A stretch of 52,904 bases of DNA. Source: a virus. The translations under genes were made by a program, and so were the position numbers. The DNA is taken from the IMG/VR virus record IMGVR_UViG_3300014838_000028, positions 1-52,904 of that record; one strand, 5' to 3'. Positions 1 to 52,904 of this stretch are shown one piece after another. The notes under the pieces were generated by a model. That model was given only the letters and a program-made list of their open reading frames with translations, made no database searches and was not told the DNA's origin. Each line of letters starts with the position of its first letter. Positions within the stretch are counted from its first letter, which is position 1.

Positions 1-1
1 C

Positions 2-544
2 GCAACTGGGCCGGCTGGTCCTGCCGGTGCAAAGGGCGATACCGGCTCGGCTGGGACGCCAGGCGCTAACGGTGTTGGCTCACAGGGTCCTGTCGGCGCA
101 ACTGGGCCGGCTGGTCCTGCCGGACCTGCCGGGACGCCGGCCGTGAATAACCGCCTAGTGACTCAGGTCGTTATTAGTGCTCCCGTTTCTATTCGTGGGC
201 ATCAGCCGGCTGAGAATGTCGTCCGAGTTTGTCTGAAGCCTGACAAGTCGGTCGGCGGGTGGGCCGTGTATGGCGCTAATACTGATGGCGCTAAGCATGG
301 CAATTGTCCCTCTGGTTCGACAGCATGGAATCTTTATCGAGCCGGCGTTACATTCACTGCCTCGGTTTCATGCCCGTCAGGGTTTAGTGCTCTCGGTGGC
401 GGCGGCTCGAATTCCGTTACTCGGGGCACTGCACTGCTCGCCGGTAGTTACCCGTCAGCTAACGGGTGGACTGTCCGCTACATCGTTACCGGTGCGGCAA
501 ATGGGTACGTACAAGCCTTTGTAGTTTGTGGGAAACTTGCCTAA
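2..544 (+). CDS. Collagen-like fibre protein, 3' part (5' end outside window)
   Basis: The reading frame is open from base 2, so the start lies upstream of the window. The first 46 or so residues are Gly-X-Y triplets (for example GPAGPAGAKGDTGSAG), the collagen triple-helix pattern common in phage tail fibres and receptor-binding proteins. A globular C-terminal domain of about 130 residues follows, with CPSG, LGGGGS, SYPSANGW and a final VVCG segment, resembling C-terminal domains attached to bacterial and phage collagen-like proteins. A 27-bp stretch of the repeat (1-27) recurs exactly at 98-124. The gene overlaps the next one by 17 bases. A role on the virion surface is inferred. A start at GTG 143 would remove the collagen part and is unlikely. 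Confidence 0.75.
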   Translation, partial: ATGPAGPAGAKGDTGSAGTPGANGVGSQGPVGATGPAGPAGPAGTPAVNNRLVTQVVISAPVSIRGHQPAENVVRVCLKPDKSVGGWAVYGANTDGAKHGNCPSGSTAWNLYRAGVTFTASVSCPSGFSALGGGGSNSVTRGTALLAGSYPSANGWTVRYIVTGAANGYVQAFVVCGKLA

Positions 545-827
545 CCAATTTCAACATGACGCTAGCGCTGCCTGGGTCGAGGGGAAACTCGTTTATGACC
601 CAGGCAGCGGTCCGCAGCGGTTTACAATGGAACTTGTGCGACAAAGCCCTTGGATTTATGTCGACGGCCTCGACCTTACCGTGAAGGCAGATAATGGCAC
701 TTGGTATTACCGCATAGTCGGCCTAATCAAATGGCCCTATGTGGCCGTCGACCTTGAAGAGAAATCGGAGGCACATGCTACTACACCTTTGGAAACCCGC
801 CAACAGCTATACGCTCGATTGCGTTAG
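528..827 (+). CDS. Hypothetical protein sharing its C-terminus with the gene at 3418
   Basis: A 99-residue protein starting at GTG 528 inside the end of the collagen-like gene. The body has aromatic-rich beta-type segments (PWIYVDGLDLTV, WYYRIVGLIKWPYVAVDL). Its last residues, TTPLETRQQLYARLR, are identical to the end of the protein at 3418-3732 because both genes end inside a 51-bp direct repeat. No family recognised. Translational coupling to the upstream fibre gene is suggested by the overlap, but no function can be given. Confidence 0.55.
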   Translation: MGNLPNQFQHDASAAWVEGKLVYDPGSGPQRFTMELVRQSPWIYVDGLDLTVKADNGTWYYRIVGLIKWPYVAVDLEEKSEAHATTPLETRQQLYARLR

Positions 828-842
828 CGATGTCGCCTGAAA
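792..842. repeat. 51-bp direct repeat, copy 1
   Basis: Bases 792-842 are identical to 3697-3747. The repeat covers the last codons and stop of one gene (ETRQQLYARLR, then TAG) and the start ATGTCGCCTGAAA of a following frame. Here that second frame stops after 12 codons (830-868), whereas at copy 2 it continues as a 54-residue frame. Upstream of the exact match the similarity continues imperfectly for about 14 bases. Recombination between the copies would remove 2,905 bp cleanly. Confidence 0.9.
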
Positions 843-857
843 AGAGGCACATGCATA

Positions 858-1169
858 ATGGGCTATGACCCTGCAATTTGGAATAAGAATGCATTACTAA
901 AGAGGCCGGCTGCTTGCCAAGGCTCACCGTTTCCGGTTGCCTCACTTACTGCTGATGAGTTAGCAGCCATGGACACAATGAGCAAATTCGCCGGCCAGAT
1001 GCACCGGCTGTGTGGCGATGGTCCGCAGTCCGCAAGTGACTGGCGAGAAGCTGCGGCGCATATCCATGTGTTGCAGACGACAATAATGGCACAGGCGGCG
1101 TCCCGTGCCTACCCCGAACTATTTCGACCGTTGGGAGGTAATGGAGATTGTGGTGATATTCACAGCTAG
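858..1169 (+). CDS. Hypothetical protein
   Basis: 103 residues from ATG 858, in the cassette between the two 51-bp repeats. Predicted mostly helical (LTADELAAMDTMSKFAGQMHRL, then DWREAAAHIHVLQTTIMAQAASRAY). No recognised domain. Its end overlaps the start of the Fic-domain gene, so the two are probably co-translated. No signal peptide or membrane segment is visible. Confidence 0.5.
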   Translation: MGYDPAIWNKNALLKRPAACQGSPFPVASLTADELAAMDTMSKFAGQMHRLCGDGPQSASDWREAAAHIHVLQTTIMAQAASRAYPELFRPLGGNGDCGDIHS

Positions 1170-1644
1170 GCAATTGAAAATCATCCGCTTCTGTGCTATC
1201 GAGTGTAAATTACAGCAATCCGGTGAAGAGTCGGTTGCTAGTATGGTCAATGCCTACACCTGGGCATTGCGGTGCAGTGCATCGAGAATAGAGCCGGCTG
1301 CGAAGCGTGAGCCTACCTATGCGGATTTAGAGATACTCGGTCGTCTGGTCGATTATTCAAAGAACCTTTATGGGTTCCGTACTTGTCGTATCTTCGTCGG
1401 CAGCATAGAAAAGGCACCGCCCACATTAGTACAGCCGCTTCTTAGCGAACTAGTGGGGGAAATTGGCACGCTCGACCCCGACCAGTGGTTTTACCAGTAC
1501 GAAAACATCCATCCGTTTGTTGACGGCAACGGTCGTACTGGAGTCATTCTGTTCAACTGGCTTAGTGGTACTTTAGCCGATCCCCGTTGGCCCTCGAATT
1601 GGTGGGACGATCCTCGCCGCACTAAGGGATATGGGGCAGCATGA
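1141..1644 (+). CDS. Fic-domain protein
   Basis: About 167 residues. The motif HPFVDGNGR at residues 124-132 matches the Fic signature HPFx(D/E)GNGRxxR. Fic enzymes usually transfer AMP or another nucleotide part to hydroxyl side chains of target proteins, and His124 would be catalytic. The last arginine of the full signature is replaced (RTGV rather than RxxR), which may change or weaken phosphate binding. Helices typical of the family precede the motif (ADLEILGRLVDYSKNLYGF). The ribosome site GGGAGGT at 1133-1139 is very close to ATG 1141 and fits GTG 1150 better, so either start is possible. In phages Fic proteins may act in toxin, superinfection or host-modification roles; the target is unknown. 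Confidence 0.75.
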   Translation: MEIVVIFTARQLKIIRFCAIECKLQQSGEESVASMVNAYTWALRCSASRIEPAAKREPTYADLEILGRLVDYSKNLYGFRTCRIFVGSIEKAPPTLVQPLLSELVGEIGTLDPDQWFYQYENIHPFVDGNGRTGVILFNWLSGTLADPRWPSNWWDDPRRTKGYGAA

Positions 1645-1690
1645 AGCCATATACCGACGAGTCGGCCGACCTATATTCCCAGGAGGTTTG

Positions 1691-1762
1691 ATGTTAGAAT
1701 TGCGGTGCGCCTCGGTCCAACAATCGAGCATGCCGTTATTGCAAGGTCGATCGGATGAATGA
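1691..1762 (+). CDS. Possible 23-residue peptide
   Basis: ATG 1691 sits four bases after a strong ribosome binding site (AGGAGG, 1681-1686) and opens a 23-codon frame ending at 1762. A 16-codon frame (1641-1691, starting in the ATGA overlap with the Fic stop) runs into it. Both are too short to judge from sequence alone; the ribosome site is the only real support. Confidence 0.25.
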   Translation: MLELRCASVQQSSMPLLQGRSDE

Positions 1763-1853
1763 CTTCGCCGGTAGCCTGTATTACAGCGACCTGATGAAGG
1801 CACTCGGTAATTCAATACCTGCCGGTGCCTCGGTTCATTTTACTCAACCCTAA
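1755..1853 (+). CDS. Small hypothetical protein
   Basis: 32 residues from ATG 1755 (begins MNDFAGSLYYSDLMKALGNS). The upstream frame ends inside its start, as in the other overlapping small genes of this region. No family recognised and no clear ribosome binding site; support comes from the tiling of the frames. Confidence 0.35.
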   Translation: MNDFAGSLYYSDLMKALGNSIPAGASVHFTQP

Positions 1854-1869
1854 CAAAGGAGATACTAAT

Positions 1870-2001
1870 ATGCCTACTGTCACCCTGAAGCTCGGTAAGG
1901 TCAACACTGAATTTGTGAAGTACATTGTCAAGGCGCTCCGTAACAAGGCGCTCAAGGCAGAGCTTCGCAATGCCGTCGCTCAGAACACCGTCGTTTCGTA
2001 A
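1870..2001 (+). CDS. Small basic hypothetical protein
   Basis: 43 residues with a good ribosome binding site (AAAGGAGA, 1855-1862) 7 bases before ATG 1870. The protein is lysine-rich with a helical centre (EFVKYIVKALRNKALKAELR). The stop at 2001 abuts the TTG start of the next gene. Function unknown; basic charge would allow nucleic acid binding, but this is a guess. Confidence 0.6.
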   Translation: MPTVTLKLGKVNTEFVKYIVKALRNKALKAELRNAVAQNTVVS

Positions 2002-2364
2002 TTGATCTTCAAACCGTATGACTCAGTGCTATGGCACACTGCGGACGGTCGCCATTTGCCATTTTGTTGTATGGCGACCGAACACTTGCAAAACTGCGTA
2101 GCATGGATGGTTCGCAATGCTGATCTATTGAGAGTGAAAACTGAGCTAGACATGCTTTCGTGGCCCGACGGAGAGATATTTGACGATGCGGTCGATAATT
2201 TACTTTGGTTTATCGACTCGGTAGTTTGGATAAAGCAAACGCCGGCCTATAGTTCTGTGACTCTTGAGTTACGGCGGCGTGGTCTGAGAGAGAATATGCG
2301 AGCCGCTATCCGGCGTGCTCGTCAGCAACATAAATGGTCTGCCTTGAAAGGAGTGCTTTCGTGA
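2002..2364 (+). CDS. Hypothetical protein
   Basis: 120 residues from TTG 2002, directly after the previous stop. It contains a helical segment (EHLQNCVAWMVRNADLLRV) and a C-terminal Arg-rich helix (RRRGLRENMRAAIRRARQQ). Similar length and layout to small early proteins in actinophages, but I cannot name a family. ATG 2071 (MATEHLQ) is an alternative start. It overlaps the next start by four bases (GTGA). Confidence 0.5.
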   Translation: MIFKPYDSVLWHTADGRHLPFCCMATEHLQNCVAWMVRNADLLRVKTELDMLSWPDGEIFDDAVDNLLWFIDSVVWIKQTPAYSSVTLELRRRGLRENMRAAIRRARQQHKWSALKGVLS

Positions 2365-2585
2365 TTGTTATATTTGACGTTGAGGGTTCAAATCGGAATG
2401 ACTTGGTCGCGGCTGCGATAAAGCGGCTCGACGGTTTCGTTAGCTTACCGTGCAACGGCTACGGTTTTTCAAGCCGGCGCAGCTTTGTCGACGCCGGCAT
2501 TACGGCTACGGAAGCTCGGGACTCCGGCATCAGACGAGTAGTTATTCCCGGGGAGTGGGTTGGGCATGTGAGTGTGGAGGTATGA
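2361..2585 (+). CDS. Hypothetical protein
   Basis: 74 residues. GTG 2361 follows AAAGGAG (2347-2353) and overlaps the upstream stop (GTGA), so I prefer it to the in-frame ATG at 2334. The N-terminus is a short beta-strand segment (MIVIFDVEGSN) followed by a helix and GITATEARDSGIRRVVIPGEW. No family recognised. Confidence 0.55.
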   Translation: MIVIFDVEGSNRNDLVAAAIKRLDGFVSLPCNGYGFSSRRSFVDAGITATEARDSGIRRVVIPGEWVGHVSVEV

Positions 2586-2866
2586 TAGCTAAGAAGCTAG
2601 ACCGCATGCGGCAATTGCAATGGTCCGTGTTTGCTTACTCGTGCATCGAGGCGATGGCTGGCACTAAGCAGGAATTCACCGCCGACAGCATTACGTTTAT
2701 GTGCGGCTACCCGGATAAAAACCATTCTCCGAATAGCGTGAATGGGTTGATCGGTGGCATGTTTGCAAAGGCCAGTCGTGCCGGGATTATAGAGAGATGC
2801 GGGTATGCTATATCCGCATCGCCTACTCGAAAGGGTGGGCGCCTACAGGTGTGGAAAGGGGTTTGA
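2582..2866 (+). CDS. Small winged-helix-like protein
   Basis: 94 residues from ATG 2582. The segment NSVNGLIGGMFAKASRAGIIERCGY followed by SPTRKGGRLQVWKG resembles small phage proteins in which a recognition helix is followed by a beta wing, so DNA binding is plausible. GTGGAGG lies unusually close to the start. The stop overlaps the next ATG (TGATG). Family assignment is by pattern only; a regulatory role is inference. Confidence 0.5.
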   Translation: MIAKKLDRMRQLQWSVFAYSCIEAMAGTKQEFTADSITFMCGYPDKNHSPNSVNGLIGGMFAKASRAGIIERCGYAISASPTRKGGRLQVWKGV

Positions 2867-2958
2867 TGCTACGTCGTTTCCTTATTGCCCTGGTCCTCTT
2901 ATTTGTGATCCGGGTATTCCTTGTAATGTTCGATCCGTATTACCGGTGCGGTGTCTGA
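2866..2958 (+). CDS. Small single-pass membrane protein
   Basis: 30 residues, almost entirely one hydrophobic helix after two arginines (FLIALVLLFVIRVFLVMF). Starts in the stop of the upstream gene and ends in the start of the next, the usual pattern for this operon. Could sit in the host membrane as a superinfection or lysis-related peptide; nothing more can be said. Confidence 0.5.
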   Translation: MLRRFLIALVLLFVIRVFLVMFDPYYRCGV

Positions 2959-3263
2959 TGCGCAATTGGTTTTGGTTCCATACACTGCCCAAGGTCCGAT
3001 ATACCTCGGTGTCGTCTACCTGCTTAGTGGCAGAATACCCTTGGTGGACAGCGGCCGGCAACATATCCGATTTGCCGTGGCCGGCGGCGCATTTATGGGG
3101 CAATGCTAACGAGAGACTCGTTTTCCGTAGCCGTGTCAATGGCAAATGGATTGCATTCTTAGTGACTAACTATGAGTTTAGTCATCAGGAGTTTGGCCCG
3201 CAAAATGTTTGGGGCGCCGAGGAATTGACGCATTGGAGGGAACGGAATTGGATTACCCTATAA
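2958..3263 (+). CDS. Hypothetical aromatic-rich protein
   Basis: 101 residues from ATG 2958, overlapping the previous stop. Unusually rich in tryptophan (NWFWFHTLPK, YPWWTAAGN, LPWPAAHLWGN, ELTHWRERNW). No recognised domain or signal peptide. The gene ends inside the next start. Confidence 0.5.
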   Translation: MRNWFWFHTLPKVRYTSVSSTCLVAEYPWWTAAGNISDLPWPAAHLWGNANERLVFRSRVNGKWIAFLVTNYEFSHQEFGPQNVWGAEELTHWRERNWITL

Positions 3264-3439
3264 TACTTCCGCCGCCCGGTGAGGGCGACGGTATCGTTTA
3301 TCGCAACCGGCCGGCTCGTGTTCATAATCCGACTTACATCGTGCATTGTTGCCAGGACTGGCCCGTTAGTCCGTTCTGGCCGAACGGTAGGTGTGGTATT
3401 TGTGGGGAGATTCCCGAATGTCTATCGCCCAATTCTTAG
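3248..3439 (+). CDS. Small probable zinc-binding protein
   Basis: 63 residues from TTG 3248, chosen because GGAGGG (3235-3240) lies 7 bases upstream. HCC in the middle and RCGICGEIPEC near the end form a plausible metal-binding set. Small proteins with WPNGRCGxCGE near the end are common in actinophage early regions. Function unknown. Confidence 0.5.
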   Translation: MDYPIILPPPGEGDGIVYRNRPARVHNPTYIVHCCQDWPVSPFWPNGRCGICGEIPECLSPNS

Positions 3440-3732
3440 CAGACATTGCTATCACTCGGGAGATTCTTCCGGGCGAAGTGCCGGTGCTCGTGTCCGTGAA
3501 GCATAAGGGTGGTAAATGGTCCGATCCTAAGCTCGAAATGATGCGAAAGGATTGCGCTATAACTCGCATGTTCGGACTGTGTTCTGACTCAGGTGTTTAT
3601 GAGCCTTCCCGTGATATTGCGGTTGACTCGGTTGGGTTTAGTTGCCGAGGTACTAAGTTCCGTTATACGTTGCCGGTCGGCGAAACTACGCCTCTTGAAA
3701 CCCGCCAACAGCTATACGCTCGATTGCGTTAG
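3418..3732 (+). CDS. Hypothetical protein ending in the 51-bp repeat
   Basis: 104 residues from ATG 3418, with GGGGAGA just upstream. The core (LPGEVPVLVSVKHKGGKW, then FSCRGTKFRYTLPVG) looks like a small beta protein. The last 15 residues are identical to those of the protein at 528-827, through the repeat at 3697-3747. Either the two genes are diverged paralogues or the 3' ends were exchanged by recombination. Confidence 0.6.
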   Translation: MSIAQFLADIAITREILPGEVPVLVSVKHKGGKWSDPKLEMMRKDCAITRMFGLCSDSGVYEPSRDIAVDSVGFSCRGTKFRYTLPVGETTPLETRQQLYARLR

Positions 3733-3747
3733 CGATGTCGCCTGAAA
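3697..3747. repeat. 51-bp direct repeat, copy 2
   Basis: Identical to 792-842. In this copy the ATG at 3735, inside the repeat, continues into an open frame to 3899, which suggests this is the original position and that copy 1 is a duplicate or a recombination scar. Confidence 0.9.
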
Positions 3748-3899
3748 TGGAGCAGCAAGTAATTGCTGCGCTCGAAGAGATTGCGACCGGCACAATCGGT
3801 GTCGGCCGCAACCCTAAGTCCTGCTGTACGTCGGAACCTATCGACCCCTGGCAGGACTACTTCAACAGCCCATATAGCTTACATACTTGCTCGCCCTAA
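3735..3899 (+). CDS. Small hypothetical protein beginning in the repeat
   Basis: 54 residues (begins MSPEMEQQVIAALEEIATGT), starting two bases after the upstream stop. Contains a CC pair and a proline-rich C-terminus. The stop is followed after ten bases by the helicase start, so it probably belongs to the same transcript. No family recognised. Confidence 0.45.
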   Translation: MSPEMEQQVIAALEEIATGTIGVGRNPKSCCTSEPIDPWQDYFNSPYSLHTCSP

Positions 3900-3909
3900 G
3901 AACAGGAGG

Positions 3910-5118
3910 ATGCCGTTGTCTCTATCGGTTGAGGAACTTGTCTCCAGTTATATCGCTGGAGAAATAGAACTGGATGAATTGGATGAATCGGAATCGGCGC
4001 TGCTTTTTGCATCGTGGGAAGCTGATGTCCGTGAAGGTTACACGGACAGTCGACTAAAGGCGTCACCTGCTCGCATATTCCGATATCCGCCTAAGTGGCT
4101 TGTGCATGGGCTAATCCCGGCTGAAGGCATCGGCCAGATATACGGTGCCTCGGGATCGGGCAAGACGTACTTAGCGCTAGATTTAGCGCTGTCCGTTGCA
4201 AATGTCGACACCACTAAATGGTTCGGGCGCAATATCCGCCGGCATGGTCAAGTCATCTACATTGCCCTAGAAGGCACATGGAACTTGCAGAACAGAATAC
4301 AAGCCTGGATGCAAGCAAATAATGGGAGTGATAGCCGGCTGTTCACATTTGAAGAGGAATCGCTCGACCTTACAAACAGCGATAGCTGTTTGGAGTTGTT
4401 GAAGGATATCCGGTCAGCCGACTTTCTGTATCGTCCGATTAGACCGGTGCTGATTGTTGTCGACACTCAGCGCCTCGCAATGTCCGGCGATGAGAACACA
4501 GAGCAGGCGACTGCCTTAGCTCGTAATGTGATTACTATTGCTCGGGAGTTATCGTGCTGCGTCGTTATGGTCCACCATGAAGGATATGATGACACGCACG
4601 CCCGAGGAAGTACCGTTGTCAAAGACGCCATCTCATTTCAATTCCACTTGAAGAAGGACAAAAAGAAACAGGGTGTGAATGGAGACTTATTTTTGGAAAA
4701 AAATAAGTATGGCATCACGCCTCCCCTTGATGAGCCGATCGCAGCTTATCAGGTCAATTACATTCCGCTGAAGCCGTGGAACCAATTAGCGCATAACTTC
4801 GATGACGAGTTTGTCAAGGATGAGTATGGCGACGACATAATGGACGGCTATTGCACCGAAGTCGCTGTCCGCACTAAGGTACAAAAGGTTGCTGAGGTAA
4901 TCCGCACCGAGCCTAAGGACATCGACATTGTTCGTGAGCTAATCGAGTCACTGGATAATGATATGGCATCAACCGGGATGATCCGTAAAGTGCTTGGTGG
5001 TAATAGTCCTCAGTCGAAGGTGAAGTTTGACAAACTGGTAAAGGACGGGCTGCTGACAGAACGCACTCGGCAAGGCACCACTATATTCTGGTCGATAAAG
5101 GAGACAGAGGATGAGTAA
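3910..5118 (+). CDS. RepA-like replicative DNA helicase (RecA-fold ATPase)
   Basis: 402 residues. The Walker A motif GASGSGKT lies at residues 79-86, the Walker B aspartate in PVLIVVDTQ at residue 185, and a VHHEG segment near 222 fits the third motif of RepA/DnaB-family hexameric helicases (the AAA_25 group). These enzymes unwind the duplex at the replication fork using ATP. The C-terminal 100 residues (STGMIRKVLGGNSPQSKVKF, then LLTERTR) look like a winged-helix DNA-binding domain. AGGAGG directly touches ATG 3910; TTG 3916 has better spacing and is the alternative start. Likely partners are the primase-polymerase at 50105 and the candidate origin at 9.4 kb. Confidence 0.8.
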   Translation: MPLSLSVEELVSSYIAGEIELDELDESESALLFASWEADVREGYTDSRLKASPARIFRYPPKWLVHGLIPAEGIGQIYGASGSGKTYLALDLALSVANVDTTKWFGRNIRRHGQVIYIALEGTWNLQNRIQAWMQANNGSDSRLFTFEEESLDLTNSDSCLELLKDIRSADFLYRPIRPVLIVVDTQRLAMSGDENTEQATALARNVITIARELSCCVVMVHHEGYDDTHARGSTVVKDAISFQFHLKKDKKKQGVNGDLFLEKNKYGITPPLDEPIAAYQVNYIPLKPWNQLAHNFDDEFVKDEYGDDIMDGYCTEVAVRTKVQKVAEVIRTEPKDIDIVRELIESLDNDMASTGMIRKVLGGNSPQSKVKFDKLVKDGLLTERTRQGTTIFWSIKETEDE

Positions 5119-5218
5119 TTATGAGGATGTCTTAGTGGCCGCTTTTCGTGAATATGAAGAGACAAAGGATAAGAACAAAGAGGACCGTCTTTGTGGCTTA
5201 TGCAAAGGCTCGGGCTGA
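5111..5218 (+). CDS. Small protein with DnaJ-type CxxCxGxG knuckle
   Basis: 35 residues starting at ATG 5111 inside the end of the helicase gene. After an acidic/lysine-rich helix it ends in CGLCKGSG, the CxxCxGxG pattern of DnaJ zinc fingers, here as one copy. Stop at 5218. A lone knuckle would be half a zinc site, so it may dimerise or pair with another protein. Confidence 0.4.
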   Translation: MSNYEDVLVAAFREYEETKDKNKEDRLCGLCKGSG

Positions 5219-5399
5219 GCAGTACAGAGCCAACAATGCCGCCTATAGGAAGTACATGGATATCATCCGTGAAGCGGTCCGGTCCGATGTCGAGCGGCCT
5301 AAGGGTCCGACGAACGGTTATGGGTCGATTGACCTTCTCCGGTCCGGTCCGAGTGCTAGTCCTAATAGCGCCGTTCGGAGTGATAAGACTGATAGATAG
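5193..5399 (+). CDS. Small hypothetical protein
   Basis: 68 residues from GTG 5193 (AGAGGA 10 bases upstream); a longer version from GTG 5148 is possible. Helical, basic N-terminal half (AKARAEQYRANNAAYRKYMD) and a Gly/Ser-rich tail. It is the last gene before the terminator at 5401, so it ends the left operon. Confidence 0.45.
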   Translation: MAYAKARAEQYRANNAAYRKYMDIIREAVRSDVERPKGPTNGYGSIDLLRSGPSASPNSAVRSDKTDR

Positions 5400-5400
5400 C

Positions 5401-5432
5401 AGAGTCCCCCTGAAAAGACAGGGGGGGACTCT
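5401..5432 (+). terminator. Transcription terminator hairpin
   Basis: AGAGTCCCCCTG (5401-5412) pairs with CAGGGGGGGACTCT (5419-5432) around an AAAAGA loop, giving a 12-bp stem with a two-base bulge. It begins two bases after the stop of the last gene in the left operon. The downstream T-run is weak (CTATCAATCATT). Confidence 0.8.
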
Positions 5433-5552
5433 CTATCAATCATTCTATCGCTCACTCACTCCGGTAAAAACCGGCGCTTTATATAGGGACCCCTGAACTA
5501 TCGTCGGAGTGACTGATAAGGGAGTGATAACGCACTTTGTCCGATCCGGTGC

Positions 5553-5572
5553 ATTTAGCAAGTGTGCTAAAT
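5553..5572. promoter_or_regulatory. Operator-like palindrome, copy 1
   Basis: ATTTAGCA-AGTG-TGCTAAAT is a perfect 8-bp inverted repeat around four bases. Related copies lie at 5611-5630 and 51078-51097, the latter two each preceded by TGACCTG at the same three-base distance. The arrangement suits a repressor or activator dimer site overlapping promoters. The cognate protein is not identified. Confidence 0.55.
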
Positions 5573-5599
5573 AGGTAGGGTGTTTTGGAAACAGGGCAC

Positions 5600-5630
5600 C
5601 TGACCTGCGTATTTAGCAAGTGTGTTAGAT
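5600..5630 (+). promoter_or_regulatory. Promoter/operator-like element, copy 2
   Basis: CTGACCTG (5600-5607), a -35-like box, is followed after three bases by ATTTAGCA-AGTG-TGTTAGAT, an imperfect version of the palindrome at 5553. TTAGAT at 5625 could serve as a -10. The layout is repeated at 51067-51097 upstream of the candidate large RNA. Confidence 0.5.
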
Positions 5631-5634
5631 AGAG

Positions 5635-5683
5635 TGCCATCCGTAGGGTCTTTGTACCCTAAAAGCGTTGCTGCAACGTTTTT
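5635..5683 (+). ncRNA. Possible short terminated RNA or attenuator
   Basis: A transcript starting just after the element at 5600-5630 would contain hairpin AGGGT/ACCCT (5645-5660) and then hit the intrinsic terminator at 5661-5683, giving an RNA of about 45-50 nt with no open frame. It could be a regulatory small RNA or the attenuated leader of the endonuclease operon. Transcript start is inferred. Confidence 0.35.
5661..5683 (+). terminator. Intrinsic terminator
   Basis: AAAAGCGTTG (5661-5670), loop CTG, CAACGTTTTT (5674-5683): a 10-bp stem with one G-T wobble that ends in five T residues, a classic rho-independent terminator. It lies between the promoter-like element at 5600 and another TTGACC box at 5690. 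Confidence 0.75.
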
Positions 5684-5689
5684 AGTGGC

Positions 5690-5717
5690 TTGACCTGCGG
5701 TTATGCAAAAGTAAACC
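5690..5717 (+). promoter_or_regulatory. Candidate promoter for the endonuclease operon
   Basis: TTGACC (5690-5695) shares the TGACCTGCG sequence with the element at 5600. A 16-17 base spacer leads to TAAACC. A TATATA at 5733 is another possible -10. It would drive the genes beginning at 5784. Assigned by sequence similarity only. Confidence 0.35.
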
Positions 5718-5783
5718 TACTCACGGTACTGTATATAAAGGGAGAAGCGGTTGGCGGCGGGCCGCCTGAGCATGGAGGTTTTC

Positions 5784-6248
5784 ATGATGAGAGATGATGG
5801 CGTGATCCTAGCTAGCTTGCATCATCGAGCCTATGGACACGATTACAAGGGACTAGATCAACTAGGAAGAGGCGAAGATTGCCAAACGTGTGAGATACTC
5901 TTTCCCTGCTCATTCCATACTGAGAGTATGAGATATTTCCGAAGAAAGCTTTGGAACTTGAGTCAGGGACTTTGCAGCTTCAAAGGTGAAAACCTTTTAG
6001 TGCCCTATTCAGAAATAGAGCATGACGGAACGTGTCGGCATTTTGGACGTCGAGGTTCTAGGATAGGCGCTGGCAACCGCATTTATTGTGTCTATTGCAT
6101 TCGAGGGCTAGTATGTGGTGCGTGTAATCGGTTGATAGCCTATTCTGAGCAATCCGTCAATGCTGGATTGACTATCGCCACGCCTTTTTTAGAAGCGTAC
6201 CTGAAAGAACGTCCTGCTTTAGACCGAGAAACTAACTGGTGGAAATAA
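5784..6248 (+). CDS. Endonuclease VII-like HNH nuclease
   Basis: 154 residues. Cysteine pairs (CQTC near 33, C102 and C105, C111 and C114), IEHDGTC (78-84) and RGLVCGACN (107-115) match recombination endonuclease VII, a beta-beta-alpha-metal nuclease that cuts branched DNA such as Holliday junctions, and is also common as a free-standing mobile gene. ATG 5784 is chosen because GGAGG (5774-5778) is five bases upstream; earlier in-frame starts lack a site. First gene of the operon after the regulatory island. Codon use is more A/T-rich than in neighbouring modules, which fits horizontal gain. It could resolve replication intermediates or be selfish; the sequence does not decide. Confidence 0.75.
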   Translation: MMRDDGVILASLHHRAYGHDYKGLDQLGRGEDCQTCEILFPCSFHTESMRYFRRKLWNLSQGLCSFKGENLLVPYSEIEHDGTCRHFGRRGSRIGAGNRIYCVYCIRGLVCGACNRLIAYSEQSVNAGLTIATPFLEAYLKERPALDRETNWWK

Positions 6249-6502
6249 TGGGAAGACCTACAGGCTATAAGCCATCCGTCGAGACACGAGAGCGTGCATC
6301 AAAAGCGCTGCGAGGCAGACCAAAGACAGATGAGCATAAGGCGAGCATTGCAAACGCTCGACTGCTGGCGGTGTACGGTGAGAAGCCGTCGCCTAATGCG
6401 GTCGGGTGTTTTTTGCGTGGGCAGACGATGAACCTCGATCGGTTCAATAAGCTCACACGAAACCAAATGGCATGGATCATTTGGTGGGAATATCCGGTAT
6501 GA
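6248..6502 (+). CDS. NUMOD3-like DNA-binding protein
   Basis: 84 residues from ATG 6248, overlapping the nuclease stop by one base. The N-terminal part (ETRERASKALRGRPKTDEHK, then ASIANAR) matches the NUMOD3 pattern, a small DNA-binding module normally fused to homing endonucleases. Here it stands alone next to an endonuclease VII gene, so it may supply DNA specificity in trans or be a detached piece of a homing endonuclease. C-terminal half (LDRFNKLTRNQMAWIIWWEY) not recognised. Confidence 0.55.
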   Translation: MGRPTGYKPSVETRERASKALRGRPKTDEHKASIANARLLAVYGEKPSPNAVGCFLRGQTMNLDRFNKLTRNQMAWIIWWEYPV

Positions 6503-6798
6503 TCGAGTGCGGAGAATGTGGCAAGGAGTTTGATCCGATAGCAAGCCGATGGCTCTGTCCGTTTTGCGGTCACAAAGAATCCTGTTGCGAAGGAGAAGCT
6601 TCCGATATGAAGTATCAGAATGAACTTATAGCAGCCCTAACAGAATGTGGACGAGAGAAAGACATTCCTTACTTCACTGGCAAGGAGTATGGTACTTCAG
6701 GGCATTCCATTCCAGAGCCATTTGAGATTACTTATTCTGATGGCATTACAGCAACTCATTTTGCTGGGAGAGTAGAGAAATTGCAATGGAAAACCTAG
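6499..6798 (+). CDS. Zinc-ribbon protein
   Basis: 99 residues from ATG 6499 (ATGA overlap with the previous stop). CGECGKEFDPIASRWLCPFC gives two CxxC knuckles, a classic zinc ribbon, followed by a mixed domain of about 65 residues (YFTGKEYGTSG, ITYSDGITATHFAGRVEKLQ). Zinc ribbons bind DNA, RNA or proteins; no specific role can be assigned. The end overlaps the next gene by 13 bases. Confidence 0.6.
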   Translation: MIECGECGKEFDPIASRWLCPFCGHKESCCEGEASDMKYQNELIAALTECGREKDIPYFTGKEYGTSGHSIPEPFEITYSDGITATHFAGRVEKLQWKT

Positions 6799-7034
6799 AT
6801 GAGCTTCCTATTTGCACACGGTGTGGGCATGCGGCAAGTGAGCATCACTGGTCAATCTTTCCGGGCGGTGCAACGCTTATAGAAGAGTGTGACCACTGGG
6901 ATGTAATAGATTGTCAGTGTCCCGGATATCGTAGGCCACTTCCGCCGATAGCTTTGAAAGATGATGGTAGCCGAGGGCATTTGAGAACACGGGCTGTTGA
7001 AAGTATTCCCGGTCTATGGTGGGAGATGCCATGA
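6786..7034 (+). CDS. Small Cys/His-rich protein
   Basis: 82 residues from ATG 6786. CTRCGHAASEHH and ECDHWDVIDCQCPGY give at least five cysteines and several histidines spaced for one or two metal sites; short proteins with CxxCGH...CxCxxY are frequent in actinophage early regions. Overlaps genes on both sides. Function unknown. Confidence 0.6.
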   Translation: MENLDELPICTRCGHAASEHHWSIFPGGATLIEECDHWDVIDCQCPGYRRPLPPIALKDDGSRGHLRTRAVESIPGLWWEMP

Positions 7035-7177
7035 GGTCGAAACGATATTTATGGCTGCGGTTCCGTGTGGGCTTGCAATGTCGAGCTATATGCAATGTCG
7101 AGCATGGCTGCGGCGTTACTAGCGTGTTTTTATGCCATCGGTTCCGTTGGCATTGGGGCAGATGCCGAAATGGCTAA
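7031..7177 (+). CDS. Small basic Cys-rich protein
   Basis: 48 residues from ATG 7031 (ATGA overlap). Basic and cysteine-containing (RFRVGLQCRAICNVEHGCG), ends within the next gene's start. No family recognised; supported mainly by the overlap pattern. Confidence 0.35.
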   Translation: MRSKRYLWLRFRVGLQCRAICNVEHGCGVTSVFLCHRFRWHWGRCRNG

Positions 7178-7517
7178 AAGGGCATGCTTACAGTGTGGCG
7201 CCGCCTTTAGTGGTGAGGGATCGTATTGCAGTCGACATCGTCGGGTCCGTAATGCTGATCCGGCAGGGCGTGGTTATGGATCGGTATGGAAACGGAAGAG
7301 CAGGGCTATCCGCACGGCATGGGTAAATGCAAACGGTTTGGTATGTCCCGGCACAAAATGGTGTGTTATTCCAAATGTGGCTCATCATTGCTTAGACCTA
7401 ACGGTCGACCATGACCGAGGCGAAGTAATGTGCCGATCCGCTAACAGTCGAAAAGGTGCCGGCGAGGATCGCTGGTCCGATAAGCCTAAAGGAGGTAACC
7501 GTGTTGTCCGGTTCTAA
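7170..7517 (+). CDS. Small HNH endonuclease
   Basis: 115 residues from ATG 7170. An N-terminal zinc knuckle (CLQCGAAF...YCSRH) is followed by YGSVWKRKSRAIRTAW and then LTVDHDRGEVMCRSANSRKG, which matches the HNH core: first His in VDH, Asn in SANSRKG, and the final basic residue. The usual CxxC of this motif is reduced to one Cys. HNH proteins nick or cut DNA; in phages they may assist packaging or act as mobile elements. This one lies far from the terminase, so a mobile origin is favoured. Confidence 0.65.
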   Translation: MAKRACLQCGAAFSGEGSYCSRHRRVRNADPAGRGYGSVWKRKSRAIRTAWVNANGLVCPGTKWCVIPNVAHHCLDLTVDHDRGEVMCRSANSRKGAGEDRWSDKPKGGNRVVRF

Positions 7518-7545
7518 AGTCTCGTGTGGGCATTCTAGTGAATAG
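7501..7545 (+). CDS. Possible 14-residue peptide with strong ribosome site
   Basis: AAAGGAGGTAACC (7488-7500) is one of the strongest ribosome binding sites in the window, and points to GTG 7501. The frame stops after 14 codons. It may be a leader peptide coupling translation to the gene at 7526, or the site may serve 7526 at long distance. Confidence 0.3.
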   Translation: MLSGSKVSCGHSSE

Positions 7546-7708
7546 CGGTGAGGAGATATTGGAATGGCTGTCCATGATAAACAAATGGGAACAGCAGCGG
7601 CTAATAACTTTTTGGGAGAGTTGGGAGCTATGCAGATATCCGACTCACCGAGCCTTTCTAAATCGTGCGGCTTATCTACGTATGAACGGGACCCGGAGAA
7701 TTGTCTAA
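7526..7708 (+). CDS. Small helical protein
   Basis: 60 residues from GTG 7526. Predicted helix-turn-helix-like layout (EEILEWLSMINKWEQQRLIT, then PTHRAFLNRAAYLRMNGTRR) with a basic end, so nucleic acid binding is possible. Not recognised as a named family. Overlaps the next gene by eight bases. Confidence 0.4.
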   Translation: MGILVNSGEEILEWLSMINKWEQQRLITFWESWELCRYPTHRAFLNRAAYLRMNGTRRIV

Positions 7709-7859
7709 GCGTTGCCGTTGTCCGTTGCCGAATTGGCTGAACAGTTGGGTATGCGATGCATGTGACCTTGGTTGCGAAGATGCGTCTTGTGAGTGCTTCA
7801 TTATCCTAGCTGCTATAAGGGATTTTCGTAAGGGTCATCCAGAACACAAGCAAATATAA
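7701..7859 (+). CDS. Cys-rich small protein
   Basis: 52 residues from TTG 7701, with CCGGAGA just upstream. Seven cysteines in the first 33 residues (CRCPLPNW, VCDACDLGCED, SCEC) suggest two tightly packed metal sites. The C-terminus is helical and basic. Unknown function; one of a series of such proteins between 5.1 and 8.2 kb. Confidence 0.45.
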   Translation: MSKRCRCPLPNWLNSWVCDACDLGCEDASCECFIILAAIRDFRKGHPEHKQI

Positions 7860-7870
7860 GGAGAATTTCA

Positions 7871-8038
7871 ATGGTCACATCTGATACAGAGGCGAGATGG
7901 GAAATGCACGATGTGAGGATCAAACAGATACAAACTCTAATGGCTGCTGGCGTGCCGGCTAGATTTTATGAAGAGTCCGATCCTGAACTAGCTAAACTAT
8001 TGGGCGATCTTGTTTCAGCCGTCGAGTTTTTGCTATGA
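7871..8038 (+). CDS. Small hypothetical protein
   Basis: 55 residues from ATG 7871, with AAGGAGAA 5-6 bases upstream. Helical (EMHDVRIKQIQTLMAAGVPA, then ELAKLLGDLVSAVEF). No family recognised. Ends in the start of the next gene. Confidence 0.55.
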   Translation: MVTSDTEARWEMHDVRIKQIQTLMAAGVPARFYEESDPELAKLLGDLVSAVEFLL

Positions 8039-8175
8039 ATGCGGTCAGAGTTGAGTGTCCGAAGTGTCACAAAGGCATAAGCACCTCGCTTACTATCCTT
8101 GGTGCAGAGTGTCTGAAGTGTGGCGTTTTACTGGTCGACGTTGATGGCAAGCGATGCAAAAAGGCGATCTTGTGA
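8035..8175 (+). CDS. Small zinc-ribbon protein
   Basis: 46 residues from ATG 8035 (ATGA overlap). CPKCHKG and CLKCG, 16 residues apart, form a complete four-cysteine zinc ribbon, with a fifth Cys near the end. Could bind nucleic acid or a host protein; no further call. Confidence 0.55.
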   Translation: MNAVRVECPKCHKGISTSLTILGAECLKCGVLLVDVDGKRCKKAIL

Positions 8176-8176
8176 G

Positions 8177-8248
8177 ATGCGCCGGCTTGTTCGTGTCATG
8201 TGGCAAGGCATCGAGAATCTAGGGACGGCGAATCTCTATTATGAGTGA
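8177..8248 (+). CDS. Possible 23-residue peptide (first member of a duplicated pair)
   Basis: ATG 8177 to TGA 8248. Basic N-terminus (RRLVRVMW) and an end in YYE that overlaps ATGAGTGAACG of the next gene. The same arrangement recurs at 8369-8437, where a 22-residue frame ends in DYE over ATGAGTGAACG. The recurrence is the main support. Confidence 0.3.
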   Translation: MRRLVRVMWQGIENLGTANLYYE

Positions 8249-8372
8249 ACGTCGATATAGACTGAGAATGTGGCTCTATAACCGAGGTCTTGTGAACTTT
8301 GATCGAGAATGGTATTGCTGGGAAACGAGTTATCCGATTATGAAGCCTTTCACATGGTGGTTCAACCGATGA
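8241..8372 (+). CDS. Small aromatic/basic protein
   Basis: 43 residues from ATG 8241 (begins MSERRYRLRMWLYNRGLVNF). The first four residues, MSER, match those of the gene at 8430, as part of a local tandem duplication. No known family. Confidence 0.35.
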   Translation: MSERRYRLRMWLYNRGLVNFDREWYCWETSYPIMKPFTWWFNR

Positions 8373-8437
8373 ACCGGCTCGGCCGTTGGCTCGTTCGTGT
8401 CTTGTTGCGAATTTTGAACGGAGTCGATTATGAGTGA
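8369..8437 (+). CDS. Possible 22-residue peptide (second member of duplicated pair)
   Basis: ATG 8369 overlaps the upstream stop and the frame ends over the ATG at 8430. Basic, hydrophobic (RLGRWLVRVLLRILNGVDYE); compare the peptide at 8177. Might form an amphipathic helix at a membrane. Confidence 0.3.
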   Translation: MNRLGRWLVRVLLRILNGVDYE

Positions 8438-8666
8438 ACGGGAGAAATACTTCGCCACACTATTAGGTGTCGATCCGTTGACTCGCCGCACGCATACTTT
8501 CAAGGCTGCACGCTGGCGCCGTTATTGGCTCGTCAGTGTGCGGCCGTTTTTGCGTTGGGGTAGACAGAGCTTAGGTGCGGTGATGTGTTATTGGCCACGA
8601 CCTAATAAATGGCGCCATCGTAAAGAGTACGGCGGTCAATCGTGGGACAAGTGGCCACCGGATTAG
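8430..8666 (+). CDS. Basic hypothetical protein
   Basis: 78 residues from ATG 8430 with ACGGAGT upstream. Very basic and tryptophan-rich (KAARWRRYWLVSVRPFLRWG, then KWRHRKEYGG). Probably nucleic acid or membrane associated; no family recognised. Confidence 0.45.
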   Translation: MSEREKYFATLLGVDPLTRRTHTFKAARWRRYWLVSVRPFLRWGRQSLGAVMCYWPRPNKWRHRKEYGGQSWDKWPPD

Positions 8667-8681
8667 AAATGAGGCGCCGGC

Positions 8682-8768
8682 ATGATCGGTCTAGTTGCGT
8701 TGATATGGGCCGCAGTAGTCATAAGCGGTCTTGTGAGGTCAATCGGTGGGCGACCGTTGCAGCTATAG
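8682..8768 (+). CDS. Tiny membrane peptide
   Basis: 28 residues from ATG 8682, mostly one hydrophobic helix (IGLVALIWAAVVISGLV) with a basic end. GAGGCG lies 9 bases upstream. Last recognisable gene before the gene-free repeat region. Confidence 0.35.
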   Translation: MIGLVALIWAAVVISGLVRSIGGRPLQL

Positions 8769-8950
8769 CGGGCATGCCGGCATATGACGGTACACGAGGC
8801 TACAGACGGCACAGATGAGCAGTGGAGATGCCGGCGGCTTGTATAAGGCACTTGTAGGGCCTTTCTAGCCTGGTCGGCATGCCTAGCATGCTAGTCATAG
8901 CCTCCCTAGGTCAATCGACAGCAGAAGGGCCTACAGGGGCCTGTTTTTGA
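8769..8950. other. Gene-free stretch with weak hairpins
   Basis: No supported gene. Contains palindromic stretches around GGCATGCC/GCATGC (8774-8890) and, at 8929-8947, GGCC repeats followed by five T residues, a weak terminator candidate for the operon ending at 8768. Confidence 0.4.
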
Positions 8951-8954
8951 AGGT

Positions 8955-9020
8955 GTGCTAGTGGCTGCGATGGGTCGATGGCCTAGCCTTACTAGACCGA
9001 TGATCCTAGGCCACTAGCAC
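8955..9020. repeat. Long inverted repeat
   Basis: GTGCTAGTGGC (8955-8965) and GCCACTAGCAC (9010-9020) are perfect inverted copies 44 bases apart; the interior also has partial complementarity (GGTCGATGGCCTAG against CTAGACCGATGATCC). It could extrude as a cruciform or fold as RNA. It lies beside the iteron region. Confidence 0.7.
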
Positions 9021-9029
9021 GAAATGATG

Positions 9030-9137
9030 AGCAGATACAACGCTAGTTGCCAGGTCACACCTAAACTATCGAGCAAATATAACGGTTTCTAGGCAGTGCC
9101 TAGCAAGGAGACATGAAATTCTCGAGCAAATACAACG
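9030..9137. repeat. Three direct repeats AGCAAATAYAACG
   Basis: Copies at 9030-9042 (AGCAGATACAACG), 9072-9084 (AGCAAATATAACG) and 9125-9137 (AGCAAATACAACG), all on the same strand and 42 and 53 bases apart. Two are preceded by CG. The A/T-rich core and regular direction fit a protein-binding site near an origin. Confidence 0.65.
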
Positions 9138-9380
9138 ATAGTTTATAGGTAGCCTCGATCCGTTGGCTGGACAAGGTAGGACCAAAGGGGGACCCTATTT
9201 GATATATGGGTAGGGTACATATTCTGAGGTCACACCATACATTATGACTACATATAGGTTGCATTATCAAGTCGATAGTGTGACGTATAGGCAGCCAGAA
9301 TGTGGCCACATACGGGCACCATTCTATGGTGCCGTCCACTGTCTTATAGGTCAACATACGGTAGCGTTAGCAAGTGTGAC

Positions 9381-9690
9381 AGTGTGCAATAGCGGGCACT
9401 ATATGAGGCTAGCACAGTGTGCAATAGCGGGCACGTTATGGCTGAGGTTATGGCGAGGCGGGCATGCTATAGCGGGCATGTTATGGCGAGGCTAGGTGTG
9501 CAATAGGACGGCGGGCACGGTACATTAGGACGGCGGGCCTAGGGTGCAATAGGTGACAATAGGGTGACAATAGCGGGCACGTTATGGCGAGCATTAGCGG
9601 GCACGATAGCGGGCACGTTATGGCGGGCATGCTGCATTAGGCCCTGCATTAGGGCTGCAATGCCGATGCATTATGCCTTGCATTAGGGTT
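9381..9690. repeat. Iteron-like repeat array, candidate replication origin
   Basis: The 17-bp unit TAGCGGGCACGTTATGG occurs at 9425-9441, 9571-9587 and 9607-9623, with a one-base variant at 9470-9486. A 19-bp unit AGTGTGCAATAGCGGGCAC occurs at 9381-9399 and 9416-9434. GCGGGCA/GCGGGCC cores number about ten, and GCATTAGG-type repeats fill 9640-9700. Dense same-strand repeats in the only 1.1-kb gene-free stretch of this arm are typical of replication initiator binding sites. The RepA-like helicase is 4 kb to the left. No function has been shown. Confidence 0.6.
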
Positions 9691-9963
9691 TAGCATTGAT
9701 GACTAACTACTAATGAATAGAGTTTGTGTCAACCTATAAACATATGGATTGACCAGCGAATTCGCAGGTGGATACACGATAAACATATGCGGGTAGGGGG
9801 TAAGGTGAAATTGATAAACTCTCGGACACGGCTCTCTGGGCCGCTGACATCGTCTACGGGTTTTACATGTCCCTGACCTGCACTTATACGGCTTGTTGAA
9901 TACACATTCATGCCAAATAAGGCTTATATCATAACGCTTTTTGGCACAATTCGAGGGAGGGAA
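9691..9963 (+). promoter_or_regulatory. Leader region with candidate promoter
   Basis: GATAAACATATG-type repeats (around 9735 and 9777) and the palindrome GCGAATTCGC (9757-9766) lie upstream. CTGACC (9873-9878) and TTGAAT (9896-9901) are 17 bases apart, a plausible promoter for the gene at 9964; the -35 shares CTGACCTGC with the elements at 5600 and 5690. No convincing gene in this stretch. Confidence 0.4.
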
Positions 9964-10542
9964 ATGACACCTGTGAATAACACCGGACAGATAATACCGG
10001 CACATACGCAGTTAGTAACGGTGCATTTGGTTTACAACTATCCCGAGCACGGACCCCGTGGTGATGCATTCGAAGCTGCGAAGGAGCGCATGAAACAGCT
10101 CGGCCTCGTGCATTGCGTAGTGCCCGGTTGTGATACCTTTGCACCAATTGAGTATCATCACACTTGGGTTGAGAACGCAATGCAGAATGGTATCGACGTT
10201 ACTAAGCTCGACGGCATCGCTGGATTAGAGCTTACCGATGAAGAGTTTACTGTATGGGTGCAGTCACCTGGGAACCTGGAGCCTTTGTGCTCTGTGCATC
10301 ACAGAACCCAACTAGGAATCCACCATATCCCTGAGCCTGACTGGAATGCATTACGGGCCTGGAAGAATGGCATCCCTGAGCCTGTCGAGGTTGCCCCTAC
10401 GCCGGCTCCTGCCGGCTCATTGCCGGCTGGTAAGTACCCGGTGCTAGAGCGGTTGGTGGCGCCGGCCGCACCACAGCCCCCCGATCCCGATTACACCGCT
10501 GGCGTGTGGTATCACTTCTGGCATCTGTATCACCTCAAGTAA
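9964..10542 (+). CDS. HNH-like phage protein
   Basis: 192 residues from ATG 9964, chosen because GGGAGGG (9954-9960) lies just upstream. CVVPGCDTF, then IEYHHTWVENAMQNGIDVTK, then PGNLEPLCSVHHRTQLGIHH resemble an HNH-fold protein family widespread in actinophages: two zinc cysteines, an HH pair, the LxPLC segment and a final His pair. The last 50 residues are Pro/Ala-rich (VAPTPAPAGSLPAGKYPV) and look like a linker. Cutting activity is not certain because the central Asn is not obvious. First gene of the operon that leads to the lysin. Confidence 0.6.
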   Translation: MTPVNNTGQIIPAHTQLVTVHLVYNYPEHGPRGDAFEAAKERMKQLGLVHCVVPGCDTFAPIEYHHTWVENAMQNGIDVTKLDGIAGLELTDEEFTVWVQSPGNLEPLCSVHHRTQLGIHHIPEPDWNALRAWKNGIPEPVEVAPTPAPAGSLPAGKYPVLERLVAPAAPQPPDPDYTAGVWYHFWHLYHLK

Positions 10543-10553
10543 AGGAGTCCACT

Positions 10554-10628
10554 ATGTCATTGCTTTTGACAATTCTCGTCGTTGTAGTTGTTGCCTGTGT
10601 CATTATCGCCATCGTCCATAGGATTTAG
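10554..10628 (+). CDS. Tiny single-pass membrane protein
   Basis: 24 residues, a single hydrophobic helix (LLLTILVVVVVACVIIAIV) ending in HRI. AAAGGAG is eight bases upstream of ATG 10554. The stop abuts the next ATG. Located upstream of the lysin, so a role in lysis is possible. Confidence 0.5.
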   Translation: MSLLLTILVVVVVACVIIAIVHRI

Positions 10629-10889
10629 ATGCAATTGAGCGGGGTTGAAATACTGGCAATCACCGCAGCTAGCCTAACGGTCCTAAACGTTGTTGGTGGT
10701 GCTGCAACTTGGTTGCATAATAAACATGTCAATGCGGTTGCTGCCGGAGTCGTTAGTAACTTGGACACAAGTACACCTAGTCCCACTCCGGTTCAGCCAC
10801 TTACGATCAACATAACGGTGACGGGCATTACCGACGTCTCACCGACGGCGCCACGTCACTCGACGGTTATGTTCCACGAGGGTGTATGA
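10629..10889 (+). CDS. Small membrane protein, possible holin
   Basis: 86 residues with one transmembrane helix near the N-terminus (EILAITAASLTVLNVVGGAA), then a Ser/Thr/Pro-rich region. Together with the genes at 10554 and 11471 it places membrane proteins within 1.1 kb of the DUF1906 lysin, as in lysis cassettes. A single helix and soluble tail would be unusual for a classical holin, so the call is tentative. Confidence 0.45.
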   Translation: MQLSGVEILAITAASLTVLNVVGGAATWLHNKHVNAVAAGVVSNLDTSTPSPTPVQPLTINITVTGITDVSPTAPRHSTVMFHEGV

Positions 10890-11044
10890 AAGACAAGAAG
10901 AAAACCACACCGGACTTCTATAACAAGCCATGCCCAAATTGTGGCTCGCTGACAAGGAATGTTTATTGCTCCGACTTCTGTCGAAAGGCTGGCAAGGAAG
11001 ACAAGAAGCTTCGTGCTCGGTACCCGGATGTGTTCGATCCATGA
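10886..11044 (+). CDS. Small zinc-finger protein
   Basis: 52 residues from ATG 10886 (ATGA overlap). CPNCGSLTRNVYCSDFCRKA gives a four-cysteine site of the kind seen in small MYND/zinc-ribbon phage proteins; both ends are lysine-rich. Function unknown. Confidence 0.55.
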   Translation: MKDKKKTTPDFYNKPCPNCGSLTRNVYCSDFCRKAGKEDKKLRARYPDVFDP

Positions 11045-11208
11045 AACTAATCAAGCTGCCGAAGCACATTCACGCCGCTCGACACCTGAAGCGTGAAGGT
11101 CGCAAAGCCGTTACGACTCGGCCTATTCGTGTCGGTATAAAGGCTGGCCTGTTGGCCATTCACTCAGTTGATAAGTCGAAGAGCAGCAAGGGAAAGGGGA
11201 AAAAGTGA
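11041..11208 (+). CDS. Small basic protein
   Basis: 55 residues from ATG 11041 overlapping the upstream stop. Strongly basic, with KHIHAARHLKREGRK near the start and a Lys/Gly tail (SKSSKGKGKK). Likely binds nucleic acid; no named family. Confidence 0.45.
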   Translation: MKLIKLPKHIHAARHLKREGRKAVTTRPIRVGIKAGLLAIHSVDKSKSSKGKGKK

Positions 11209-11474
11209 GCAGAGTATTTGATGAGATAAATGCTCGGCGTGCTGGACCTAGTCGGCAGATAACTGTAACCAGTCCGTTGCCACCCGATTTGATGGAACCG
11301 CCTCAGCCGGGAAATAAAGGCCCGAGCATTGCAATAACTTCAGGCATGGCGTTTGATAAAGACGTGCCGCCTAGGTGCTGGGCCGACTGTGATAGTTCAT
11401 ACACACTTTGTATCCAAGACCCGGTGCCCGATGGTATCGGTCTTTGTGCTGAGCATTTTCGGGTGACTGTATGA
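11205..11474 (+). CDS. Small hypothetical protein with Cys cluster
   Basis: 89 residues from GTG 11205 (GTGA overlap). The C-terminal third, PRCWADCDSSYTLCIQDP and LCAEHF, has four cysteines and a histidine suited to metal binding. The N-terminal half is Pro-rich and probably flexible. No family recognised. Confidence 0.5.
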   Translation: MSRVFDEINARRAGPSRQITVTSPLPPDLMEPPQPGNKGPSIAITSGMAFDKDVPPRCWADCDSSYTLCIQDPVPDGIGLCAEHFRVTV

Positions 11475-11692
11475 TCTATCTCGCTATCGCCTTCATAGTA
11501 ATTTGGGCCTGGGGTTGGGGATTCTATACGCATGATAGTCGACCCGTCGATAGCCTCGTCGCTCTTTTCTGGCCTGTACTATCACCTCTTGGTCACCTGA
11601 TTCATTGGTGGGATTGGGGTGGAAAGAACCACTGTCTTATAAGGTATAATGACATGAAGTGGTGGCACCGTGGTCTAAAGGAAAGAAGGTAG
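11471..11692 (+). CDS. Small membrane protein
   Basis: 73 residues from ATG 11471 (ATGA overlap). The N-terminal helix IYLAIAFIVIWAWGWGF is hydrophobic and a second segment (SLVALFWPVLSPLGHLIHWW) may also enter the membrane; the C-terminus is basic. It directly precedes the lysin gene and is the better holin candidate of this cassette if it has two helices. Confidence 0.5.
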   Translation: MIYLAIAFIVIWAWGWGFYTHDSRPVDSLVALFWPVLSPLGHLIHWWDWGGKNHCLIRYNDMKWWHRGLKERR

Positions 11693-11695
11693 AAC

Positions 11696-12457
11696 ATGGG
11701 TAAAGGTTTGGATTCTCCTTCGGCGCTACCTGTAAACTATCTGGTTTCCGGTGGGTACAGTTTCGTCGGTAGGTACATCTCGGGTTACACCCCGAAGACA
11801 CTAAAGGTTGATGAGGCAAAGGGATATATCTCTGCTGGCATCAAGGTAGTTCTGGTTTATGAGGATGCGGCTAATGATGCCCTTGGTGGCACAGCCGCAG
11901 GAGAAGCGAAGGCGGCTATTGCCGACCCGCAGCTTTTTGCACTGGGCGTTCCTAAGGACCGTCCGGTTTATTTCGCAGCCGACTGTTCACCGGTTGGCTC
12001 ACAAGTACAAGCGGCAGTAGAATGCGCCCAGGCATTCGCTGCTGCTTTAGGTCGACCCGCCGCTATTTACGGAGACGTCAATACATGCAACGCCGCCTCC
12101 CAAGCCGGCGTCAAGTACACTTGGCAATTCGGCACAGGGGTTTCAGTTGACCGTGCAATTTATCAGGTGTACCCGTGGATTTATGTCACCGGCCTCGCTG
12201 CCGATCCTGACGTATCCTACAAATCCGACTATGGCCAATGGCCCTATCATAAGGAGGTGGGCAACTTGTTTGCAACTAATAAGGCCGGTACCCTTTACCG
12301 ACTCTCGCAATATGCTGTGCCCGGCGCCGTAGGCGCTACTGAGGAATGGCGTGTGCTGCCGTCCGGTGTGAAGGCCCAATTGGCCGCTGCCGGCATTCCG
12401 GTTGTCGATGACTCAGCCGGTATTCTAATTCCCTTGTGGGAAATACACACACCGTAA
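11696..12457 (+). CDS. Lysin with DUF1906 (Rv2525c-like) glycoside hydrolase-like domain
   Basis: 253 residues from ATG 11696, with AAAGAAGG nearby. The layout of GLDSPSALPVNYLVSGGYSF, VGRYISGYTPKTLKVDEAK, GIKVVLVYED and PVYFAADCSP matches the DUF1906 domain, a TIM-barrel related to GH25 lysozymes found in actinobacterial wall enzymes and in phage endolysins. It probably cleaves host peptidoglycan. YTWQFGTG and the YGQW segment fit later barrel strands. No N-terminal signal peptide, so release would need a holin, and small membrane proteins are encoded just upstream. The C-terminal 60 residues are not assigned and could bind the wall. Confidence 0.75.
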   Translation: MGKGLDSPSALPVNYLVSGGYSFVGRYISGYTPKTLKVDEAKGYISAGIKVVLVYEDAANDALGGTAAGEAKAAIADPQLFALGVPKDRPVYFAADCSPVGSQVQAAVECAQAFAAALGRPAAIYGDVNTCNAASQAGVKYTWQFGTGVSVDRAIYQVYPWIYVTGLAADPDVSYKSDYGQWPYHKEVGNLFATNKAGTLYRLSQYAVPGAVGATEEWRVLPSGVKAQLAAAGIPVVDDSAGILIPLWEIHTP

Positions 12458-12466
12458 GGAGATGAG

Positions 12467-12613
12467 ATGGCACATGCATGGCAAGACGATGTAATAATTC
12501 AAGCGTTAGTAGAACGTGACGGCTTGCGGTGTATGATGCCGGTATGCCGTTTTAGGCGAACGAGGTTTAGTAAAGGGGGTGGTAACTTTGGGCGTGCGCG
12601 GTCCGATACCTAA
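12467..12613 (+). CDS. Short HNH-like fragment
   Basis: 48 residues from ATG 12467, with AAGGAGAT upstream. The start MAHAWQDDVIIQALVERDG and LRCMMPVCRFR resemble the first zinc strand of HNH nucleases (ERDGxxCxxxxC), but the catalytic His-Asn part is missing. HNH genes often stand just before the small terminase, so this is probably a remnant of one. It overlaps the terminase start. Confidence 0.4.
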   Translation: MAHAWQDDVIIQALVERDGLRCMMPVCRFRRTRFSKGGGNFGRARSDT

Positions 12614-13007
12614 GCGCACAGAAGAGCGCCGCCGCCGCAATAAAGAGGGGGGCGAAGTTGATAAGGTTATTTCCAAGATGCCCGAGAAATTCGTCCCGAG
12701 GCCCGCTGCCAAGAACTGGCATACACTCTCCAAAGAGTGGTATGAAAGCTTGATAGTTAGTGGGCAGAGCGACTTCTATGAACCGAGTGACTGGGCACAG
12801 GCGAGAATCCTGGCCGAGATGCTCGACCGCTTACTAAGGGGCCAGATGAACGGGCAGGCACTCGCCGCCTGGTTATCCGGCGCCGCAGATTTGATGACTA
12901 CAGAAGGACAACGGCGCAGATTGCGCATGGAGATTCAAAAAAGAGGGATTGATGAAGAAAGACCCGCAGCCAAAATCCTCAAGTTGTACCGAGACAGGGT
13001 TGCCTAA
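12579..13007 (+). CDS. terS: Terminase small subunit
   Basis: 142 residues. RGPIPKRTEERRRRNK at the N-terminus is a hallmark of small terminases of siphoviruses infecting actinobacteria, and LSKEWYESLIVSGQSDFYEP with the helical remainder fits the family. It recognises phage DNA and feeds it to the large subunit. GTG 12579 overlaps the upstream fragment; TTG 12588 has better spacing from AAAGGGGG (12570-12576) and may be the true start. Immediately upstream of the large subunit. Confidence 0.8.
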   Translation: MVTLGVRGPIPKRTEERRRRNKEGGEVDKVISKMPEKFVPRPAAKNWHTLSKEWYESLIVSGQSDFYEPSDWAQARILAEMLDRLLRGQMNGQALAAWLSGAADLMTTEGQRRRLRMEIQKRGIDEERPAAKILKLYRDRVA

Positions 13008-13066
13008 AATTCTAGTCGATCCTGAAGATGAGCATTTTCTTACAGATTTTGAGGAGGTGATTTCCA

Positions 13067-14786
13067 ATTCCCAACCCTGAAATAAACATTGATGAATTGA
13101 AGCCAGTACGTTCTGTCTCTGATGAGATTCCTGATCCAAAGCATACGCTTGGATGGGATATTTTAGAATGGTCTGCTGAGTATCTATTGCAGCCTGACGG
13201 GCCTGATGCCGGTCAGCCTTGGATTTTTACGGATGAACAGATGCGCCTCCTTTTGAGGATATATGAGATAGATGATGAAGGCAAATTCAGATATCGGCGT
13301 ATCATAATACGCCGTATAAAGGGTTGGGGTTGAAGGAAAGGACCCACTAGCAGCAGCGCTCGCTTTAGTAGAACTATGCGGACCCTGTAGATTTGGTGGG
13401 TGGGACGAAAACGACTTACCAATAGCCGTCCCACATCCAGCACCCTGGTGTCAGGCGGCAGCGGTCAGTCAAGACCAAACTGCAAATACCACTAGGGTGT
13501 TCCCAGGTATGATTAGTGATAAATTGAAAGCTGATTATGGTCTGGACGTTGGTAAGACAATTATTTATGCTCATCATGGTCGTGGCCAAGTGGAAGCTGT
13601 AACTTCGAGTCCTAGAGCACTTGAAGGTAAACGTACAACGTTCACAATAGCAAACGAGACTCATATGTGGGTTTCTAGTAATGAAGGTCAAGCCATGATG
13701 AGCGTTATATTGCGTAATGCAGCAAAATCCAGAGATGGCTCAAGTAGGGTTGTAGAGATAACCAACGCCCATTTGCCCCTTGAAGGTTCGGTAGCCGAGG
13801 AAGCGTACAATGCCTATGAGGCAGGTACACTTGATTTGGCAGGCGTTTACTATGACTCCTTAGAAGCTCCACATATAGACCTTGATACTAAAGACCCAGC
13901 TAACGAAGCAGTTGTGAAGAAGATGATTGAGTTAGCCCGTGGGGATTCCTGGTGGGTCGATCCTGAAAGAATCTATCAGGAAATGCTTGATCCCCAAGTG
14001 ACTGTGTCACAAGCGTATCGTTTCTACTTCAATATTCCTAAGCGCCTAGAAGAGGATTTCCTCACCGAGGGCAGTTGGGAAAGTCTTGCCGACTTGTCTA
14101 AGGCTCCGAAAGAACATGACCGAATGGTTATAGGTCTTGACGGCTCCGGTACGACGGGCCAAGGCGATACCACGGCAGTTGTAGGTTGCACTATTTCAGA
14201 GCAGCCGTACTTGTTTGTCATAGGTAGTTGGCCAGAGCGTGAAGGCTCTAACGTCGACACTCTAGAGGTTGAGGATCGTATCCGAGACTTTGCAAGGATG
14301 TACCAGATAGTCGAGATAGTTGCAGACCCTTATCGCTGGCAACGCACGTTGCAGGTATTCGAGCGTGAGGGGTTTGAAGTGCTCGAATATCCGCAGACTG
14401 ATACCCGGCTAATGCCGGCGACGGCAGCATTCAGGAAAGCTGTGAAAGATAAAGCTCTTTCACACGATGGCAACTTGAAGCTGGCACAGCATCTCGTCCA
14501 TGCCACAGTGAAAGAAACCAGCAGAGGTGCTCGTCTATTCAAACCAAGTAATTCCTCACCGCTAAAGATCGACCTAGCCGTCGCCGCTGTTATGGCGCTC
14601 GACAGGGCCATGTGGCATTTTAGCAATACAGCCGAACCGGGCGGCGGTGTCCATACCGGTTCAGAATGGCTTGCATCACGTTCTCCTGAGCAAATGGCAA
14701 TAGCACAGGCAGCCGCTAACAAACGGATTGAAGATTTAGTGGCCCGTGCGAGAGCACAACAGGCTGAAAGGATGAAACACAATTGA
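13067..14786 (+). CDS. terL: Terminase large subunit, interrupted by a frame change in the P-loop
   Basis: Two frames together make one terminase. Frame 1 (13067-13333) holds the N-terminus (GWDILEWSAEYLLQPDGPDA) and ends ...RRIKGWG at TGA 13331. Frame 2, open from 13320, continues with GKDPLAAALALVELCGP, ANETHMW (Walker B region) and the nuclease start GLDGSGTTGQGDT. Large terminases here normally read GWGKDP/GWGKSP, the ATP-binding P-loop. Removing the seven bases TGAAGGA (13331-13337) restores exactly that; a simple +1 shift gives GWGEGKDP. The start is also odd: GAGGAGGTGA (13051-13060) is followed after six bases by ATT 13067, while the first standard start, TTG 13097, lies far from it. 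Programmed recoding, a real indel, or an assembly error are all possible. Function: ATP-driven DNA packaging and cutting. Confidence 0.75.
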
Positions 14787-15175
14787 GCAAACCTAACATA
14801 ACCTGGGCCGACAAAGCGGATAAATCTGATCTTGCCGGTGCCTATGGGTATCTGACGCTACAGTACAACGATAAGGTTGCTGAAGAAATAGTAGAACTCC
14901 TGGGGAACAATGAGATCGTAACGCACAGGGCATGTGACATCCTTAGAGCGTGCGATCTTAGTCCTTTACCTATAGGAAATATAGATGTCATCAAGTACCT
15001 GAGGAAATTCCTTGCAGGTGATACGATAGGCCCGGCGCTCATTCTGAGCACGGCCGATACCGCCGAACTTGCCGATGGTTTACATCGCATTAGCGCCCTC
15101 TATTATTTGGACGTTGAGGCCGATGTAGCCTGTGTAGTTGCTTCGATTGGAGGCGTGAATGAGGAAGACGATTGA
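14783..15175 (+). CDS. ParB/sulfiredoxin-like protein
   Basis: 130 residues from TTG 14783, overlapping the terminase stop. The segment GPALILSTADTAELADGLHR followed by ISALYYLDVEADVACVVA matches the ParB/Srx-like nuclease fold, in which the DGxHR motif binds a nucleotide. Phages often carry such a gene next to terminase and portal. Its role is unclear (DNA nicking, NTPase or regulation). All key motif residues appear present. Confidence 0.6.
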   Translation: MSKPNITWADKADKSDLAGAYGYLTLQYNDKVAEEIVELLGNNEIVTHRACDILRACDLSPLPIGNIDVIKYLRKFLAGDTIGPALILSTADTAELADGLHRISALYYLDVEADVACVVASIGGVNEEDD

Positions 15176-15386
15176 CGTTCGGCTAGTTCTCGAACTAGTC
15201 GCATTAGCGGCGATAGTCGCTGCTGTGTATTTGGCAACATTGTTGATATGGGCGGCACTTCTTGCATTCGCTGTCTCCCTAGCTTACTTGGCCTATATTT
15301 GGGAATTCAAGCCCGTAACGGTGAAGCTGCGTAGGCCGAGTTTGAAGGGACTACATCGTCATGGCACGAAGCCGACTCGCAGGTAG
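15159..15386 (+). CDS. Small two-helix membrane protein
   Basis: 75 residues from ATG 15159. Two adjacent hydrophobic helices (LVLELVALAAIVAAVYLA and LLIWAALLAFAVSLAYLAYI) and a basic C-terminal tail, so the ends probably lie on the same side of the membrane. Nested between the ParB-like and portal genes and overlapping both. Two helices and a charged tail would suit a holin-like or superinfection protein, but position is atypical. Confidence 0.55.
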   Translation: MRKTIDVRLVLELVALAAIVAAVYLATLLIWAALLAFAVSLAYLAYIWEFKPVTVKLRRPSLKGLHRHGTKPTRR

Positions 15387-16806
15387 AACAGAACGACGTA
15401 ACCTATCGCTGACTGGGTATTCGGGCTGGAACAGTTCTATGGAATTGACGGGCGTCGTCCCGCCTCATGGCTACCAGTACCAGAATCAAGCCGGCGTCGA
15501 TGTTTCACCACGTACCGTTATGTCTATTGGTGTTGTCCAGCGTTGCATCGAAGTGCTGCAAAACAGCTTCTTCGAGATGGGCAGCCCGAGTGTCTACACG
15601 AAGCAATTCGACAATGACGGACACTGGTTCCCGAATTATTTGCCTGATACGGCACCGAACTTCCCAACGCTATTCCAAGGGTCACCTTGGGGTGTTGGTC
15701 CTTTTGCTGACAATGCCTATATTCCCTACAACATAGGGATCGGAAAGACCATAGCATCTATGGCGCTTTTCGGTGAGGCATGGTGGTATGCAACAAAACG
15801 GGACTACATGGGACACATGCAGAATCTGGAAGTCCTCCACCCGGCATTCCTGAACATCCCAGCACAACCGACACCCGCCGAGCGGGCTGCCGGCAAGCAG
15901 TGGAATATCACGTATGGCATGGGCGCCAATATGCAGGCACTCGACCCGAAGGGCCTAGTGTTTATACCGAGGATGATAATGCCCGGTGATTCAAGGGCGA
16001 TCAATCCGGTTGAGAGTGAAAGTGGGATGTTTGCCATAGCCTTAGCGGCTTTGCAATATTCCATGACATGGTTTTCTCAGGGTGCGTCGCCTAGCTTCAT
16101 AATGACGACAGACAACAAACTCGACCCCGATGCCGTCGACAAGATTTATGAGAAACTCGTCCTAGAGCATGCCGGCCTAACAAAGGCCAACCTGCCTCTG
16201 GTATTCGACGGTGGACTACATTATCAACAGACGCAGTCTGATCCTAACCGCAGCCAGATGTCTCAAACTCTCGCATATTCGAGAGAAGAGATTTCTGGCT
16301 ACTTCGGTATACCTGGGCACCTTGTTGGTATCCCTGGTGGTTCGGGCGGCAACTGGGGTAAAGGGTTGCAGGAAGAGAATTACGGCCTGCTGACCTTTAC
16401 TTTGAGTGGCTATCGAATTCCTGTCGATGAAGGCTTTACCTCCATTATCACGAGAGGGCAATACGCTGTTACTGATCCTAGGAACTTGCTGCATGTCGAT
16501 GAGCAAGAGATGGCAGTCGCCGGTATGAACCGTCGTTTGTCAGCGGTTACGACTCCGAACGAAGAGAGGCGCAAGTGGAATTTGCCGCCTGTCGACAACG
16601 GGGATGATATATCGACTCCTATGAACAGTAACTCGACTGTGCAAACCACCGATGATGATAATGCTGCAGCCGCAGATGCAGCGGGCATAACCCCGCAGCT
16701 TCCTAATCCTGCAACAATGTCCGGTGCTGCACCGGTCCCCGATCCTTCTGATAATGCAGCGCCTTTGCCCGCTCCCAAAATAACAAAGGGCGGAGGCGCC
16801 GCATGA
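15361..16806 (+). CDS. Portal protein
   Basis: 481 residues from ATG 15361. The order of features fits phage portals: basic N-terminus, MSIGVVQRCIEVLQNSFFEM, the wing/stem region with GASPSFIMTTDNKLDPDAV, then SREEISGYFGIPGHLVGIPG and the helical crown. Twelve copies form the vertex channel for DNA passage. The C-terminal 70 residues are Asp/Ala/Pro-rich and low in complexity. Located directly after terminase and overlapping the next gene by four bases. Confidence 0.85.
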   Translation: MARSRLAGRTERRNLSLTGYSGWNSSMELTGVVPPHGYQYQNQAGVDVSPRTVMSIGVVQRCIEVLQNSFFEMGSPSVYTKQFDNDGHWFPNYLPDTAPNFPTLFQGSPWGVGPFADNAYIPYNIGIGKTIASMALFGEAWWYATKRDYMGHMQNLEVLHPAFLNIPAQPTPAERAAGKQWNITYGMGANMQALDPKGLVFIPRMIMPGDSRAINPVESESGMFAIALAALQYSMTWFSQGASPSFIMTTDNKLDPDAVDKIYEKLVLEHAGLTKANLPLVFDGGLHYQQTQSDPNRSQMSQTLAYSREEISGYFGIPGHLVGIPGGSGGNWGKGLQEENYGLLTFTLSGYRIPVDEGFTSIITRGQYAVTDPRNLLHVDEQEMAVAGMNRRLSAVTTPNEERRKWNLPPVDNGDDISTPMNSNSTVQTTDDDNAAAADAAGITPQLPNPATMSGAAPVPDPSDNAAPLPAPKITKGGGAA

Positions 16807-19781
16807 CTTGGCCCTCTTTGCTAAACAAAAGAGTGCTAGGTGTCGACCCTTATTCCGAAGAAACAGGCCACGCATTCCTAAAGGTGGGTGGTGGCCTGTT
16901 TGCTGGGTCGACTCCTGGGGAGCATCTTGAAGGAAAAGCTAAAGCTGATGCAGAAAAAGCGACTAAGCTTGCCGGTGAGAAAGCAGCAGCAGATGCTGCG
17001 AATACTGGTCGAGTCAAGAGTGCCACAGAACGAATTATGGCACATGCCAATGAAGGGAGTGAGGGTTTCACTGAGCATATGCTCACAGGTGAAGTCCCTC
17101 AAAAGGGATTCCAGTGTGCTGTTCCCGGCCATGACTTAGTAAAGCCTGTAGACGAGCTAACGTCTTCTGACGTTGACAAATGGATGGCTCAGAATAAAGA
17201 GGTTCTGTCCAAGCCAAACGTTTATATGGGCGGTTGGGTACAACATAAGGACGGTGTCGCTGAGTTAGTGATCGAGCCGTCAGAGAATATACCTAAGCGG
17301 GAGGATGCCTTCAAAGCAGGCGTTGCTCGTAACCAAATAGAAATCTACGACAATACCACGAAGAAGTGCATAAGCACCGGCGGTTCAGGTGCGCATAATC
17401 GGTTGAAGCCCAAGCCAAAGACAGTAACTCTGTTCCACGGCACTCGTCCAGAAAACGTAGCAGGGCTAAAGGAAAACGGCCTCACTGCCCCTCCTGAAGT
17501 GATGAGCAGTAAGTGGCCACAGTTGACCGATAATTTTGACGAGGCGCATAAGTACGCCGGTCCTGGTGGCTCGGTTGCTGAGTTTCAGGTACCTCAAAAA
17601 GAGATATGGTCAGATGACGGTGATCCCGATGATGCCCGTTTATGGGCGGGGCAGACAGGTAAAGCCAATTTAGTACGAGGCGATCCTGAAGGCACGTCCG
17701 TGAACTACGGTGTCAAGACGACGTTACCCGGTAGTTATATCAGCAACGTTTATGCAGACGGCGAACGTCCTGCAAACCCGGCTGATCTTACGACGGGGCA
17801 GAAGCAGGCTATTGCTTATCATCAATTGCTTCAGAATGCTTATGCTTCTAAGTACAGCAACAATAACAGTTGGCTCGGTAAACAGCCGAGTGCTAAGTTA
17901 GATGCTGCTAATAAGAAAAGGCAGACTCTAGAAAATACCTACAAAATGTCGACGGGTGATGATCGCAAACTCATAGCTGCAAAGCTTCGAGAGCTTGAAG
18001 AGGGTGAGGATCACCCGATCATAAAGCAGGAGTTACACGAGCATACAGCGAAACTAACAGCACTGCCGAAACTTGGTGAGGCTCCATTAGATACTAGTCG
18101 TATCAAGGCCGGTCTTGCTAAGGATATGCCACTGACTAACAAGGATGTAGAAGCAAAGTTTCAAGGTTTTATAGACTATGCTAAGAAGCAGGGCAAGCTC
18201 GGTGTATGGAAGAATTGGTACCATAATGCTCACGATCAAATTCATGCCAGGGCTAAAGCTCTTGACTTTGACCATGAGAAGTTCTTTGCAATGGTATCGG
18301 CAACTTCCCCACGAATGCGATGGGAAGAAAATGGCCGGCTCAAGAACATGGATGCAGCCGAGAAGGCAGTTCATATTGGTAGGTATTATGAGGGCTCGAA
18401 CCTTTCAATTGACGAGATAGCTAAGAAGGAAGTTCCCGACGACATCGGTGCTCCTGAGAAGACACCACTAATGCGAACGAACTTGAAGAATGCATTGCGC
18501 ATCTATTATGGCGAACATCCCGACTCAGTGCTGCGAGCTGCGAAGACGAGGAGTTTCTACAATAACCTCCGATTCCCAGGAGAAACAAGAGATGCAACTA
18601 TGGATACGTGGATGGGCAACGCAATGGTAGGGCACACACCCTCTGATAAGGAAGTGCATGCTTTGTTCGGTAACTCGATGCCTGACCAAGCTTCTTTCAA
18701 ACGTTATGGTTGGTCTGCTGATCGAATTCGAGCAGTGGCTGATAAGAACGGACTGAAGCCAGACGAAGCGCAAGCAGTTGTCTGGATGGCAGTCGGGGAC
18801 AAAGACAAGGATAAAGTAGTCAAACCTCCGACGTATCTAGACGGTAATCCCGACGATGCGTATTTTGCATCACCGCCGACAACTAATGTGAAGTTCCCGA
18901 CGATGCATCCACCGGTAATGAAGACTACACAGATGCCTCTTCGAGAGGGTCCTCCTGGCACTAACTTACGTCCGTTGAAAACGACGGCACAGGGAAAGTG
19001 GAAGCTCAACAAGTACGCTGTCAGCACAAAAGACGGTGAGGAAATTGGTATGAGATTCGACGGTGACTTGCCGAAAGACGAGCAGCCGACTAAGGAGCAG
19101 GCACAACAGGTTCTAAGCACTGTGGCTGACCTTCACGAGAAGTACCCGCTAAAGATGACTCCAAGAGTTAGGGTTGTATCCTTCAAGAGGATGAGCAAGG
19201 AAATTCCTGACGGTGGCTCTCCATTCGCCTGGGTGCATACTGATTCACCGAATGCTATAAACATTCAAGGACACGCTATGCGGAATAACTTCGACAGGGT
19301 GGGTGCTGACTTTGGGAAGATCGGCAAATCTAGTGTGGCTGCACCGATCCGTCCTGGCTGGTTTATGCCGGTGTTCGACAATCTTACTGATGAGCATGAC
19401 TTTTTAGCTAGCCTCCCAGCATTAGACTCTGAAGTTCCTGAAGCTACTTCAGAGAGCACGATATCGAAATCACAGTATGTCACGGCTCACGAATTCGGGC
19501 ATTGCCTAGAATTCAATGGCAAGAATGCTTGGGGTTCAACTGCTAAGACTGAGGAAAATAATCAACGTCAGGTAGCTGCGAAGCTCGAAGGGGCGTTTAG
19601 ACTTGTTCAAACAAACCAAGATAAGTGGAATGAGATGAGCGATTACGGGAGGTCAAATGCTTATGAGGCCGGCGCTGAGGCGTTTGCTGAGTATGCGTTG
19701 ACTGATGGTACAACTACAAACGGTGTAGCTCAGTCGTATGCTCGTGCTGGCAAGTTTGCAAAGAAGGTGACAGGTAAATGA
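16803..19781 (+). CDS. Large polyvalent protein with ADP-ribosyltransferase-like and metallopeptidase domains
   Basis: 992 residues directly after the portal, where a MuF-type capsid morphogenesis protein often sits. Around 210-310, LFHGTRPENVAGLKENGL (His212) and the following beta segments resemble the ART/PARP-like fold. Residues about 470-680 contain the segment ATSPRMRWEENGRLKN and a helical domain with TRSFYNNLRFPGE and DTWMGNAM, seen in other large phage proteins but not functionally assigned. Near the C-terminus, YVTAHEFGHCLEF carries the zinc metallopeptidase signature HEFGH (896-900), with EAGAEAFAEYA downstream as a possible third ligand region. Such multi-domain proteins are often packaged and injected with the DNA. 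ART activity needs checking because only the His motif is clear. Confidence 0.65.
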   Translation: MTWPSLLNKRVLGVDPYSEETGHAFLKVGGGLFAGSTPGEHLEGKAKADAEKATKLAGEKAAADAANTGRVKSATERIMAHANEGSEGFTEHMLTGEVPQKGFQCAVPGHDLVKPVDELTSSDVDKWMAQNKEVLSKPNVYMGGWVQHKDGVAELVIEPSENIPKREDAFKAGVARNQIEIYDNTTKKCISTGGSGAHNRLKPKPKTVTLFHGTRPENVAGLKENGLTAPPEVMSSKWPQLTDNFDEAHKYAGPGGSVAEFQVPQKEIWSDDGDPDDARLWAGQTGKANLVRGDPEGTSVNYGVKTTLPGSYISNVYADGERPANPADLTTGQKQAIAYHQLLQNAYASKYSNNNSWLGKQPSAKLDAANKKRQTLENTYKMSTGDDRKLIAAKLRELEEGEDHPIIKQELHEHTAKLTALPKLGEAPLDTSRIKAGLAKDMPLTNKDVEAKFQGFIDYAKKQGKLGVWKNWYHNAHDQIHARAKALDFDHEKFFAMVSATSPRMRWEENGRLKNMDAAEKAVHIGRYYEGSNLSIDEIAKKEVPDDIGAPEKTPLMRTNLKNALRIYYGEHPDSVLRAAKTRSFYNNLRFPGETRDATMDTWMGNAMVGHTPSDKEVHALFGNSMPDQASFKRYGWSADRIRAVADKNGLKPDEAQAVVWMAVGDKDKDKVVKPPTYLDGNPDDAYFASPPTTNVKFPTMHPPVMKTTQMPLREGPPGTNLRPLKTTAQGKWKLNKYAVSTKDGEEIGMRFDGDLPKDEQPTKEQAQQVLSTVADLHEKYPLKMTPRVRVVSFKRMSKEIPDGGSPFAWVHTDSPNAINIQGHAMRNNFDRVGADFGKIGKSSVAAPIRPGWFMPVFDNLTDEHDFLASLPALDSEVPEATSESTISKSQYVTAHEFGHCLEFNGKNAWGSTAKTEENNQRQVAAKLEGAFRLVQTNQDKWNEMSDYGRSNAYEAGAEAFAEYALTDGTTTNGVAQSYARAGKFAKKVTGK

Positions 19782-19915
19782 TTATAACGGATACATTCTC
19801 ACCTGATGAGGCTCCTCAGATAATTGACCCCATTATGCCAGGTGTCCTCTCGCCTGAGGACGAGGCTGAGCTTCAAGAATGTTTTGGAGTGGAAGGAGAT
19901 TCCGATGCTGACTAA
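19778..19915 (+). CDS. Small acidic protein
   Basis: 45 residues from ATG 19778 (ATGA overlap). Strongly acidic (SPEDEAELQECFGVEGDSDA), no predicted domain. Part of a run of three tiny genes between the polyvalent protein and the protease. Confidence 0.4.
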   Translation: MIITDTFSPDEAPQIIDPIMPGVLSPEDEAELQECFGVEGDSDAD

Positions 19916-20066
19916 AAGTACGACTGTAGCAAAAACATTTACGGCGTACCCATTAGATATAAACGAGGATGAACCTTTCCACCCGGAAGCACCTTTAGAA
20001 GAAGGGGCATGGGATTCGTATTTAGATAGTCCCGTTGTAGGTCCGCCTCCTAAGGAGACAGGATGA
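19905..20066 (+). CDS. Small acidic, proline-rich protein
   Basis: 53 residues from ATG 19905 with GGAAGGAGA upstream. Acidic and Pro-rich (LDINEDEPFHPEAPLEEGAW), likely unstructured. Overlaps the next start (ATGA). Unknown function. Confidence 0.5.
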   Translation: MLTKSTTVAKTFTAYPLDINEDEPFHPEAPLEEGAWDSYLDSPVVGPPPKETG

Positions 20067-20215
20067 CGACTAGAGTCACACCTGAATTGCGTAGTAAACA
20101 ATCTGAACAAATGAAGGGTAATACTTGTAACTTAGGGCATAAAGCTTCTGAGGAAACTAAGCGCAAGATGTCTGCATCTCATCGGGCGGCTAGAGCAGGA
20201 AAGGATGTAATATAA
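20063..20215 (+). CDS. NUMOD3-like DNA-binding peptide
   Basis: 50 residues from ATG 20063, AAGGAGAC upstream. GNTCNLGHKASEETKRKMSA closely matches NUMOD3 modules of homing endonucleases (GxxxxxGHKxSEETKxKMS). There is no nuclease domain in this or adjoining genes, so it is probably a detached remnant or a stand-alone DNA-binding peptide inserted before the protease gene. Confidence 0.5.
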   Translation: MTTRVTPELRSKQSEQMKGNTCNLGHKASEETKRKMSASHRAARAGKDVI

Positions 20216-21789
20216 TGGAAATTCGTTCCGTGGACCTGGTCGCAGCGATCAGGGGCGCCATGCCCGACGGTGAGGGTGAGTCTTTCGTACTAGATAGTGC
20301 ATATGGCGAATTCTTGACTTTCAGGAATGTTGATACAGATGAAGAGTGGGCCGTCCGATATTCAGTCGAAGACGGTAAGGTAGAACTTCACGATGAGCCT
20401 ACGGCTGCTGCCGAGGTTCGTGCAGTGCTGACATCTAAGGCGAGAAACGCTTTGGCTGACAGCGACTTTGCATACATCGACTCTAAGGGTGGCCGGCATT
20501 TGCCGGTGCATGATGCCAAGCACGTTAGCTCGGCGCTCGGTCGATTTAGCTCGACGGACTTTGAAAGCCCTGCAAAGAAAGTTACCGCAGCCAAGAAGAT
20601 TTGTGCTGCTGCTAAGGCTTGCAAAATCGACGTTGCGGATGACGATGATGTCGCCGTCGCTGCAAGGTCTGCAAAGCCTGAAGTTGAAGCTCGTTCCGAT
20701 AGCCCGAGTAACAAGGACACTCGGTCGCTTCTCGAAGGTGCCTGTGCTGCTAAGTTCGGGGACCCCAAGAAAAACAAGTTCGTTTATGTCTCCGACTTTT
20801 CTGACTCGTGGGTTGTTTATGACCAAGGTGACGAGAAGTTCCAGGCGACCTATTCTGTCGACGGTGACACGGTAAACCTAGGCGATCCGGTTCAGGTTGT
20901 CGAAGCTCATTCTTACACGCCGTTGCAGACGAACAGTGCCAGGCCGACTACCTTTAGCTTGCTGCGTAAGGGCCGGCGTCAGCGTCGGGACCTTGCTCCT
21001 GCTATGGAACATCGTAGGTACGATGCCGAGATGCGAATTAGGGACGTTGATAAGAATGACAACCTAGTCACTCTCCGAGGCACGCCGATTGTTTATGACG
21101 CTGTTTACAAGGTTCGTGACATGATCGGTGAATTCAGCGAGACGATGCGCCGTGGTGTGGCCACCGACTTGATAAACAGCCCTGCATTCAACTGCCGTTT
21201 CCTTTACGACCACAAGGGCATGGTTATGGCGTCGACCGCTCCCGGTACTCTGAAGTTTGAGGATCGCAAGACCGGCCTTGACACCTTCCCGACCATTGAT
21301 ATTCGGTCGCCATCTGCAATGGACCTTTATGTCGCTGTCGAGCGTGGAGATGTTCGCAGTATGTCTATTGGCTTTATGGTCAATGAAGCTGGGGAGAAGT
21401 GGGATAGCCGGCAAGAAAACCGTGAGGTTTTCAAGTTTGTCGATATGCCCGACGTCTCTGCTGTTGCCTTCCCGGCCAGCACAACCACTTCGATCATCCT
21501 AGCCCGTTCGGCGTTTGCATCTATTTCGGCTGAGAGCCGTGAGCGGTTGCGGCGTCTTTATCCGCTGGCGAAGCAAGTTCGTAGCGGCCAGGCGCTTTCG
21601 CAGGCCGATGGTGATTTGCTAATCAGGGCCATTGAAGCCCTTTACGAAGCTGATGATTTGGACGAAGCCACGCTAGTCGAGGCATTCCGTTCGCTACAGT
21701 CGCCGGAAGACACCGAGACTACTCTCGCCGGTCTTGTCATTCAGCGGCAGCGCCTCGCACTCGCCCAGGCTCGCTCGGCTCTACAATAA
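20215..21789 (+). CDS. Prohead protease with N-terminal extension
   Basis: 524 residues from ATG 20215 (one-base overlap with the previous stop). Residues about 285-440 form an HK97-type (U35) prohead protease: LRGTPIVYDAVY, CRFLYDHKG (His333), DVRSMSIGF (Ser384) and VSAVAFPASTTTS. It cleaves scaffold or capsid N-termini during head maturation. The first 270 residues are extra: around residues 100-140, LPVHDAKHVSSALGRFSST and the following helices resemble a small domain (DUF6582-like) often seen with proteases. The segment between is low-complexity. The capsid gene follows after a structured leader. Confidence 0.8.
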   Translation: MEIRSVDLVAAIRGAMPDGEGESFVLDSAYGEFLTFRNVDTDEEWAVRYSVEDGKVELHDEPTAAAEVRAVLTSKARNALADSDFAYIDSKGGRHLPVHDAKHVSSALGRFSSTDFESPAKKVTAAKKICAAAKACKIDVADDDDVAVAARSAKPEVEARSDSPSNKDTRSLLEGACAAKFGDPKKNKFVYVSDFSDSWVVYDQGDEKFQATYSVDGDTVNLGDPVQVVEAHSYTPLQTNSARPTTFSLLRKGRRQRRDLAPAMEHRRYDAEMRIRDVDKNDNLVTLRGTPIVYDAVYKVRDMIGEFSETMRRGVATDLINSPAFNCRFLYDHKGMVMASTAPGTLKFEDRKTGLDTFPTIDIRSPSAMDLYVAVERGDVRSMSIGFMVNEAGEKWDSRQENREVFKFVDMPDVSAVAFPASTTTSIILARSAFASISAESRERLRRLYPLAKQVRSGQALSQADGDLLIRAIEALYEADDLDEATLVEAFRSLQSPEDTETTLAGLVIQRQRLALAQARSALQ

Positions 21790-21794
21790 TAACG

Positions 21795-21855
21795 GTCCCC
21801 GCTTCGGCGGGGACACGTTCTTCTCAATACAATAGTCCGAGACTTCCTGTCTCGG
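21795..21855 (+). promoter_or_regulatory. Two stable hairpins in the capsid leader
   Basis: GTCCCCGC-TTCG-GCGGGGAC (21795-21814) is a perfect 8-bp stem with a UUCG tetraloop; CCGAGAC-TTCCT-GTCTCGG (21837-21855) is a second 7-bp stem. Neither has a T-run, so they may act as a 3' RNA stabiliser for the protease transcript, a processing point, or the leader of the capsid message. The rest of 21856-22000 shows only a weak GAGC/GCTC hairpin and the capsid ribosome site (AAAGGAC). Confidence 0.6.
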
Positions 21856-22000
21856 CGCAAGTAGCATTGCAAGCAATAAATCGAGGTGTAGTAACCCAGT
21901 TGAGCGTTCTTTGCTCCTGCGTGCATCTGCGGCTAGATACTTAGCCCCATGAGCCGACACACTTTGCTGAATGTGCTTTTTACCATAAAGGACAACTATT

Positions 22001-23602
22001 ATGGGTAAGAAAGTAAAGCCTGTCAAGGATGCTGACGCTCGCCTCACGACTCTTATCGAGTCTGAGGCTCGTCTCGCTACGGCATTCACTGAAATTTCCA
22101 CTCGGCTCGATAAGGCTACTAATGTCGAGAATCGCTCGTGGACTGCTGAAGAGTCTACGGAACTGAATGAGGCTACTGCTAAGCTCTCTCAGGTTCGTGG
22201 TGAACTGAAGGCTGAGAGTGTCCGGGTCGTTGAGGCCCGTGAGGCTCTTGAGGCTCGGGATAATGCCCTCGGTGCTGCCGGTTCTGTCGGTGGTGCTCAT
22301 GTCACTAATGGCATTGACAACCTCGTCTATTCTCCGGGCAACCCGGACAATAGCTTCTACCGTGACCTGCTTATGGCTAACGGTGGATTCGTTGGCACTC
22401 GGCGTGCTCAGAAGCGCCTCGACCAGCATCAGTTGGAGATGGAAAACATTCAGCGGCGTGCTACTCGTGGCTCCAAGGAATATCGTGCGGTGACGCATTA
22501 TTTCCAGGAAGCTCGGCGTTCCGGCGGCGTTGAAGTTCGTGAAACGATGGTCAATGGTGGCCCTGGCATTTCTAGTGCCGGTTCTCCCAATGACATGGCT
22601 CCGTTCGCACCGCCCATTTTCTTCCTCCCCGAGTATGCTGAATGGCGTACTTACGGCCGGACGTTCCTTGGTATTCTCAAGAGCTTCCCGCTGCCTGCGA
22701 CTGGCATGTCGTTCTTCGTTCCGAAGATCACTACGCCTACCGTGGCTTCTTTCCAGGCAAATGAAGGCGCCTCTATTACTACTCAGGACTTGGCTTCTGA
22801 GTACGAGAGTGGCACGCTTCAGACCGTGGTCAATAACCTGAATGTTTCTCAGCAGTATCTCGACCGGGTCGGCCCTGGCCTTCAGGGTGACGCAATTGTC
22901 AACCGTGACCAGACCGCTCAGTTGAACCGTGCTCTGAACATTTATGCTTATCAGACGGTTCTGCAGAATGCCGGCGTTGGTACGCAGGCTTATACCAACA
23001 CTACGACCTCGTATACCAGCTTGGATTCTTTCAACGGTGGTAACGTCAGCGATTATCGTTCGGCTCTGGCTAAGGGTAGCATTGCTATTCAGACCACTGA
23101 CGGTACGGTTGCTTATCCCACTCACTTCGTTTGTGACGTGAACATTTGGGAAAGCATTGCCGCTGCGGTTGACGACTCGCATCGTCCGTATATCGTTCCT
23201 CAGGGTGTGGCTTTCAACCCCCTGGCGACCGGTACTGACCAGTCTGCTCCTGAAGGCTACACCGGTTATACGTTTGCCGGTGTTCCTGCTTTCAAGGACC
23301 AGGCGCTTTATGTCTCCGCAGGTGCTTCGCTTTATGCTGGTGCCGGCGTTACCGGTCCTGGTTCTGCGGTGTTTGATGCTGACGGTGACAACCACCTTGG
23401 TATTATCGGGGCTTTCGACCTGGCTATTTATTGGCTCGAAGGTTCCCCGGTCCTGCGTGTTATTCCTCAGCCCGGTGCCTCTACCCTGACCGTGTTGATT
23501 CAGCAATACACCTATTGCGCTGCGGTCCCGGTTTATCCGACCGCCGTTCAGGTTGTATCGTCTAAGGGTACTGCTTCTTCAGCCCTTACGACCCTTCTGT
23601 AA
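22001..23602 (+). CDS. Major capsid protein (HK97 fold)
   Basis: 533 residues from ATG 22001. The first 100 residues are charged and predicted coiled coil (ARLTTLIESEARLATAFTEI), the delta/scaffold part expected to be removed by the protease upstream. The remainder fits an HK97-type shell protein: FFVPKITTPTVASFQANEGA in the E-loop/P-domain region, then GDAIVNRDQTAQLNRALNIY and a beta-rich C-terminus (LTVLIQQYTYCAAVPVYPTA). Very strong codon bias creates a long unused frame on the opposite strand. High expression is consistent with its own leader and a strong hairpin after the gene. Confidence 0.85.
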   Translation: MGKKVKPVKDADARLTTLIESEARLATAFTEISTRLDKATNVENRSWTAEESTELNEATAKLSQVRGELKAESVRVVEAREALEARDNALGAAGSVGGAHVTNGIDNLVYSPGNPDNSFYRDLLMANGGFVGTRRAQKRLDQHQLEMENIQRRATRGSKEYRAVTHYFQEARRSGGVEVRETMVNGGPGISSAGSPNDMAPFAPPIFFLPEYAEWRTYGRTFLGILKSFPLPATGMSFFVPKITTPTVASFQANEGASITTQDLASEYESGTLQTVVNNLNVSQQYLDRVGPGLQGDAIVNRDQTAQLNRALNIYAYQTVLQNAGVGTQAYTNTTTSYTSLDSFNGGNVSDYRSALAKGSIAIQTTDGTVAYPTHFVCDVNIWESIAAAVDDSHRPYIVPQGVAFNPLATGTDQSAPEGYTGYTFAGVPAFKDQALYVSAGASLYAGAGVTGPGSAVFDADGDNHLGIIGAFDLAIYWLEGSPVLRVIPQPGASTLTVLIQQYTYCAAVPVYPTAVQVVSSKGTASSALTTLL

Positions 23603-23610
23603 CCAATCTC

Positions 23611-23654
23611 TAAGGCTAGCTGCGAGAGGGCGCAAGCCCTCTCGCACTGCCTTA
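23611..23654 (+). terminator. Strong hairpin after the capsid gene
   Basis: TGCGAGAGGGC (23621-23631), loop GCAA, GCCCTCTCGCA (23636-23646) is an 11-bp perfect stem with a GNRA loop; the outer bases TAAGGC (23611-23616) and GCCTTA (23649-23654) extend it. No T-run follows, so it may be a partial terminator or protect the 3' end of the capsid message. Confidence 0.75.
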
Positions 23655-23680
23655 GTGTGCCTACTCCCATAAGGAGAACT

Positions 23681-24292
23681 ATGTACTCTTATGATCTGGT
23701 CCCTGATGGGACGCTAGTCGCTGCTACCATTTCTGTTCCGTTCGACGGTTCAGCTTTTCCTTCCGATCCCGAGTTTCTTGACGTCGTCATAATGGTTGTC
23801 GACCCTGCAACGGCCCCGACGCTTGAGGTTCAGTATCAGGTCTGGAATGCATCTACAAATACCTGGGTCACTAAGGCAACTGTCAGCGGTCTAAATGTCG
23901 ACGGTACTACCTCTATTCCTTTGGTACAAGGGGATCAGGGTGGGAGTGCTCCATCACAGGTAGTCCTTACTCTCGGCGGTGCTGCTATTGCTACCACTGT
24001 CGCCTTAGGTTCTAACGGTGGAGAAATTTCAACAATTGCTTCATGGTCCGTTCCTTCGGCCGGCGTTCTTGATATTGCTTCTGATGCTGGGTTTCCTGTA
24101 GGTGGTGGCGTTGTCCACGTTGCTGCTTCGGGTGCTACTACGGCAGTTGTGGATTTCACGGGCGTTGCTGTGGGCGAGCTAATTGGTTGTACCTATGTCA
24201 CTGGTTCGCCGGCTGGTACTGTTGCTACAGGTAATGCAGTTACTCTAGTGCCAAGTCCTGCCTTTGTCCTTGACCTTCATTTGAGGGCCTAA
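23681..24292 (+). CDS. Probable head decoration or minor capsid protein
   Basis: 203 residues. ATG 23681 has AAGGAGA five bases upstream. Beta-rich sequence with many Thr, Val and Gly: DLVPDGTLVAATISVPFDGS, then a second half from 120 that looks like a separate beta domain (GVLDIASDAGFPVGGGVVHV). Position directly after the capsid gene suggests a decoration or head-fibre protein. No family named. Confidence 0.5.
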   Translation: MYSYDLVPDGTLVAATISVPFDGSAFPSDPEFLDVVIMVVDPATAPTLEVQYQVWNASTNTWVTKATVSGLNVDGTTSIPLVQGDQGGSAPSQVVLTLGGAAIATTVALGSNGGEISTIASWSVPSAGVLDIASDAGFPVGGGVVHVAASGATTAVVDFTGVAVGELIGCTYVTGSPAGTVATGNAVTLVPSPAFVLDLHLRA

Positions 24293-24297
24293 AGAAA

Positions 24298-24675
24298 ATG
24301 TTCAGCTTCATCACTTTGACCCATGTCTTTAGAAACCTTGATGGCACGGCGGCTTCCGGTACGGTTGTCTTCAGGCTGTCTGATAGGATGACAAACGGCG
24401 GTCAGTCTTATGACGATGCCGTTTCCTATCACGCTGGCCTCGATGCTTCAGGGAACCTCAAGGCGTCAGGTGGAGTAAATCCCCTTGTGTTGCCTGCAAA
24501 TAATGACCCTACAACCGTGCCCGCAAACATTTACTATAACGTGGCATTCTTGTTGAATGGCGCTGATAGTGGAGGGGTTGGTGACAGTGTGATGATTATG
24601 TTGCCTTATAACGCACCGGGCGGAACAATCGACCTAGGTACATTGTTACCGCAGACTACTGGAGACGGTGTATGA
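24298..24675 (+). CDS. Structural protein with beta-sandwich-like domain
   Basis: 125 residues from ATG 24298. FITLTHVFRNLDGTAASGTV and the closing NIYYNVAFLLNG match a small beta domain (xFxNxDGTxAxGxVxFxLS) found in phage tail and head appendage proteins. Between the capsid and connector genes it may be a decoration or head-tail protein. Overlaps the next gene by four bases. Confidence 0.5.
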   Translation: MFSFITLTHVFRNLDGTAASGTVVFRLSDRMTNGGQSYDDAVSYHAGLDASGNLKASGGVNPLVLPANNDPTTVPANIYYNVAFLLNGADSGGVGDSVMIMLPYNAPGGTIDLGTLLPQTTGDGV

Positions 24676-25355
24676 GCACAGTAGAAATCTTCAATCCCGC
24701 AGGGGAGAAATACGCAAATTTCCTTGATCTTGACACGATGGTCAAGCCATGGCTACATATTGTCATGTCTGATCCTAGCCAAGACTTTATTCTCTCTACG
24801 ATAACTCGGGCTATCTCGACTCGTATGCAGCAGTTCATCGGCAGTCCGATTGCACCGCAGGTTTACGGGCCTGATGATGGGCATGGGAAGTTCGACGGCG
24901 GCGGGGGTCTTTACTCCAGCTACATTATGCTGCCAAAGACTCCGGTGCTGAAGATCATTTCTTTGATCGAATACCAGAACCAAACGCCGGTAGAGTTGGC
25001 TGAAATAACTTCACCTGGACAAGGTTCGACACAGGATGGGTACCAACTGAATTACCGCACCGGCCGTGTCACTAGAATTCTCGGTGGTATTTGGCCTAGG
25101 CCGTTCATGCCCGGATCACAGAACGTTTGGGTTACCTGGCTTGCCGGGTACAATCCGATACCTGCCGATATCCTCGAAGCTGCTCTTGAGTGGGTTGCTG
25201 ATAAGTTTCATGCACAGTTTCAGTCAAATGCGTCTCGTCCGATGTCAGCCTCAGAGATGAATGAGGAAACGAATCCTGCGGAGCCTTTCAAAGGTCTACC
25301 ATACTACGTGGAGAACGTGCTCCAGACATATCTACAGCCTTCAATTGGAAGTTAG
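24672..25355 (+). CDS. Head-to-tail adaptor (gp6-like)
   Basis: 227 residues from ATG 24672. Helical N-terminus with DLDTMVKPWLHIVMSDPSQD, a beta-containing middle (VTRILGGIWPRPFMPGSQNV, then VTWLAGYNPIPADILEAALE) and helical C-terminus. The pattern of a cleft of helices with the GYNxIPxDIxxA segment is characteristic of gp6/gp15-like connector proteins that dock under the portal. Order after the capsid supports it. Confidence 0.7.
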   Translation: MSTVEIFNPAGEKYANFLDLDTMVKPWLHIVMSDPSQDFILSTITRAISTRMQQFIGSPIAPQVYGPDDGHGKFDGGGGLYSSYIMLPKTPVLKIISLIEYQNQTPVELAEITSPGQGSTQDGYQLNYRTGRVTRILGGIWPRPFMPGSQNVWVTWLAGYNPIPADILEAALEWVADKFHAQFQSNASRPMSASEMNEETNPAEPFKGLPYYVENVLQTYLQPSIGS

Positions 25356-25358
25356 CAG

Positions 25359-25889
25359 ATGCCGGCCTATAAAACAAATGTTGTCCCGGCTGTTGCTCAG
25401 ATGCTAACTTATATGAATGCAGTAGCTACGACCGACTTGCCTGATTTGGATATCGGCGTATATATGGGGATGCCGACGCAATCGCAACAGCGTGTTCTCA
25501 ACACGCTTTCTATCGGTGCTTGGTCCGAAGGCGGCACTCCTATTGTCACCGGCTTCAATAGCTCCTGGCGAGGTTTGGCAGGAGGTGGAGTTGCAGTGGC
25601 TAGGGATATGTTGTTTTCTATTCACTGGTCAATAGTCTCTTGGGCCGGTAGTGACGGTGGCGATGCAGCCACGTCGCCGGCCTTGCTAAATGCAGGTGCC
25701 ATGTTTGATGCAATGGTTACTAGAATTCTAGCCGATCCTTCTGGATCAGGGAGTCTCGGTGGTTCTGCTTTTTGGGACACAGTAAATATGACTTTCCCAT
25801 TGTACGGACCTGTAGATACTGGTGGCTGCCAAGCCGTCATGGAATGTGTGGTCGGCGTTCGTGGAGCCAATATCGGGACTGTACCGTAG
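25359..25889 (+). CDS. Tail terminator / head-tail connector protein
   Basis: 176 residues from ATG 25359. Segments PAVAQMLTYMNAVATTDLPD and DMLFSIHWSIVSWAGSDGGD with a final beta pair (DTGGCQAVMECVVGV) fit the small alpha-beta tail terminator or stopper family found at this position. Exact role (terminator or stopper) cannot be separated by reading. Confidence 0.55.
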   Translation: MPAYKTNVVPAVAQMLTYMNAVATTDLPDLDIGVYMGMPTQSQQRVLNTLSIGAWSEGGTPIVTGFNSSWRGLAGGGVAVARDMLFSIHWSIVSWAGSDGGDAATSPALLNAGAMFDAMVTRILADPSGSGSLGGSAFWDTVNMTFPLYGPVDTGGCQAVMECVVGVRGANIGTVP

Positions 25890-25930
25890 TGGCGTCTAAT
25901 AGGCGTAGGCTCAAGAAAGAAGGGCTGTAA
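25889..25930 (+). CDS. Possible 13-residue basic peptide
   Basis: GTG 25889 overlaps the upstream stop and encodes MASNRRRLKKEGL. Tiny MASNRRR-type peptides occur at this place in some actinophage tail operons. Very short; support is pattern only. Confidence 0.3.
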   Translation: MASNRRRLKKEGL

Positions 25931-25932
25931 AA

Positions 25933-26151
25933 ATGGTAACAATAAAGAACATAAGCAAAGACGGCAGAGCCGTATCTTATGGAGTGGTTAGTGGCCCGAA
26001 GTTCGTTGAGCCAGGTGCCACAGTTTTGATTTATGAATGGGCTTTGGATGGCTATGTCAGCCAAGTCTATTGGGAGGAAGTAGTTGGGCCTAGTGAAGAT
26101 GTCAAAGACAAGCCTAAGCTGCCTGTTCCTGTAACCTCGAAGGAGGCATAA
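25933..26151 (+). CDS. Small hypothetical protein in tail operon
   Basis: 72 residues from ATG 25933. Beta segments (AVSYGVVSGPKFVEPGATVL) and a Lys/Pro C-terminus. Placed between the connector genes and the tail tube; may be a minor structural or assembly protein. Confidence 0.45.
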   Translation: MVTIKNISKDGRAVSYGVVSGPKFVEPGATVLIYEWALDGYVSQVYWEEVVGPSEDVKDKPKLPVPVTSKEA

Positions 26152-26154
26152 CCC

Positions 26155-27186
26155 ATGTCCGCGAGCGGTATCTATTCTACATTTGGGCTAAAGAAAGAGG
26201 CTACGTTTGGTACTTTCGCAGCTCCTGATTATTGGCTGACCTACAATAGCTCGACTCTGGCCAACAAGAAAACTGCTTTGCAGGGCGCTGCTTTGCATGG
26301 TGGTATTTACAACCTGGCGAACCGCAGGTCAATTGGTAAGTGGACTGCCGACGGTGCTGTAGACCTCGACATTTATGACCGAGGCATGAGTCCTCTTTTC
26401 ACCGCTATGCTCGGTGCAAGTACATCTGCTCTAAAGTCCGGTGGAACTACAACCGTCTATCAACAGGTTTTTACACCCGCCGACACGACCGCTCAAAGTT
26501 ACTCATTGCAACTCGGTGTCCCTACTGCGGTAAACAGTATTCAGGCTTTCAGCTATCCTGGTTCTAAGGTTACTGACTGGACTTTCGATGTCAAGGCTGG
26601 CGATCTGGCAGCATTCGATGTCTCTTTTGACTCTGTGAAAGAAGACACAACGCAGTCTTATACATCTCCGAGCTATGTCTTGGGCGATATATTCGTCGCT
26701 GCACAAGCTCAGCTTTTGATCGGTGGCACCGCTTCTACTACGGCCGGTCTGACTACCATCTCAGGTGGCACTGCTGTCCCTCTGACAAAAAGCGTTTCTG
26801 TCAAGGGCAAGAACGTCATTGATGACGGTCGTTATGTCCTCGGTTCGCTTTATAAGCAAGAGCAGCTAATCAACGGGTTCCGTACTGTGTCGGCTGATGT
26901 TGAGCTTGACTTTGCCGGTCTTACTCAATGTTACAATGCTTTCCTTGCTGATACTCCGGTATGCTTCCAGTTGGTTTTCACTGGTGTCACAATTGACACT
27001 CCCAACAGCCTAAAGGCAACGGTGACTCTCATCGGTTCGGCGTGTTTCTTCGATGCTGACACGATGCCTGTTCCTGGTCCGACTATCATCTCTGAGAAGG
27101 CGACATTGAACTTCTTGGATGACGGTACTAACAACCCGGTCCAGATTGTCACAAACACACTCGACAACGCCATTCTCGGCGTCTAA
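26155..27186 (+). CDS. Major tail tube protein
   Basis: 343 residues from ATG 26155, with GAAGGAGG upstream. The N-terminus SGIYSTFGLKKEATFGTFAA and the alternating Gly/Thr beta segments (GKWTADGAVDLDIYDRGMSP; LLIGGTASTTAGLTTISGG) are typical of tail tube proteins of siphoviruses of actinobacteria. It precedes the tail chaperone pair and tape measure, as expected. Hexameric rings of it form the tail tube. Confidence 0.8.
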   Translation: MSASGIYSTFGLKKEATFGTFAAPDYWLTYNSSTLANKKTALQGAALHGGIYNLANRRSIGKWTADGAVDLDIYDRGMSPLFTAMLGASTSALKSGGTTTVYQQVFTPADTTAQSYSLQLGVPTAVNSIQAFSYPGSKVTDWTFDVKAGDLAAFDVSFDSVKEDTTQSYTSPSYVLGDIFVAAQAQLLIGGTASTTAGLTTISGGTAVPLTKSVSVKGKNVIDDGRYVLGSLYKQEQLINGFRTVSADVELDFAGLTQCYNAFLADTPVCFQLVFTGVTIDTPNSLKATVTLIGSACFFDADTMPVPGPTIISEKATLNFLDDGTNNPVQIVTNTLDNAILGV

Positions 27187-27202
27187 CTAAGGAGGTAATC
27201 TC

Positions 27203-27553
27203 TTGGCGACTTTGAAAATTGCAGATAAAGAAGTAGTTCTTCAGGCTGGCAATATGTCGGTATCTGACGGCATTCTGATCGAGGATGAATACGGCAAGAC
27301 TTTCGATGAGTGGCTGAAGGATATCCAAGGCATGAAGATACGAGCAGCCGCAGTTGGCTTGCTTGTGTTGATCCACAGGGTAGATAAGTCTATTACTCTG
27401 GACGACATTCTGGCTCTTGATCTAGCTGAGCTATTCACATCTGTCAATGCTGCTATGAGCCAACCTGCTCTCGAAGGTGAGCTCCCACCGGAACCTCAGC
27501 CGCACGGTAAGAAGGAAATCCACCCTACCGAGGCGGAATCAGAGCCGCAATAA
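27203..27553 (+). CDS. Tail assembly chaperone, upstream frame (G-type)
   Basis: 116 residues from TTG 27203, with AAGGAGGT nine bases upstream. Short beta segments (LKIADKEVVLQ) then a helical core (TFDEWLKDIQGMKIRAAAVG) and a Glu/Pro-rich C-terminus, like G proteins of lambda-type tail chaperones. It binds the tape measure during tail assembly. The following frame (to 27687) is probably reached by a -1 frameshift close to its end, giving the GT form. Confidence 0.7.
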   Translation: MATLKIADKEVVLQAGNMSVSDGILIEDEYGKTFDEWLKDIQGMKIRAAAVGLLVLIHRVDKSITLDDILALDLAELFTSVNAAMSQPALEGELPPEPQPHGKKEIHPTEAESEPQ

Positions 27554-27687
27554 ACGAAGTTTACTTGGTCGCCGCACAAGAGTTTGGCATAACCCCGCCG
27601 GCGTGGTTTGATCCTAACTTTAGTATCAGCCACGCCTCGGGCGTTATTCTTTCTTGTCGGAAGTTTATGTCAGAAAGAGGAAAGTAA
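27511..27687 (+). CDS. Tail assembly chaperone, downstream frame (T-type extension)
   Basis: Open in the -1 frame from 27511 to TAA 27685-27687, without a good start codon or ribosome site. It encodes GIRAAINEVYLVAAQEFGIT, then PPAWFDPNFSISHASG and a basic end, typical of a T extension. The frames overlap between 27511 and 27553. In the overlap CACCCTACC (27521-27529) would let a proline tRNA slip from CCT to CCC; no classic X-XXY-YYZ heptamer is visible. The feature span is the frame, not a separate gene. Confidence 0.65.
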   Translation, partial: EGNPPYRGGIRAAINEVYLVAAQEFGITPPAWFDPNFSISHASGVILSCRKFMSERGK

Positions 27688-28191
27688 GTGGCGATCAATG
27701 CAATCTTCAATGTAGATACAGCATCAATGAAGGCTTATTCCGCTATGCTCACTAAAGCGAAGGCGCCTCAGATGGAGGCTTTTCGCAGTACGATAACTAA
27801 CGAGGGTGGACAATTGATTGGTGGTCGAGCTGCTGAGCTTGCCTCGTGGTCTAAGAAAATTCCGAGGACAATTCGGTGGAGAACACAATCTGCTAGTCTT
27901 TACAAGGTTACATTAGTTGTGTCTGCCGGGTACAAAGGTGTCCCCATAGCGAAATGGTACGAGCTTGGGCACACGCAAGATCACTCCGGTTGGTGGCACC
28001 CGGCGTGGCCTCATGGCAAACGCAAAAGTTGGAAATGGGTACCGCAAGCTAAGGGTGAATATCATCGTCCGTACCTATATCCTGCATTACAAGAAATGAC
28101 ACCGAAAGTCAATCAGGTATGTCTCAAGGCTCTGGTAACAGCGCTGGTTACGTCTGTACCTTATATGCACTTGACTGTCACGTCAAGCTAA
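27688..28191 (+). CDS. HK97 gp10-like tail component
   Basis: 167 residues from GTG 27688, directly after the chaperone stop. KWYELGHTQDHSGWWHPAWP followed by PYLYPALQEM matches the HK97 gp10-like family (minor tail or tail completion), in which a WYxxGH...RPFL-type segment is conserved. Normally such genes lie before the tail tube; here it is between the chaperones and tape measure. Near the C-terminus, Lys/Leu helices. Confidence 0.55.
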   Translation: MAINAIFNVDTASMKAYSAMLTKAKAPQMEAFRSTITNEGGQLIGGRAAELASWSKKIPRTIRWRTQSASLYKVTLVVSAGYKGVPIAKWYELGHTQDHSGWWHPAWPHGKRKSWKWVPQAKGEYHRPYLYPALQEMTPKVNQVCLKALVTALVTSVPYMHLTVTSS

Positions 28192-28205
28192 GGTGGTGAA
28201 AGCAA

Positions 28206-31200
28206 ATGGCAGCAGCGGGGGTCGGGGAAGGTTCTAGTGTTTCAACATCCTACACAGGTGATCCGGCGCAGTGGAATACAGTACAAGATGATATGGTTAC
28301 CACTAACGACTCAACGACTCAATCTATTGAAGACGATTGGGATGATACAGCACAGGTCGTTACTGACGATATTGATGATATTACCACGGCGGCTGAGGGG
28401 CTAGACTCTACCCACGTTATAGATGTTTCGCTAGCCGACTCTACTCCCGACGGCGATGTAAAGACAGATATTGAGGCTATCAACACTGCAAAGACTAATT
28501 TGCAAGCTGACCCCGATATTGCTCTCACTGCTACGTTAGAGGATGCCTCCGGTGACGGTACTGTAGCAGACACTCTAACTAGCATTGACGCAAAGATGAA
28601 AGACCTTGCTGATAAGAAGGCTGCGCTAGAGGTTTCTCTAGCGCAGGGTGATCCAGATGGTACGGTACAAAAAGCTATTGATAATATTGATAGCAAGATG
28701 GATGACCTCAAAAAGAAGAAGGCTGCATTAGAAGTCAGTCTCAACGACACGTCTAAAGACGGCGATGTCCAGACAGAAATAGACGACATCGACAAGAAGA
28801 TGACTGACCTTGCAAAGAAGAAGGCTGCACTAGAAGTCTCTCTAACCGAGTCTGGAGATATGGATACATATGACTCCATAAATGCTGCACTCGATGATAT
28901 CGTCGCAAAGATGAAAGACCTTGCTGATAAGAAGGCTGCTCTAACAGTTACTCTGACTAACACTACAGATGAGGGAGATTCTGTATCACATAGCCTTGAT
29001 GCAGATGCAAAAGCCCTTGGAGACTTACAGACAGATGCCAAAGACCCGGTCGACATTACCGTTACTGCCTCAGATAATGGCACTATTGCTAAAGAAGAAA
29101 CGGCCATCCAAGATTTGCGCGACGATGCAGCCGTTCCAGTAATTGTCGATGTGCAGGGTAAAGGCACAGGTCTGACGACTGATGACACGGAAACAACTAC
29201 TCTAAATGTTGTTGACGACCCCGATGCAGAAAGAGTCATTACTGAATTCAAAGACGAGCTTGCCTCAGTGCCTGATGAGGAAACTACTGCATTAGACGCA
29301 GATGCTACTCAAGGTGATGAAGACATAACAACCTTCACAGGTAAAGTCAAAGATGTTGATGCTGTCACGGGGACAGCTAAATTAGATGCTGACCCAGCCG
29401 CTGGGGAAGCTGAGATAACTTCATTTGATGAAACAGTCGGCGCCGTCGATGCAGAGCATGTCGATGCTCACCTCGGTGCCACTTATGACCCTGCTACCGT
29501 TGCTGCTGTAATTGAAGCTCTCAAGCTTCAAATAAAAGAGGGTACGGCAGGTGATGACTTCAATGTCTCTCTGAATTGGACTGGTATTGCTGGTGGTAGT
29601 AAGCCTTCAAAGAGTCAAGACAAAGATTTACAGCAAGGTCTAGCTAGTGGGTTTGCATCCTTCCTTTCAAATGCAGGGTTGACTGACCTTGATTCTATGG
29701 TCGAGTCAGCACTGAAGGCAGATAAGATAGTTGTATTTGCAGCCGGCGGTGCATTAGTCACCGGGTTAGCAGGCATGATCGCAAGTGCAATGCCCGGCCT
29801 GGGCGGTGCCGTTTTTTCACTCGTGGGTGCAAACAACGTAATGAAAACAAAGCTCACTGCTGCATTTGGCAGGATTACTACACTGTTCAGCCAAGATGTA
29901 TCGTCTGCAATGGCTGGTCCGGGACCCGATGCGCTAACTTATACAAAAAAGACTGCTCCTACTAAGGCTGATATAGGTAAGGTTATACCTCTAGGCGGTG
30001 CTTTAGGTGCTCTGCTGACGAGCGTAGGCGTTATGGAAAATGATTTGGTCCAGCCCACTAAAGACTTCGGGGCCGGTATGACCATATGGTGTGCGGCTCT
30101 TGATAAAATCATCAGTTCAAAAGGGTTCAAAGACCTACTAAATCAGGTGTCAACTTTTTCTGAAAATTCGAGTGCTCAATGGGGTACGATAGTTGGTGAG
30201 TTCCTCCAAGGTATTGGTCAAATGCTCGTTGCCATGGAGCCTTTGGAAACTACAGTGCTGGGCATCTTTTCTTCGATGGCAGCTTCTTTCTCAGGTAACA
30301 AGGCTAAAGGTGCAGAGGATAAGTTCTTCAATGAATTGAACAACTTCCTTACAAAAGACGCACCTGATCTCAAGAGTATGTTTGACTCGATTGGCACACT
30401 TGCTACTACTCTGATAACCGTAATCACTGCGGCAGGCCCTGGAATTGCTGACATCACTACTGCCGGTGCAGCAGGTCTGAATACGATTCTAACAGGTCTA
30501 GGCAGTTTGCTGAATGTCCTAAATAGTCTAGGATCAGGTGGGAAAGTTGCCTCCGGTGCTGTGGTTATCGGACTTCTCGCCACCTATAAGAAGGTTTTTA
30601 CAACAGCGTTACCTGCACTTTTCAAGGCTATATTTGGGGTAACATTAGCTCCTAAAAAGGGAAAACCGACTCCCGGCGGTATTCCTGATGATTCTACTAA
30701 CCCTAACATTTCTAATTCTACTGTTACCACTGCTGCAGAACAAATACAGTCGGGTGGCGAAAGTGTACAAAAGGGCGGCGCTGACATTCTCACTGCCTCT
30801 GAAAATATGACAAACTCCGCCGATGTAGAGGATACTGCTGGTGAGACACAGGTAGCCGCATCAGAGACAGAAGAGGCTGCCTCTATTCAAGAAGAAGAGG
30901 CTGCACTTGTAAATGAAGCAGGTGGTGGCAGTAGTAAGATAGCAGGTCTTTTGAAAACTGCTCTTACGGGTGTAATAGGAGCCGGGGGGCTAAGTGCAGG
31001 TGCTCTTGCAGGTGTAGCAGGGATAGCTGGACTAACTGGACTAATCGCTGGAGGTGCTTATCTTAGTGAGGCAGTATTTCCAGACACTTATCCTAATGCT
31101 AACCAGCCTCTTACTTCTCCGTCGTCAGGCCCAAAGTCTAAAGATTACCAGGCAACTGAGACTAACACTTTCAACACAGCTATGCAGGATATAGCTGCAG

Positions 31201-31946
31201 GTGTGAAGCTGCCTAAGGGTCTAATGGATGATACCCTAAATGGGTATTTCACTAATGCTCAGGATATGATTCTCACAGGCTTTGAGAAGGCACCTGCTGG
31301 TACTCAAACTCTTGCAGCCGGATTCTGGTTTGTAAAGCTTGGTCCTTCATTGAAAGCAATGGGTAATGTGAACGGGACTCTTTACACTGACGGTATGGCT
31401 GCCGGTATGGCAGATGCCAAGAAACAAGCAGCTATGTATACCGCACTAAAGACACAAGCTGATAACCTTGTAAAGAACCATAAGATATACCTCGGTGAGA
31501 AGTCACCGTCTAAACTGTCCACGGCAATCGGTGTGGATTATCTACTCGGGTTCAATAAAGGCATAGGTGATGCTCCAACACAAAAGACGGTAACCGGGAC
31601 ATTGACCACATTTTTGGACAAGTTGATAACAACGGGAGACACTTACACTCCTAAGTTTACAACGCTTGGTAGTGATTGGTCGACCGCTCTAGGTAAAGGA
31701 ATCACAGCCGATCAATCTTTGGTTGTTACAGCAGCCACTAACCTGGCTAATGCAGCCGTAGCGGCTGTGCAGGCTGTGTTTGCAAAAGCAAACTCGACAA
31801 CGAACATTACCAATAGTGTGAATATACCGATCACCACAGGCACAGGAGTTATCCCTAATAATGTTGTCACTCAAATTCAGGGCGTGGTTTATGAAACTCT
31901 AAATAATGTCGCTCAAGCCAGTGCGTCTACTCTCAGACAGACCTAA
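28206..31946 (+). CDS. Tape measure protein
   Basis: 1,246 residues from ATG 28206. It sets tail length; at about 1.5 angstrom per residue this would be near 190 nm. N-terminal third is highly acidic and helical with four tandem units ending in KKAALEVSL (around residues 138, 173, 206 and 243, spacing 33-37) and then LDAD/EITSF-type repeats (360-430). Two hydrophobic regions (IVVFAAGGALVTGLAGMIAS near 505; ALTGVIGAGGLSAGALAGVA near 930) could enter the host membrane. Near the C-terminus, GEKSPSKLSTAIGVDYLLG is a motif common to tape measures. Position after the chaperones agrees. Confidence 0.85.
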   Translation: MAAAGVGEGSSVSTSYTGDPAQWNTVQDDMVTTNDSTTQSIEDDWDDTAQVVTDDIDDITTAAEGLDSTHVIDVSLADSTPDGDVKTDIEAINTAKTNLQADPDIALTATLEDASGDGTVADTLTSIDAKMKDLADKKAALEVSLAQGDPDGTVQKAIDNIDSKMDDLKKKKAALEVSLNDTSKDGDVQTEIDDIDKKMTDLAKKKAALEVSLTESGDMDTYDSINAALDDIVAKMKDLADKKAALTVTLTNTTDEGDSVSHSLDADAKALGDLQTDAKDPVDITVTASDNGTIAKEETAIQDLRDDAAVPVIVDVQGKGTGLTTDDTETTTLNVVDDPDAERVITEFKDELASVPDEETTALDADATQGDEDITTFTGKVKDVDAVTGTAKLDADPAAGEAEITSFDETVGAVDAEHVDAHLGATYDPATVAAVIEALKLQIKEGTAGDDFNVSLNWTGIAGGSKPSKSQDKDLQQGLASGFASFLSNAGLTDLDSMVESALKADKIVVFAAGGALVTGLAGMIASAMPGLGGAVFSLVGANNVMKTKLTAAFGRITTLFSQDVSSAMAGPGPDALTYTKKTAPTKADIGKVIPLGGALGALLTSVGVMENDLVQPTKDFGAGMTIWCAALDKIISSKGFKDLLNQVSTFSENSSAQWGTIVGEFLQGIGQMLVAMEPLETTVLGIFSSMAASFSGNKAKGAEDKFFNELNNFLTKDAPDLKSMFDSIGTLATTLITVITAAGPGIADITTAGAAGLNTILTGLGSLLNVLNSLGSGGKVASGAVVIGLLATYKKVFTTALPALFKAIFGVTLAPKKGKPTPGGIPDDSTNPNISNSTVTTAAEQIQSGGESVQKGGADILTASENMTNSADVEDTAGETQVAASETEEAASIQEEEAALVNEAGGGSSKIAGLLKTALTGVIGAGGLSAGALAGVAGIAGLTGLIAGGAYLSEAVFPDTYPNANQPLTSPSSGPKSKDYQATETNTFNTAMQDIAAGVKLPKGLMDDTLNGYFTNAQDMILTGFEKAPAGTQTLAAGFWFVKLGPSLKAMGNVNGTLYTDGMAAGMADAKKQAAMYTALKTQADNLVKNHKIYLGEKSPSKLSTAIGVDYLLGFNKGIGDAPTQKTVTGTLTTFLDKLITTGDTYTPKFTTLGSDWSTALGKGITADQSLVVTAATNLANAAVAAVQAVFAKANSTTNITNSVNIPITTGTGVIPNNVVTQIQGVVYETLNNVAQASASTLRQT

Positions 31947-31958
31947 AGGAGCATGTAA

Positions 31959-32267
31959 ATGGAATATTTGTGCCCTAGAGACGGCTCGACTTTGCATGTC
32001 CCTGATGCTGTTATTTGGGACTGGCAAACAGCCTCTCTTTTGTGTGATGTTTGCTCAACCGGTTTTTGGTTATCAGAGCTGCAAGGAGACTCTTTGAAGC
32101 TCTATGATGCAAAGAACCGAACGTTTCGTGGCCCAGTGTGGGTTGCAGTACAGCAAGAACTTGTTGCACATAGGCTTCGGGGACATGGTGTTAGTTCTAA
32201 AGTACAAGCACTTTTGTCTCCGAGGCAGTTGGAGTTACATAGGAAAAGGAATGGGGATGCGATATGA
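31959..32267 (+). CDS. Small tail-operon protein with possible zinc site
   Basis: 102 residues from ATG 31959, AAAGGAGC upstream. CPRDG near the N-terminus and CDVCSTGFW 24 residues later resemble a zinc knuckle; the C-terminal half is basic and helical (QELVAHRLRGHGVSSKVQAL). Lies between tape measure and tail fibre genes; role unknown. Confidence 0.5.
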   Translation: MEYLCPRDGSTLHVPDAVIWDWQTASLLCDVCSTGFWLSELQGDSLKLYDAKNRTFRGPVWVAVQQELVAHRLRGHGVSSKVQALLSPRQLELHRKRNGDAI

Positions 32268-35200
32268 GCCAGAAATGGACTGCTGACAGTAATTCAACTA
32301 TTGCACTTCGCATGGTACCAAGCCATTCCTCGTGCCATCTCTCTGATGGCACGCTCGTCTTTATAGACTTCGACGGGACTAACTACTATCTCAAGTGGTG
32401 GGGCCACACTGGAAGCCCGACGACCATCTTCAGCTTTAGCAATACAGCAATGTCTGCATCGTTTAGTATTTGTCGAGATTCATCCAATAACATTTATGTT
32501 GGCGGTGGTGACTTAAGTGTCACTCCTTACTCTCTTCTATTTGCCTTTCCTTATACAGGAAGCCATACCTGGAATACCGGTATAACTGGTTGCTATGTCT
32601 CATTCAGTAATGGTTGGGTCAGCCATTTCGCTGGTAACCCAGCGATAGGTTGTAACGCTCTTATGTGGGTAAATGATGGCGGGGGTGTAGGAGGCGCTGG
32701 GCATATTCTGTGGGTTGGTCAATCTTACAATGCCGGTGCAACAACTCTCGCCGCCATTGCTTTAGTGTTTGATGCCGGTGCGGCTCTAGTTGGGACGACT
32801 ACGGTTACTACTAACACATCCTTTTCCGTTACAACTAATTCTTCAGGCTGGGGGATTTGTGATGCTTGTGCCAGTTTTGGGATTGGGTCAACTTCAGGAG
32901 TATGGGGCAATGGAGACACAAACTCCGGTGGTGTCGTCTTTGGAACATGGTCGATCAATTCTTCTGGCATCCTTACGGCAACATATGTAAGTACAATTCC
33001 CGCTTCTCTCGGAATGATTTTCTGTGTGTCTCAATCTCCAGGTAACTACACATTTATTACTCGTGTTTCATCCTCTGGCTATTACGGTGCCACCTGTGTA
33101 ACGGCAACTACTAAAAGTTCTACCGTTAGCTCTGGTGCAGTTGCTAACATGCCTCAAAACATGGGCGTGGGTTATTACGCTTTTGCTTGTAATATGTTCC
33201 TCGACCCTCTCACAGCTAATCAAGTATGGGTTATAGCACCGGGGACACTAAGTGGAACATCTATTCCGATTTATCGGCTTAGTGTTGCTACCGGTTCCGG
33301 CACTCCGGTTTGGAGTGCGACTGCTGTTCTCGACGACACCTTTACAGGAGTTTACGCTCAGCCGTACATAGATATTTCAGTTGTTCGTGAGCCTATAGGT
33401 ACGGTGGTTGATTATGCCTGCGATATTGAAAGCGCTTCAGGCACATATTCTCTGTTTGGAGATTATGCAGCTTTTGCTTTAGCACCGAGCCCACCGACGT
33501 TGTCGACACCTATAAATAGTCAGACGCTCGATGTCAGTGTCAACGGTGTGACTGTTGGTGGCTACTATAACTCGACTGACATGCAAAACATGAATGCCTA
33601 TGCTCTACAAATCAAGACATCCAGTGGCGCTTGGCAATATTACAATGCTAGTGGTGGATCATTGCAAAGCACGATTGTTTGGAATACACTCGGGACTCAG
33701 ATAGTCCCCGGTGGTTTCTTCCAAGTATCTCTAAGCCACACACTTGTTTCTGATGGTAACGTTTATAACTGGTCATTCGCTTCTCAAGAAGCTGCTCAAA
33801 ACCTTCAAGGTTCATTCGCTACTCCGTTTACTTTCACGGCAATGACACCGCCTACGGTATCGGTGACTTCTCCGACCGGTCTAGTCGCTCACGGTCAGCC
33901 TACAGTTATTTGGACAGAGTCATTACCGTCTGGTTCCATACAGACAGGTTATGAGGCCGTTATTTGCACGGCCGTTGGGGCCGGCGCTCCCGGTGGGACG
34001 ATTATTTGGGACTCTGGAGTTATAAACAGTACAGCTTTATCAGCCACACCGGCACCTATTTCTGCATCTGGCACATACTATGCGTATGTGCAAGTAACTG
34101 AGACAGGTGGCGAGACAAGTGCTTGGGCATATTCAGCCTTTACATTCTCTGCTGATTCACCAGGCTTGCCGACTTATACGGTTGTGCAAGGCGTCGACGG
34201 CAACGGTGTTCCCTGCTTTATACATACATTGCAAGGCCATGACAATATCATGGACAAAGCAAGCTCTTCTCTAGAAACAGGGCTCGGTAACTGGCAATGT
34301 GCTCTAAATAACACGGTAGGGTTCGGTGGCCCAGTAAATGGATTTGACTCTAGTGCGAATGCATCGCACATAGTTACTGAGGCCGGCGTCGTCGTTGGCT
34401 ATTCAGCCGGTATTGGACTCCAGCCTTGTCTTGGAAACTTGGGTGTTTCTGGTGCAGATTCAAGTAGTTATGGGATGAACCTCGTTCTCACGGGGGCACC
34501 TCCGACTTCGATTGCATCGAAAGTCAGCACTGCATTCTTCCAAGCTGCACAGCTTTCTGCTTCTGCTTATACCATAGCTGGACCGGCAGGTGCCGGGTGG
34601 ACAAACGGAGCTATTACATCCATAGCTTCATTTACAGCAGAGTGTACTTATACACCTTCTGCTGCCGACGTTGGTTCTGGTGCAAGCCCATGGATAATTG
34701 GCCGTGCGGGTGAATGGGGCTTTGAGTTTTCAGGTTCAGGAAACGTCAATGTTTACGTCTGGAATTCAGTCGGTACAGCGGTTCAGGTCGGTTCCCTTGG
34801 GACGCTTGTTGCAGGTACTACTTACAGAATAGCTTTGTGTCAGTATTCAACTACTTGGTATGTCTTCTTGAATGGTGTACTGAAAAATACATACACGACA
34901 GCACTTACTGTGAAAACTCCTTCGGCAGGTACTTCTTTTTATATTGGGGTTGTTGGGAGCACCGGTCTTTCAGGTGTAATAGATGAAGTTCGTATTTCTG
35001 ATGTATGCCGGTATACGAGTGGTTATACACCGGCAACGACTCCATTTGTAAATGATGTAAACACTGGTTGCTTGTATCACCTCGACTTCGCTGCTCCAGC
35101 AGCTAACTTTGGCGAGACAATGTACCAGTCAACCACAAATGCTAGTGGCCCTGTTGGCCCTGTTGGGAACGGTGCAGGGCAAGGTGCTATTTTAGGAACT

Positions 35201-36730
35201 GCCTGGTCGGTTGAAGTTCAAATTTCGGGGACCGGTGCCGGTGTAATCGTTCAGCGTACTGGTAACTCCAGCTACGGAATTCAGTGGTCATTGCAAATGA
35301 ATAATGGAATCCTTGTTCTCTATTTTTGCAATAGTGCTGGCACACTCATTACTGTTGATGGTAACTATGTACCATCTCAAGTGTCTGTGGTACAAGCGTC
35401 TTGGGATGGCTCCAATATTAGGTTGTTTGTCAATGGGATTCTACAAGGTACTACAGCTTGCACGAGTGTATGGCCTGCAACAGGCGGAGGCTATAACCTT
35501 CAGATGGATGGAGTCAATAATGGAGTATTCACAATAGATGAACTTCGTATCTCAAATATAGCTCGTAATGTTGCCAACTATATTCCACAGACAACCGAGT
35601 ATGTTGTAGATGTCTATACGTGTGTCCTCTATCACTTCGACGGTGGTATAATGCAAAGCAGTTACTCGTCAGTTGATGGTTCATATAGTCTGTATATAAT
35701 CAGTGGTCCTAATGGAGCTTATGCCATTTGGCAGTCATATGCTTCACAGGTTATTGCGCCTAGCTCTGCATACACAATCCAGGCAGAGTTTCTTTCACCC
35801 GGAGCGAGCCCATCACAGGTAACGGTAAATTGGCTTACAAGTAGTGGAGCAGTTATTTCCTCAGCATATTCAACCTGTACCGGTACGTCTGGATGGGTGC
35901 TATGCACTTTCAACGCTTCGTCACCGAGTACCGCTTATGGCGTCTCAATTGCAATAGAGGGGGCTTCGGGAGCATCCATCAACCAAATACTTGATGTCAT
36001 TGGCATTTCACCTGGGACTAGTCAACCTTGGACTCTCGGCGGTTTTGCTGGTAGTGAGGTAGTAGCCATACAGCGTTCGGATGGACTTTATGTTCGAGGC
36101 GCCGGTTACATAACTTCTCTTCCTGCTGGTCCTGACTGGGTATCAACCGTAACCTCAGGGAACTGCTTGCCTCTTAGTAGTCCAGGACAGATTGCTGTTT
36201 TGAACGACTACGAGTCAGTGCCTGGGACAGCCTATACATTTTCGGCACAGTTGATGGGAACAGGTGCGTTGTATACATCCCTCGTCTCGGCAGGTCCAAT
36301 TACATTGGGGCTTTCAAATTCCTCCTGGTGGGCCATCGACCCAACGAATCCTGCGGCCTCTATGATTATTCAGGTCACAGGTCAAACCACTTCACAGTAC
36401 AAATTGACCGGTGCCAATTACCAATTATCAGATAGTCCGGCTCCGGTGATGCCAAACGTCACTTCTCTAGGGACATTTGGTCAGTCTGGAACACTAACGA
36501 TACAGACTGGGTCACCAGTGGAGTTTACTAATTTGAAGGCCATGCTTACAAACCCTGATGTCAAATTCCTAGTAAATCCATTCAGTGAGGGGTTGTATTC
36601 AACATTAGCTGTTGCAGACCCGACAGGTGGCACATCGGGATCGGTTCATGCTTCTACATTCAAGGGTGGATCGGCCGCTGCGCCGTATCGAGAGTCAACA
36701 GTCAGTTACGTCCAAGTAGGAAGGCCCTAG
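32264..36730 (+). CDS. Large tail fibre / minor tail protein with LamG-like domains
   Basis: 1,488 residues from ATG 32264 (ATGA overlap). The N-terminal 400 residues consist of repeated beta blades (SDGTLVFIDFDGTNYYLKWW; LTANQVWVIAPG) suggestive of a beta-propeller. Around 410-640 lie fibronectin-like segments (PTVSVTSPTGLVAHGQPTVI). Two LamG/concanavalin-type lectin domains follow, about 780-930 and 980-1140, each ending with IDEVRIS or IDELRIS and Y-P-T-type exits. The C-terminus is another jelly-roll-like region. Such domains bind carbohydrate, so it likely recognises host surface glycans. Low-complexity Thr/Ser/Gly content is typical of tail fibres. Confidence 0.7.
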   Translation: MSQKWTADSNSTIALRMVPSHSSCHLSDGTLVFIDFDGTNYYLKWWGHTGSPTTIFSFSNTAMSASFSICRDSSNNIYVGGGDLSVTPYSLLFAFPYTGSHTWNTGITGCYVSFSNGWVSHFAGNPAIGCNALMWVNDGGGVGGAGHILWVGQSYNAGATTLAAIALVFDAGAALVGTTTVTTNTSFSVTTNSSGWGICDACASFGIGSTSGVWGNGDTNSGGVVFGTWSINSSGILTATYVSTIPASLGMIFCVSQSPGNYTFITRVSSSGYYGATCVTATTKSSTVSSGAVANMPQNMGVGYYAFACNMFLDPLTANQVWVIAPGTLSGTSIPIYRLSVATGSGTPVWSATAVLDDTFTGVYAQPYIDISVVREPIGTVVDYACDIESASGTYSLFGDYAAFALAPSPPTLSTPINSQTLDVSVNGVTVGGYYNSTDMQNMNAYALQIKTSSGAWQYYNASGGSLQSTIVWNTLGTQIVPGGFFQVSLSHTLVSDGNVYNWSFASQEAAQNLQGSFATPFTFTAMTPPTVSVTSPTGLVAHGQPTVIWTESLPSGSIQTGYEAVICTAVGAGAPGGTIIWDSGVINSTALSATPAPISASGTYYAYVQVTETGGETSAWAYSAFTFSADSPGLPTYTVVQGVDGNGVPCFIHTLQGHDNIMDKASSSLETGLGNWQCALNNTVGFGGPVNGFDSSANASHIVTEAGVVVGYSAGIGLQPCLGNLGVSGADSSSYGMNLVLTGAPPTSIASKVSTAFFQAAQLSASAYTIAGPAGAGWTNGAITSIASFTAECTYTPSAADVGSGASPWIIGRAGEWGFEFSGSGNVNVYVWNSVGTAVQVGSLGTLVAGTTYRIALCQYSTTWYVFLNGVLKNTYTTALTVKTPSAGTSFYIGVVGSTGLSGVIDEVRISDVCRYTSGYTPATTPFVNDVNTGCLYHLDFAAPAANFGETMYQSTTNASGPVGPVGNGAGQGAILGTAWSVEVQISGTGAGVIVQRTGNSSYGIQWSLQMNNGILVLYFCNSAGTLITVDGNYVPSQVSVVQASWDGSNIRLFVNGILQGTTACTSVWPATGGGYNLQMDGVNNGVFTIDELRISNIARNVANYIPQTTEYVVDVYTCVLYHFDGGIMQSSYSSVDGSYSLYIISGPNGAYAIWQSYASQVIAPSSAYTIQAEFLSPGASPSQVTVNWLTSSGAVISSAYSTCTGTSGWVLCTFNASSPSTAYGVSIAIEGASGASINQILDVIGISPGTSQPWTLGGFAGSEVVAIQRSDGLYVRGAGYITSLPAGPDWVSTVTSGNCLPLSSPGQIAVLNDYESVPGTAYTFSAQLMGTGALYTSLVSAGPITLGLSNSSWWAIDPTNPAASMIIQVTGQTTSQYKLTGANYQLSDSPAPVMPNVTSLGTFGQSGTLTIQTGSPVEFTNLKAMLTNPDVKFLVNPFSEGLYSTLAVADPTGGTSGSVHASTFKGGSAAAPYRESTVSYVQVGRP

Positions 36731-36733
36731 ATT

Positions 36734-37981
36734 ATGGCCATCGGTGGCTTTATACCGACGAGTCGGTATTTGCACCAGCTTTCGGCAGGTGCCGTGACGA
36801 ATGTAAACACCGTGGTTAGTGTCTACGATCCTTATGGCAACCCGAAAGCTGGTTATGGGAACATTCCAATTTCCACTCTAACCATCGCTGCAAACCGTAC
36901 CGGTACGCAGCGCACTACGGCTAGCATGACAGTGACACTCGACCCGAATACTTTCTGGCCAAGGCCGATAGACTTGTCGAGTCCACTCGCTCCTAATGGG
37001 AATGAACTATATATCTCCTGCGGTTATGTGTATCCTGATAAGTCGTCAGATATGTTCTTGCAGGGTAAGTTCCCAATAGTAACTTGCACGATGGCTGCTC
37101 AAGGGACATTGTCAATGACAGTGTCAGCCGACGATAGAGCATGGTCGATAGGTCGTAGAGGTCTTACGGCCCCTTATACAGTTCCTGAAGATAACAATGG
37201 GACTTCAGTTGGTACTATTTCTGTAGTCATTTTGAACCTGTTGCAACTAAACATCTCAGCCTTGCCAGCAATAAATTACAATGTGGACAGCACTAATCAG
37301 CTAGCCCCACCAAACACATACAGTGTTGGCCAGGACCCTTGGCAAGCGGCAACCGATTTAGCAACAAGTACAGGTTGGGAACTTTATTTGGACCCGTCGG
37401 GAAACGTGGTTGCTGCACCTCCCGCCTCCGGCGGTACGTCGATTTGGTATATCTCTTCGACACCTGGTAGTCAGATAGCTCTTACTGGCAGTCGAGTTTT
37501 GACAGCCGATCAAATCTTCAATGACTACTTTGTCATTACAGCGAATAGTGACTCCTATAACTACTTCGCAACTAGTCCTACAATTATGCCTCCGGTACAG
37601 TCAGAAGTGTGTGACCAGAATCCTAACAGTCCCACTTATGTTTCTTACTCAGGTGGGTCACCAATGCCGGTCGGTTGGACTGGAGTATATCAAGGTGGTA
37701 CATTTGGAGACATTGTCCAGTTTATACAGTCATCGGTTGCTACTAACTCCTTAGCAGCAGAAGCAGAAGCTCAGCTTGATCTAACTCTGAGTTTAGGGAA
37801 GATTGACACTCTGACACTCGACGGGCCAATAAATCCGGCTGTGCAGATAGATGATTTCTGCAATGTGCTAATCCCTCGTATTGGGCTGACAAGCTGGACA
37901 CAGTATGTCGTCGACGGTTTCTCTACAACATATGCCTTGAATGGCAAGACGTCATACACTCTTAGAAGGGTGATTCTATGA
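36734..37981 (+). CDS. Minor tail protein (tail hub-like)
   Basis: 415 residues from ATG 36734. The segment SADDRAWSIGRRGLTAPYTV with the following helix (TDLATSTGWELYLDPSGNV) and EIGKIDTLTLDG-like C-terminus (LSLGKIDTLTLDGPINPAVQ) resembles the DUF5047/hub-type minor tail proteins found near tail tips of actinophages. Overlaps the next gene by four bases (ATGA). Probably part of the baseplate. Confidence 0.55.
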   Translation: MAIGGFIPTSRYLHQLSAGAVTNVNTVVSVYDPYGNPKAGYGNIPISTLTIAANRTGTQRTTASMTVTLDPNTFWPRPIDLSSPLAPNGNELYISCGYVYPDKSSDMFLQGKFPIVTCTMAAQGTLSMTVSADDRAWSIGRRGLTAPYTVPEDNNGTSVGTISVVILNLLQLNISALPAINYNVDSTNQLAPPNTYSVGQDPWQAATDLATSTGWELYLDPSGNVVAAPPASGGTSIWYISSTPGSQIALTGSRVLTADQIFNDYFVITANSDSYNYFATSPTIMPPVQSEVCDQNPNSPTYVSYSGGSPMPVGWTGVYQGGTFGDIVQFIQSSVATNSLAAEAEAQLDLTLSLGKIDTLTLDGPINPAVQIDDFCNVLIPRIGLTSWTQYVVDGFSTTYALNGKTSYTLRRVIL

Positions 37982-38751
37982 GTATGAACCCGACCACTAT
38001 TACTCTGAGCCCACATGCTCATATAGCAGGACAAGTTAGCTTGATGCAAAGAGCTATAAACAAAAGCGCTCAAAACAACGTACAGGCCGGCGAGATACAT
38101 TATGGACAAATAGCTGGTGCGCCTATTCAGTGTCATGCGGTTACTGGAGCAGGTAGCGGCGGTGCTGCTGCGGGTTCAAACATCCGCAAGGTTCCTGTCC
38201 TTATAGATGGGAATAAAAACTCTCAGCTTTGTGCCTATCCTGCTGACTATTATCCAATGACTGGGGATGTTGTAAAGCTCATTCTTGTCGGGACAGATAA
38301 GAAGGCACGAGGTCATTACCTCGTGATGAACCGCCTGGCATCTGGTCAAAATCCTGACCATGATTCAAAAATTGTTGCTGAGACAGGAGCAGGCGGTACA
38401 ATCCTAACTGCAACTTCTACAGCCATTCTTTCATTTGATCCGTTTGCAGTCTTCGGGATTATTCAAGGAATATTCCGAATTTCTTGGGGAGCTTGGTGGG
38501 CTGCAGGTAACCTATTAGCACAAGCAGTTAGCTACGATGGAGGTGGTGCTAGAACTTATGGACTAACTGGCATCGTTGAATCTACTAGCACTAATGTGGT
38601 CTTCTACACTGCGACAACTATTGCAGGTAACGTAGCAGGTATCCCGCTTACACTCAAATGGGGAAACTCAGCCGCGGGAGGCCCGATAAAAGTTATGGCA
38701 TCATCTAGTGGAACTATGGCTCTTGCTTGTGCCATTGAACAGATTGGATAG
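37978..38751 (+). CDS. Minor tail protein
   Basis: 257 residues from ATG 37978. An N-terminal helix, then an OB-like beta part (KVPVLIDGNKNSQLCAYPAD, YYPMTGDVVKLILVGTDKKA) and a C-terminal beta domain with Gly/Thr-rich strands. Similar composition to tail-tip proteins; family not recognised. A tip or fibre-joining role is inferred from position. Confidence 0.5.
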   Translation: MSMNPTTITLSPHAHIAGQVSLMQRAINKSAQNNVQAGEIHYGQIAGAPIQCHAVTGAGSGGAAAGSNIRKVPVLIDGNKNSQLCAYPADYYPMTGDVVKLILVGTDKKARGHYLVMNRLASGQNPDHDSKIVAETGAGGTILTATSTAILSFDPFAVFGIIQGIFRISWGAWWAAGNLLAQAVSYDGGGARTYGLTGIVESTSTNVVFYTATTIAGNVAGIPLTLKWGNSAAGGPIKVMASSSGTMALACAIEQIG

Positions 38752-38760
38752 GTGGGATAA

Positions 38761-39165
38761 ATGTCTGTCTTCAACCTAATAGCAGCATTGCACGCAACGG
38801 TTGTGCCACTCTCGGCACAGACGAACAATGAGCATTTCCAGATAACGCTGGCAGTAATAGCGATAGTCACAGCAGCGTTAGGCTGGTTCGTCAAGCGAGT
38901 AGTCCAGAATTCGGATGTTCGTTATACAACTCTAGTAACTGAACTACATGAAACAAACAACAAGCTTGCCGGTGTAGCAGAAGGTTTGGCACAAGTTGTA
39001 GGCCAACTAAGGTCTGCAAGTGAACAAAGCCTTATTTTGGCCGCTCAAGTTGCAAAAGACACGGTCATCGCTGCCGCTCAAGTCGCTAGAGAAACAGTTC
39101 AAGCCGCTGAACATTTAGCAGCTAACAAACAAAAGGAGATTCCAAATGGTCCAAGTAGTAACTAA
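38761..39165 (+). CDS. Membrane protein with coiled coil, possible lysis protein
   Basis: 134 residues from ATG 38761. One transmembrane helix (ITLAVIAIVTAALGWFVK, about 29-46), followed by a long amphipathic coiled coil (SEQSLILAAQVAKDTVIAAA...). Together with the next gene and the papain-like peptidase it suggests a lysis cassette; it could be a spanin-like or holin partner. Its 3' end overlaps the next gene by 20 bases. Confidence 0.5.
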   Translation: MSVFNLIAALHATVVPLSAQTNNEHFQITLAVIAIVTAALGWFVKRVVQNSDVRYTTLVTELHETNNKLAGVAEGLAQVVGQLRSASEQSLILAAQVAKDTVIAAAQVARETVQAAEHLAANKQKEIPNGPSSN

Positions 39166-39391
39166 GAAAGCTTCACTAAATCTCAATGCAGTCGCCACTG
39201 ACATTACGAAGTTCGGGGCGCCCGCCGTCACGATCTTTGAAGTGCTCGCCAACACACTGCCTCAGGTCAATCTCAGCAATGGTGCGCAGGCTTGTTTGTC
39301 TGCCGTCCTCGCCGTCCTGACCGCCGTCCTTTCATTCAGCAAGGCTAATGCCGTCGCCAAGGCATCGCCGGTTACCACGGTCGTCCGCTAA
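39146..39391 (+). CDS. Probable holin
   Basis: 81 residues from ATG 39146, with AAAGGAGA nine bases upstream. N-terminal basic strand, then FGAPAVTIFEVLANTLP and a hydrophobic helix (AQACLSAVLAVLTAVLSF). Size and position before a lytic-type peptidase are typical of actinophage holins. One or two membrane helices can be drawn; function inferred. Confidence 0.55.
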   Translation: MVQVVTKKASLNLNAVATDITKFGAPAVTIFEVLANTLPQVNLSNGAQACLSAVLAVLTAVLSFSKANAVAKASPVTTVVR

Positions 39392-40186
39392 GTGTCGCAC
39401 CCGGTATACGGACGTTTCCAGGTAGCTGAGAAGCCGAGGTTTGGTAGCCTGTTTCATAGGGACCAAATTCCGGTGACGTACAGGACCGTTTATCATGAGC
39501 CGCTGAATGGGGTATTAGATCAGAGTGACCTAATAGCCCAAGGTATTCATACCTCACAATTCATCCCCGGCTGCAAGACAGATGCCGACGCTCTCGGTAG
39601 CTGTACGGCTAACGGCGGTACGGCCCATCTCTCAACTGTAATTACTTCAGCCGCTTTCTTCGCCTGGACAAAGACGTCGAGTTATGATGACGTCGTCGCC
39701 ATTGAGAAGAATGCAATTGAGTTTTACCATGCAGACACTATGCTCTCTGGTAATCCCTCGACAGAATGGCCCCCGACCGATTGTGGTTCGTCTGGTCCTT
39801 ACGTCTTCGAGCTAGCACAGAAACTCGGTCTTGTGACCAATGAGACTGTGGTTAGTGATGCGGACGGAATAGTGTCCCTTTTGCAAACTGGGACACTGGC
39901 TGTAGGACAACCGTTCTTCAATGCCTGGGAGTCTCCTGATAATAGCGGGTTCATTGATGACGCCGGCATTCGTGGGGCTGTGGCCTCGGGTGTTGCCGGC
40001 GGTCACGAGACTTGCTGGTGGGGCGTCGAGCCTCGCATGAAGGGCAATTCTCTGGACCTGGAGAAAACAGTTATTTGGGCGAGGAATTCATGGGGTTCAG
40101 CATGGGGTGATAAGGGCAACTACTGTTTTAGGTTGGCGACCTTTATCCCTATCCTTCAATACTGCGACATTCGCCAATTTATCTAA
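39392..40186 (+). CDS. Papain-like (C1) cysteine peptidase, possible lysin
   Basis: 264 residues from GTG 39392, adjoining the holin-like gene. The catalytic set is readable: Cys71 in ALGSCTANGG, His205 in GGHETCWWG and Asn232 in WARNSWGSAWGDKGNY, the last being an almost textbook papain-family segment. It would cut peptide bonds, either in host peptidoglycan cross-bridges or in proteins. Position after membrane proteins favours lysis; a virion-borne peptidase is the alternative. A terminator follows directly. Confidence 0.7.
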   Translation: MSHPVYGRFQVAEKPRFGSLFHRDQIPVTYRTVYHEPLNGVLDQSDLIAQGIHTSQFIPGCKTDADALGSCTANGGTAHLSTVITSAAFFAWTKTSSYDDVVAIEKNAIEFYHADTMLSGNPSTEWPPTDCGSSGPYVFELAQKLGLVTNETVVSDADGIVSLLQTGTLAVGQPFFNAWESPDNSGFIDDAGIRGAVASGVAGGHETCWWGVEPRMKGNSLDLEKTVIWARNSWGSAWGDKGNYCFRLATFIPILQYCDIRQFI

Positions 40187-40202
40187 CCGAGTAGGACCGT
40201 CG

Positions 40203-40287
40203 AAGCCGGCCCGAGTAACGTAGCAGAACTGCACAGCATTATGGAGGCTGCGACTTTGAGCTATGGAACCGGGCCGGCTTTATTTTT
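40203..40287 (+). terminator. Terminator with a large structured loop
   Basis: AAGCCGGCCC (40203-40212) pairs perfectly with GGGCCGGCTT (40271-40280), followed by TATTTTTAT. The 58-base loop holds smaller stems (GCAG/CTGC, TAGC/GCTA). It ends the structural and lysis transcript before the replication module. Not a tRNA: no acceptor end or T-loop pattern. Confidence 0.8.
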
Positions 40288-40305
40288 ATCTAAAGGAGAA
40301 TGTCA

Positions 40306-41079
40306 GTGGCTAAACCACGCATTTTGATCTATGACCTAGAGACGGCACCCGATCTTGGGCACAGTTGGCGGAAGTGGGATACGAATTTGCTAGATTTTCA
40401 TAGCAATTGGTACATGCTTTCCTTCGCCTGGAAATGGCTCGGTGAAAGAAAGACTTACGTCCTCGGTCTGGACGATTACAACGGCTACCAAGCCGATATG
40501 CAAAACGACTACAGCCTCACAGAGGATTTGTGGATGCTGTTTGATCAAGCGGATATTACTGTTGCCCACAATGGGCGAGCATTTGATAAAGGGAAGGCCC
40601 AGGCAAGATTCATTTATCACAATATGGAACCGCCCAGTCCAACTAAGGATATTGATACTTTCCTCATAGCTAAGAAAGAATTTCGGTTTACAAGTAACAG
40701 TCTAAAAGACTTAGCACAGTACCTAAAGTTAGAAACTCAGAAGGGCGACCCTGGAACATTCCAGACTTGGCTGAATTGTATGGCCGGCGATCCAAAAGCT
40801 TGGAAGCTTATGAAAAAATATAACCGACAAGACGTGGTCGTTCTAGAGCAGCTTTATCTTCGGCTACGCCCCTGGACTACAGGGCATCCTAATATGGCAC
40901 TCTTCGATGACAACCATCCTGATGCTTGCCCGAAGTGCGGAGTGAGTGGACAAATGCAGGGCCGTGGCTGGCGTTACTATTCAGTCACTCGTCGTCAGAG
41001 GTTCCAGTGTCAGGCATGCGGTGGTTATAGCTTAGGCCGCATTCTTGAGAAAACTAAAGTGCTTTACGTGGCAAACTAG
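40306..41079 (+). CDS. RNase H-like 3'-5' exonuclease with zinc ribbon
   Basis: 257 residues. ILIYDLETAP carries the ExoI Asp10 and Glu12; VAHNGRAFDKGKAQARF is ExoII and YNRQDVVVLEQLY is ExoIII, making a complete DnaQ-like (YprB-type) active site. A C-terminal ribbon CPKCG...CQACG (around 210-240) probably contacts DNA. It degrades DNA from 3' ends, in repair, recombination or host DNA turnover. GTG 40306 is preferred to ATG 40300 because AAAGGAGA (40291-40298) is spaced seven bases from it. First gene of the replication operon. Confidence 0.75.
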   Translation: MAKPRILIYDLETAPDLGHSWRKWDTNLLDFHSNWYMLSFAWKWLGERKTYVLGLDDYNGYQADMQNDYSLTEDLWMLFDQADITVAHNGRAFDKGKAQARFIYHNMEPPSPTKDIDTFLIAKKEFRFTSNSLKDLAQYLKLETQKGDPGTFQTWLNCMAGDPKAWKLMKKYNRQDVVVLEQLYLRLRPWTTGHPNMALFDDNHPDACPKCGVSGQMQGRGWRYYSVTRRQRFQCQACGGYSLGRILEKTKVLYVAN

Positions 41080-41092
41080 CAAAGGAGACAAA

Positions 41093-41323
41093 TTGGCACA
41101 TTCATTGAAGCTAGTCGGAGATGGCCCTATCGTCACAGAAATTTTGGTTGATGACAAGCTGTTGCCGAATTGCACTAAGTTGGTCCTTACCCTAGAAGCT
41201 GGTCAAGTTCCAAAACTAGCCCTAGTTTTGGAAGCATGGAATGGCCTCGATATCGAGCTTGAGGGTGTTGACATAACTGAGGTTATCAACAACCACTATA
41301 CACCGGAGTATGTTGAGCCGTGA
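41093..41323 (+). CDS. Small hypothetical protein
   Basis: 76 residues from TTG 41093, with AAAGGAGA seven bases upstream. All-beta pattern (LKLVGDGPIVTEILVDDKLL; LVLTLEAGQVPKLALVLEAW) and an acidic C-terminus, similar in shape to small proteins seen beside nucleotide-metabolism genes in actinophages. Function unknown. Confidence 0.55.
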   Translation: MAHSLKLVGDGPIVTEILVDDKLLPNCTKLVLTLEAGQVPKLALVLEAWNGLDIELEGVDITEVINNHYTPEYVEP

Positions 41324-41703
41324 AGAGCATGAAGCCAGTAGCTTATTTAGCTGGACCTATGACAATCAAGCCTAACTTCAACTATGATATGTTCACTGAA
41401 GCGGCACGTAATTTACGTGCCGCAGGGTGGAAAATCTGGAGTCCGCTGGAGCATGATGTAAAAGCAGGAATGGACCCAAATAATTCTGATTCCTGGGGAG
41501 AGGTAGCAGACGTACATGCACTATTTGCTTGGGACATGATAAAAGTTATCAAGTCCCCAAACATTATTTTACTGCCTGATTGGTTTCTTTCTAAGGGTGT
41601 AGCTGTAGAGCTAAGTTTAGCTCAATACCTCAAGCATCTTGTTTTTCGCTATGAGGTAAATGCTTGTACCGCAGGGTTTCGGTTGATTGATTATGTCTAC
41701 TAA
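41320..41703 (+). CDS. Nucleoside deoxyribosyltransferase-like protein (DUF4406)
   Basis: 127 residues from GTG 41320 (GTGA overlap). PVAYLAGPMT at the N-terminus, NFNYDMFTEAARNLRAAGWK, then AWDMIKVIKSPNIILLPDWF and SKGVAVELSLAQYL follow the Rossmann-like nucleoside deoxyribosyltransferase/DUF4406 pattern, where an active-site Glu (here in AVELSLA) is part of the nucleophile helix. It may exchange or cleave bases from deoxynucleosides. It neighbours a dATP/dGTP diphosphohydrolase-like gene, pointing to nucleotide pool control. Confidence 0.65.
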   Translation: MKSMKPVAYLAGPMTIKPNFNYDMFTEAARNLRAAGWKIWSPLEHDVKAGMDPNNSDSWGEVADVHALFAWDMIKVIKSPNIILLPDWFLSKGVAVELSLAQYLKHLVFRYEVNACTAGFRLIDYVY

Positions 41704-42103
41704 AATACGCACGTTTGAAACCGGGGCTACCCGAGACAAGGATGACACCAAATACGACTTTGAGGCGTTCCTGTCTCCTGAGGTTCTATGGGCATTTGCA
41801 CGATATATGCATAAGCATCGGATTCAGACAGACGGCTCACTGCGAGATGGTGACAACTGGCAAAAGGGTTTCCCTCTTTCCTCACATATGAAGTCATTCA
41901 TCAGGCACAGTTTTGATCTATGGCTCTGGTGGAGAAGCAGGGAGACTCGTCCTAATCACCGAGTAGCCCGTATATTGCCAAGGCCAGAGGATGGTAAAAT
42001 ACCTGACATAGAAGACACTTTAGCCGCCTTGTTCTTTGCGATACAAGGACTTTGGTTGGAGGTGATAAAAGAGAAAGATGTCTCTGGACCTGGAGAATGT
42101 TAG
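41693..42103 (+). CDS. dATP/dGTP diphosphohydrolase-like protein (DUF5664)
   Basis: 136 residues from ATG 41693. FETGATRDKDDTKYDFEAFL followed by SPEVLWAFARYMHKHRI, then GFPLSSHMKSFIRHSFDLWL and EDTLAALFFAIQGLWLE, match the phage family annotated as dATP/dGTP diphosphohydrolase (DUF5664), related in name and fold to MazZ-type enzymes of base-modified phages. Likely hydrolyses purine dNTPs. Overlaps the polymerase gene by 26 bases. No PurZ-like adenylosuccinate synthetase is visible in this window. Confidence 0.65.
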   Translation: MSTKIRTFETGATRDKDDTKYDFEAFLSPEVLWAFARYMHKHRIQTDGSLRDGDNWQKGFPLSSHMKSFIRHSFDLWLWWRSRETRPNHRVARILPRPEDGKIPDIEDTLAALFFAIQGLWLEVIKEKDVSGPGEC

Positions 42104-43835
42104 CCTAAACCTAATTGAAACTACCGATGATGTCGACAGCTTCCTAGACTGGATGTCTCTGCGCCGTCCCATTATGGGGTGTGACACAGAGACAGGTGGC
42201 CTTGAATGGTGGAACAAAAGACTTCGCACTGTGCAATTCGGTGACTTCAGAGCCGGCTGGACAATACCGTGGGAACGGTGGGCCGGCCTGGTGCATCAAG
42301 TCTTCGACAGGTATACAGCGCCTATCGTCTTTCACAACATGAAATTCGATATCCATTTCCTCGATGAAGTAGGCGGGATAAAAGAAATCGACACCCGCTA
42401 TTTCGCTGACACGAAACTCATGGCCAACATTTTAGACTCTGGTAATTCAGCGAGTCTAAAACCGCTTGCCGTGAGACATCTCGACCCCCGGCTGCAACAC
42501 AGTCAAGAGGAACTAAAACACCATATGGCAAAGAACGGTTGGACATGGGACACGGTCCCGTTCGACTTCCCTCCGTACTGGACATATGCTGCACTCGATC
42601 CTGTCCTGACCGCCGGCATTCACGAGATACTAGAGCCTAAGCTCGAAGGTGACTATCGTGAGCTTTATGAGCTAGAGCTTTCTGTCCACCACATAATCCG
42701 GCGGATGGAAACACGAGGCGTCCGAATCGACGTCGAGTATTGCCAGGCAAAGCGTGATGCACTGGACAAGTTCACAACTGAAATGAAAGCCTACATCAAG
42801 GAGGAATACCACTGCGGTGTAACGCCGGCTCAGGTTGAGAAGGCTCTGCTTCGAGAAGGTGTAGTGCTGACTAAAGAAACGGCGACAGGTAGGTTATCTG
42901 TCGACGCCGACGTGTTAGATGGTGTCGACCACCCGCTAGCTAAGGACGTGTTGGAATATCGCCAGATGCTAAAGGTGAAGAACACCTACTTTGAGAACTT
43001 GCTAGAGTGCCAAGACAATGGCATTGTGCATGCCGACATCTCTCCGATACAGGCTCGCACTTCTCGCATGTCTATTAGTCGTCCACCTCTTCAGCAAATT
43101 CCTGTTCGACATGGTAAGTCAGTCCGTGCTGCGTTTATCCCACGAACAGGAAATCTATTCGTAGATGCTGACTTCGATCAAATCGAACAACGTCTCATAA
43201 CGCATTACTCGGGTGAGGAAGCGTGGCTTGCTGCTTTTGAGGAAGCAGCACAACCTGGAGGTTTAGACGTATTCACATCCCTAGGACGCAAACTTTACCA
43301 CGACCCCGAAATGCCAAAGTCAGACGTCCGTAGGACGTACCTGAAAAATACGGCATACGGCACCGCCTATGGCGGTGGCGCCGAAGCGGTAGCACACCAG
43401 TCGAAGCTGTCTATAGAAGAGACGCAGGCATTCATCAACGAGTATTTTGAGATGTTCCCGAAAGTCAAAGCGTTGATGGACGGGACTATAGCGGCTGTGC
43501 GGAAAAGAAAGGCTGACGACGGTGAGCCGTGGATAAAGACATTCTACGGTCGCCGGCTTGTTGTCCCCGAGGATCGTCTGTATGCCTCGACCAATTACCT
43601 TATCCAAGGTACTGCTAGTGATTTTTTCAAGCGTAAGCTGGTCGAGCTTGACAACTTCGACCTTGCTAAGTTTGTCGTCCTACCGGTGCATGACGAATTT
43701 CTGTTCGACGTGCCCGAGGCAGACGCCCAAGACATTGCAAAGCAGGTTGAAGAGATACTAGTCGACACAGACACTTTCTGTGTCCCCATAACTGCGGGGG
43801 TTGAAATTGGTGCAAACTGGGGGTTGGTCCACTAA
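42078..43835 (+). CDS. polA: DNA polymerase I (family A) with 3'-5' exonuclease
   Basis: 585 residues from ATG 42078. The exonuclease domain is complete: CDTETGG (Asp36, Glu38), FHNMKFDIHF and YAALDPVLTAG. Polymerase motif A is DADFDQIEQR (catalytic Asp365), motif B is DVRRTYLKNTAYGTAYGGG, and motif C is PVHDE (538-540). No 5'-3' exonuclease domain, as usual for phage enzymes. Motif A has Asp-Phe-Asp in place of the usual Asp-Tyr-Ser, and Thr-Ala-Tyr instead of Phe in motif B, which may affect nucleotide choice. It is the replicative polymerase of the phage. Confidence 0.9.
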   Translation: MSLDLENVSLNLIETTDDVDSFLDWMSLRRPIMGCDTETGGLEWWNKRLRTVQFGDFRAGWTIPWERWAGLVHQVFDRYTAPIVFHNMKFDIHFLDEVGGIKEIDTRYFADTKLMANILDSGNSASLKPLAVRHLDPRLQHSQEELKHHMAKNGWTWDTVPFDFPPYWTYAALDPVLTAGIHEILEPKLEGDYRELYELELSVHHIIRRMETRGVRIDVEYCQAKRDALDKFTTEMKAYIKEEYHCGVTPAQVEKALLREGVVLTKETATGRLSVDADVLDGVDHPLAKDVLEYRQMLKVKNTYFENLLECQDNGIVHADISPIQARTSRMSISRPPLQQIPVRHGKSVRAAFIPRTGNLFVDADFDQIEQRLITHYSGEEAWLAAFEEAAQPGGLDVFTSLGRKLYHDPEMPKSDVRRTYLKNTAYGTAYGGGAEAVAHQSKLSIEETQAFINEYFEMFPKVKALMDGTIAAVRKRKADDGEPWIKTFYGRRLVVPEDRLYASTNYLIQGTASDFFKRKLVELDNFDLAKFVVLPVHDEFLFDVPEADAQDIAKQVEEILVDTDTFCVPITAGVEIGANWGLVH

Positions 43836-44050
43836 TGCCTAAAGGCATACCGAGAAAGAAATGTGCAAGATGTAGTAAGCCGATAGACTCTGATGATATA
43901 GTTTATCTGGATATCAAGCTCGTCTTTCCCCAAGGAACTATCGGGGAGACTCGTGACACATTATACGTTGCAACCTATCACAAGGCTTGTGTGCCTAAGA
44001 AAAATGAGATAGCTTGCCGGTTGACTAATACACCTTATTTCAGAGGATAG
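43835..44050 (+). CDS. Small zinc-binding protein
   Basis: 71 residues from ATG 43835 (TAATG overlap with the polymerase). CARCSKPI near residue 10 and HKAC near residue 50 form a likely four-ligand metal site. The middle is beta-type (IVYLDIKLVFPQGT). Function unknown. Confidence 0.55.
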   Translation: MPKGIPRKKCARCSKPIDSDDIVYLDIKLVFPQGTIGETRDTLYVATYHKACVPKKNEIACRLTNTPYFRG

Positions 44051-44057
44051 GAGGAAC

Positions 44058-44222
44058 ATGGCAGAGGAAGAGAAAGATAGCGAAAAGCTGCCGCAGGCAC
44101 GGGCAGAGAGATTAGCCGAAGTTCGCAGGCAGTTGAATGCACTGCTCGCCGGAGATAATCCCGAGTACTACCGGACAGAGCAAACGAACATGAGGGACCG
44201 AGCCGAAGTAGAGACTCGGTAA
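44058..44222 (+). CDS. Small helical charged protein
   Basis: 54 residues from ATG 44058 with AGGAGGAAC upstream. Highly charged helix (ARAERLAEVRRQLNALLAGD). The stop overlaps the next ATG. No family known. Confidence 0.5.
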   Translation: MAEEEKDSEKLPQARAERLAEVRRQLNALLAGDNPEYYRTEQTNMRDRAEVETR

Positions 44223-44395
44223 TGCCAACGTATAGGGAAAAACTCGAGAATTTCGAGAAGAAGGCCGAGTATCTTCACAACCATGCACGCTCACAAATGA
44301 TTATGGCCGGTGACCTAATCCAAGACATCCGGGCCGAGCTTGTGAAAGTGAAGCAGGCTGAAGATGATGAGATACGTTATATAAACGGAGGTTAG
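44222..44395 (+). CDS. Small helical protein
   Basis: 57 residues from ATG 44222, overlapping the previous stop. A single long helix (REKLENFEKKAEYLHNHARS, then DLIQDIRAELVKVKQAEDD) likely forms a coiled coil, perhaps with the gene before it. The next ATG follows by one base. Confidence 0.5.
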   Translation: MPTYREKLENFEKKAEYLHNHARSQMIMAGDLIQDIRAELVKVKQAEDDEIRYINGG

Positions 44396-44396
44396 T

Positions 44397-44636
44397 ATGG
44401 CTAGTAAAGAAGACTGGCAAAATGCAGTCCGTACTTTGTTATCTGTCGACAGGTACCCTTCTCCGAAAGTCGTAACTACTTTGCTTAGGACGTTAGGGCA
44501 TACCGAAGTCAAAGTAACAAACAACCTGAACGGCAGGCAGTGCAGCTATCGTGATGAGGTATTGGATGCTTTTATCAAAGAGCATCCCGAGCACCCTATC
44601 TCTTTACGGCGTGAACGTCTTCGGGTGCATACGTGA
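44397..44636 (+). CDS. Small hypothetical protein
   Basis: 79 residues from ATG 44397, with ACGGAGG upstream. The N-terminus (DWQNAVRTLLSVDRYPSPKV) and basic C-terminus (RDEVLDAFIKEHPEHPISLR) suggest a small helical nucleic acid-binding protein; family unknown. Overlaps the resolvase start (GTGA). Confidence 0.5.
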   Translation: MASKEDWQNAVRTLLSVDRYPSPKVVTTLLRTLGHTEVKVTNNLNGRQCSYRDEVLDAFIKEHPEHPISLRRERLRVHT

Positions 44637-45070
44637 TAGTCGTCGCAATTGACCCAGGCGTTGCAACCGGAATCGTTGTGTGGAATACCGATCAACGAGA
44701 AGCCGTTGAGACATATGAGCTAAATCAATTCAAAACATGCCAGACATTAGAAAATTGGTTGTATGAAGATGCTGCTCAAACCTCCGTGGTTATCGAGCGG
44801 TACAATATCTCAATCGAGACGGTGAAGAAAACACGACAGACTGCCAGCCTTGAGATAATTGGGGTCGCTAGGTACTTTGCAGAATGTTGGGGCTATCCCT
44901 TTGTTATGCAGAATGCCTCAGACGCAAAGCACTTTATGACTGATCGTAAGCTCAGGGCGTTGGGCTGGTGGGTCCGCAGTGACCACATTCGAGATGCATA
45001 CCGCCATCTCGGTTTGTATATGGCAGAGCAATTACATGACAAGGAGGTTCTACTTGCCGGAAAAAGTTGA
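44633..45070 (+). CDS. RuvC-like Holliday junction resolvase
   Basis: 145 residues from GTG 44633. VVAIDPGVATGIVVW (Asp7), VVIERY (Glu55) and DHIRDAYRHLG (Asp118, Asp121) give the four acidic residues and strand order of RuvC/RNase H-like resolvases common in actinophages. It would cut branched recombination and replication intermediates before packaging. The SNF2 helicase gene overlaps its end. Confidence 0.7.
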   Translation: MIVVAIDPGVATGIVVWNTDQREAVETYELNQFKTCQTLENWLYEDAAQTSVVIERYNISIETVKKTRQTASLEIIGVARYFAECWGYPFVMQNASDAKHFMTDRKLRALGWWVRSDHIRDAYRHLGLYMAEQLHDKEVLLAGKS

Positions 45071-46763
45071 GATAACCCTTGAGGATTCTACACTCTGGTA
45101 TAGAGTCCCCTACCGGTACCGTGAACTTATCAAGAAGCTCCCCGGTGCCAAGTACCACGCCAAGCGTGAGCAATGGCATACGCCGTTGACTTGGGCAGCA
45201 TTAGTGCAAGCTCGTGGAATATTCGATGACAGGCTCGACACCGCCGTTGAAGTTGGTGAATGGGCCTGGAATGAATACACAAGCCGGGTACTGGCTGCTG
45301 AGACTTCCCGAGAAGTCGCTTTGAATCCCGACTCCGTCGGAATTCTAGGTGATCCTCGAATGAGGAACTACCAGCGCACAGGCGTTGACTTTCTTGTCAC
45401 TGCACAAAGTGCCGTGCTTGCTGATGACCGAGGGCTAGGCAAGACATTTATTGCTCTACAAACAGTAGAGCAATTAGATGCATTCCCCATATTGGTTGTA
45501 TCACCGAAGACTGCAAAGGTCACATCCTGGGCCGACGAAATAGAGAAGTGGTACCCAGGTCGTTCCTTCACCGTTGTCGACAGCACCGGCAGCCGAAAGT
45601 TGAAACAACTTTCGGCAGACACCGATATAACGGTGGTGAACTTTGAAACCCTTCTAACGGGAAGGATTGCAAGGTACGGCTCAATTCGCTTGTCCGATAA
45701 AGACAGGGAAGACGGCCCGCTGAATAGGGACTGGGGCACAATAGTTGTAGATGAAGGACATAGAGTAAAGGACCCACATGCCAAACAAACAAGAGCCTTA
45801 TGGGCCGTTGGAGAGCGGGCCAAGCACAGATATGTTCTTACCGGCACTCCAATCGCTAACAACCTTTCAGACTTCTGGAGTATCCTTCGATTTATCTCCC
45901 CTGATGAATGGCCTAGCAAGACAGCTTTTGTCGACAGGTATTGCGAAGTCACCTTCGGCTATAATGGCTCAATGGTTATTTCTGGACTGAAGAAGGATAA
46001 CAAGGAAGAGTTCTTCCGCATAGTCGATTGCCGTTTACTCCGACGCACCAAGGAACTTGTCGCCCCTGATCTGCCTCCGAAGGTACATCAGGTTCTCTTT
46101 GTCGATATGACTCCAAAGCAAAAGGCTGCTTACAACGAGATGAAGAAAACGCAGGTTGCTCAGCTAGAGTCCGGTGAGATAGTTGCTTCGTTCAATCCCA
46201 TGACCTTGAAGATGCGGCTTGGTAGGTTCGCCAAAGCCTATTGTGCCGTTGATGATAATGGCAAAATAGTTATGTCGATGCCGTCGAGCACCGTCGATGC
46301 AGTTGTCGAGTTGGCTAATGAGACGACGCCGTTAGTGGTGTTCTCTGCCGCTAAGCAATTGCTCAACCTGGCTGACACCGAACTACAGGCGAAGGGGTTC
46401 ACGACAGCACGAATTACCGGTGATGAGAGTGATAAGCAAAGGAAGGATTCCTTGCTTCGCTTCAACACGAACAAAGCACAGGTGATCCTCTGCACCCTCG
46501 GCGCCGGCTCTGAGAGCATTGATTTGTCTCACGCTAGCGTGCTGGTGTTTATGATGAGAAATTACAGCGCTGTAGCGAACCCACAAGCCGAAGACCGTAT
46601 CCATCGCCTTAGCCAAACAGCCGACCACGTAGTGATAATAGACATCATCACTCCTGGCACTGTCGATGAAGAGATTGTTCCAAAGCTAGAAGCCAAATAC
46701 GAGATAGCAGAGGACTTACTAAGAGATAAGGAAACATTGGAAAGGTATGCCCCTGACAAATAG
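45054..46763 (+). CDS. SNF2-type helicase
   Basis: 569 residues. TTG 45054 is chosen because AAGGAGG (45041-45047) lies seven bases upstream. The first 90 residues include PGAKYHAKREQWHTPLT, a HARP-like segment often found before phage SNF2 domains. DEAD/SNF2 motifs: DRGLGKT (125-131), DEGH (233-236), LTGTPIANN, and in the second lobe NPQAEDRIHRLSQT. It translocates on double-stranded DNA with ATP and probably remodels forks or junctions with the resolvase next to it. Confidence 0.85.
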   Translation: MPEKVEITLEDSTLWYRVPYRYRELIKKLPGAKYHAKREQWHTPLTWAALVQARGIFDDRLDTAVEVGEWAWNEYTSRVLAAETSREVALNPDSVGILGDPRMRNYQRTGVDFLVTAQSAVLADDRGLGKTFIALQTVEQLDAFPILVVSPKTAKVTSWADEIEKWYPGRSFTVVDSTGSRKLKQLSADTDITVVNFETLLTGRIARYGSIRLSDKDREDGPLNRDWGTIVVDEGHRVKDPHAKQTRALWAVGERAKHRYVLTGTPIANNLSDFWSILRFISPDEWPSKTAFVDRYCEVTFGYNGSMVISGLKKDNKEEFFRIVDCRLLRRTKELVAPDLPPKVHQVLFVDMTPKQKAAYNEMKKTQVAQLESGEIVASFNPMTLKMRLGRFAKAYCAVDDNGKIVMSMPSSTVDAVVELANETTPLVVFSAAKQLLNLADTELQAKGFTTARITGDESDKQRKDSLLRFNTNKAQVILCTLGAGSESIDLSHASVLVFMMRNYSAVANPQAEDRIHRLSQTADHVVIIDIITPGTVDEEIVPKLEAKYEIAEDLLRDKETLERYAPDK

Positions 46764-46854
46764 AGAAGATTACAACGCCTATCATAGAGCATGGAGGAAA
46801 AGCAATCCTGAGAAGGTTCGACAGTACACTCGAACGGAGGTAACATGGCAATAA
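46747..46854 (+). CDS. Possible endonuclease VII N-terminal remnant
   Basis: 35 residues from ATG 46747 inside the end of the helicase gene. NREDYNAYHRAWRKSNPEKV, RQYTR is the basic helix usually found before the catalytic part of endonuclease VII-type HNH proteins, but no nuclease core follows. Probably a remnant of a deleted mobile gene. It overlaps the next gene by ten bases. Confidence 0.4.
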   Translation: MPLTNREDYNAYHRAWRKSNPEKVRQYTRTEVTWQ

Positions 46855-47222
46855 CACAAGGCGTAAAAGTCCCGGTGGCTAGTCTAATCAAGGCCATCGA
46901 GAAAAAGCGTGAGAAGCTCGAAGCCGACTATGTCAAGGCTCAAGCAAAATTTGCAGAGAAGGAGCCGGCCTGGCGGGATAAGGTTGTGCGAGCGGTTCAA
47001 GATATGCTTGCTGTAGTGGAGACAGGCGATCTATCTGACCTGGATTATACAAATTCCTACAATGGCAACTCGACATTGCAAGTCCGCATCAAAGGCACTC
47101 GACCTTCTCGACCGTCGGAGCCTGTCCTTGCTAATTTAGACAGAGACTTAGGGCTTCTCCGTCTTTCCTCTGATACCGAAATTCTAGTGCGGACGGATTC
47201 GCAGTGGGGGCAGTACCTATGA
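46845..47222 (+). CDS. Hypothetical protein
   Basis: 125 residues from ATG 46845, with ACGGAGGT upstream. N-terminal coiled coil (ASLIKAIEKKREKLEADYVK, AQAKFAEKEPAWR) and a beta C-terminal part (STLQVRIKGTRPSRPSEPVL). Common type of helper protein within actinophage replication operons; function not known. Confidence 0.55.
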   Translation: MAITQGVKVPVASLIKAIEKKREKLEADYVKAQAKFAEKEPAWRDKVVRAVQDMLAVVETGDLSDLDYTNSYNGNSTLQVRIKGTRPSRPSEPVLANLDRDLGLLRLSSDTEILVRTDSQWGQYL

Positions 47223-47626
47223 GTATGTCATTTGTTATACGCAACGGCTATCTACATTGGAAGTCACCCCCGCCTGTAGCCACACCTGAGCCGAAGGTGG
47301 GCTGGCTATGCCCCTGCAATATCCTTCACGGATTGGAGGAATTCCGTTGCGGGTACTGCCCGGCTGAAAGGCCGGAACAGTCCGCTGTGGAATTCGCATC
47401 CGAAGAAGTGAAGAAAGAAGACTGGCAGCGTGCTGCCAATAAGTTCCAACCTAAGGGAAAGAGAGGCCGTCCTGTCAAAGATCGTAGTGAGCAACAGCGA
47501 AGTACAGGCATTCAAACAGTGCAAACGCAGTTGGTACATGAGGTACGTGCGCAAGCTAGTACCGGCAGCAGAAAAGCCGGTAGGCCCGTCGGCTCTAGGA
47601 ACAAGGTTTCACGGAGCACTAGCTAA
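47219..47626 (+). CDS. Zinc-finger and AT-hook-like DNA-binding protein
   Basis: 135 residues from ATG 47219 (or 47225). CPCNILHGLEEFRCGYC forms a zinc-binding knuckle; two AT-hook-like basic motifs (GKRGRPVKDR and KAGRPVGSRNK) lie in the C-terminal half. The last 140 bases overlap, in another frame, the N-terminus of the Cas4-like nuclease. Both frames look real: the hooks here, and a conserved nuclease start in the other. DNA-binding role inferred. Confidence 0.5.
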   Translation: MSMSFVIRNGYLHWKSPPPVATPEPKVGWLCPCNILHGLEEFRCGYCPAERPEQSAVEFASEEVKKEDWQRAANKFQPKGKRGRPVKDRSEQQRSTGIQTVQTQLVHEVRAQASTGSRKAGRPVGSRNKVSRSTS

Positions 47627-48392
47627 ATACTACGTCCCCGACACCTTCGACCCCGGCTTTGCATTCGGCTATCACGACAACGTCCTGAAGAATGACCTAA
47701 TAAAGTTCCCCGAGCAAGAGAAGGAGATTAGAGCGCAGGCTAAACTAAGTCAAGCCATGCTCGAAGGTTACTTTGAATGGCTCGAAGAGACAGGCGTCGA
47801 TGAAGGGCTGAGGGTTATTGCTCCCGAGCGAATTGTTCAGGTGGAATTCCCGCAAGCGATCCTGCAAGGAAAGCTCGACCTGCTCGTAGAACGTGAGCGG
47901 GATGGCGCTATCTTAGTGCTCGACCACAAGTCAGTGCAGAATTTCACTGACCCTGTGGCACTACTGCCTCTCAATGAACAGGCCCGTACTTATATCCTTC
48001 TCAAGATGATGGACGAGCCTGATAAAAGGATCGACGGTGCCCTATGGAACATGGCTCGAAAGGTACTGCGCACAGGCACAGCTAAACCTCCGTTCTTTAT
48101 GCGGGAGGAAATCAGGTTCAACAAGGCAGAGATGCGCCACTTCTATTTGCGAGTCGTTGCAGAGCTAGATGCAATTCTCGAATTGCATGAGCAGCTAGAC
48201 AATGCCCCTGATATGGCTGATGTCATCGCTTACCCGTCACCTGGTCGAGACTGTAAATGGCGCTGTGACTTCTTTGGCATTTGCGCCCTCATCGACACCG
48301 ACCTTGAGGCCGGCGGCTTGACAAAGACCCTCTACAAATTGGGCGATCCCTACTCTTACTACAATGACATGGAGGATAATGCATCGCAATAG
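47487..48392 (+). CDS. Cas4/RecB-like PD-(D/E)XK exonuclease
   Basis: 301 residues from GTG 47487. The N-terminal NSEVQAFKQCKRSWYMRYV is the expected helix with its cysteine (Cys12); Asp131 (GKLDLLVE) and Asp146-His-Lys148 (VLDHKS) are the PD-(D/E)XK site; DCKWRCDFFGIC carries Cys256, 260 and 266, completing a probable iron-sulfur cluster as in AddB/Cas4. It resects DNA ends for recombination with the Sak4-like ATPase that follows. No good ribosome site is seen for GTG 47487; start at GTG 47430 is possible but would lengthen the overlap with the previous gene. Confidence 0.75.
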   Translation: MSNSEVQAFKQCKRSWYMRYVRKLVPAAEKPVGPSALGTRFHGALAKYYVPDTFDPGFAFGYHDNVLKNDLIKFPEQEKEIRAQAKLSQAMLEGYFEWLEETGVDEGLRVIAPERIVQVEFPQAILQGKLDLLVERERDGAILVLDHKSVQNFTDPVALLPLNEQARTYILLKMMDEPDKRIDGALWNMARKVLRTGTAKPPFFMREEIRFNKAEMRHFYLRVVAELDAILELHEQLDNAPDMADVIAYPSPGRDCKWRCDFFGICALIDTDLEAGGLTKTLYKLGDPYSYYNDMEDNASQ

Positions 48393-49137
48393 CATCTCAA
48401 TTCTGATACACGGTGAACCCGGTTCTGGCAAAAGCTGGCTTGGCCAGACTGGACCTAGGCCGATACTCACACTCGATGCTGAAGGCGGCTCACGGTTCGC
48501 ACGCCGGCACGGTGAAAAAGTGCGGCGTGTTGTGTGGGACCCGGAAGAAGACGGACCACCTGAGTACGACGGCACCTGGGACAATTGCGTTGTCTACGTG
48601 CGAGACTTCGACACGATGCGCCAAGTCTTCAAGTGGCTGAATGAAAACGAGCACCCGTTCAAAACTCTCGTGCTCGACTCGCTGACTGAGATACAGCAGC
48701 GTTGTAAGGACGCACTATTAGGAATGGATGAGAGAACAGAAGACGGAGCAATGACGCATATGTCTGAGCGGCAATGGGGTCTATTACTCGACTCAATGAA
48801 AAACCTTGTGCGCTCTATGCGTGACCTCACTTTTCACCCTGATTACCCGCTCGACGCTGTCGTGATCTTAGCCCTAACAGTGAAGAAGGAAGGGGAATTC
48901 AAACCAGCCGTGCAGGGTGCATTAGGCACTCACTTACCTGGGTTTATGGACGTCGAGGGGTTCCTCGGTGTCGTAGAATCAGAAACAGGTAAGATGCAAC
49001 GCAAGTTACGCATCCAACCCAACGAGGTTGTCGAAGCGAAGGATAGAACCTATGTCCTGACTGAGCATTTCGGGAGAATAATCTCGGAACCTGATATAGA
49101 AGATATGTTGAAGGTATTGAATGATGAAGAAAGCTGA
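48379..49137 (+). CDS. Sak4-like RecA-fold recombinase/ATPase
   Basis: 252 residues. ATG 48379 is preferred to 48364 because GGAGG (48371-48375) is just upstream. GEPGSGKS (12-19) is the Walker A motif, TLDAEGGSRF follows, and FKTLVLDSLTEIQQ is the Walker B strand, as in phage Sak4/AAA_24 proteins that promote single-strand annealing together with an SSB. Next to a Cas4-like nuclease and an ssDNA-binding gene, giving a complete recombination set. Last bases overlap the LAGLIDADG gene. Confidence 0.75.
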   Translation: MHRNSISILIHGEPGSGKSWLGQTGPRPILTLDAEGGSRFARRHGEKVRRVVWDPEEDGPPEYDGTWDNCVVYVRDFDTMRQVFKWLNENEHPFKTLVLDSLTEIQQRCKDALLGMDERTEDGAMTHMSERQWGLLLDSMKNLVRSMRDLTFHPDYPLDAVVILALTVKKEGEFKPAVQGALGTHLPGFMDVEGFLGVVESETGKMQRKLRIQPNEVVEAKDRTYVLTEHFGRIISEPDIEDMLKVLNDEES

Positions 49138-49531
49138 TATAGCATGGGCTGCGGGGTTGTTTGAAGGTGAGGGCTGTATATCAGAAACACATACCGATAG
49201 ACCTATAAGTCGTCGGGGGTATCAAGTTCACTTAGGAATGTGCGATGAAGATGCAGTGAACAGACTAGAATATCTATTTCCATCTCCTAATGGACTTCAC
49301 ATAAGAAAACCTCCCGGTAAGGATACTTATCTTCCTCAATATATTTGGAGCAGAAGTTCAAAGGAAGGTGTAGCTGAGTTTCTTGAAGCTATATTGCCTT
49401 TCCTTTGTCATCGTCGTGCTGCCAAAGCTTATGAAGCATTATCTTGGGCTTATTCACCTAGACCTAAGAGGATAGACTACGAAACAAAACGCAAGCATTA
49501 TACCCGCAAATCCACACAGGAGGAAAAATAA
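49121..49531 (+). CDS. LAGLIDADG-type homing endonuclease
   Basis: 136 residues from ATG 49121 (or 49124). IAWAAGLFEGEGCISE is a single LAGLIDADG motif; the following beta strands and RRGYQVHLGMC fit the family, whose members with a single motif act as dimers. It is free-standing between recombinase and SSB genes and is more A/T-rich than they are, which fits recent gain. It cuts a specific DNA site, normally in phages lacking the gene, and so spreads. Confidence 0.75.
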   Translation: MMKKADIAWAAGLFEGEGCISETHTDRPISRRGYQVHLGMCDEDAVNRLEYLFPSPNGLHIRKPPGKDTYLPQYIWSRSSKEGVAEFLEAILPFLCHRRAAKAYEALSWAYSPRPKRIDYETKRKHYTRKSTQEEK

Positions 49532-49534
49532 CTA

Positions 49535-50104
49535 ATGGCATCTACATCCCTAGCCGATCTTATTCGTGATGTTGATCCCAGCAAGTCCGACTTCGCACTG
49601 CTCCCGCCCGGAGACTACGAGGCCGAGCTATTTGAGATCGAGCTTACGAAGTCAAGCAACAAAAACCCCATGTTCAAGATCGTCTATAAGGTGACTGACG
49701 AGGAATTCAAGAACCGCCGGCTTTTCCACCAGATCACGTTTACCGAGACGAACGCCGGCATTTCTGTCAGGCAGATGCTCGCTTCCGGTGCCCCGTCTCA
49801 GAATGATATTGCTGACGCACTGGGTGATCAGAAGGCTGCTCTGGCCCTTGGCAAGGCGATGGTCGGAAGTGCCTGCTTGCTTCACGTCTATATTGACGAC
49901 GGGCGCAAGTTCGACGGCAAGGAGCGGAACAAGATTTCCAATGTCTCCGCTGTAGAAAACGCCACTAAGGCGGCGTTTTCTGATGATGACGAGAAGCCGG
50001 CTAAGAAGAAGGGCAAGAAAGCTGCCGCTGCTGCCGCTGCTGCCGTCGAGGAAGAGAAGCCGGCTGCAAAGAAAGGCCCGAGTCGGCCGGCAACGCCTTT
50101 CTAA
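49535..50104 (+). CDS. ssDNA-binding protein (DUF669-like)
   Basis: 189 residues from ATG 49535, AGGAGGAA upstream. FALLPPGDYEAELFEIELTK, NPMFKIVYKVTDEEFKNRRL and FHQITF form an OB-type beta core like DUF669 phage proteins found with Sak4 recombinases. The C-terminal 50 residues are Lys/Ala-rich then acidic (DDDEKPAKKKGKKAAAAA), ending in ATPF, reminiscent of flexible SSB tails. It would coat single-stranded DNA during replication and annealing. Confidence 0.65.
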   Translation: MASTSLADLIRDVDPSKSDFALLPPGDYEAELFEIELTKSSNKNPMFKIVYKVTDEEFKNRRLFHQITFTETNAGISVRQMLASGAPSQNDIADALGDQKAALALGKAMVGSACLLHVYIDDGRKFDGKERNKISNVSAVENATKAAFSDDDEKPAKKKGKKAAAAAAAAVEEEKPAAKKGPSRPATPF

Positions 50105-50860
50105 ATGCTAAAAAAAGCATTGAAGTTAGCTGAGAAAACGGGATGGCGTGTGTTCCCTGTGGGCATCGTCTCCCAAGCCGGTGGCAAAACAAATAAGCGC
50201 CCGCTCTGCAAATGGAAGTCCGAGGCATCGAACACGCCAGAGGGTATCAAGGCCCTCTGGCGGCGAAACTCTTATGCAGCAATAGGAGTTGCGACCGGTG
50301 CTGAGAATGGGCTTTATGTCATCGACGTCGATGACCCCGATGCAGTCGAGCGTGCTGGATTCGATGCGCACTCGCTAGCCTTCAATGCCGTCGAGATGCC
50401 AACTAACAGACCGGGCGGAATGCATTACTACTTCGGGCCTCCAGAGGACGGCAAGCCTGTTCGTAACTCAGCCGACGATGGTATCGACGTGCGAGGCGAC
50501 GGGGGATTTGTCGTTGTGTGGTCTAAGTTTCCCGGTGGTCCTCTTGAACCGTTACCGGAGAATATAGCTACCTGGGCACGCACTCGGACTGCGAGTGTCG
50601 CAACTGATACGGCTGCGGTAGGGGAAATTATCCCCGAGGGTGTACGAGAGAGCACTCTCGTAAGCATGGCAGGATCACTGTGGCGCCGAGGCTTTGTGCT
50701 CGACGCCGTGCGTGCTGCCCTATGGGTACAGAATGTCCAAAGGTGCGTGCCACCTTTGGAAGAGGAAGCAGTCGAGCGCATAGCCGCATCGGTGACCAGA
50801 TACGAGCGGGACGATACCAACGTCTCGGCAGTCCTGAGCGCCCTGAGGCGGCTGAAGTAA
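50105..50860 (+). CDS. Primase-polymerase (Prim-pol)
   Basis: 251 residues from ATG 50105, one base after the previous stop codon. GWRVFPVG, a basic KRPLCKWKSEAS segment, AIGVATGAENGLYVIDVDDP (catalytic Asp74, Asp76) and NRPGGMHYYF match the bifunctional primase/polymerase N-terminal fold. The last 80 residues have the PriCT-like helical part. It makes primers for the family A polymerase. The RepA-like helicase that would complete the primosome is at 3910. Confidence 0.75.
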   Translation: MLKKALKLAEKTGWRVFPVGIVSQAGGKTNKRPLCKWKSEASNTPEGIKALWRRNSYAAIGVATGAENGLYVIDVDDPDAVERAGFDAHSLAFNAVEMPTNRPGGMHYYFGPPEDGKPVRNSADDGIDVRGDGGFVVVWSKFPGGPLEPLPENIATWARTRTASVATDTAAVGEIIPEGVRESTLVSMAGSLWRRGFVLDAVRAALWVQNVQRCVPPLEEEAVERIAASVTRYERDDTNVSAVLSALRRLK

Positions 50861-50865
50861 CGAGC

Positions 50866-50903
50866 AGGGCCGGTGATGCCGTAAGGTGTCGCCGGCCCTT
50901 TTG
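50866..50903 (+). terminator. Intrinsic terminator after the primase
   Basis: AGGGCCGG (50866-50873) pairs with CCGGCCCT (50892-50899) and is followed by TTT. It ends the long replication transcript. Confidence 0.8.
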
Positions 50904-51066
50904 GCGTTTACGGGGGCCAGGTTTTTCGGCCTGCCGGCGATGTCGACCAAAACAGGGCCGTCGCAAAGGGGTTTTCACCCTGGTCACAGCCGGTTTTTGG
51001 CTGGCCGGCGGGCGGTCGAAACTGGGGGCTGGCGGGTAGCCTGGCGGGTAGCTGGCAGAGGCAGAT
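50904..51066. other. GC-rich gene-free stretch with short repeats
   Basis: No supported gene. Several hairpin-forming stretches (GGCC/GGCC around 50915-50935; AGCC/GGCT around 50988-51003) and a perfect 12-bp tandem repeat CTGGCGGGTAGC at 51029-51052. It separates the terminator from the promoter-like element at 51067. Confidence 0.5.
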
Positions 51067-51097
51067 TTGACCTGAGCATTTAGCAGGATGGCTAAAC
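51067..51097 (+). promoter_or_regulatory. Promoter/operator-like element, copy 3
   Basis: TTGACCTG (51067-51074) is followed after three bases by ATTTAGCA-GGAT-GGCTAAAC (51078-51097), matching the element at 5600-5630 in sequence and spacing. TTGACC is a good -35 box. It lies about 90 bases before the structured region at 51190 and probably controls it. Confidence 0.55.
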
Positions 51098-51189
51098 ACG
51101 AGATGGCATGAAGTGATGCCCAACCGCCGCCACCAGCTCTCTTTGGCGAGACGTTTGCCCTGGTAGGAAGGTTGTTTGAGAAATGTCCA

Positions 51190-51970
51190 CATTTGACCCC
51201 CGGACCTGCTACCATGGTGTTTGGAAGGCGAAAGGCCCGGAAGGGCCAGAGCAGACAGAGTCAGGGTCAGCCCCTCACCTTCCAAGGGAAGGGAACCCGG
51301 AGACGGGGACCCGACCAAGGGTCCGGGATAGCCGGGCAACGGAGGCTAGGTCGGAGGTCAGACCGCATAAACCTCAAAGACCAGGTTGGGCGCCTTGGCA
51401 AGCCCAGGAGGAAACTCTCAAGGAATTGAGAAGTCACCGTTGCGATTAGCGCACATCAAAAGTGATCGCAGGCGAGCCACCCGAAAGGGTGCCGCTAAAC
51501 CGGTGCCGGCAGGAGGAAAGGCCGGTTTGATACTTCGGTGTTCTGCGGGACCCTCCAAAGGAGCTTCAGCCCTTAGAGCTAAAAATGCGAATTTCTAGCA
51601 CGGTTATTCGGGCGGTTCTCCTGAAGGTGCCACTTGCATACTAACCAACGCAAGCTTGCACATTCGCCCCACCGGGACGAATTCCTAAGCAAGTCTCTAC
51701 AGTGTTAGCCACTGACCAACCACCACCTACAGGCAACCCGCCACACCCTGACCGTTAGATAAGTCGATTTCCCTTAGCACTGTTGACGAACCCTGGTACA
51801 AGGGTAGATGCAATGCCACACAAGCCGTTTCATGGCTTGCCCCTGGTGCTTGTAGGTTGCATCGCTGTGGATTTGCGGTATGTCCCGCAGGCCCCACAGC
51901 AAACGCCATAACCGGTCCCACTGATCCTCACGAGGGGAGGGAGCAACTAGTTATGGCGTTTGCTGTAGGG
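51190..51970 (+). ncRNA. Candidate large structured non-coding RNA
   Basis: No convincing protein in about 780 bases, but many compact hairpins: GGCCC-GGAA-GGGCC (51234-51247), CCTTCC/GGAAGG (51278-51292), GGACCC/GGGTCC (51307-51324), TGGGC/GCCCA (51387-51406), TCTCAA-GGAA-TTGAGA (51416-51431), TGCGAT/ATCGCA (51441-51470), CACCC-GAAA-GGGTG (51478-51491), AAACCGG/CCGGTTT (51497-51528), ATAC-TTCG-GTGT (51530-51541), CTCC/GGAG (51553-51563). Its 3' end has CTGTGG/CCACAG with inner TGCGG/CCGCA (51865-51899) and a 17-bp stem (51896-51966). GNRA, GGAA and UUCG loops are typical of stable RNAs. Size and phage setting recall large ornate RNAs such as GOLLD and ROOL, but I cannot match it to either. 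Group I/II intron core motifs were looked for and not found. Exact ends are not known. Confidence 0.65.
51896..51966 (+). terminator. 17-bp perfect stem at the end of the structured region
   Basis: ACAGCAAACGCCATAAC (51896-51912) and GTTATGGCGTTTGCTGT (51950-51966) are perfect complements; inside are TCCC/GGGA and CCTC/GAGG pairs. No T-run follows. It shares bases 51896-51899 with the hairpin at 51865-51899, so the two may alternate. Could close the RNA's 3' domain or be a processing site. Confidence 0.7.
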
Positions 51971-51998
51971 CCAACATCCAACTAAGAAAGGACCCGAG

Positions 51999-52148
51999 AT
52001 GGATTGCAATTGCAATTGGTTCCCCAATCAGGCGCACACGCATTGCACTGATAATCACCATGTCTTCTGGTGCCAATTCCACCAGGCCCCCGAGGATTTC
52101 GACCAACACAGCGACCATTGCAACACCTGTGGTGGCCATAACCACTAG
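51999..52148 (+). CDS. Histidine/cysteine-rich microprotein
   Basis: 49 residues from ATG 51999 with AGAAAGGA upstream. Nine His and six Cys (CNCNWFPNQAHTHC, NHHVFWCQFH, HSDHCNTCGGHNH) make it very likely to bind zinc or another metal. It is the first gene after the structured RNA. No family recognised. Confidence 0.55.
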   Translation: MDCNCNWFPNQAHTHCTDNHHVFWCQFHQAPEDFDQHSDHCNTCGGHNH

Positions 52149-52482
52149 CGTCAGCACCGAGAGCACGACAGCATCCCTGACCGACAACGAATCGACGGTC
52201 GGTCCTCGCCTAACGGAGGATGCCTGCGAACGAACACGCAGGGAGTAACGGGAGCTAGTTTTGATAACCGCTGATAGTCTTGGCAATCTCGACATATTCA
52301 CACACAACCAGCTATCTACTGCCGGCGCAGTTTGTGCCGCTAAGCGGCGTACCCCGAGCATGATGCGAAGGGACATGGGCAAAGGCAGGCGGTTATCATT
52401 TACGGAGAAGGCTAAGCAGCAAGGCTCGAATAGACACCTACCCTCGGGGCAAAGCTCGGTACGACAAACTAAGGAGCATACA
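52149..52482. other. Stretch without a firm gene
   Basis: AACGGAGG (52211-52218) precedes ATG 52219, but that frame stops after 12 codons (52219-52257). From 52261 the frame of the next gene is open without a stop, so an N-terminal extension from TTG 52261 or ATG 52361 cannot be excluded; no ribosome site supports it. Confidence 0.35.
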
Positions 52483-52773
52483 ATGGCAAAAGTATCAGCA
52501 CGAGGCGCCCACAAGGTTGCCGGCGTTAGAGTCGACCACCCGGCCGATGGCAATTGGCGTTCACGCACTCGGTATGTACTACGCTCTGATAACAAGCTGC
52601 TCGAATCCTATCAAGTAGCTTGTCATTATGACGGTCAATCCGACTATTATGGGAGTGCCAACTACAGAATTCGTGGAAAGGTAAAGACTCCCGACACATT
52701 CGACCTTGCAGCATGGGCGCAGAAGCAGCACCCGCTGTCCACAATCACTCCCGACAAGGACGGTTGGAGATAA
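52483..52773 (+). CDS. Hypothetical early phage protein
   Basis: 96 residues from ATG 52483, chosen for AAGGAGCA seven bases upstream. KVSARGAHKVAGVRVDHPAD and TRYVLRSDNKLLESYQVACH resemble a small beta-type family found in early regions of actinophages. Function unknown. The stop overlaps the next ATG (TAATG). Confidence 0.55.
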   Translation: MAKVSARGAHKVAGVRVDHPADGNWRSRTRYVLRSDNKLLESYQVACHYDGQSDYYGSANYRIRGKVKTPDTFDLAAWAQKQHPLSTITPDKDGWR

Positions 52774-52904
52774 TGACCAGAGCCGAACACGAAGCCGTCG
52801 AGCGGGATCATAAGATGGCCGAACATCTCCGTGACCAGCACCTTACCTGGTCCACTTCCACCTTGACGCATGACTTTCTCCACAGCGACGAAGCCTGTGC
52901 AATC
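52773..52904 (+). CDS. Hypothetical protein, 3' end outside window
   Basis: 44 codons from ATG 52773 to the window edge. Charged, His-rich helical start (EHEAVERDHKMAEHLRDQHL). Too short to classify. Confidence 0.45.
   Translation, partial: MTRAEHEAVERDHKMAEHLRDQHLTWSTSTLTHDFLHSDEACAI

Follow-up and report, generated by a model that had tools for sequence, protein, structure and literature searches.

A plus-strand region rich in GNRA-capped stems and without credible genes points to a structured RNA in a phage genome

Results

The window analysed here is the whole 52,904 bases of the IMG/VR virus record IMGVR_UViG_3300014838_000028, which is classed as linear. Its replication genes follow the order DNA polymerase, RuvC-like, helicase, Cas4-like exonuclease, Sak4, homing-endonuclease-like ORF, SSB-like and prim-pol, which is largely common to phages of Microbacterium, Arthrobacter, Gordonia and Micrococcus; synteny, the sole basis of the RuvC-like assignment, suggests the identity of that gene. 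The nearest described relatives of the phage infect Actinomycetota. The best identity of its Sak4 is 40% among named phages and 51% on the amino acid level in IMG/VR (80 loci in the Sak4 alignment), and thus the phage is, as far as searched, without a near relative in the collections. Searches for related loci with the prim-pol, helicase and 96-aa proteins returned no near relatives either. The homing-endonuclease-like ORF (49121-49531) lies between Sak4 and the SSB-like gene and overlaps the end of Sak4. It carries the PHROG label HNH and contains a LAGLIDADG-like AGLFEGEG motif; in the inspected relatives the gene that occupies the SSB position comes directly after Sak4, without such an ORF. 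Elsewhere in the window, a stretch of about 2.4 kb (7517-9910) is devoid of ORFs of at least 110 codons and is a candidate origin or regulatory region; inside it, at 9379-9640, lie iteron-like repeats of AATAGCGGGCACGTTATGGC and variants thereof. ARAGORN found no tRNA or tmRNA in the window, the record being possibly a fragment.

The replication operon is closed after prim-pol by a plus-strand terminator-like hairpin followed by TTTT (50866-50902; 11-nt arms, 91% complementary and 12 nt apart). It was missed by the consensus scan owing to the scan's loop limit of 8, and it bears out the terminator that the original prediction had placed upstream of the region. The same prediction saw no believable protein in any frame of the DNA that follows, and this holds for 51150-51980, where the longest open frame has at most 92 codons, each frame contains 8-13 stops and none of the short ORFs matched PHROG. 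The next likely gene on the plus strand is a 49-codon Cys- and His-rich ORF (51999-52148), preceded by an AAAGGA ribosome-binding site and possibly the mRNA part of the same transcript as the RNA described below. No family match above chance was obtained for this ORF (one PHROG at E 0.094); its composition would be compatible with metal binding.

The principal finding concerns stems of at least 4 bp with at most one G-U pair that close a GNRA or UNCG tetraloop, here called capped stems. Between 51150 and 51975 there are seven such stems on the plus strand and none on the minus strand. The test was fixed after the original prediction had been read and is therefore not blind, but its margins are wide: 1000 dinucleotide shuffles gave a mean of 0.39 and a maximum of 4 capped stems, the remainder of the window contains about 0.38 per 831 nt of each strand, and a scan of both strands of 1.37 Mb of viral DNA found no second site with at least five within 600 nt. 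Even the 16S and 23S rRNAs of E. coli reach only three per 600 nt and are thus sparser than the core of the region. The enrichment is specific to GNRA loops (6 against 0.32), other purine loops not being enriched. Owing to their overlap the stems at 51411 and 51422 exclude each other, so that six of the seven remain. The predicted GGAA and GAAA caps are both present, whereas the predicted UUCG loop, at 51534, sits on a weak, G-U-rich stem.

Could such a pattern arise in GC-rich unassigned DNA without any RNA function, or in a missed or decayed gene? Only a single sequence is at hand and its number of hairpins is ordinary (see below), yet the Poisson probability of the capped-stem excess is 1.7e-7 per 831-nt window and the overlap of the stems at 51411 and 51422 does not account for it, which makes this explanation highly improbable. 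That the hairpins act as DNA, in an origin or packaging region, would fit an ORF-free stretch with a 23-nt-arm inverted repeat that has replication genes on one side and a new gene block on the other. However, a role in double-stranded DNA would not need capped loops confined to one strand, and repeats of the iteron kind are located elsewhere (9379-9640), so that we regard a DNA element as improbable.

The signal is concentrated in a purine-rich, GNRA-rich core on the plus strand (51150-51640), in which all features given in the following were predicted on that strand. The core begins with a hairpin (51161-51214) whose outer helix, TGGTAG/CTACCA, has a pairing probability of 0.87 and whose inner helices, AGGT/ACCT and AAATG/CATTT, are taken from the fold. 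It is followed by a stem formed by TTGGAAGG and CCTTCCAA (51221-51285), which encloses GGCCC-GGAA-GGGCC (51234-51247) and was detected by the inverted-repeat, capped-stem and local-helix scans, and by a CCCG-GAGA-CGGG hairpin from the capped-stem scan (51296-51307). Minimum-energy folds predict a GGGC-GC-CUUG-GC-AA-GCCC hairpin at 51388-51405, and the capped-stem scan identifies TCTCAA-GGAA-TTGAGA at 51416-51431 (pairing probability 0.91). A three-way junction is predicted at 51435-51505, where CACCG/CGGTG closes two hairpins, 51441-51470 and 51471-51496, the latter with a GAAA loop on the capped stem CACCC-GAAA-GGGTG (51478-51491); the arms have probabilities of 0.87-0.89, the closing helix is taken from the folds and a competing pairing exists. 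The last capped hairpin, found by both scan and fold, is GCTA-A-AAAT-GCGA-ATTT-C-TAGC (51578-51599, with AAAT-GCGA-ATTT at 51583-51594). The GNRA signal is limited to about 51230-51600. The C-rich 3' part (51640-51889) contains hairpins but no capped stem (none at 51640-51890), and this third may lie outside the RNA, its membership being less certain.

The decamer CAGGAGGAAA occurs twice in the core (51405-51414 and 51510-51519), in both cases preceded by a GC-rich hairpin. Pairing of its AGGAGG part is conceivable with CCTCC (51552), with CTCCTG (51618) or with the anti-Shine-Dalgarno sequence of 16S rRNA, none of this being clearly above chance. For the same reason the two AGGAGGAAA copies (51406 and 51511) were discarded as candidate binders of the 16S anti-Shine-Dalgarno sequence.

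Hairpin density, by which the region had originally been singled out, is not in itself evidence for an RNA, as the 15 confident local helices of the region are an ordinary count when compared to the 8-25 found in 20 other windows. Most of its local folding energies likewise lie in a range that is also seen elsewhere in the window. Relative to shuffled sequences the whole region folds with z -3.8 on the plus and -5.2 on the minus strand; since the minus-strand value stems largely from the long 3' stem, energy is uninformative on the strand, and because the minus strand scores better we dropped fold energy as strand proof. In 120-nt sliding windows the outlier is this same stem (z -8.3 on the plus and -9.5 on the minus strand), the other windows of the region ranging from +0.8 to -3.1 on the plus strand, as against an average of -0.8 over the whole window. 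What does differ between the strands is the composition of unpaired bases in the core, A accounting for 43% of them on the plus strand as compared to 22% on the minus strand; this excess of unpaired A is as expected for a folded RNA.

At the 3' end the predicted 17-bp perfect stem was recovered (51896-51912/51950-51966) and found to extend to 23-nt arms with 96% complementarity on the plus strand (51890-51972, pairing probability 0.97), its 37-nt apical part containing a further 5-bp stem. No U-tract follows the stem and it is therefore not an intrinsic terminator. Moreover, the ATG at 51999 lies about 26-27 nt downstream of the stem end with the AAAGGA site in between, which suggests that the transcript continues. 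RNase III cuts such stems at the early-mRNA processing sites of T7 and in rRNA operons, and the long stem is a probable candidate RNase III processing site. The promoter-like element claimed for the region did not emerge from our scan, which yielded no promoter above chance. With neither a promoter signal nor a terminator after the 3' stem, and with a ribosome-binding site and the 49-codon ORF downstream, the idea of an independent RNA gene was not upheld; a leader or a processed transcript would fit these features equally well.

Searches for known families were negative. cmscan gave no Rfam match in the window at gathering thresholds and, when run permissively, none at E up to 5 in 49000-52904; the only two permissive matches in the RNA region both have E above 1 and lie far below their cut-offs. 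The GOLLD model (RF02032), with its conserved 3' region, was unmatched in the record at E up to 10, a search that had no known-GOLLD genome as positive control, and the ROOL model (RF03087) was likewise unmatched at E up to 10, although the control genomes remained silent too, which makes the ROOL search weak when taken by itself; cmscan agrees. The original view that the RNA is new and without direct match is supported in this sense, and judged by sequence the RNA is unrelated to any Rfam family.

These searches also bear on the question of whether the region is a degenerate or highly diverged self-splicing intron or another ribozyme. Group I and II introns frequently carry GNRA loops, and the homing-endonuclease-like gene (49121-49531) lies 1.6 kb upstream. 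Against this, the conserved catalytic core of such introns was not detected: no Rfam intron or ribozyme model matched the RNA region at E up to 10, the group-II-D1D4-1 model (RF01998) was not found in the record at the same limit, the location is intergenic with no split gene, and the GAAA hairpin at 51471-51496 is without the 2-nt 3' bulge and the long lower helix of a group II domain V. An intron or ribozyme is hence quite improbable.

Collecting homologues by nucleotide search, as originally proposed, yielded none: when phage and plasmid sequences were searched with the region by blastn, and phages with the core down to E 10, the sole match was a 28-nt one by chance, mostly in Klebsiella phage portal genes. 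Nor was the RNA found, by blastn or by a covariance model built from one sequence with itself as the only positive control, at any of the 80 Sak4 loci, in 46 whole virus records related through Sak4 and helicase or in six named phages. DNA patterns searched in IMG/VR gave 0, 12, 8 and 5 matches, all of them chance by blastn and model, the best-looking one (L115) being rejected as a match within a coding region; a pattern searched in GTDB genomes gave 10 matches, all chance. As exact patterns catch only close relatives and the collections may lack records that are very close to the window, the RNA is an orphan in these collections, which is not proof of uniqueness.

Discussion

Single-sequence statistics, foremost the seven capped stems on one strand and none on the other, support well the original notion of a structured phage RNA, and we are confident that 51150-51975 encodes such an RNA on the plus strand. 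The region is free of ORFs, falls within 500-1000 nt and has strand-specific structure, which is in keeping with the broad kind of large structured phage RNAs. But is it a molecule of its own or part of an mRNA? The main rival to a released RNA is a plain leader, in which the RNA would be an extended 5' UTR for the 49-codon ORF and the genes that follow, acting in cis on their translation or stability without a separate function. The stem end lies 26 nt ahead of the ATG at 51999, AAAGGA is in between and no terminator follows the stem; this is in favour of such a leader, and so is the missing signal for a separate promoter. Then again, about 800 nt far exceeds the typical length of leaders and no riboswitch or leader family matches. 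We therefore consider a leader unlikely, if still to be reckoned with, and lean slightly towards a separate noncoding RNA that is released by processing.

For such a released RNA, the start of transcription would probably fall downstream of the terminator at 50902 but before 51160, and the transcript would run through to the ORF at 51999. Host RNase III could then cleave the 51890-51972 stem, as it does at the early processing sites of T7, and cleavage would free an RNA of about 750-800 nt from the downstream mRNA. GNRA loops usually serve to dock into helices, within or between copies of an RNA, and by analogy the most likely role of those in the core would be to contact helices of their own copy or of an adjacent one. 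Docking may in turn yield a compact particle like those of GOLLD and ROOL, which would act during infection; the idea draws on the usual role of GNRA loops and on the precedent of these two phage RNAs, which are of this size, form RNA-only cages and have no known function (PMC12286853). The released RNA has in its favour the strand-specific GNRA-capped stems, the lack of a credible gene and the long 3' stem, all of which are observed directly; the terminator-like hairpin that closes the upstream operon, the high share of unpaired A in the core and the precedent of the ICP1 RNA described below point the same way. Somewhat short of an even chance, and thus tentatively, we propose that it represents a new class comparable but unrelated to GOLLD and ROOL, which is freed at a built-in long stem and folded through dense GNRA contacts.

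How does the RNA compare with the large RNAs of other phages? GOLLD (about 800 nt) and ROOL (about 600-660 nt) are phage-borne and ornate and resemble it in size and setting, and the function of GOLLD, too, is unknown. They differ from it in that neither model is matched here. GOLLD often, though not universally, lies near tRNA islands; no tRNA was found in this window, which sets the region apart from both RNAs. Another parallel in setting is the most abundant transcript of ICP1, a noncoding RNA of about 800 nt established by RNA-seq in an ORF-free gap without tRNAs (PMC7567579). This RNA, located between gp139 and gp140, likewise has no Rfam match above the gathering score, but it shares no sequence similarity with the present one beyond chance and has few GNRA- or UNCG-capped stems, so that not every large phage RNA is marked by capped loops. 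The lncRNAs of phage K are also large and abundant noncoding RNAs of unknown function (PMC9241854); compared by description rather than by sequence one to one, they differ from this RNA in being located near tRNA genes. If the proposal is true, phages would appear to have come up with large RNAs of this kind repeatedly, the present one being unrelated to the others and carried by a phage whose nearest described relatives infect Actinomycetota. The core, being compact and GNRA-rich, lends itself to chemical probing and cryo-EM.

Beyond the 49-codon ORF, a 334-nt gap without a likely gene (52149-52482) was considered as a second structured RNA and set aside, its z being only -1.2 and its number of capped loops zero. 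The gap does contain a 10-bp perfect long-range pairing between TGATAACCGC and GCGGTTATCA (52262-52271/52389-52398).
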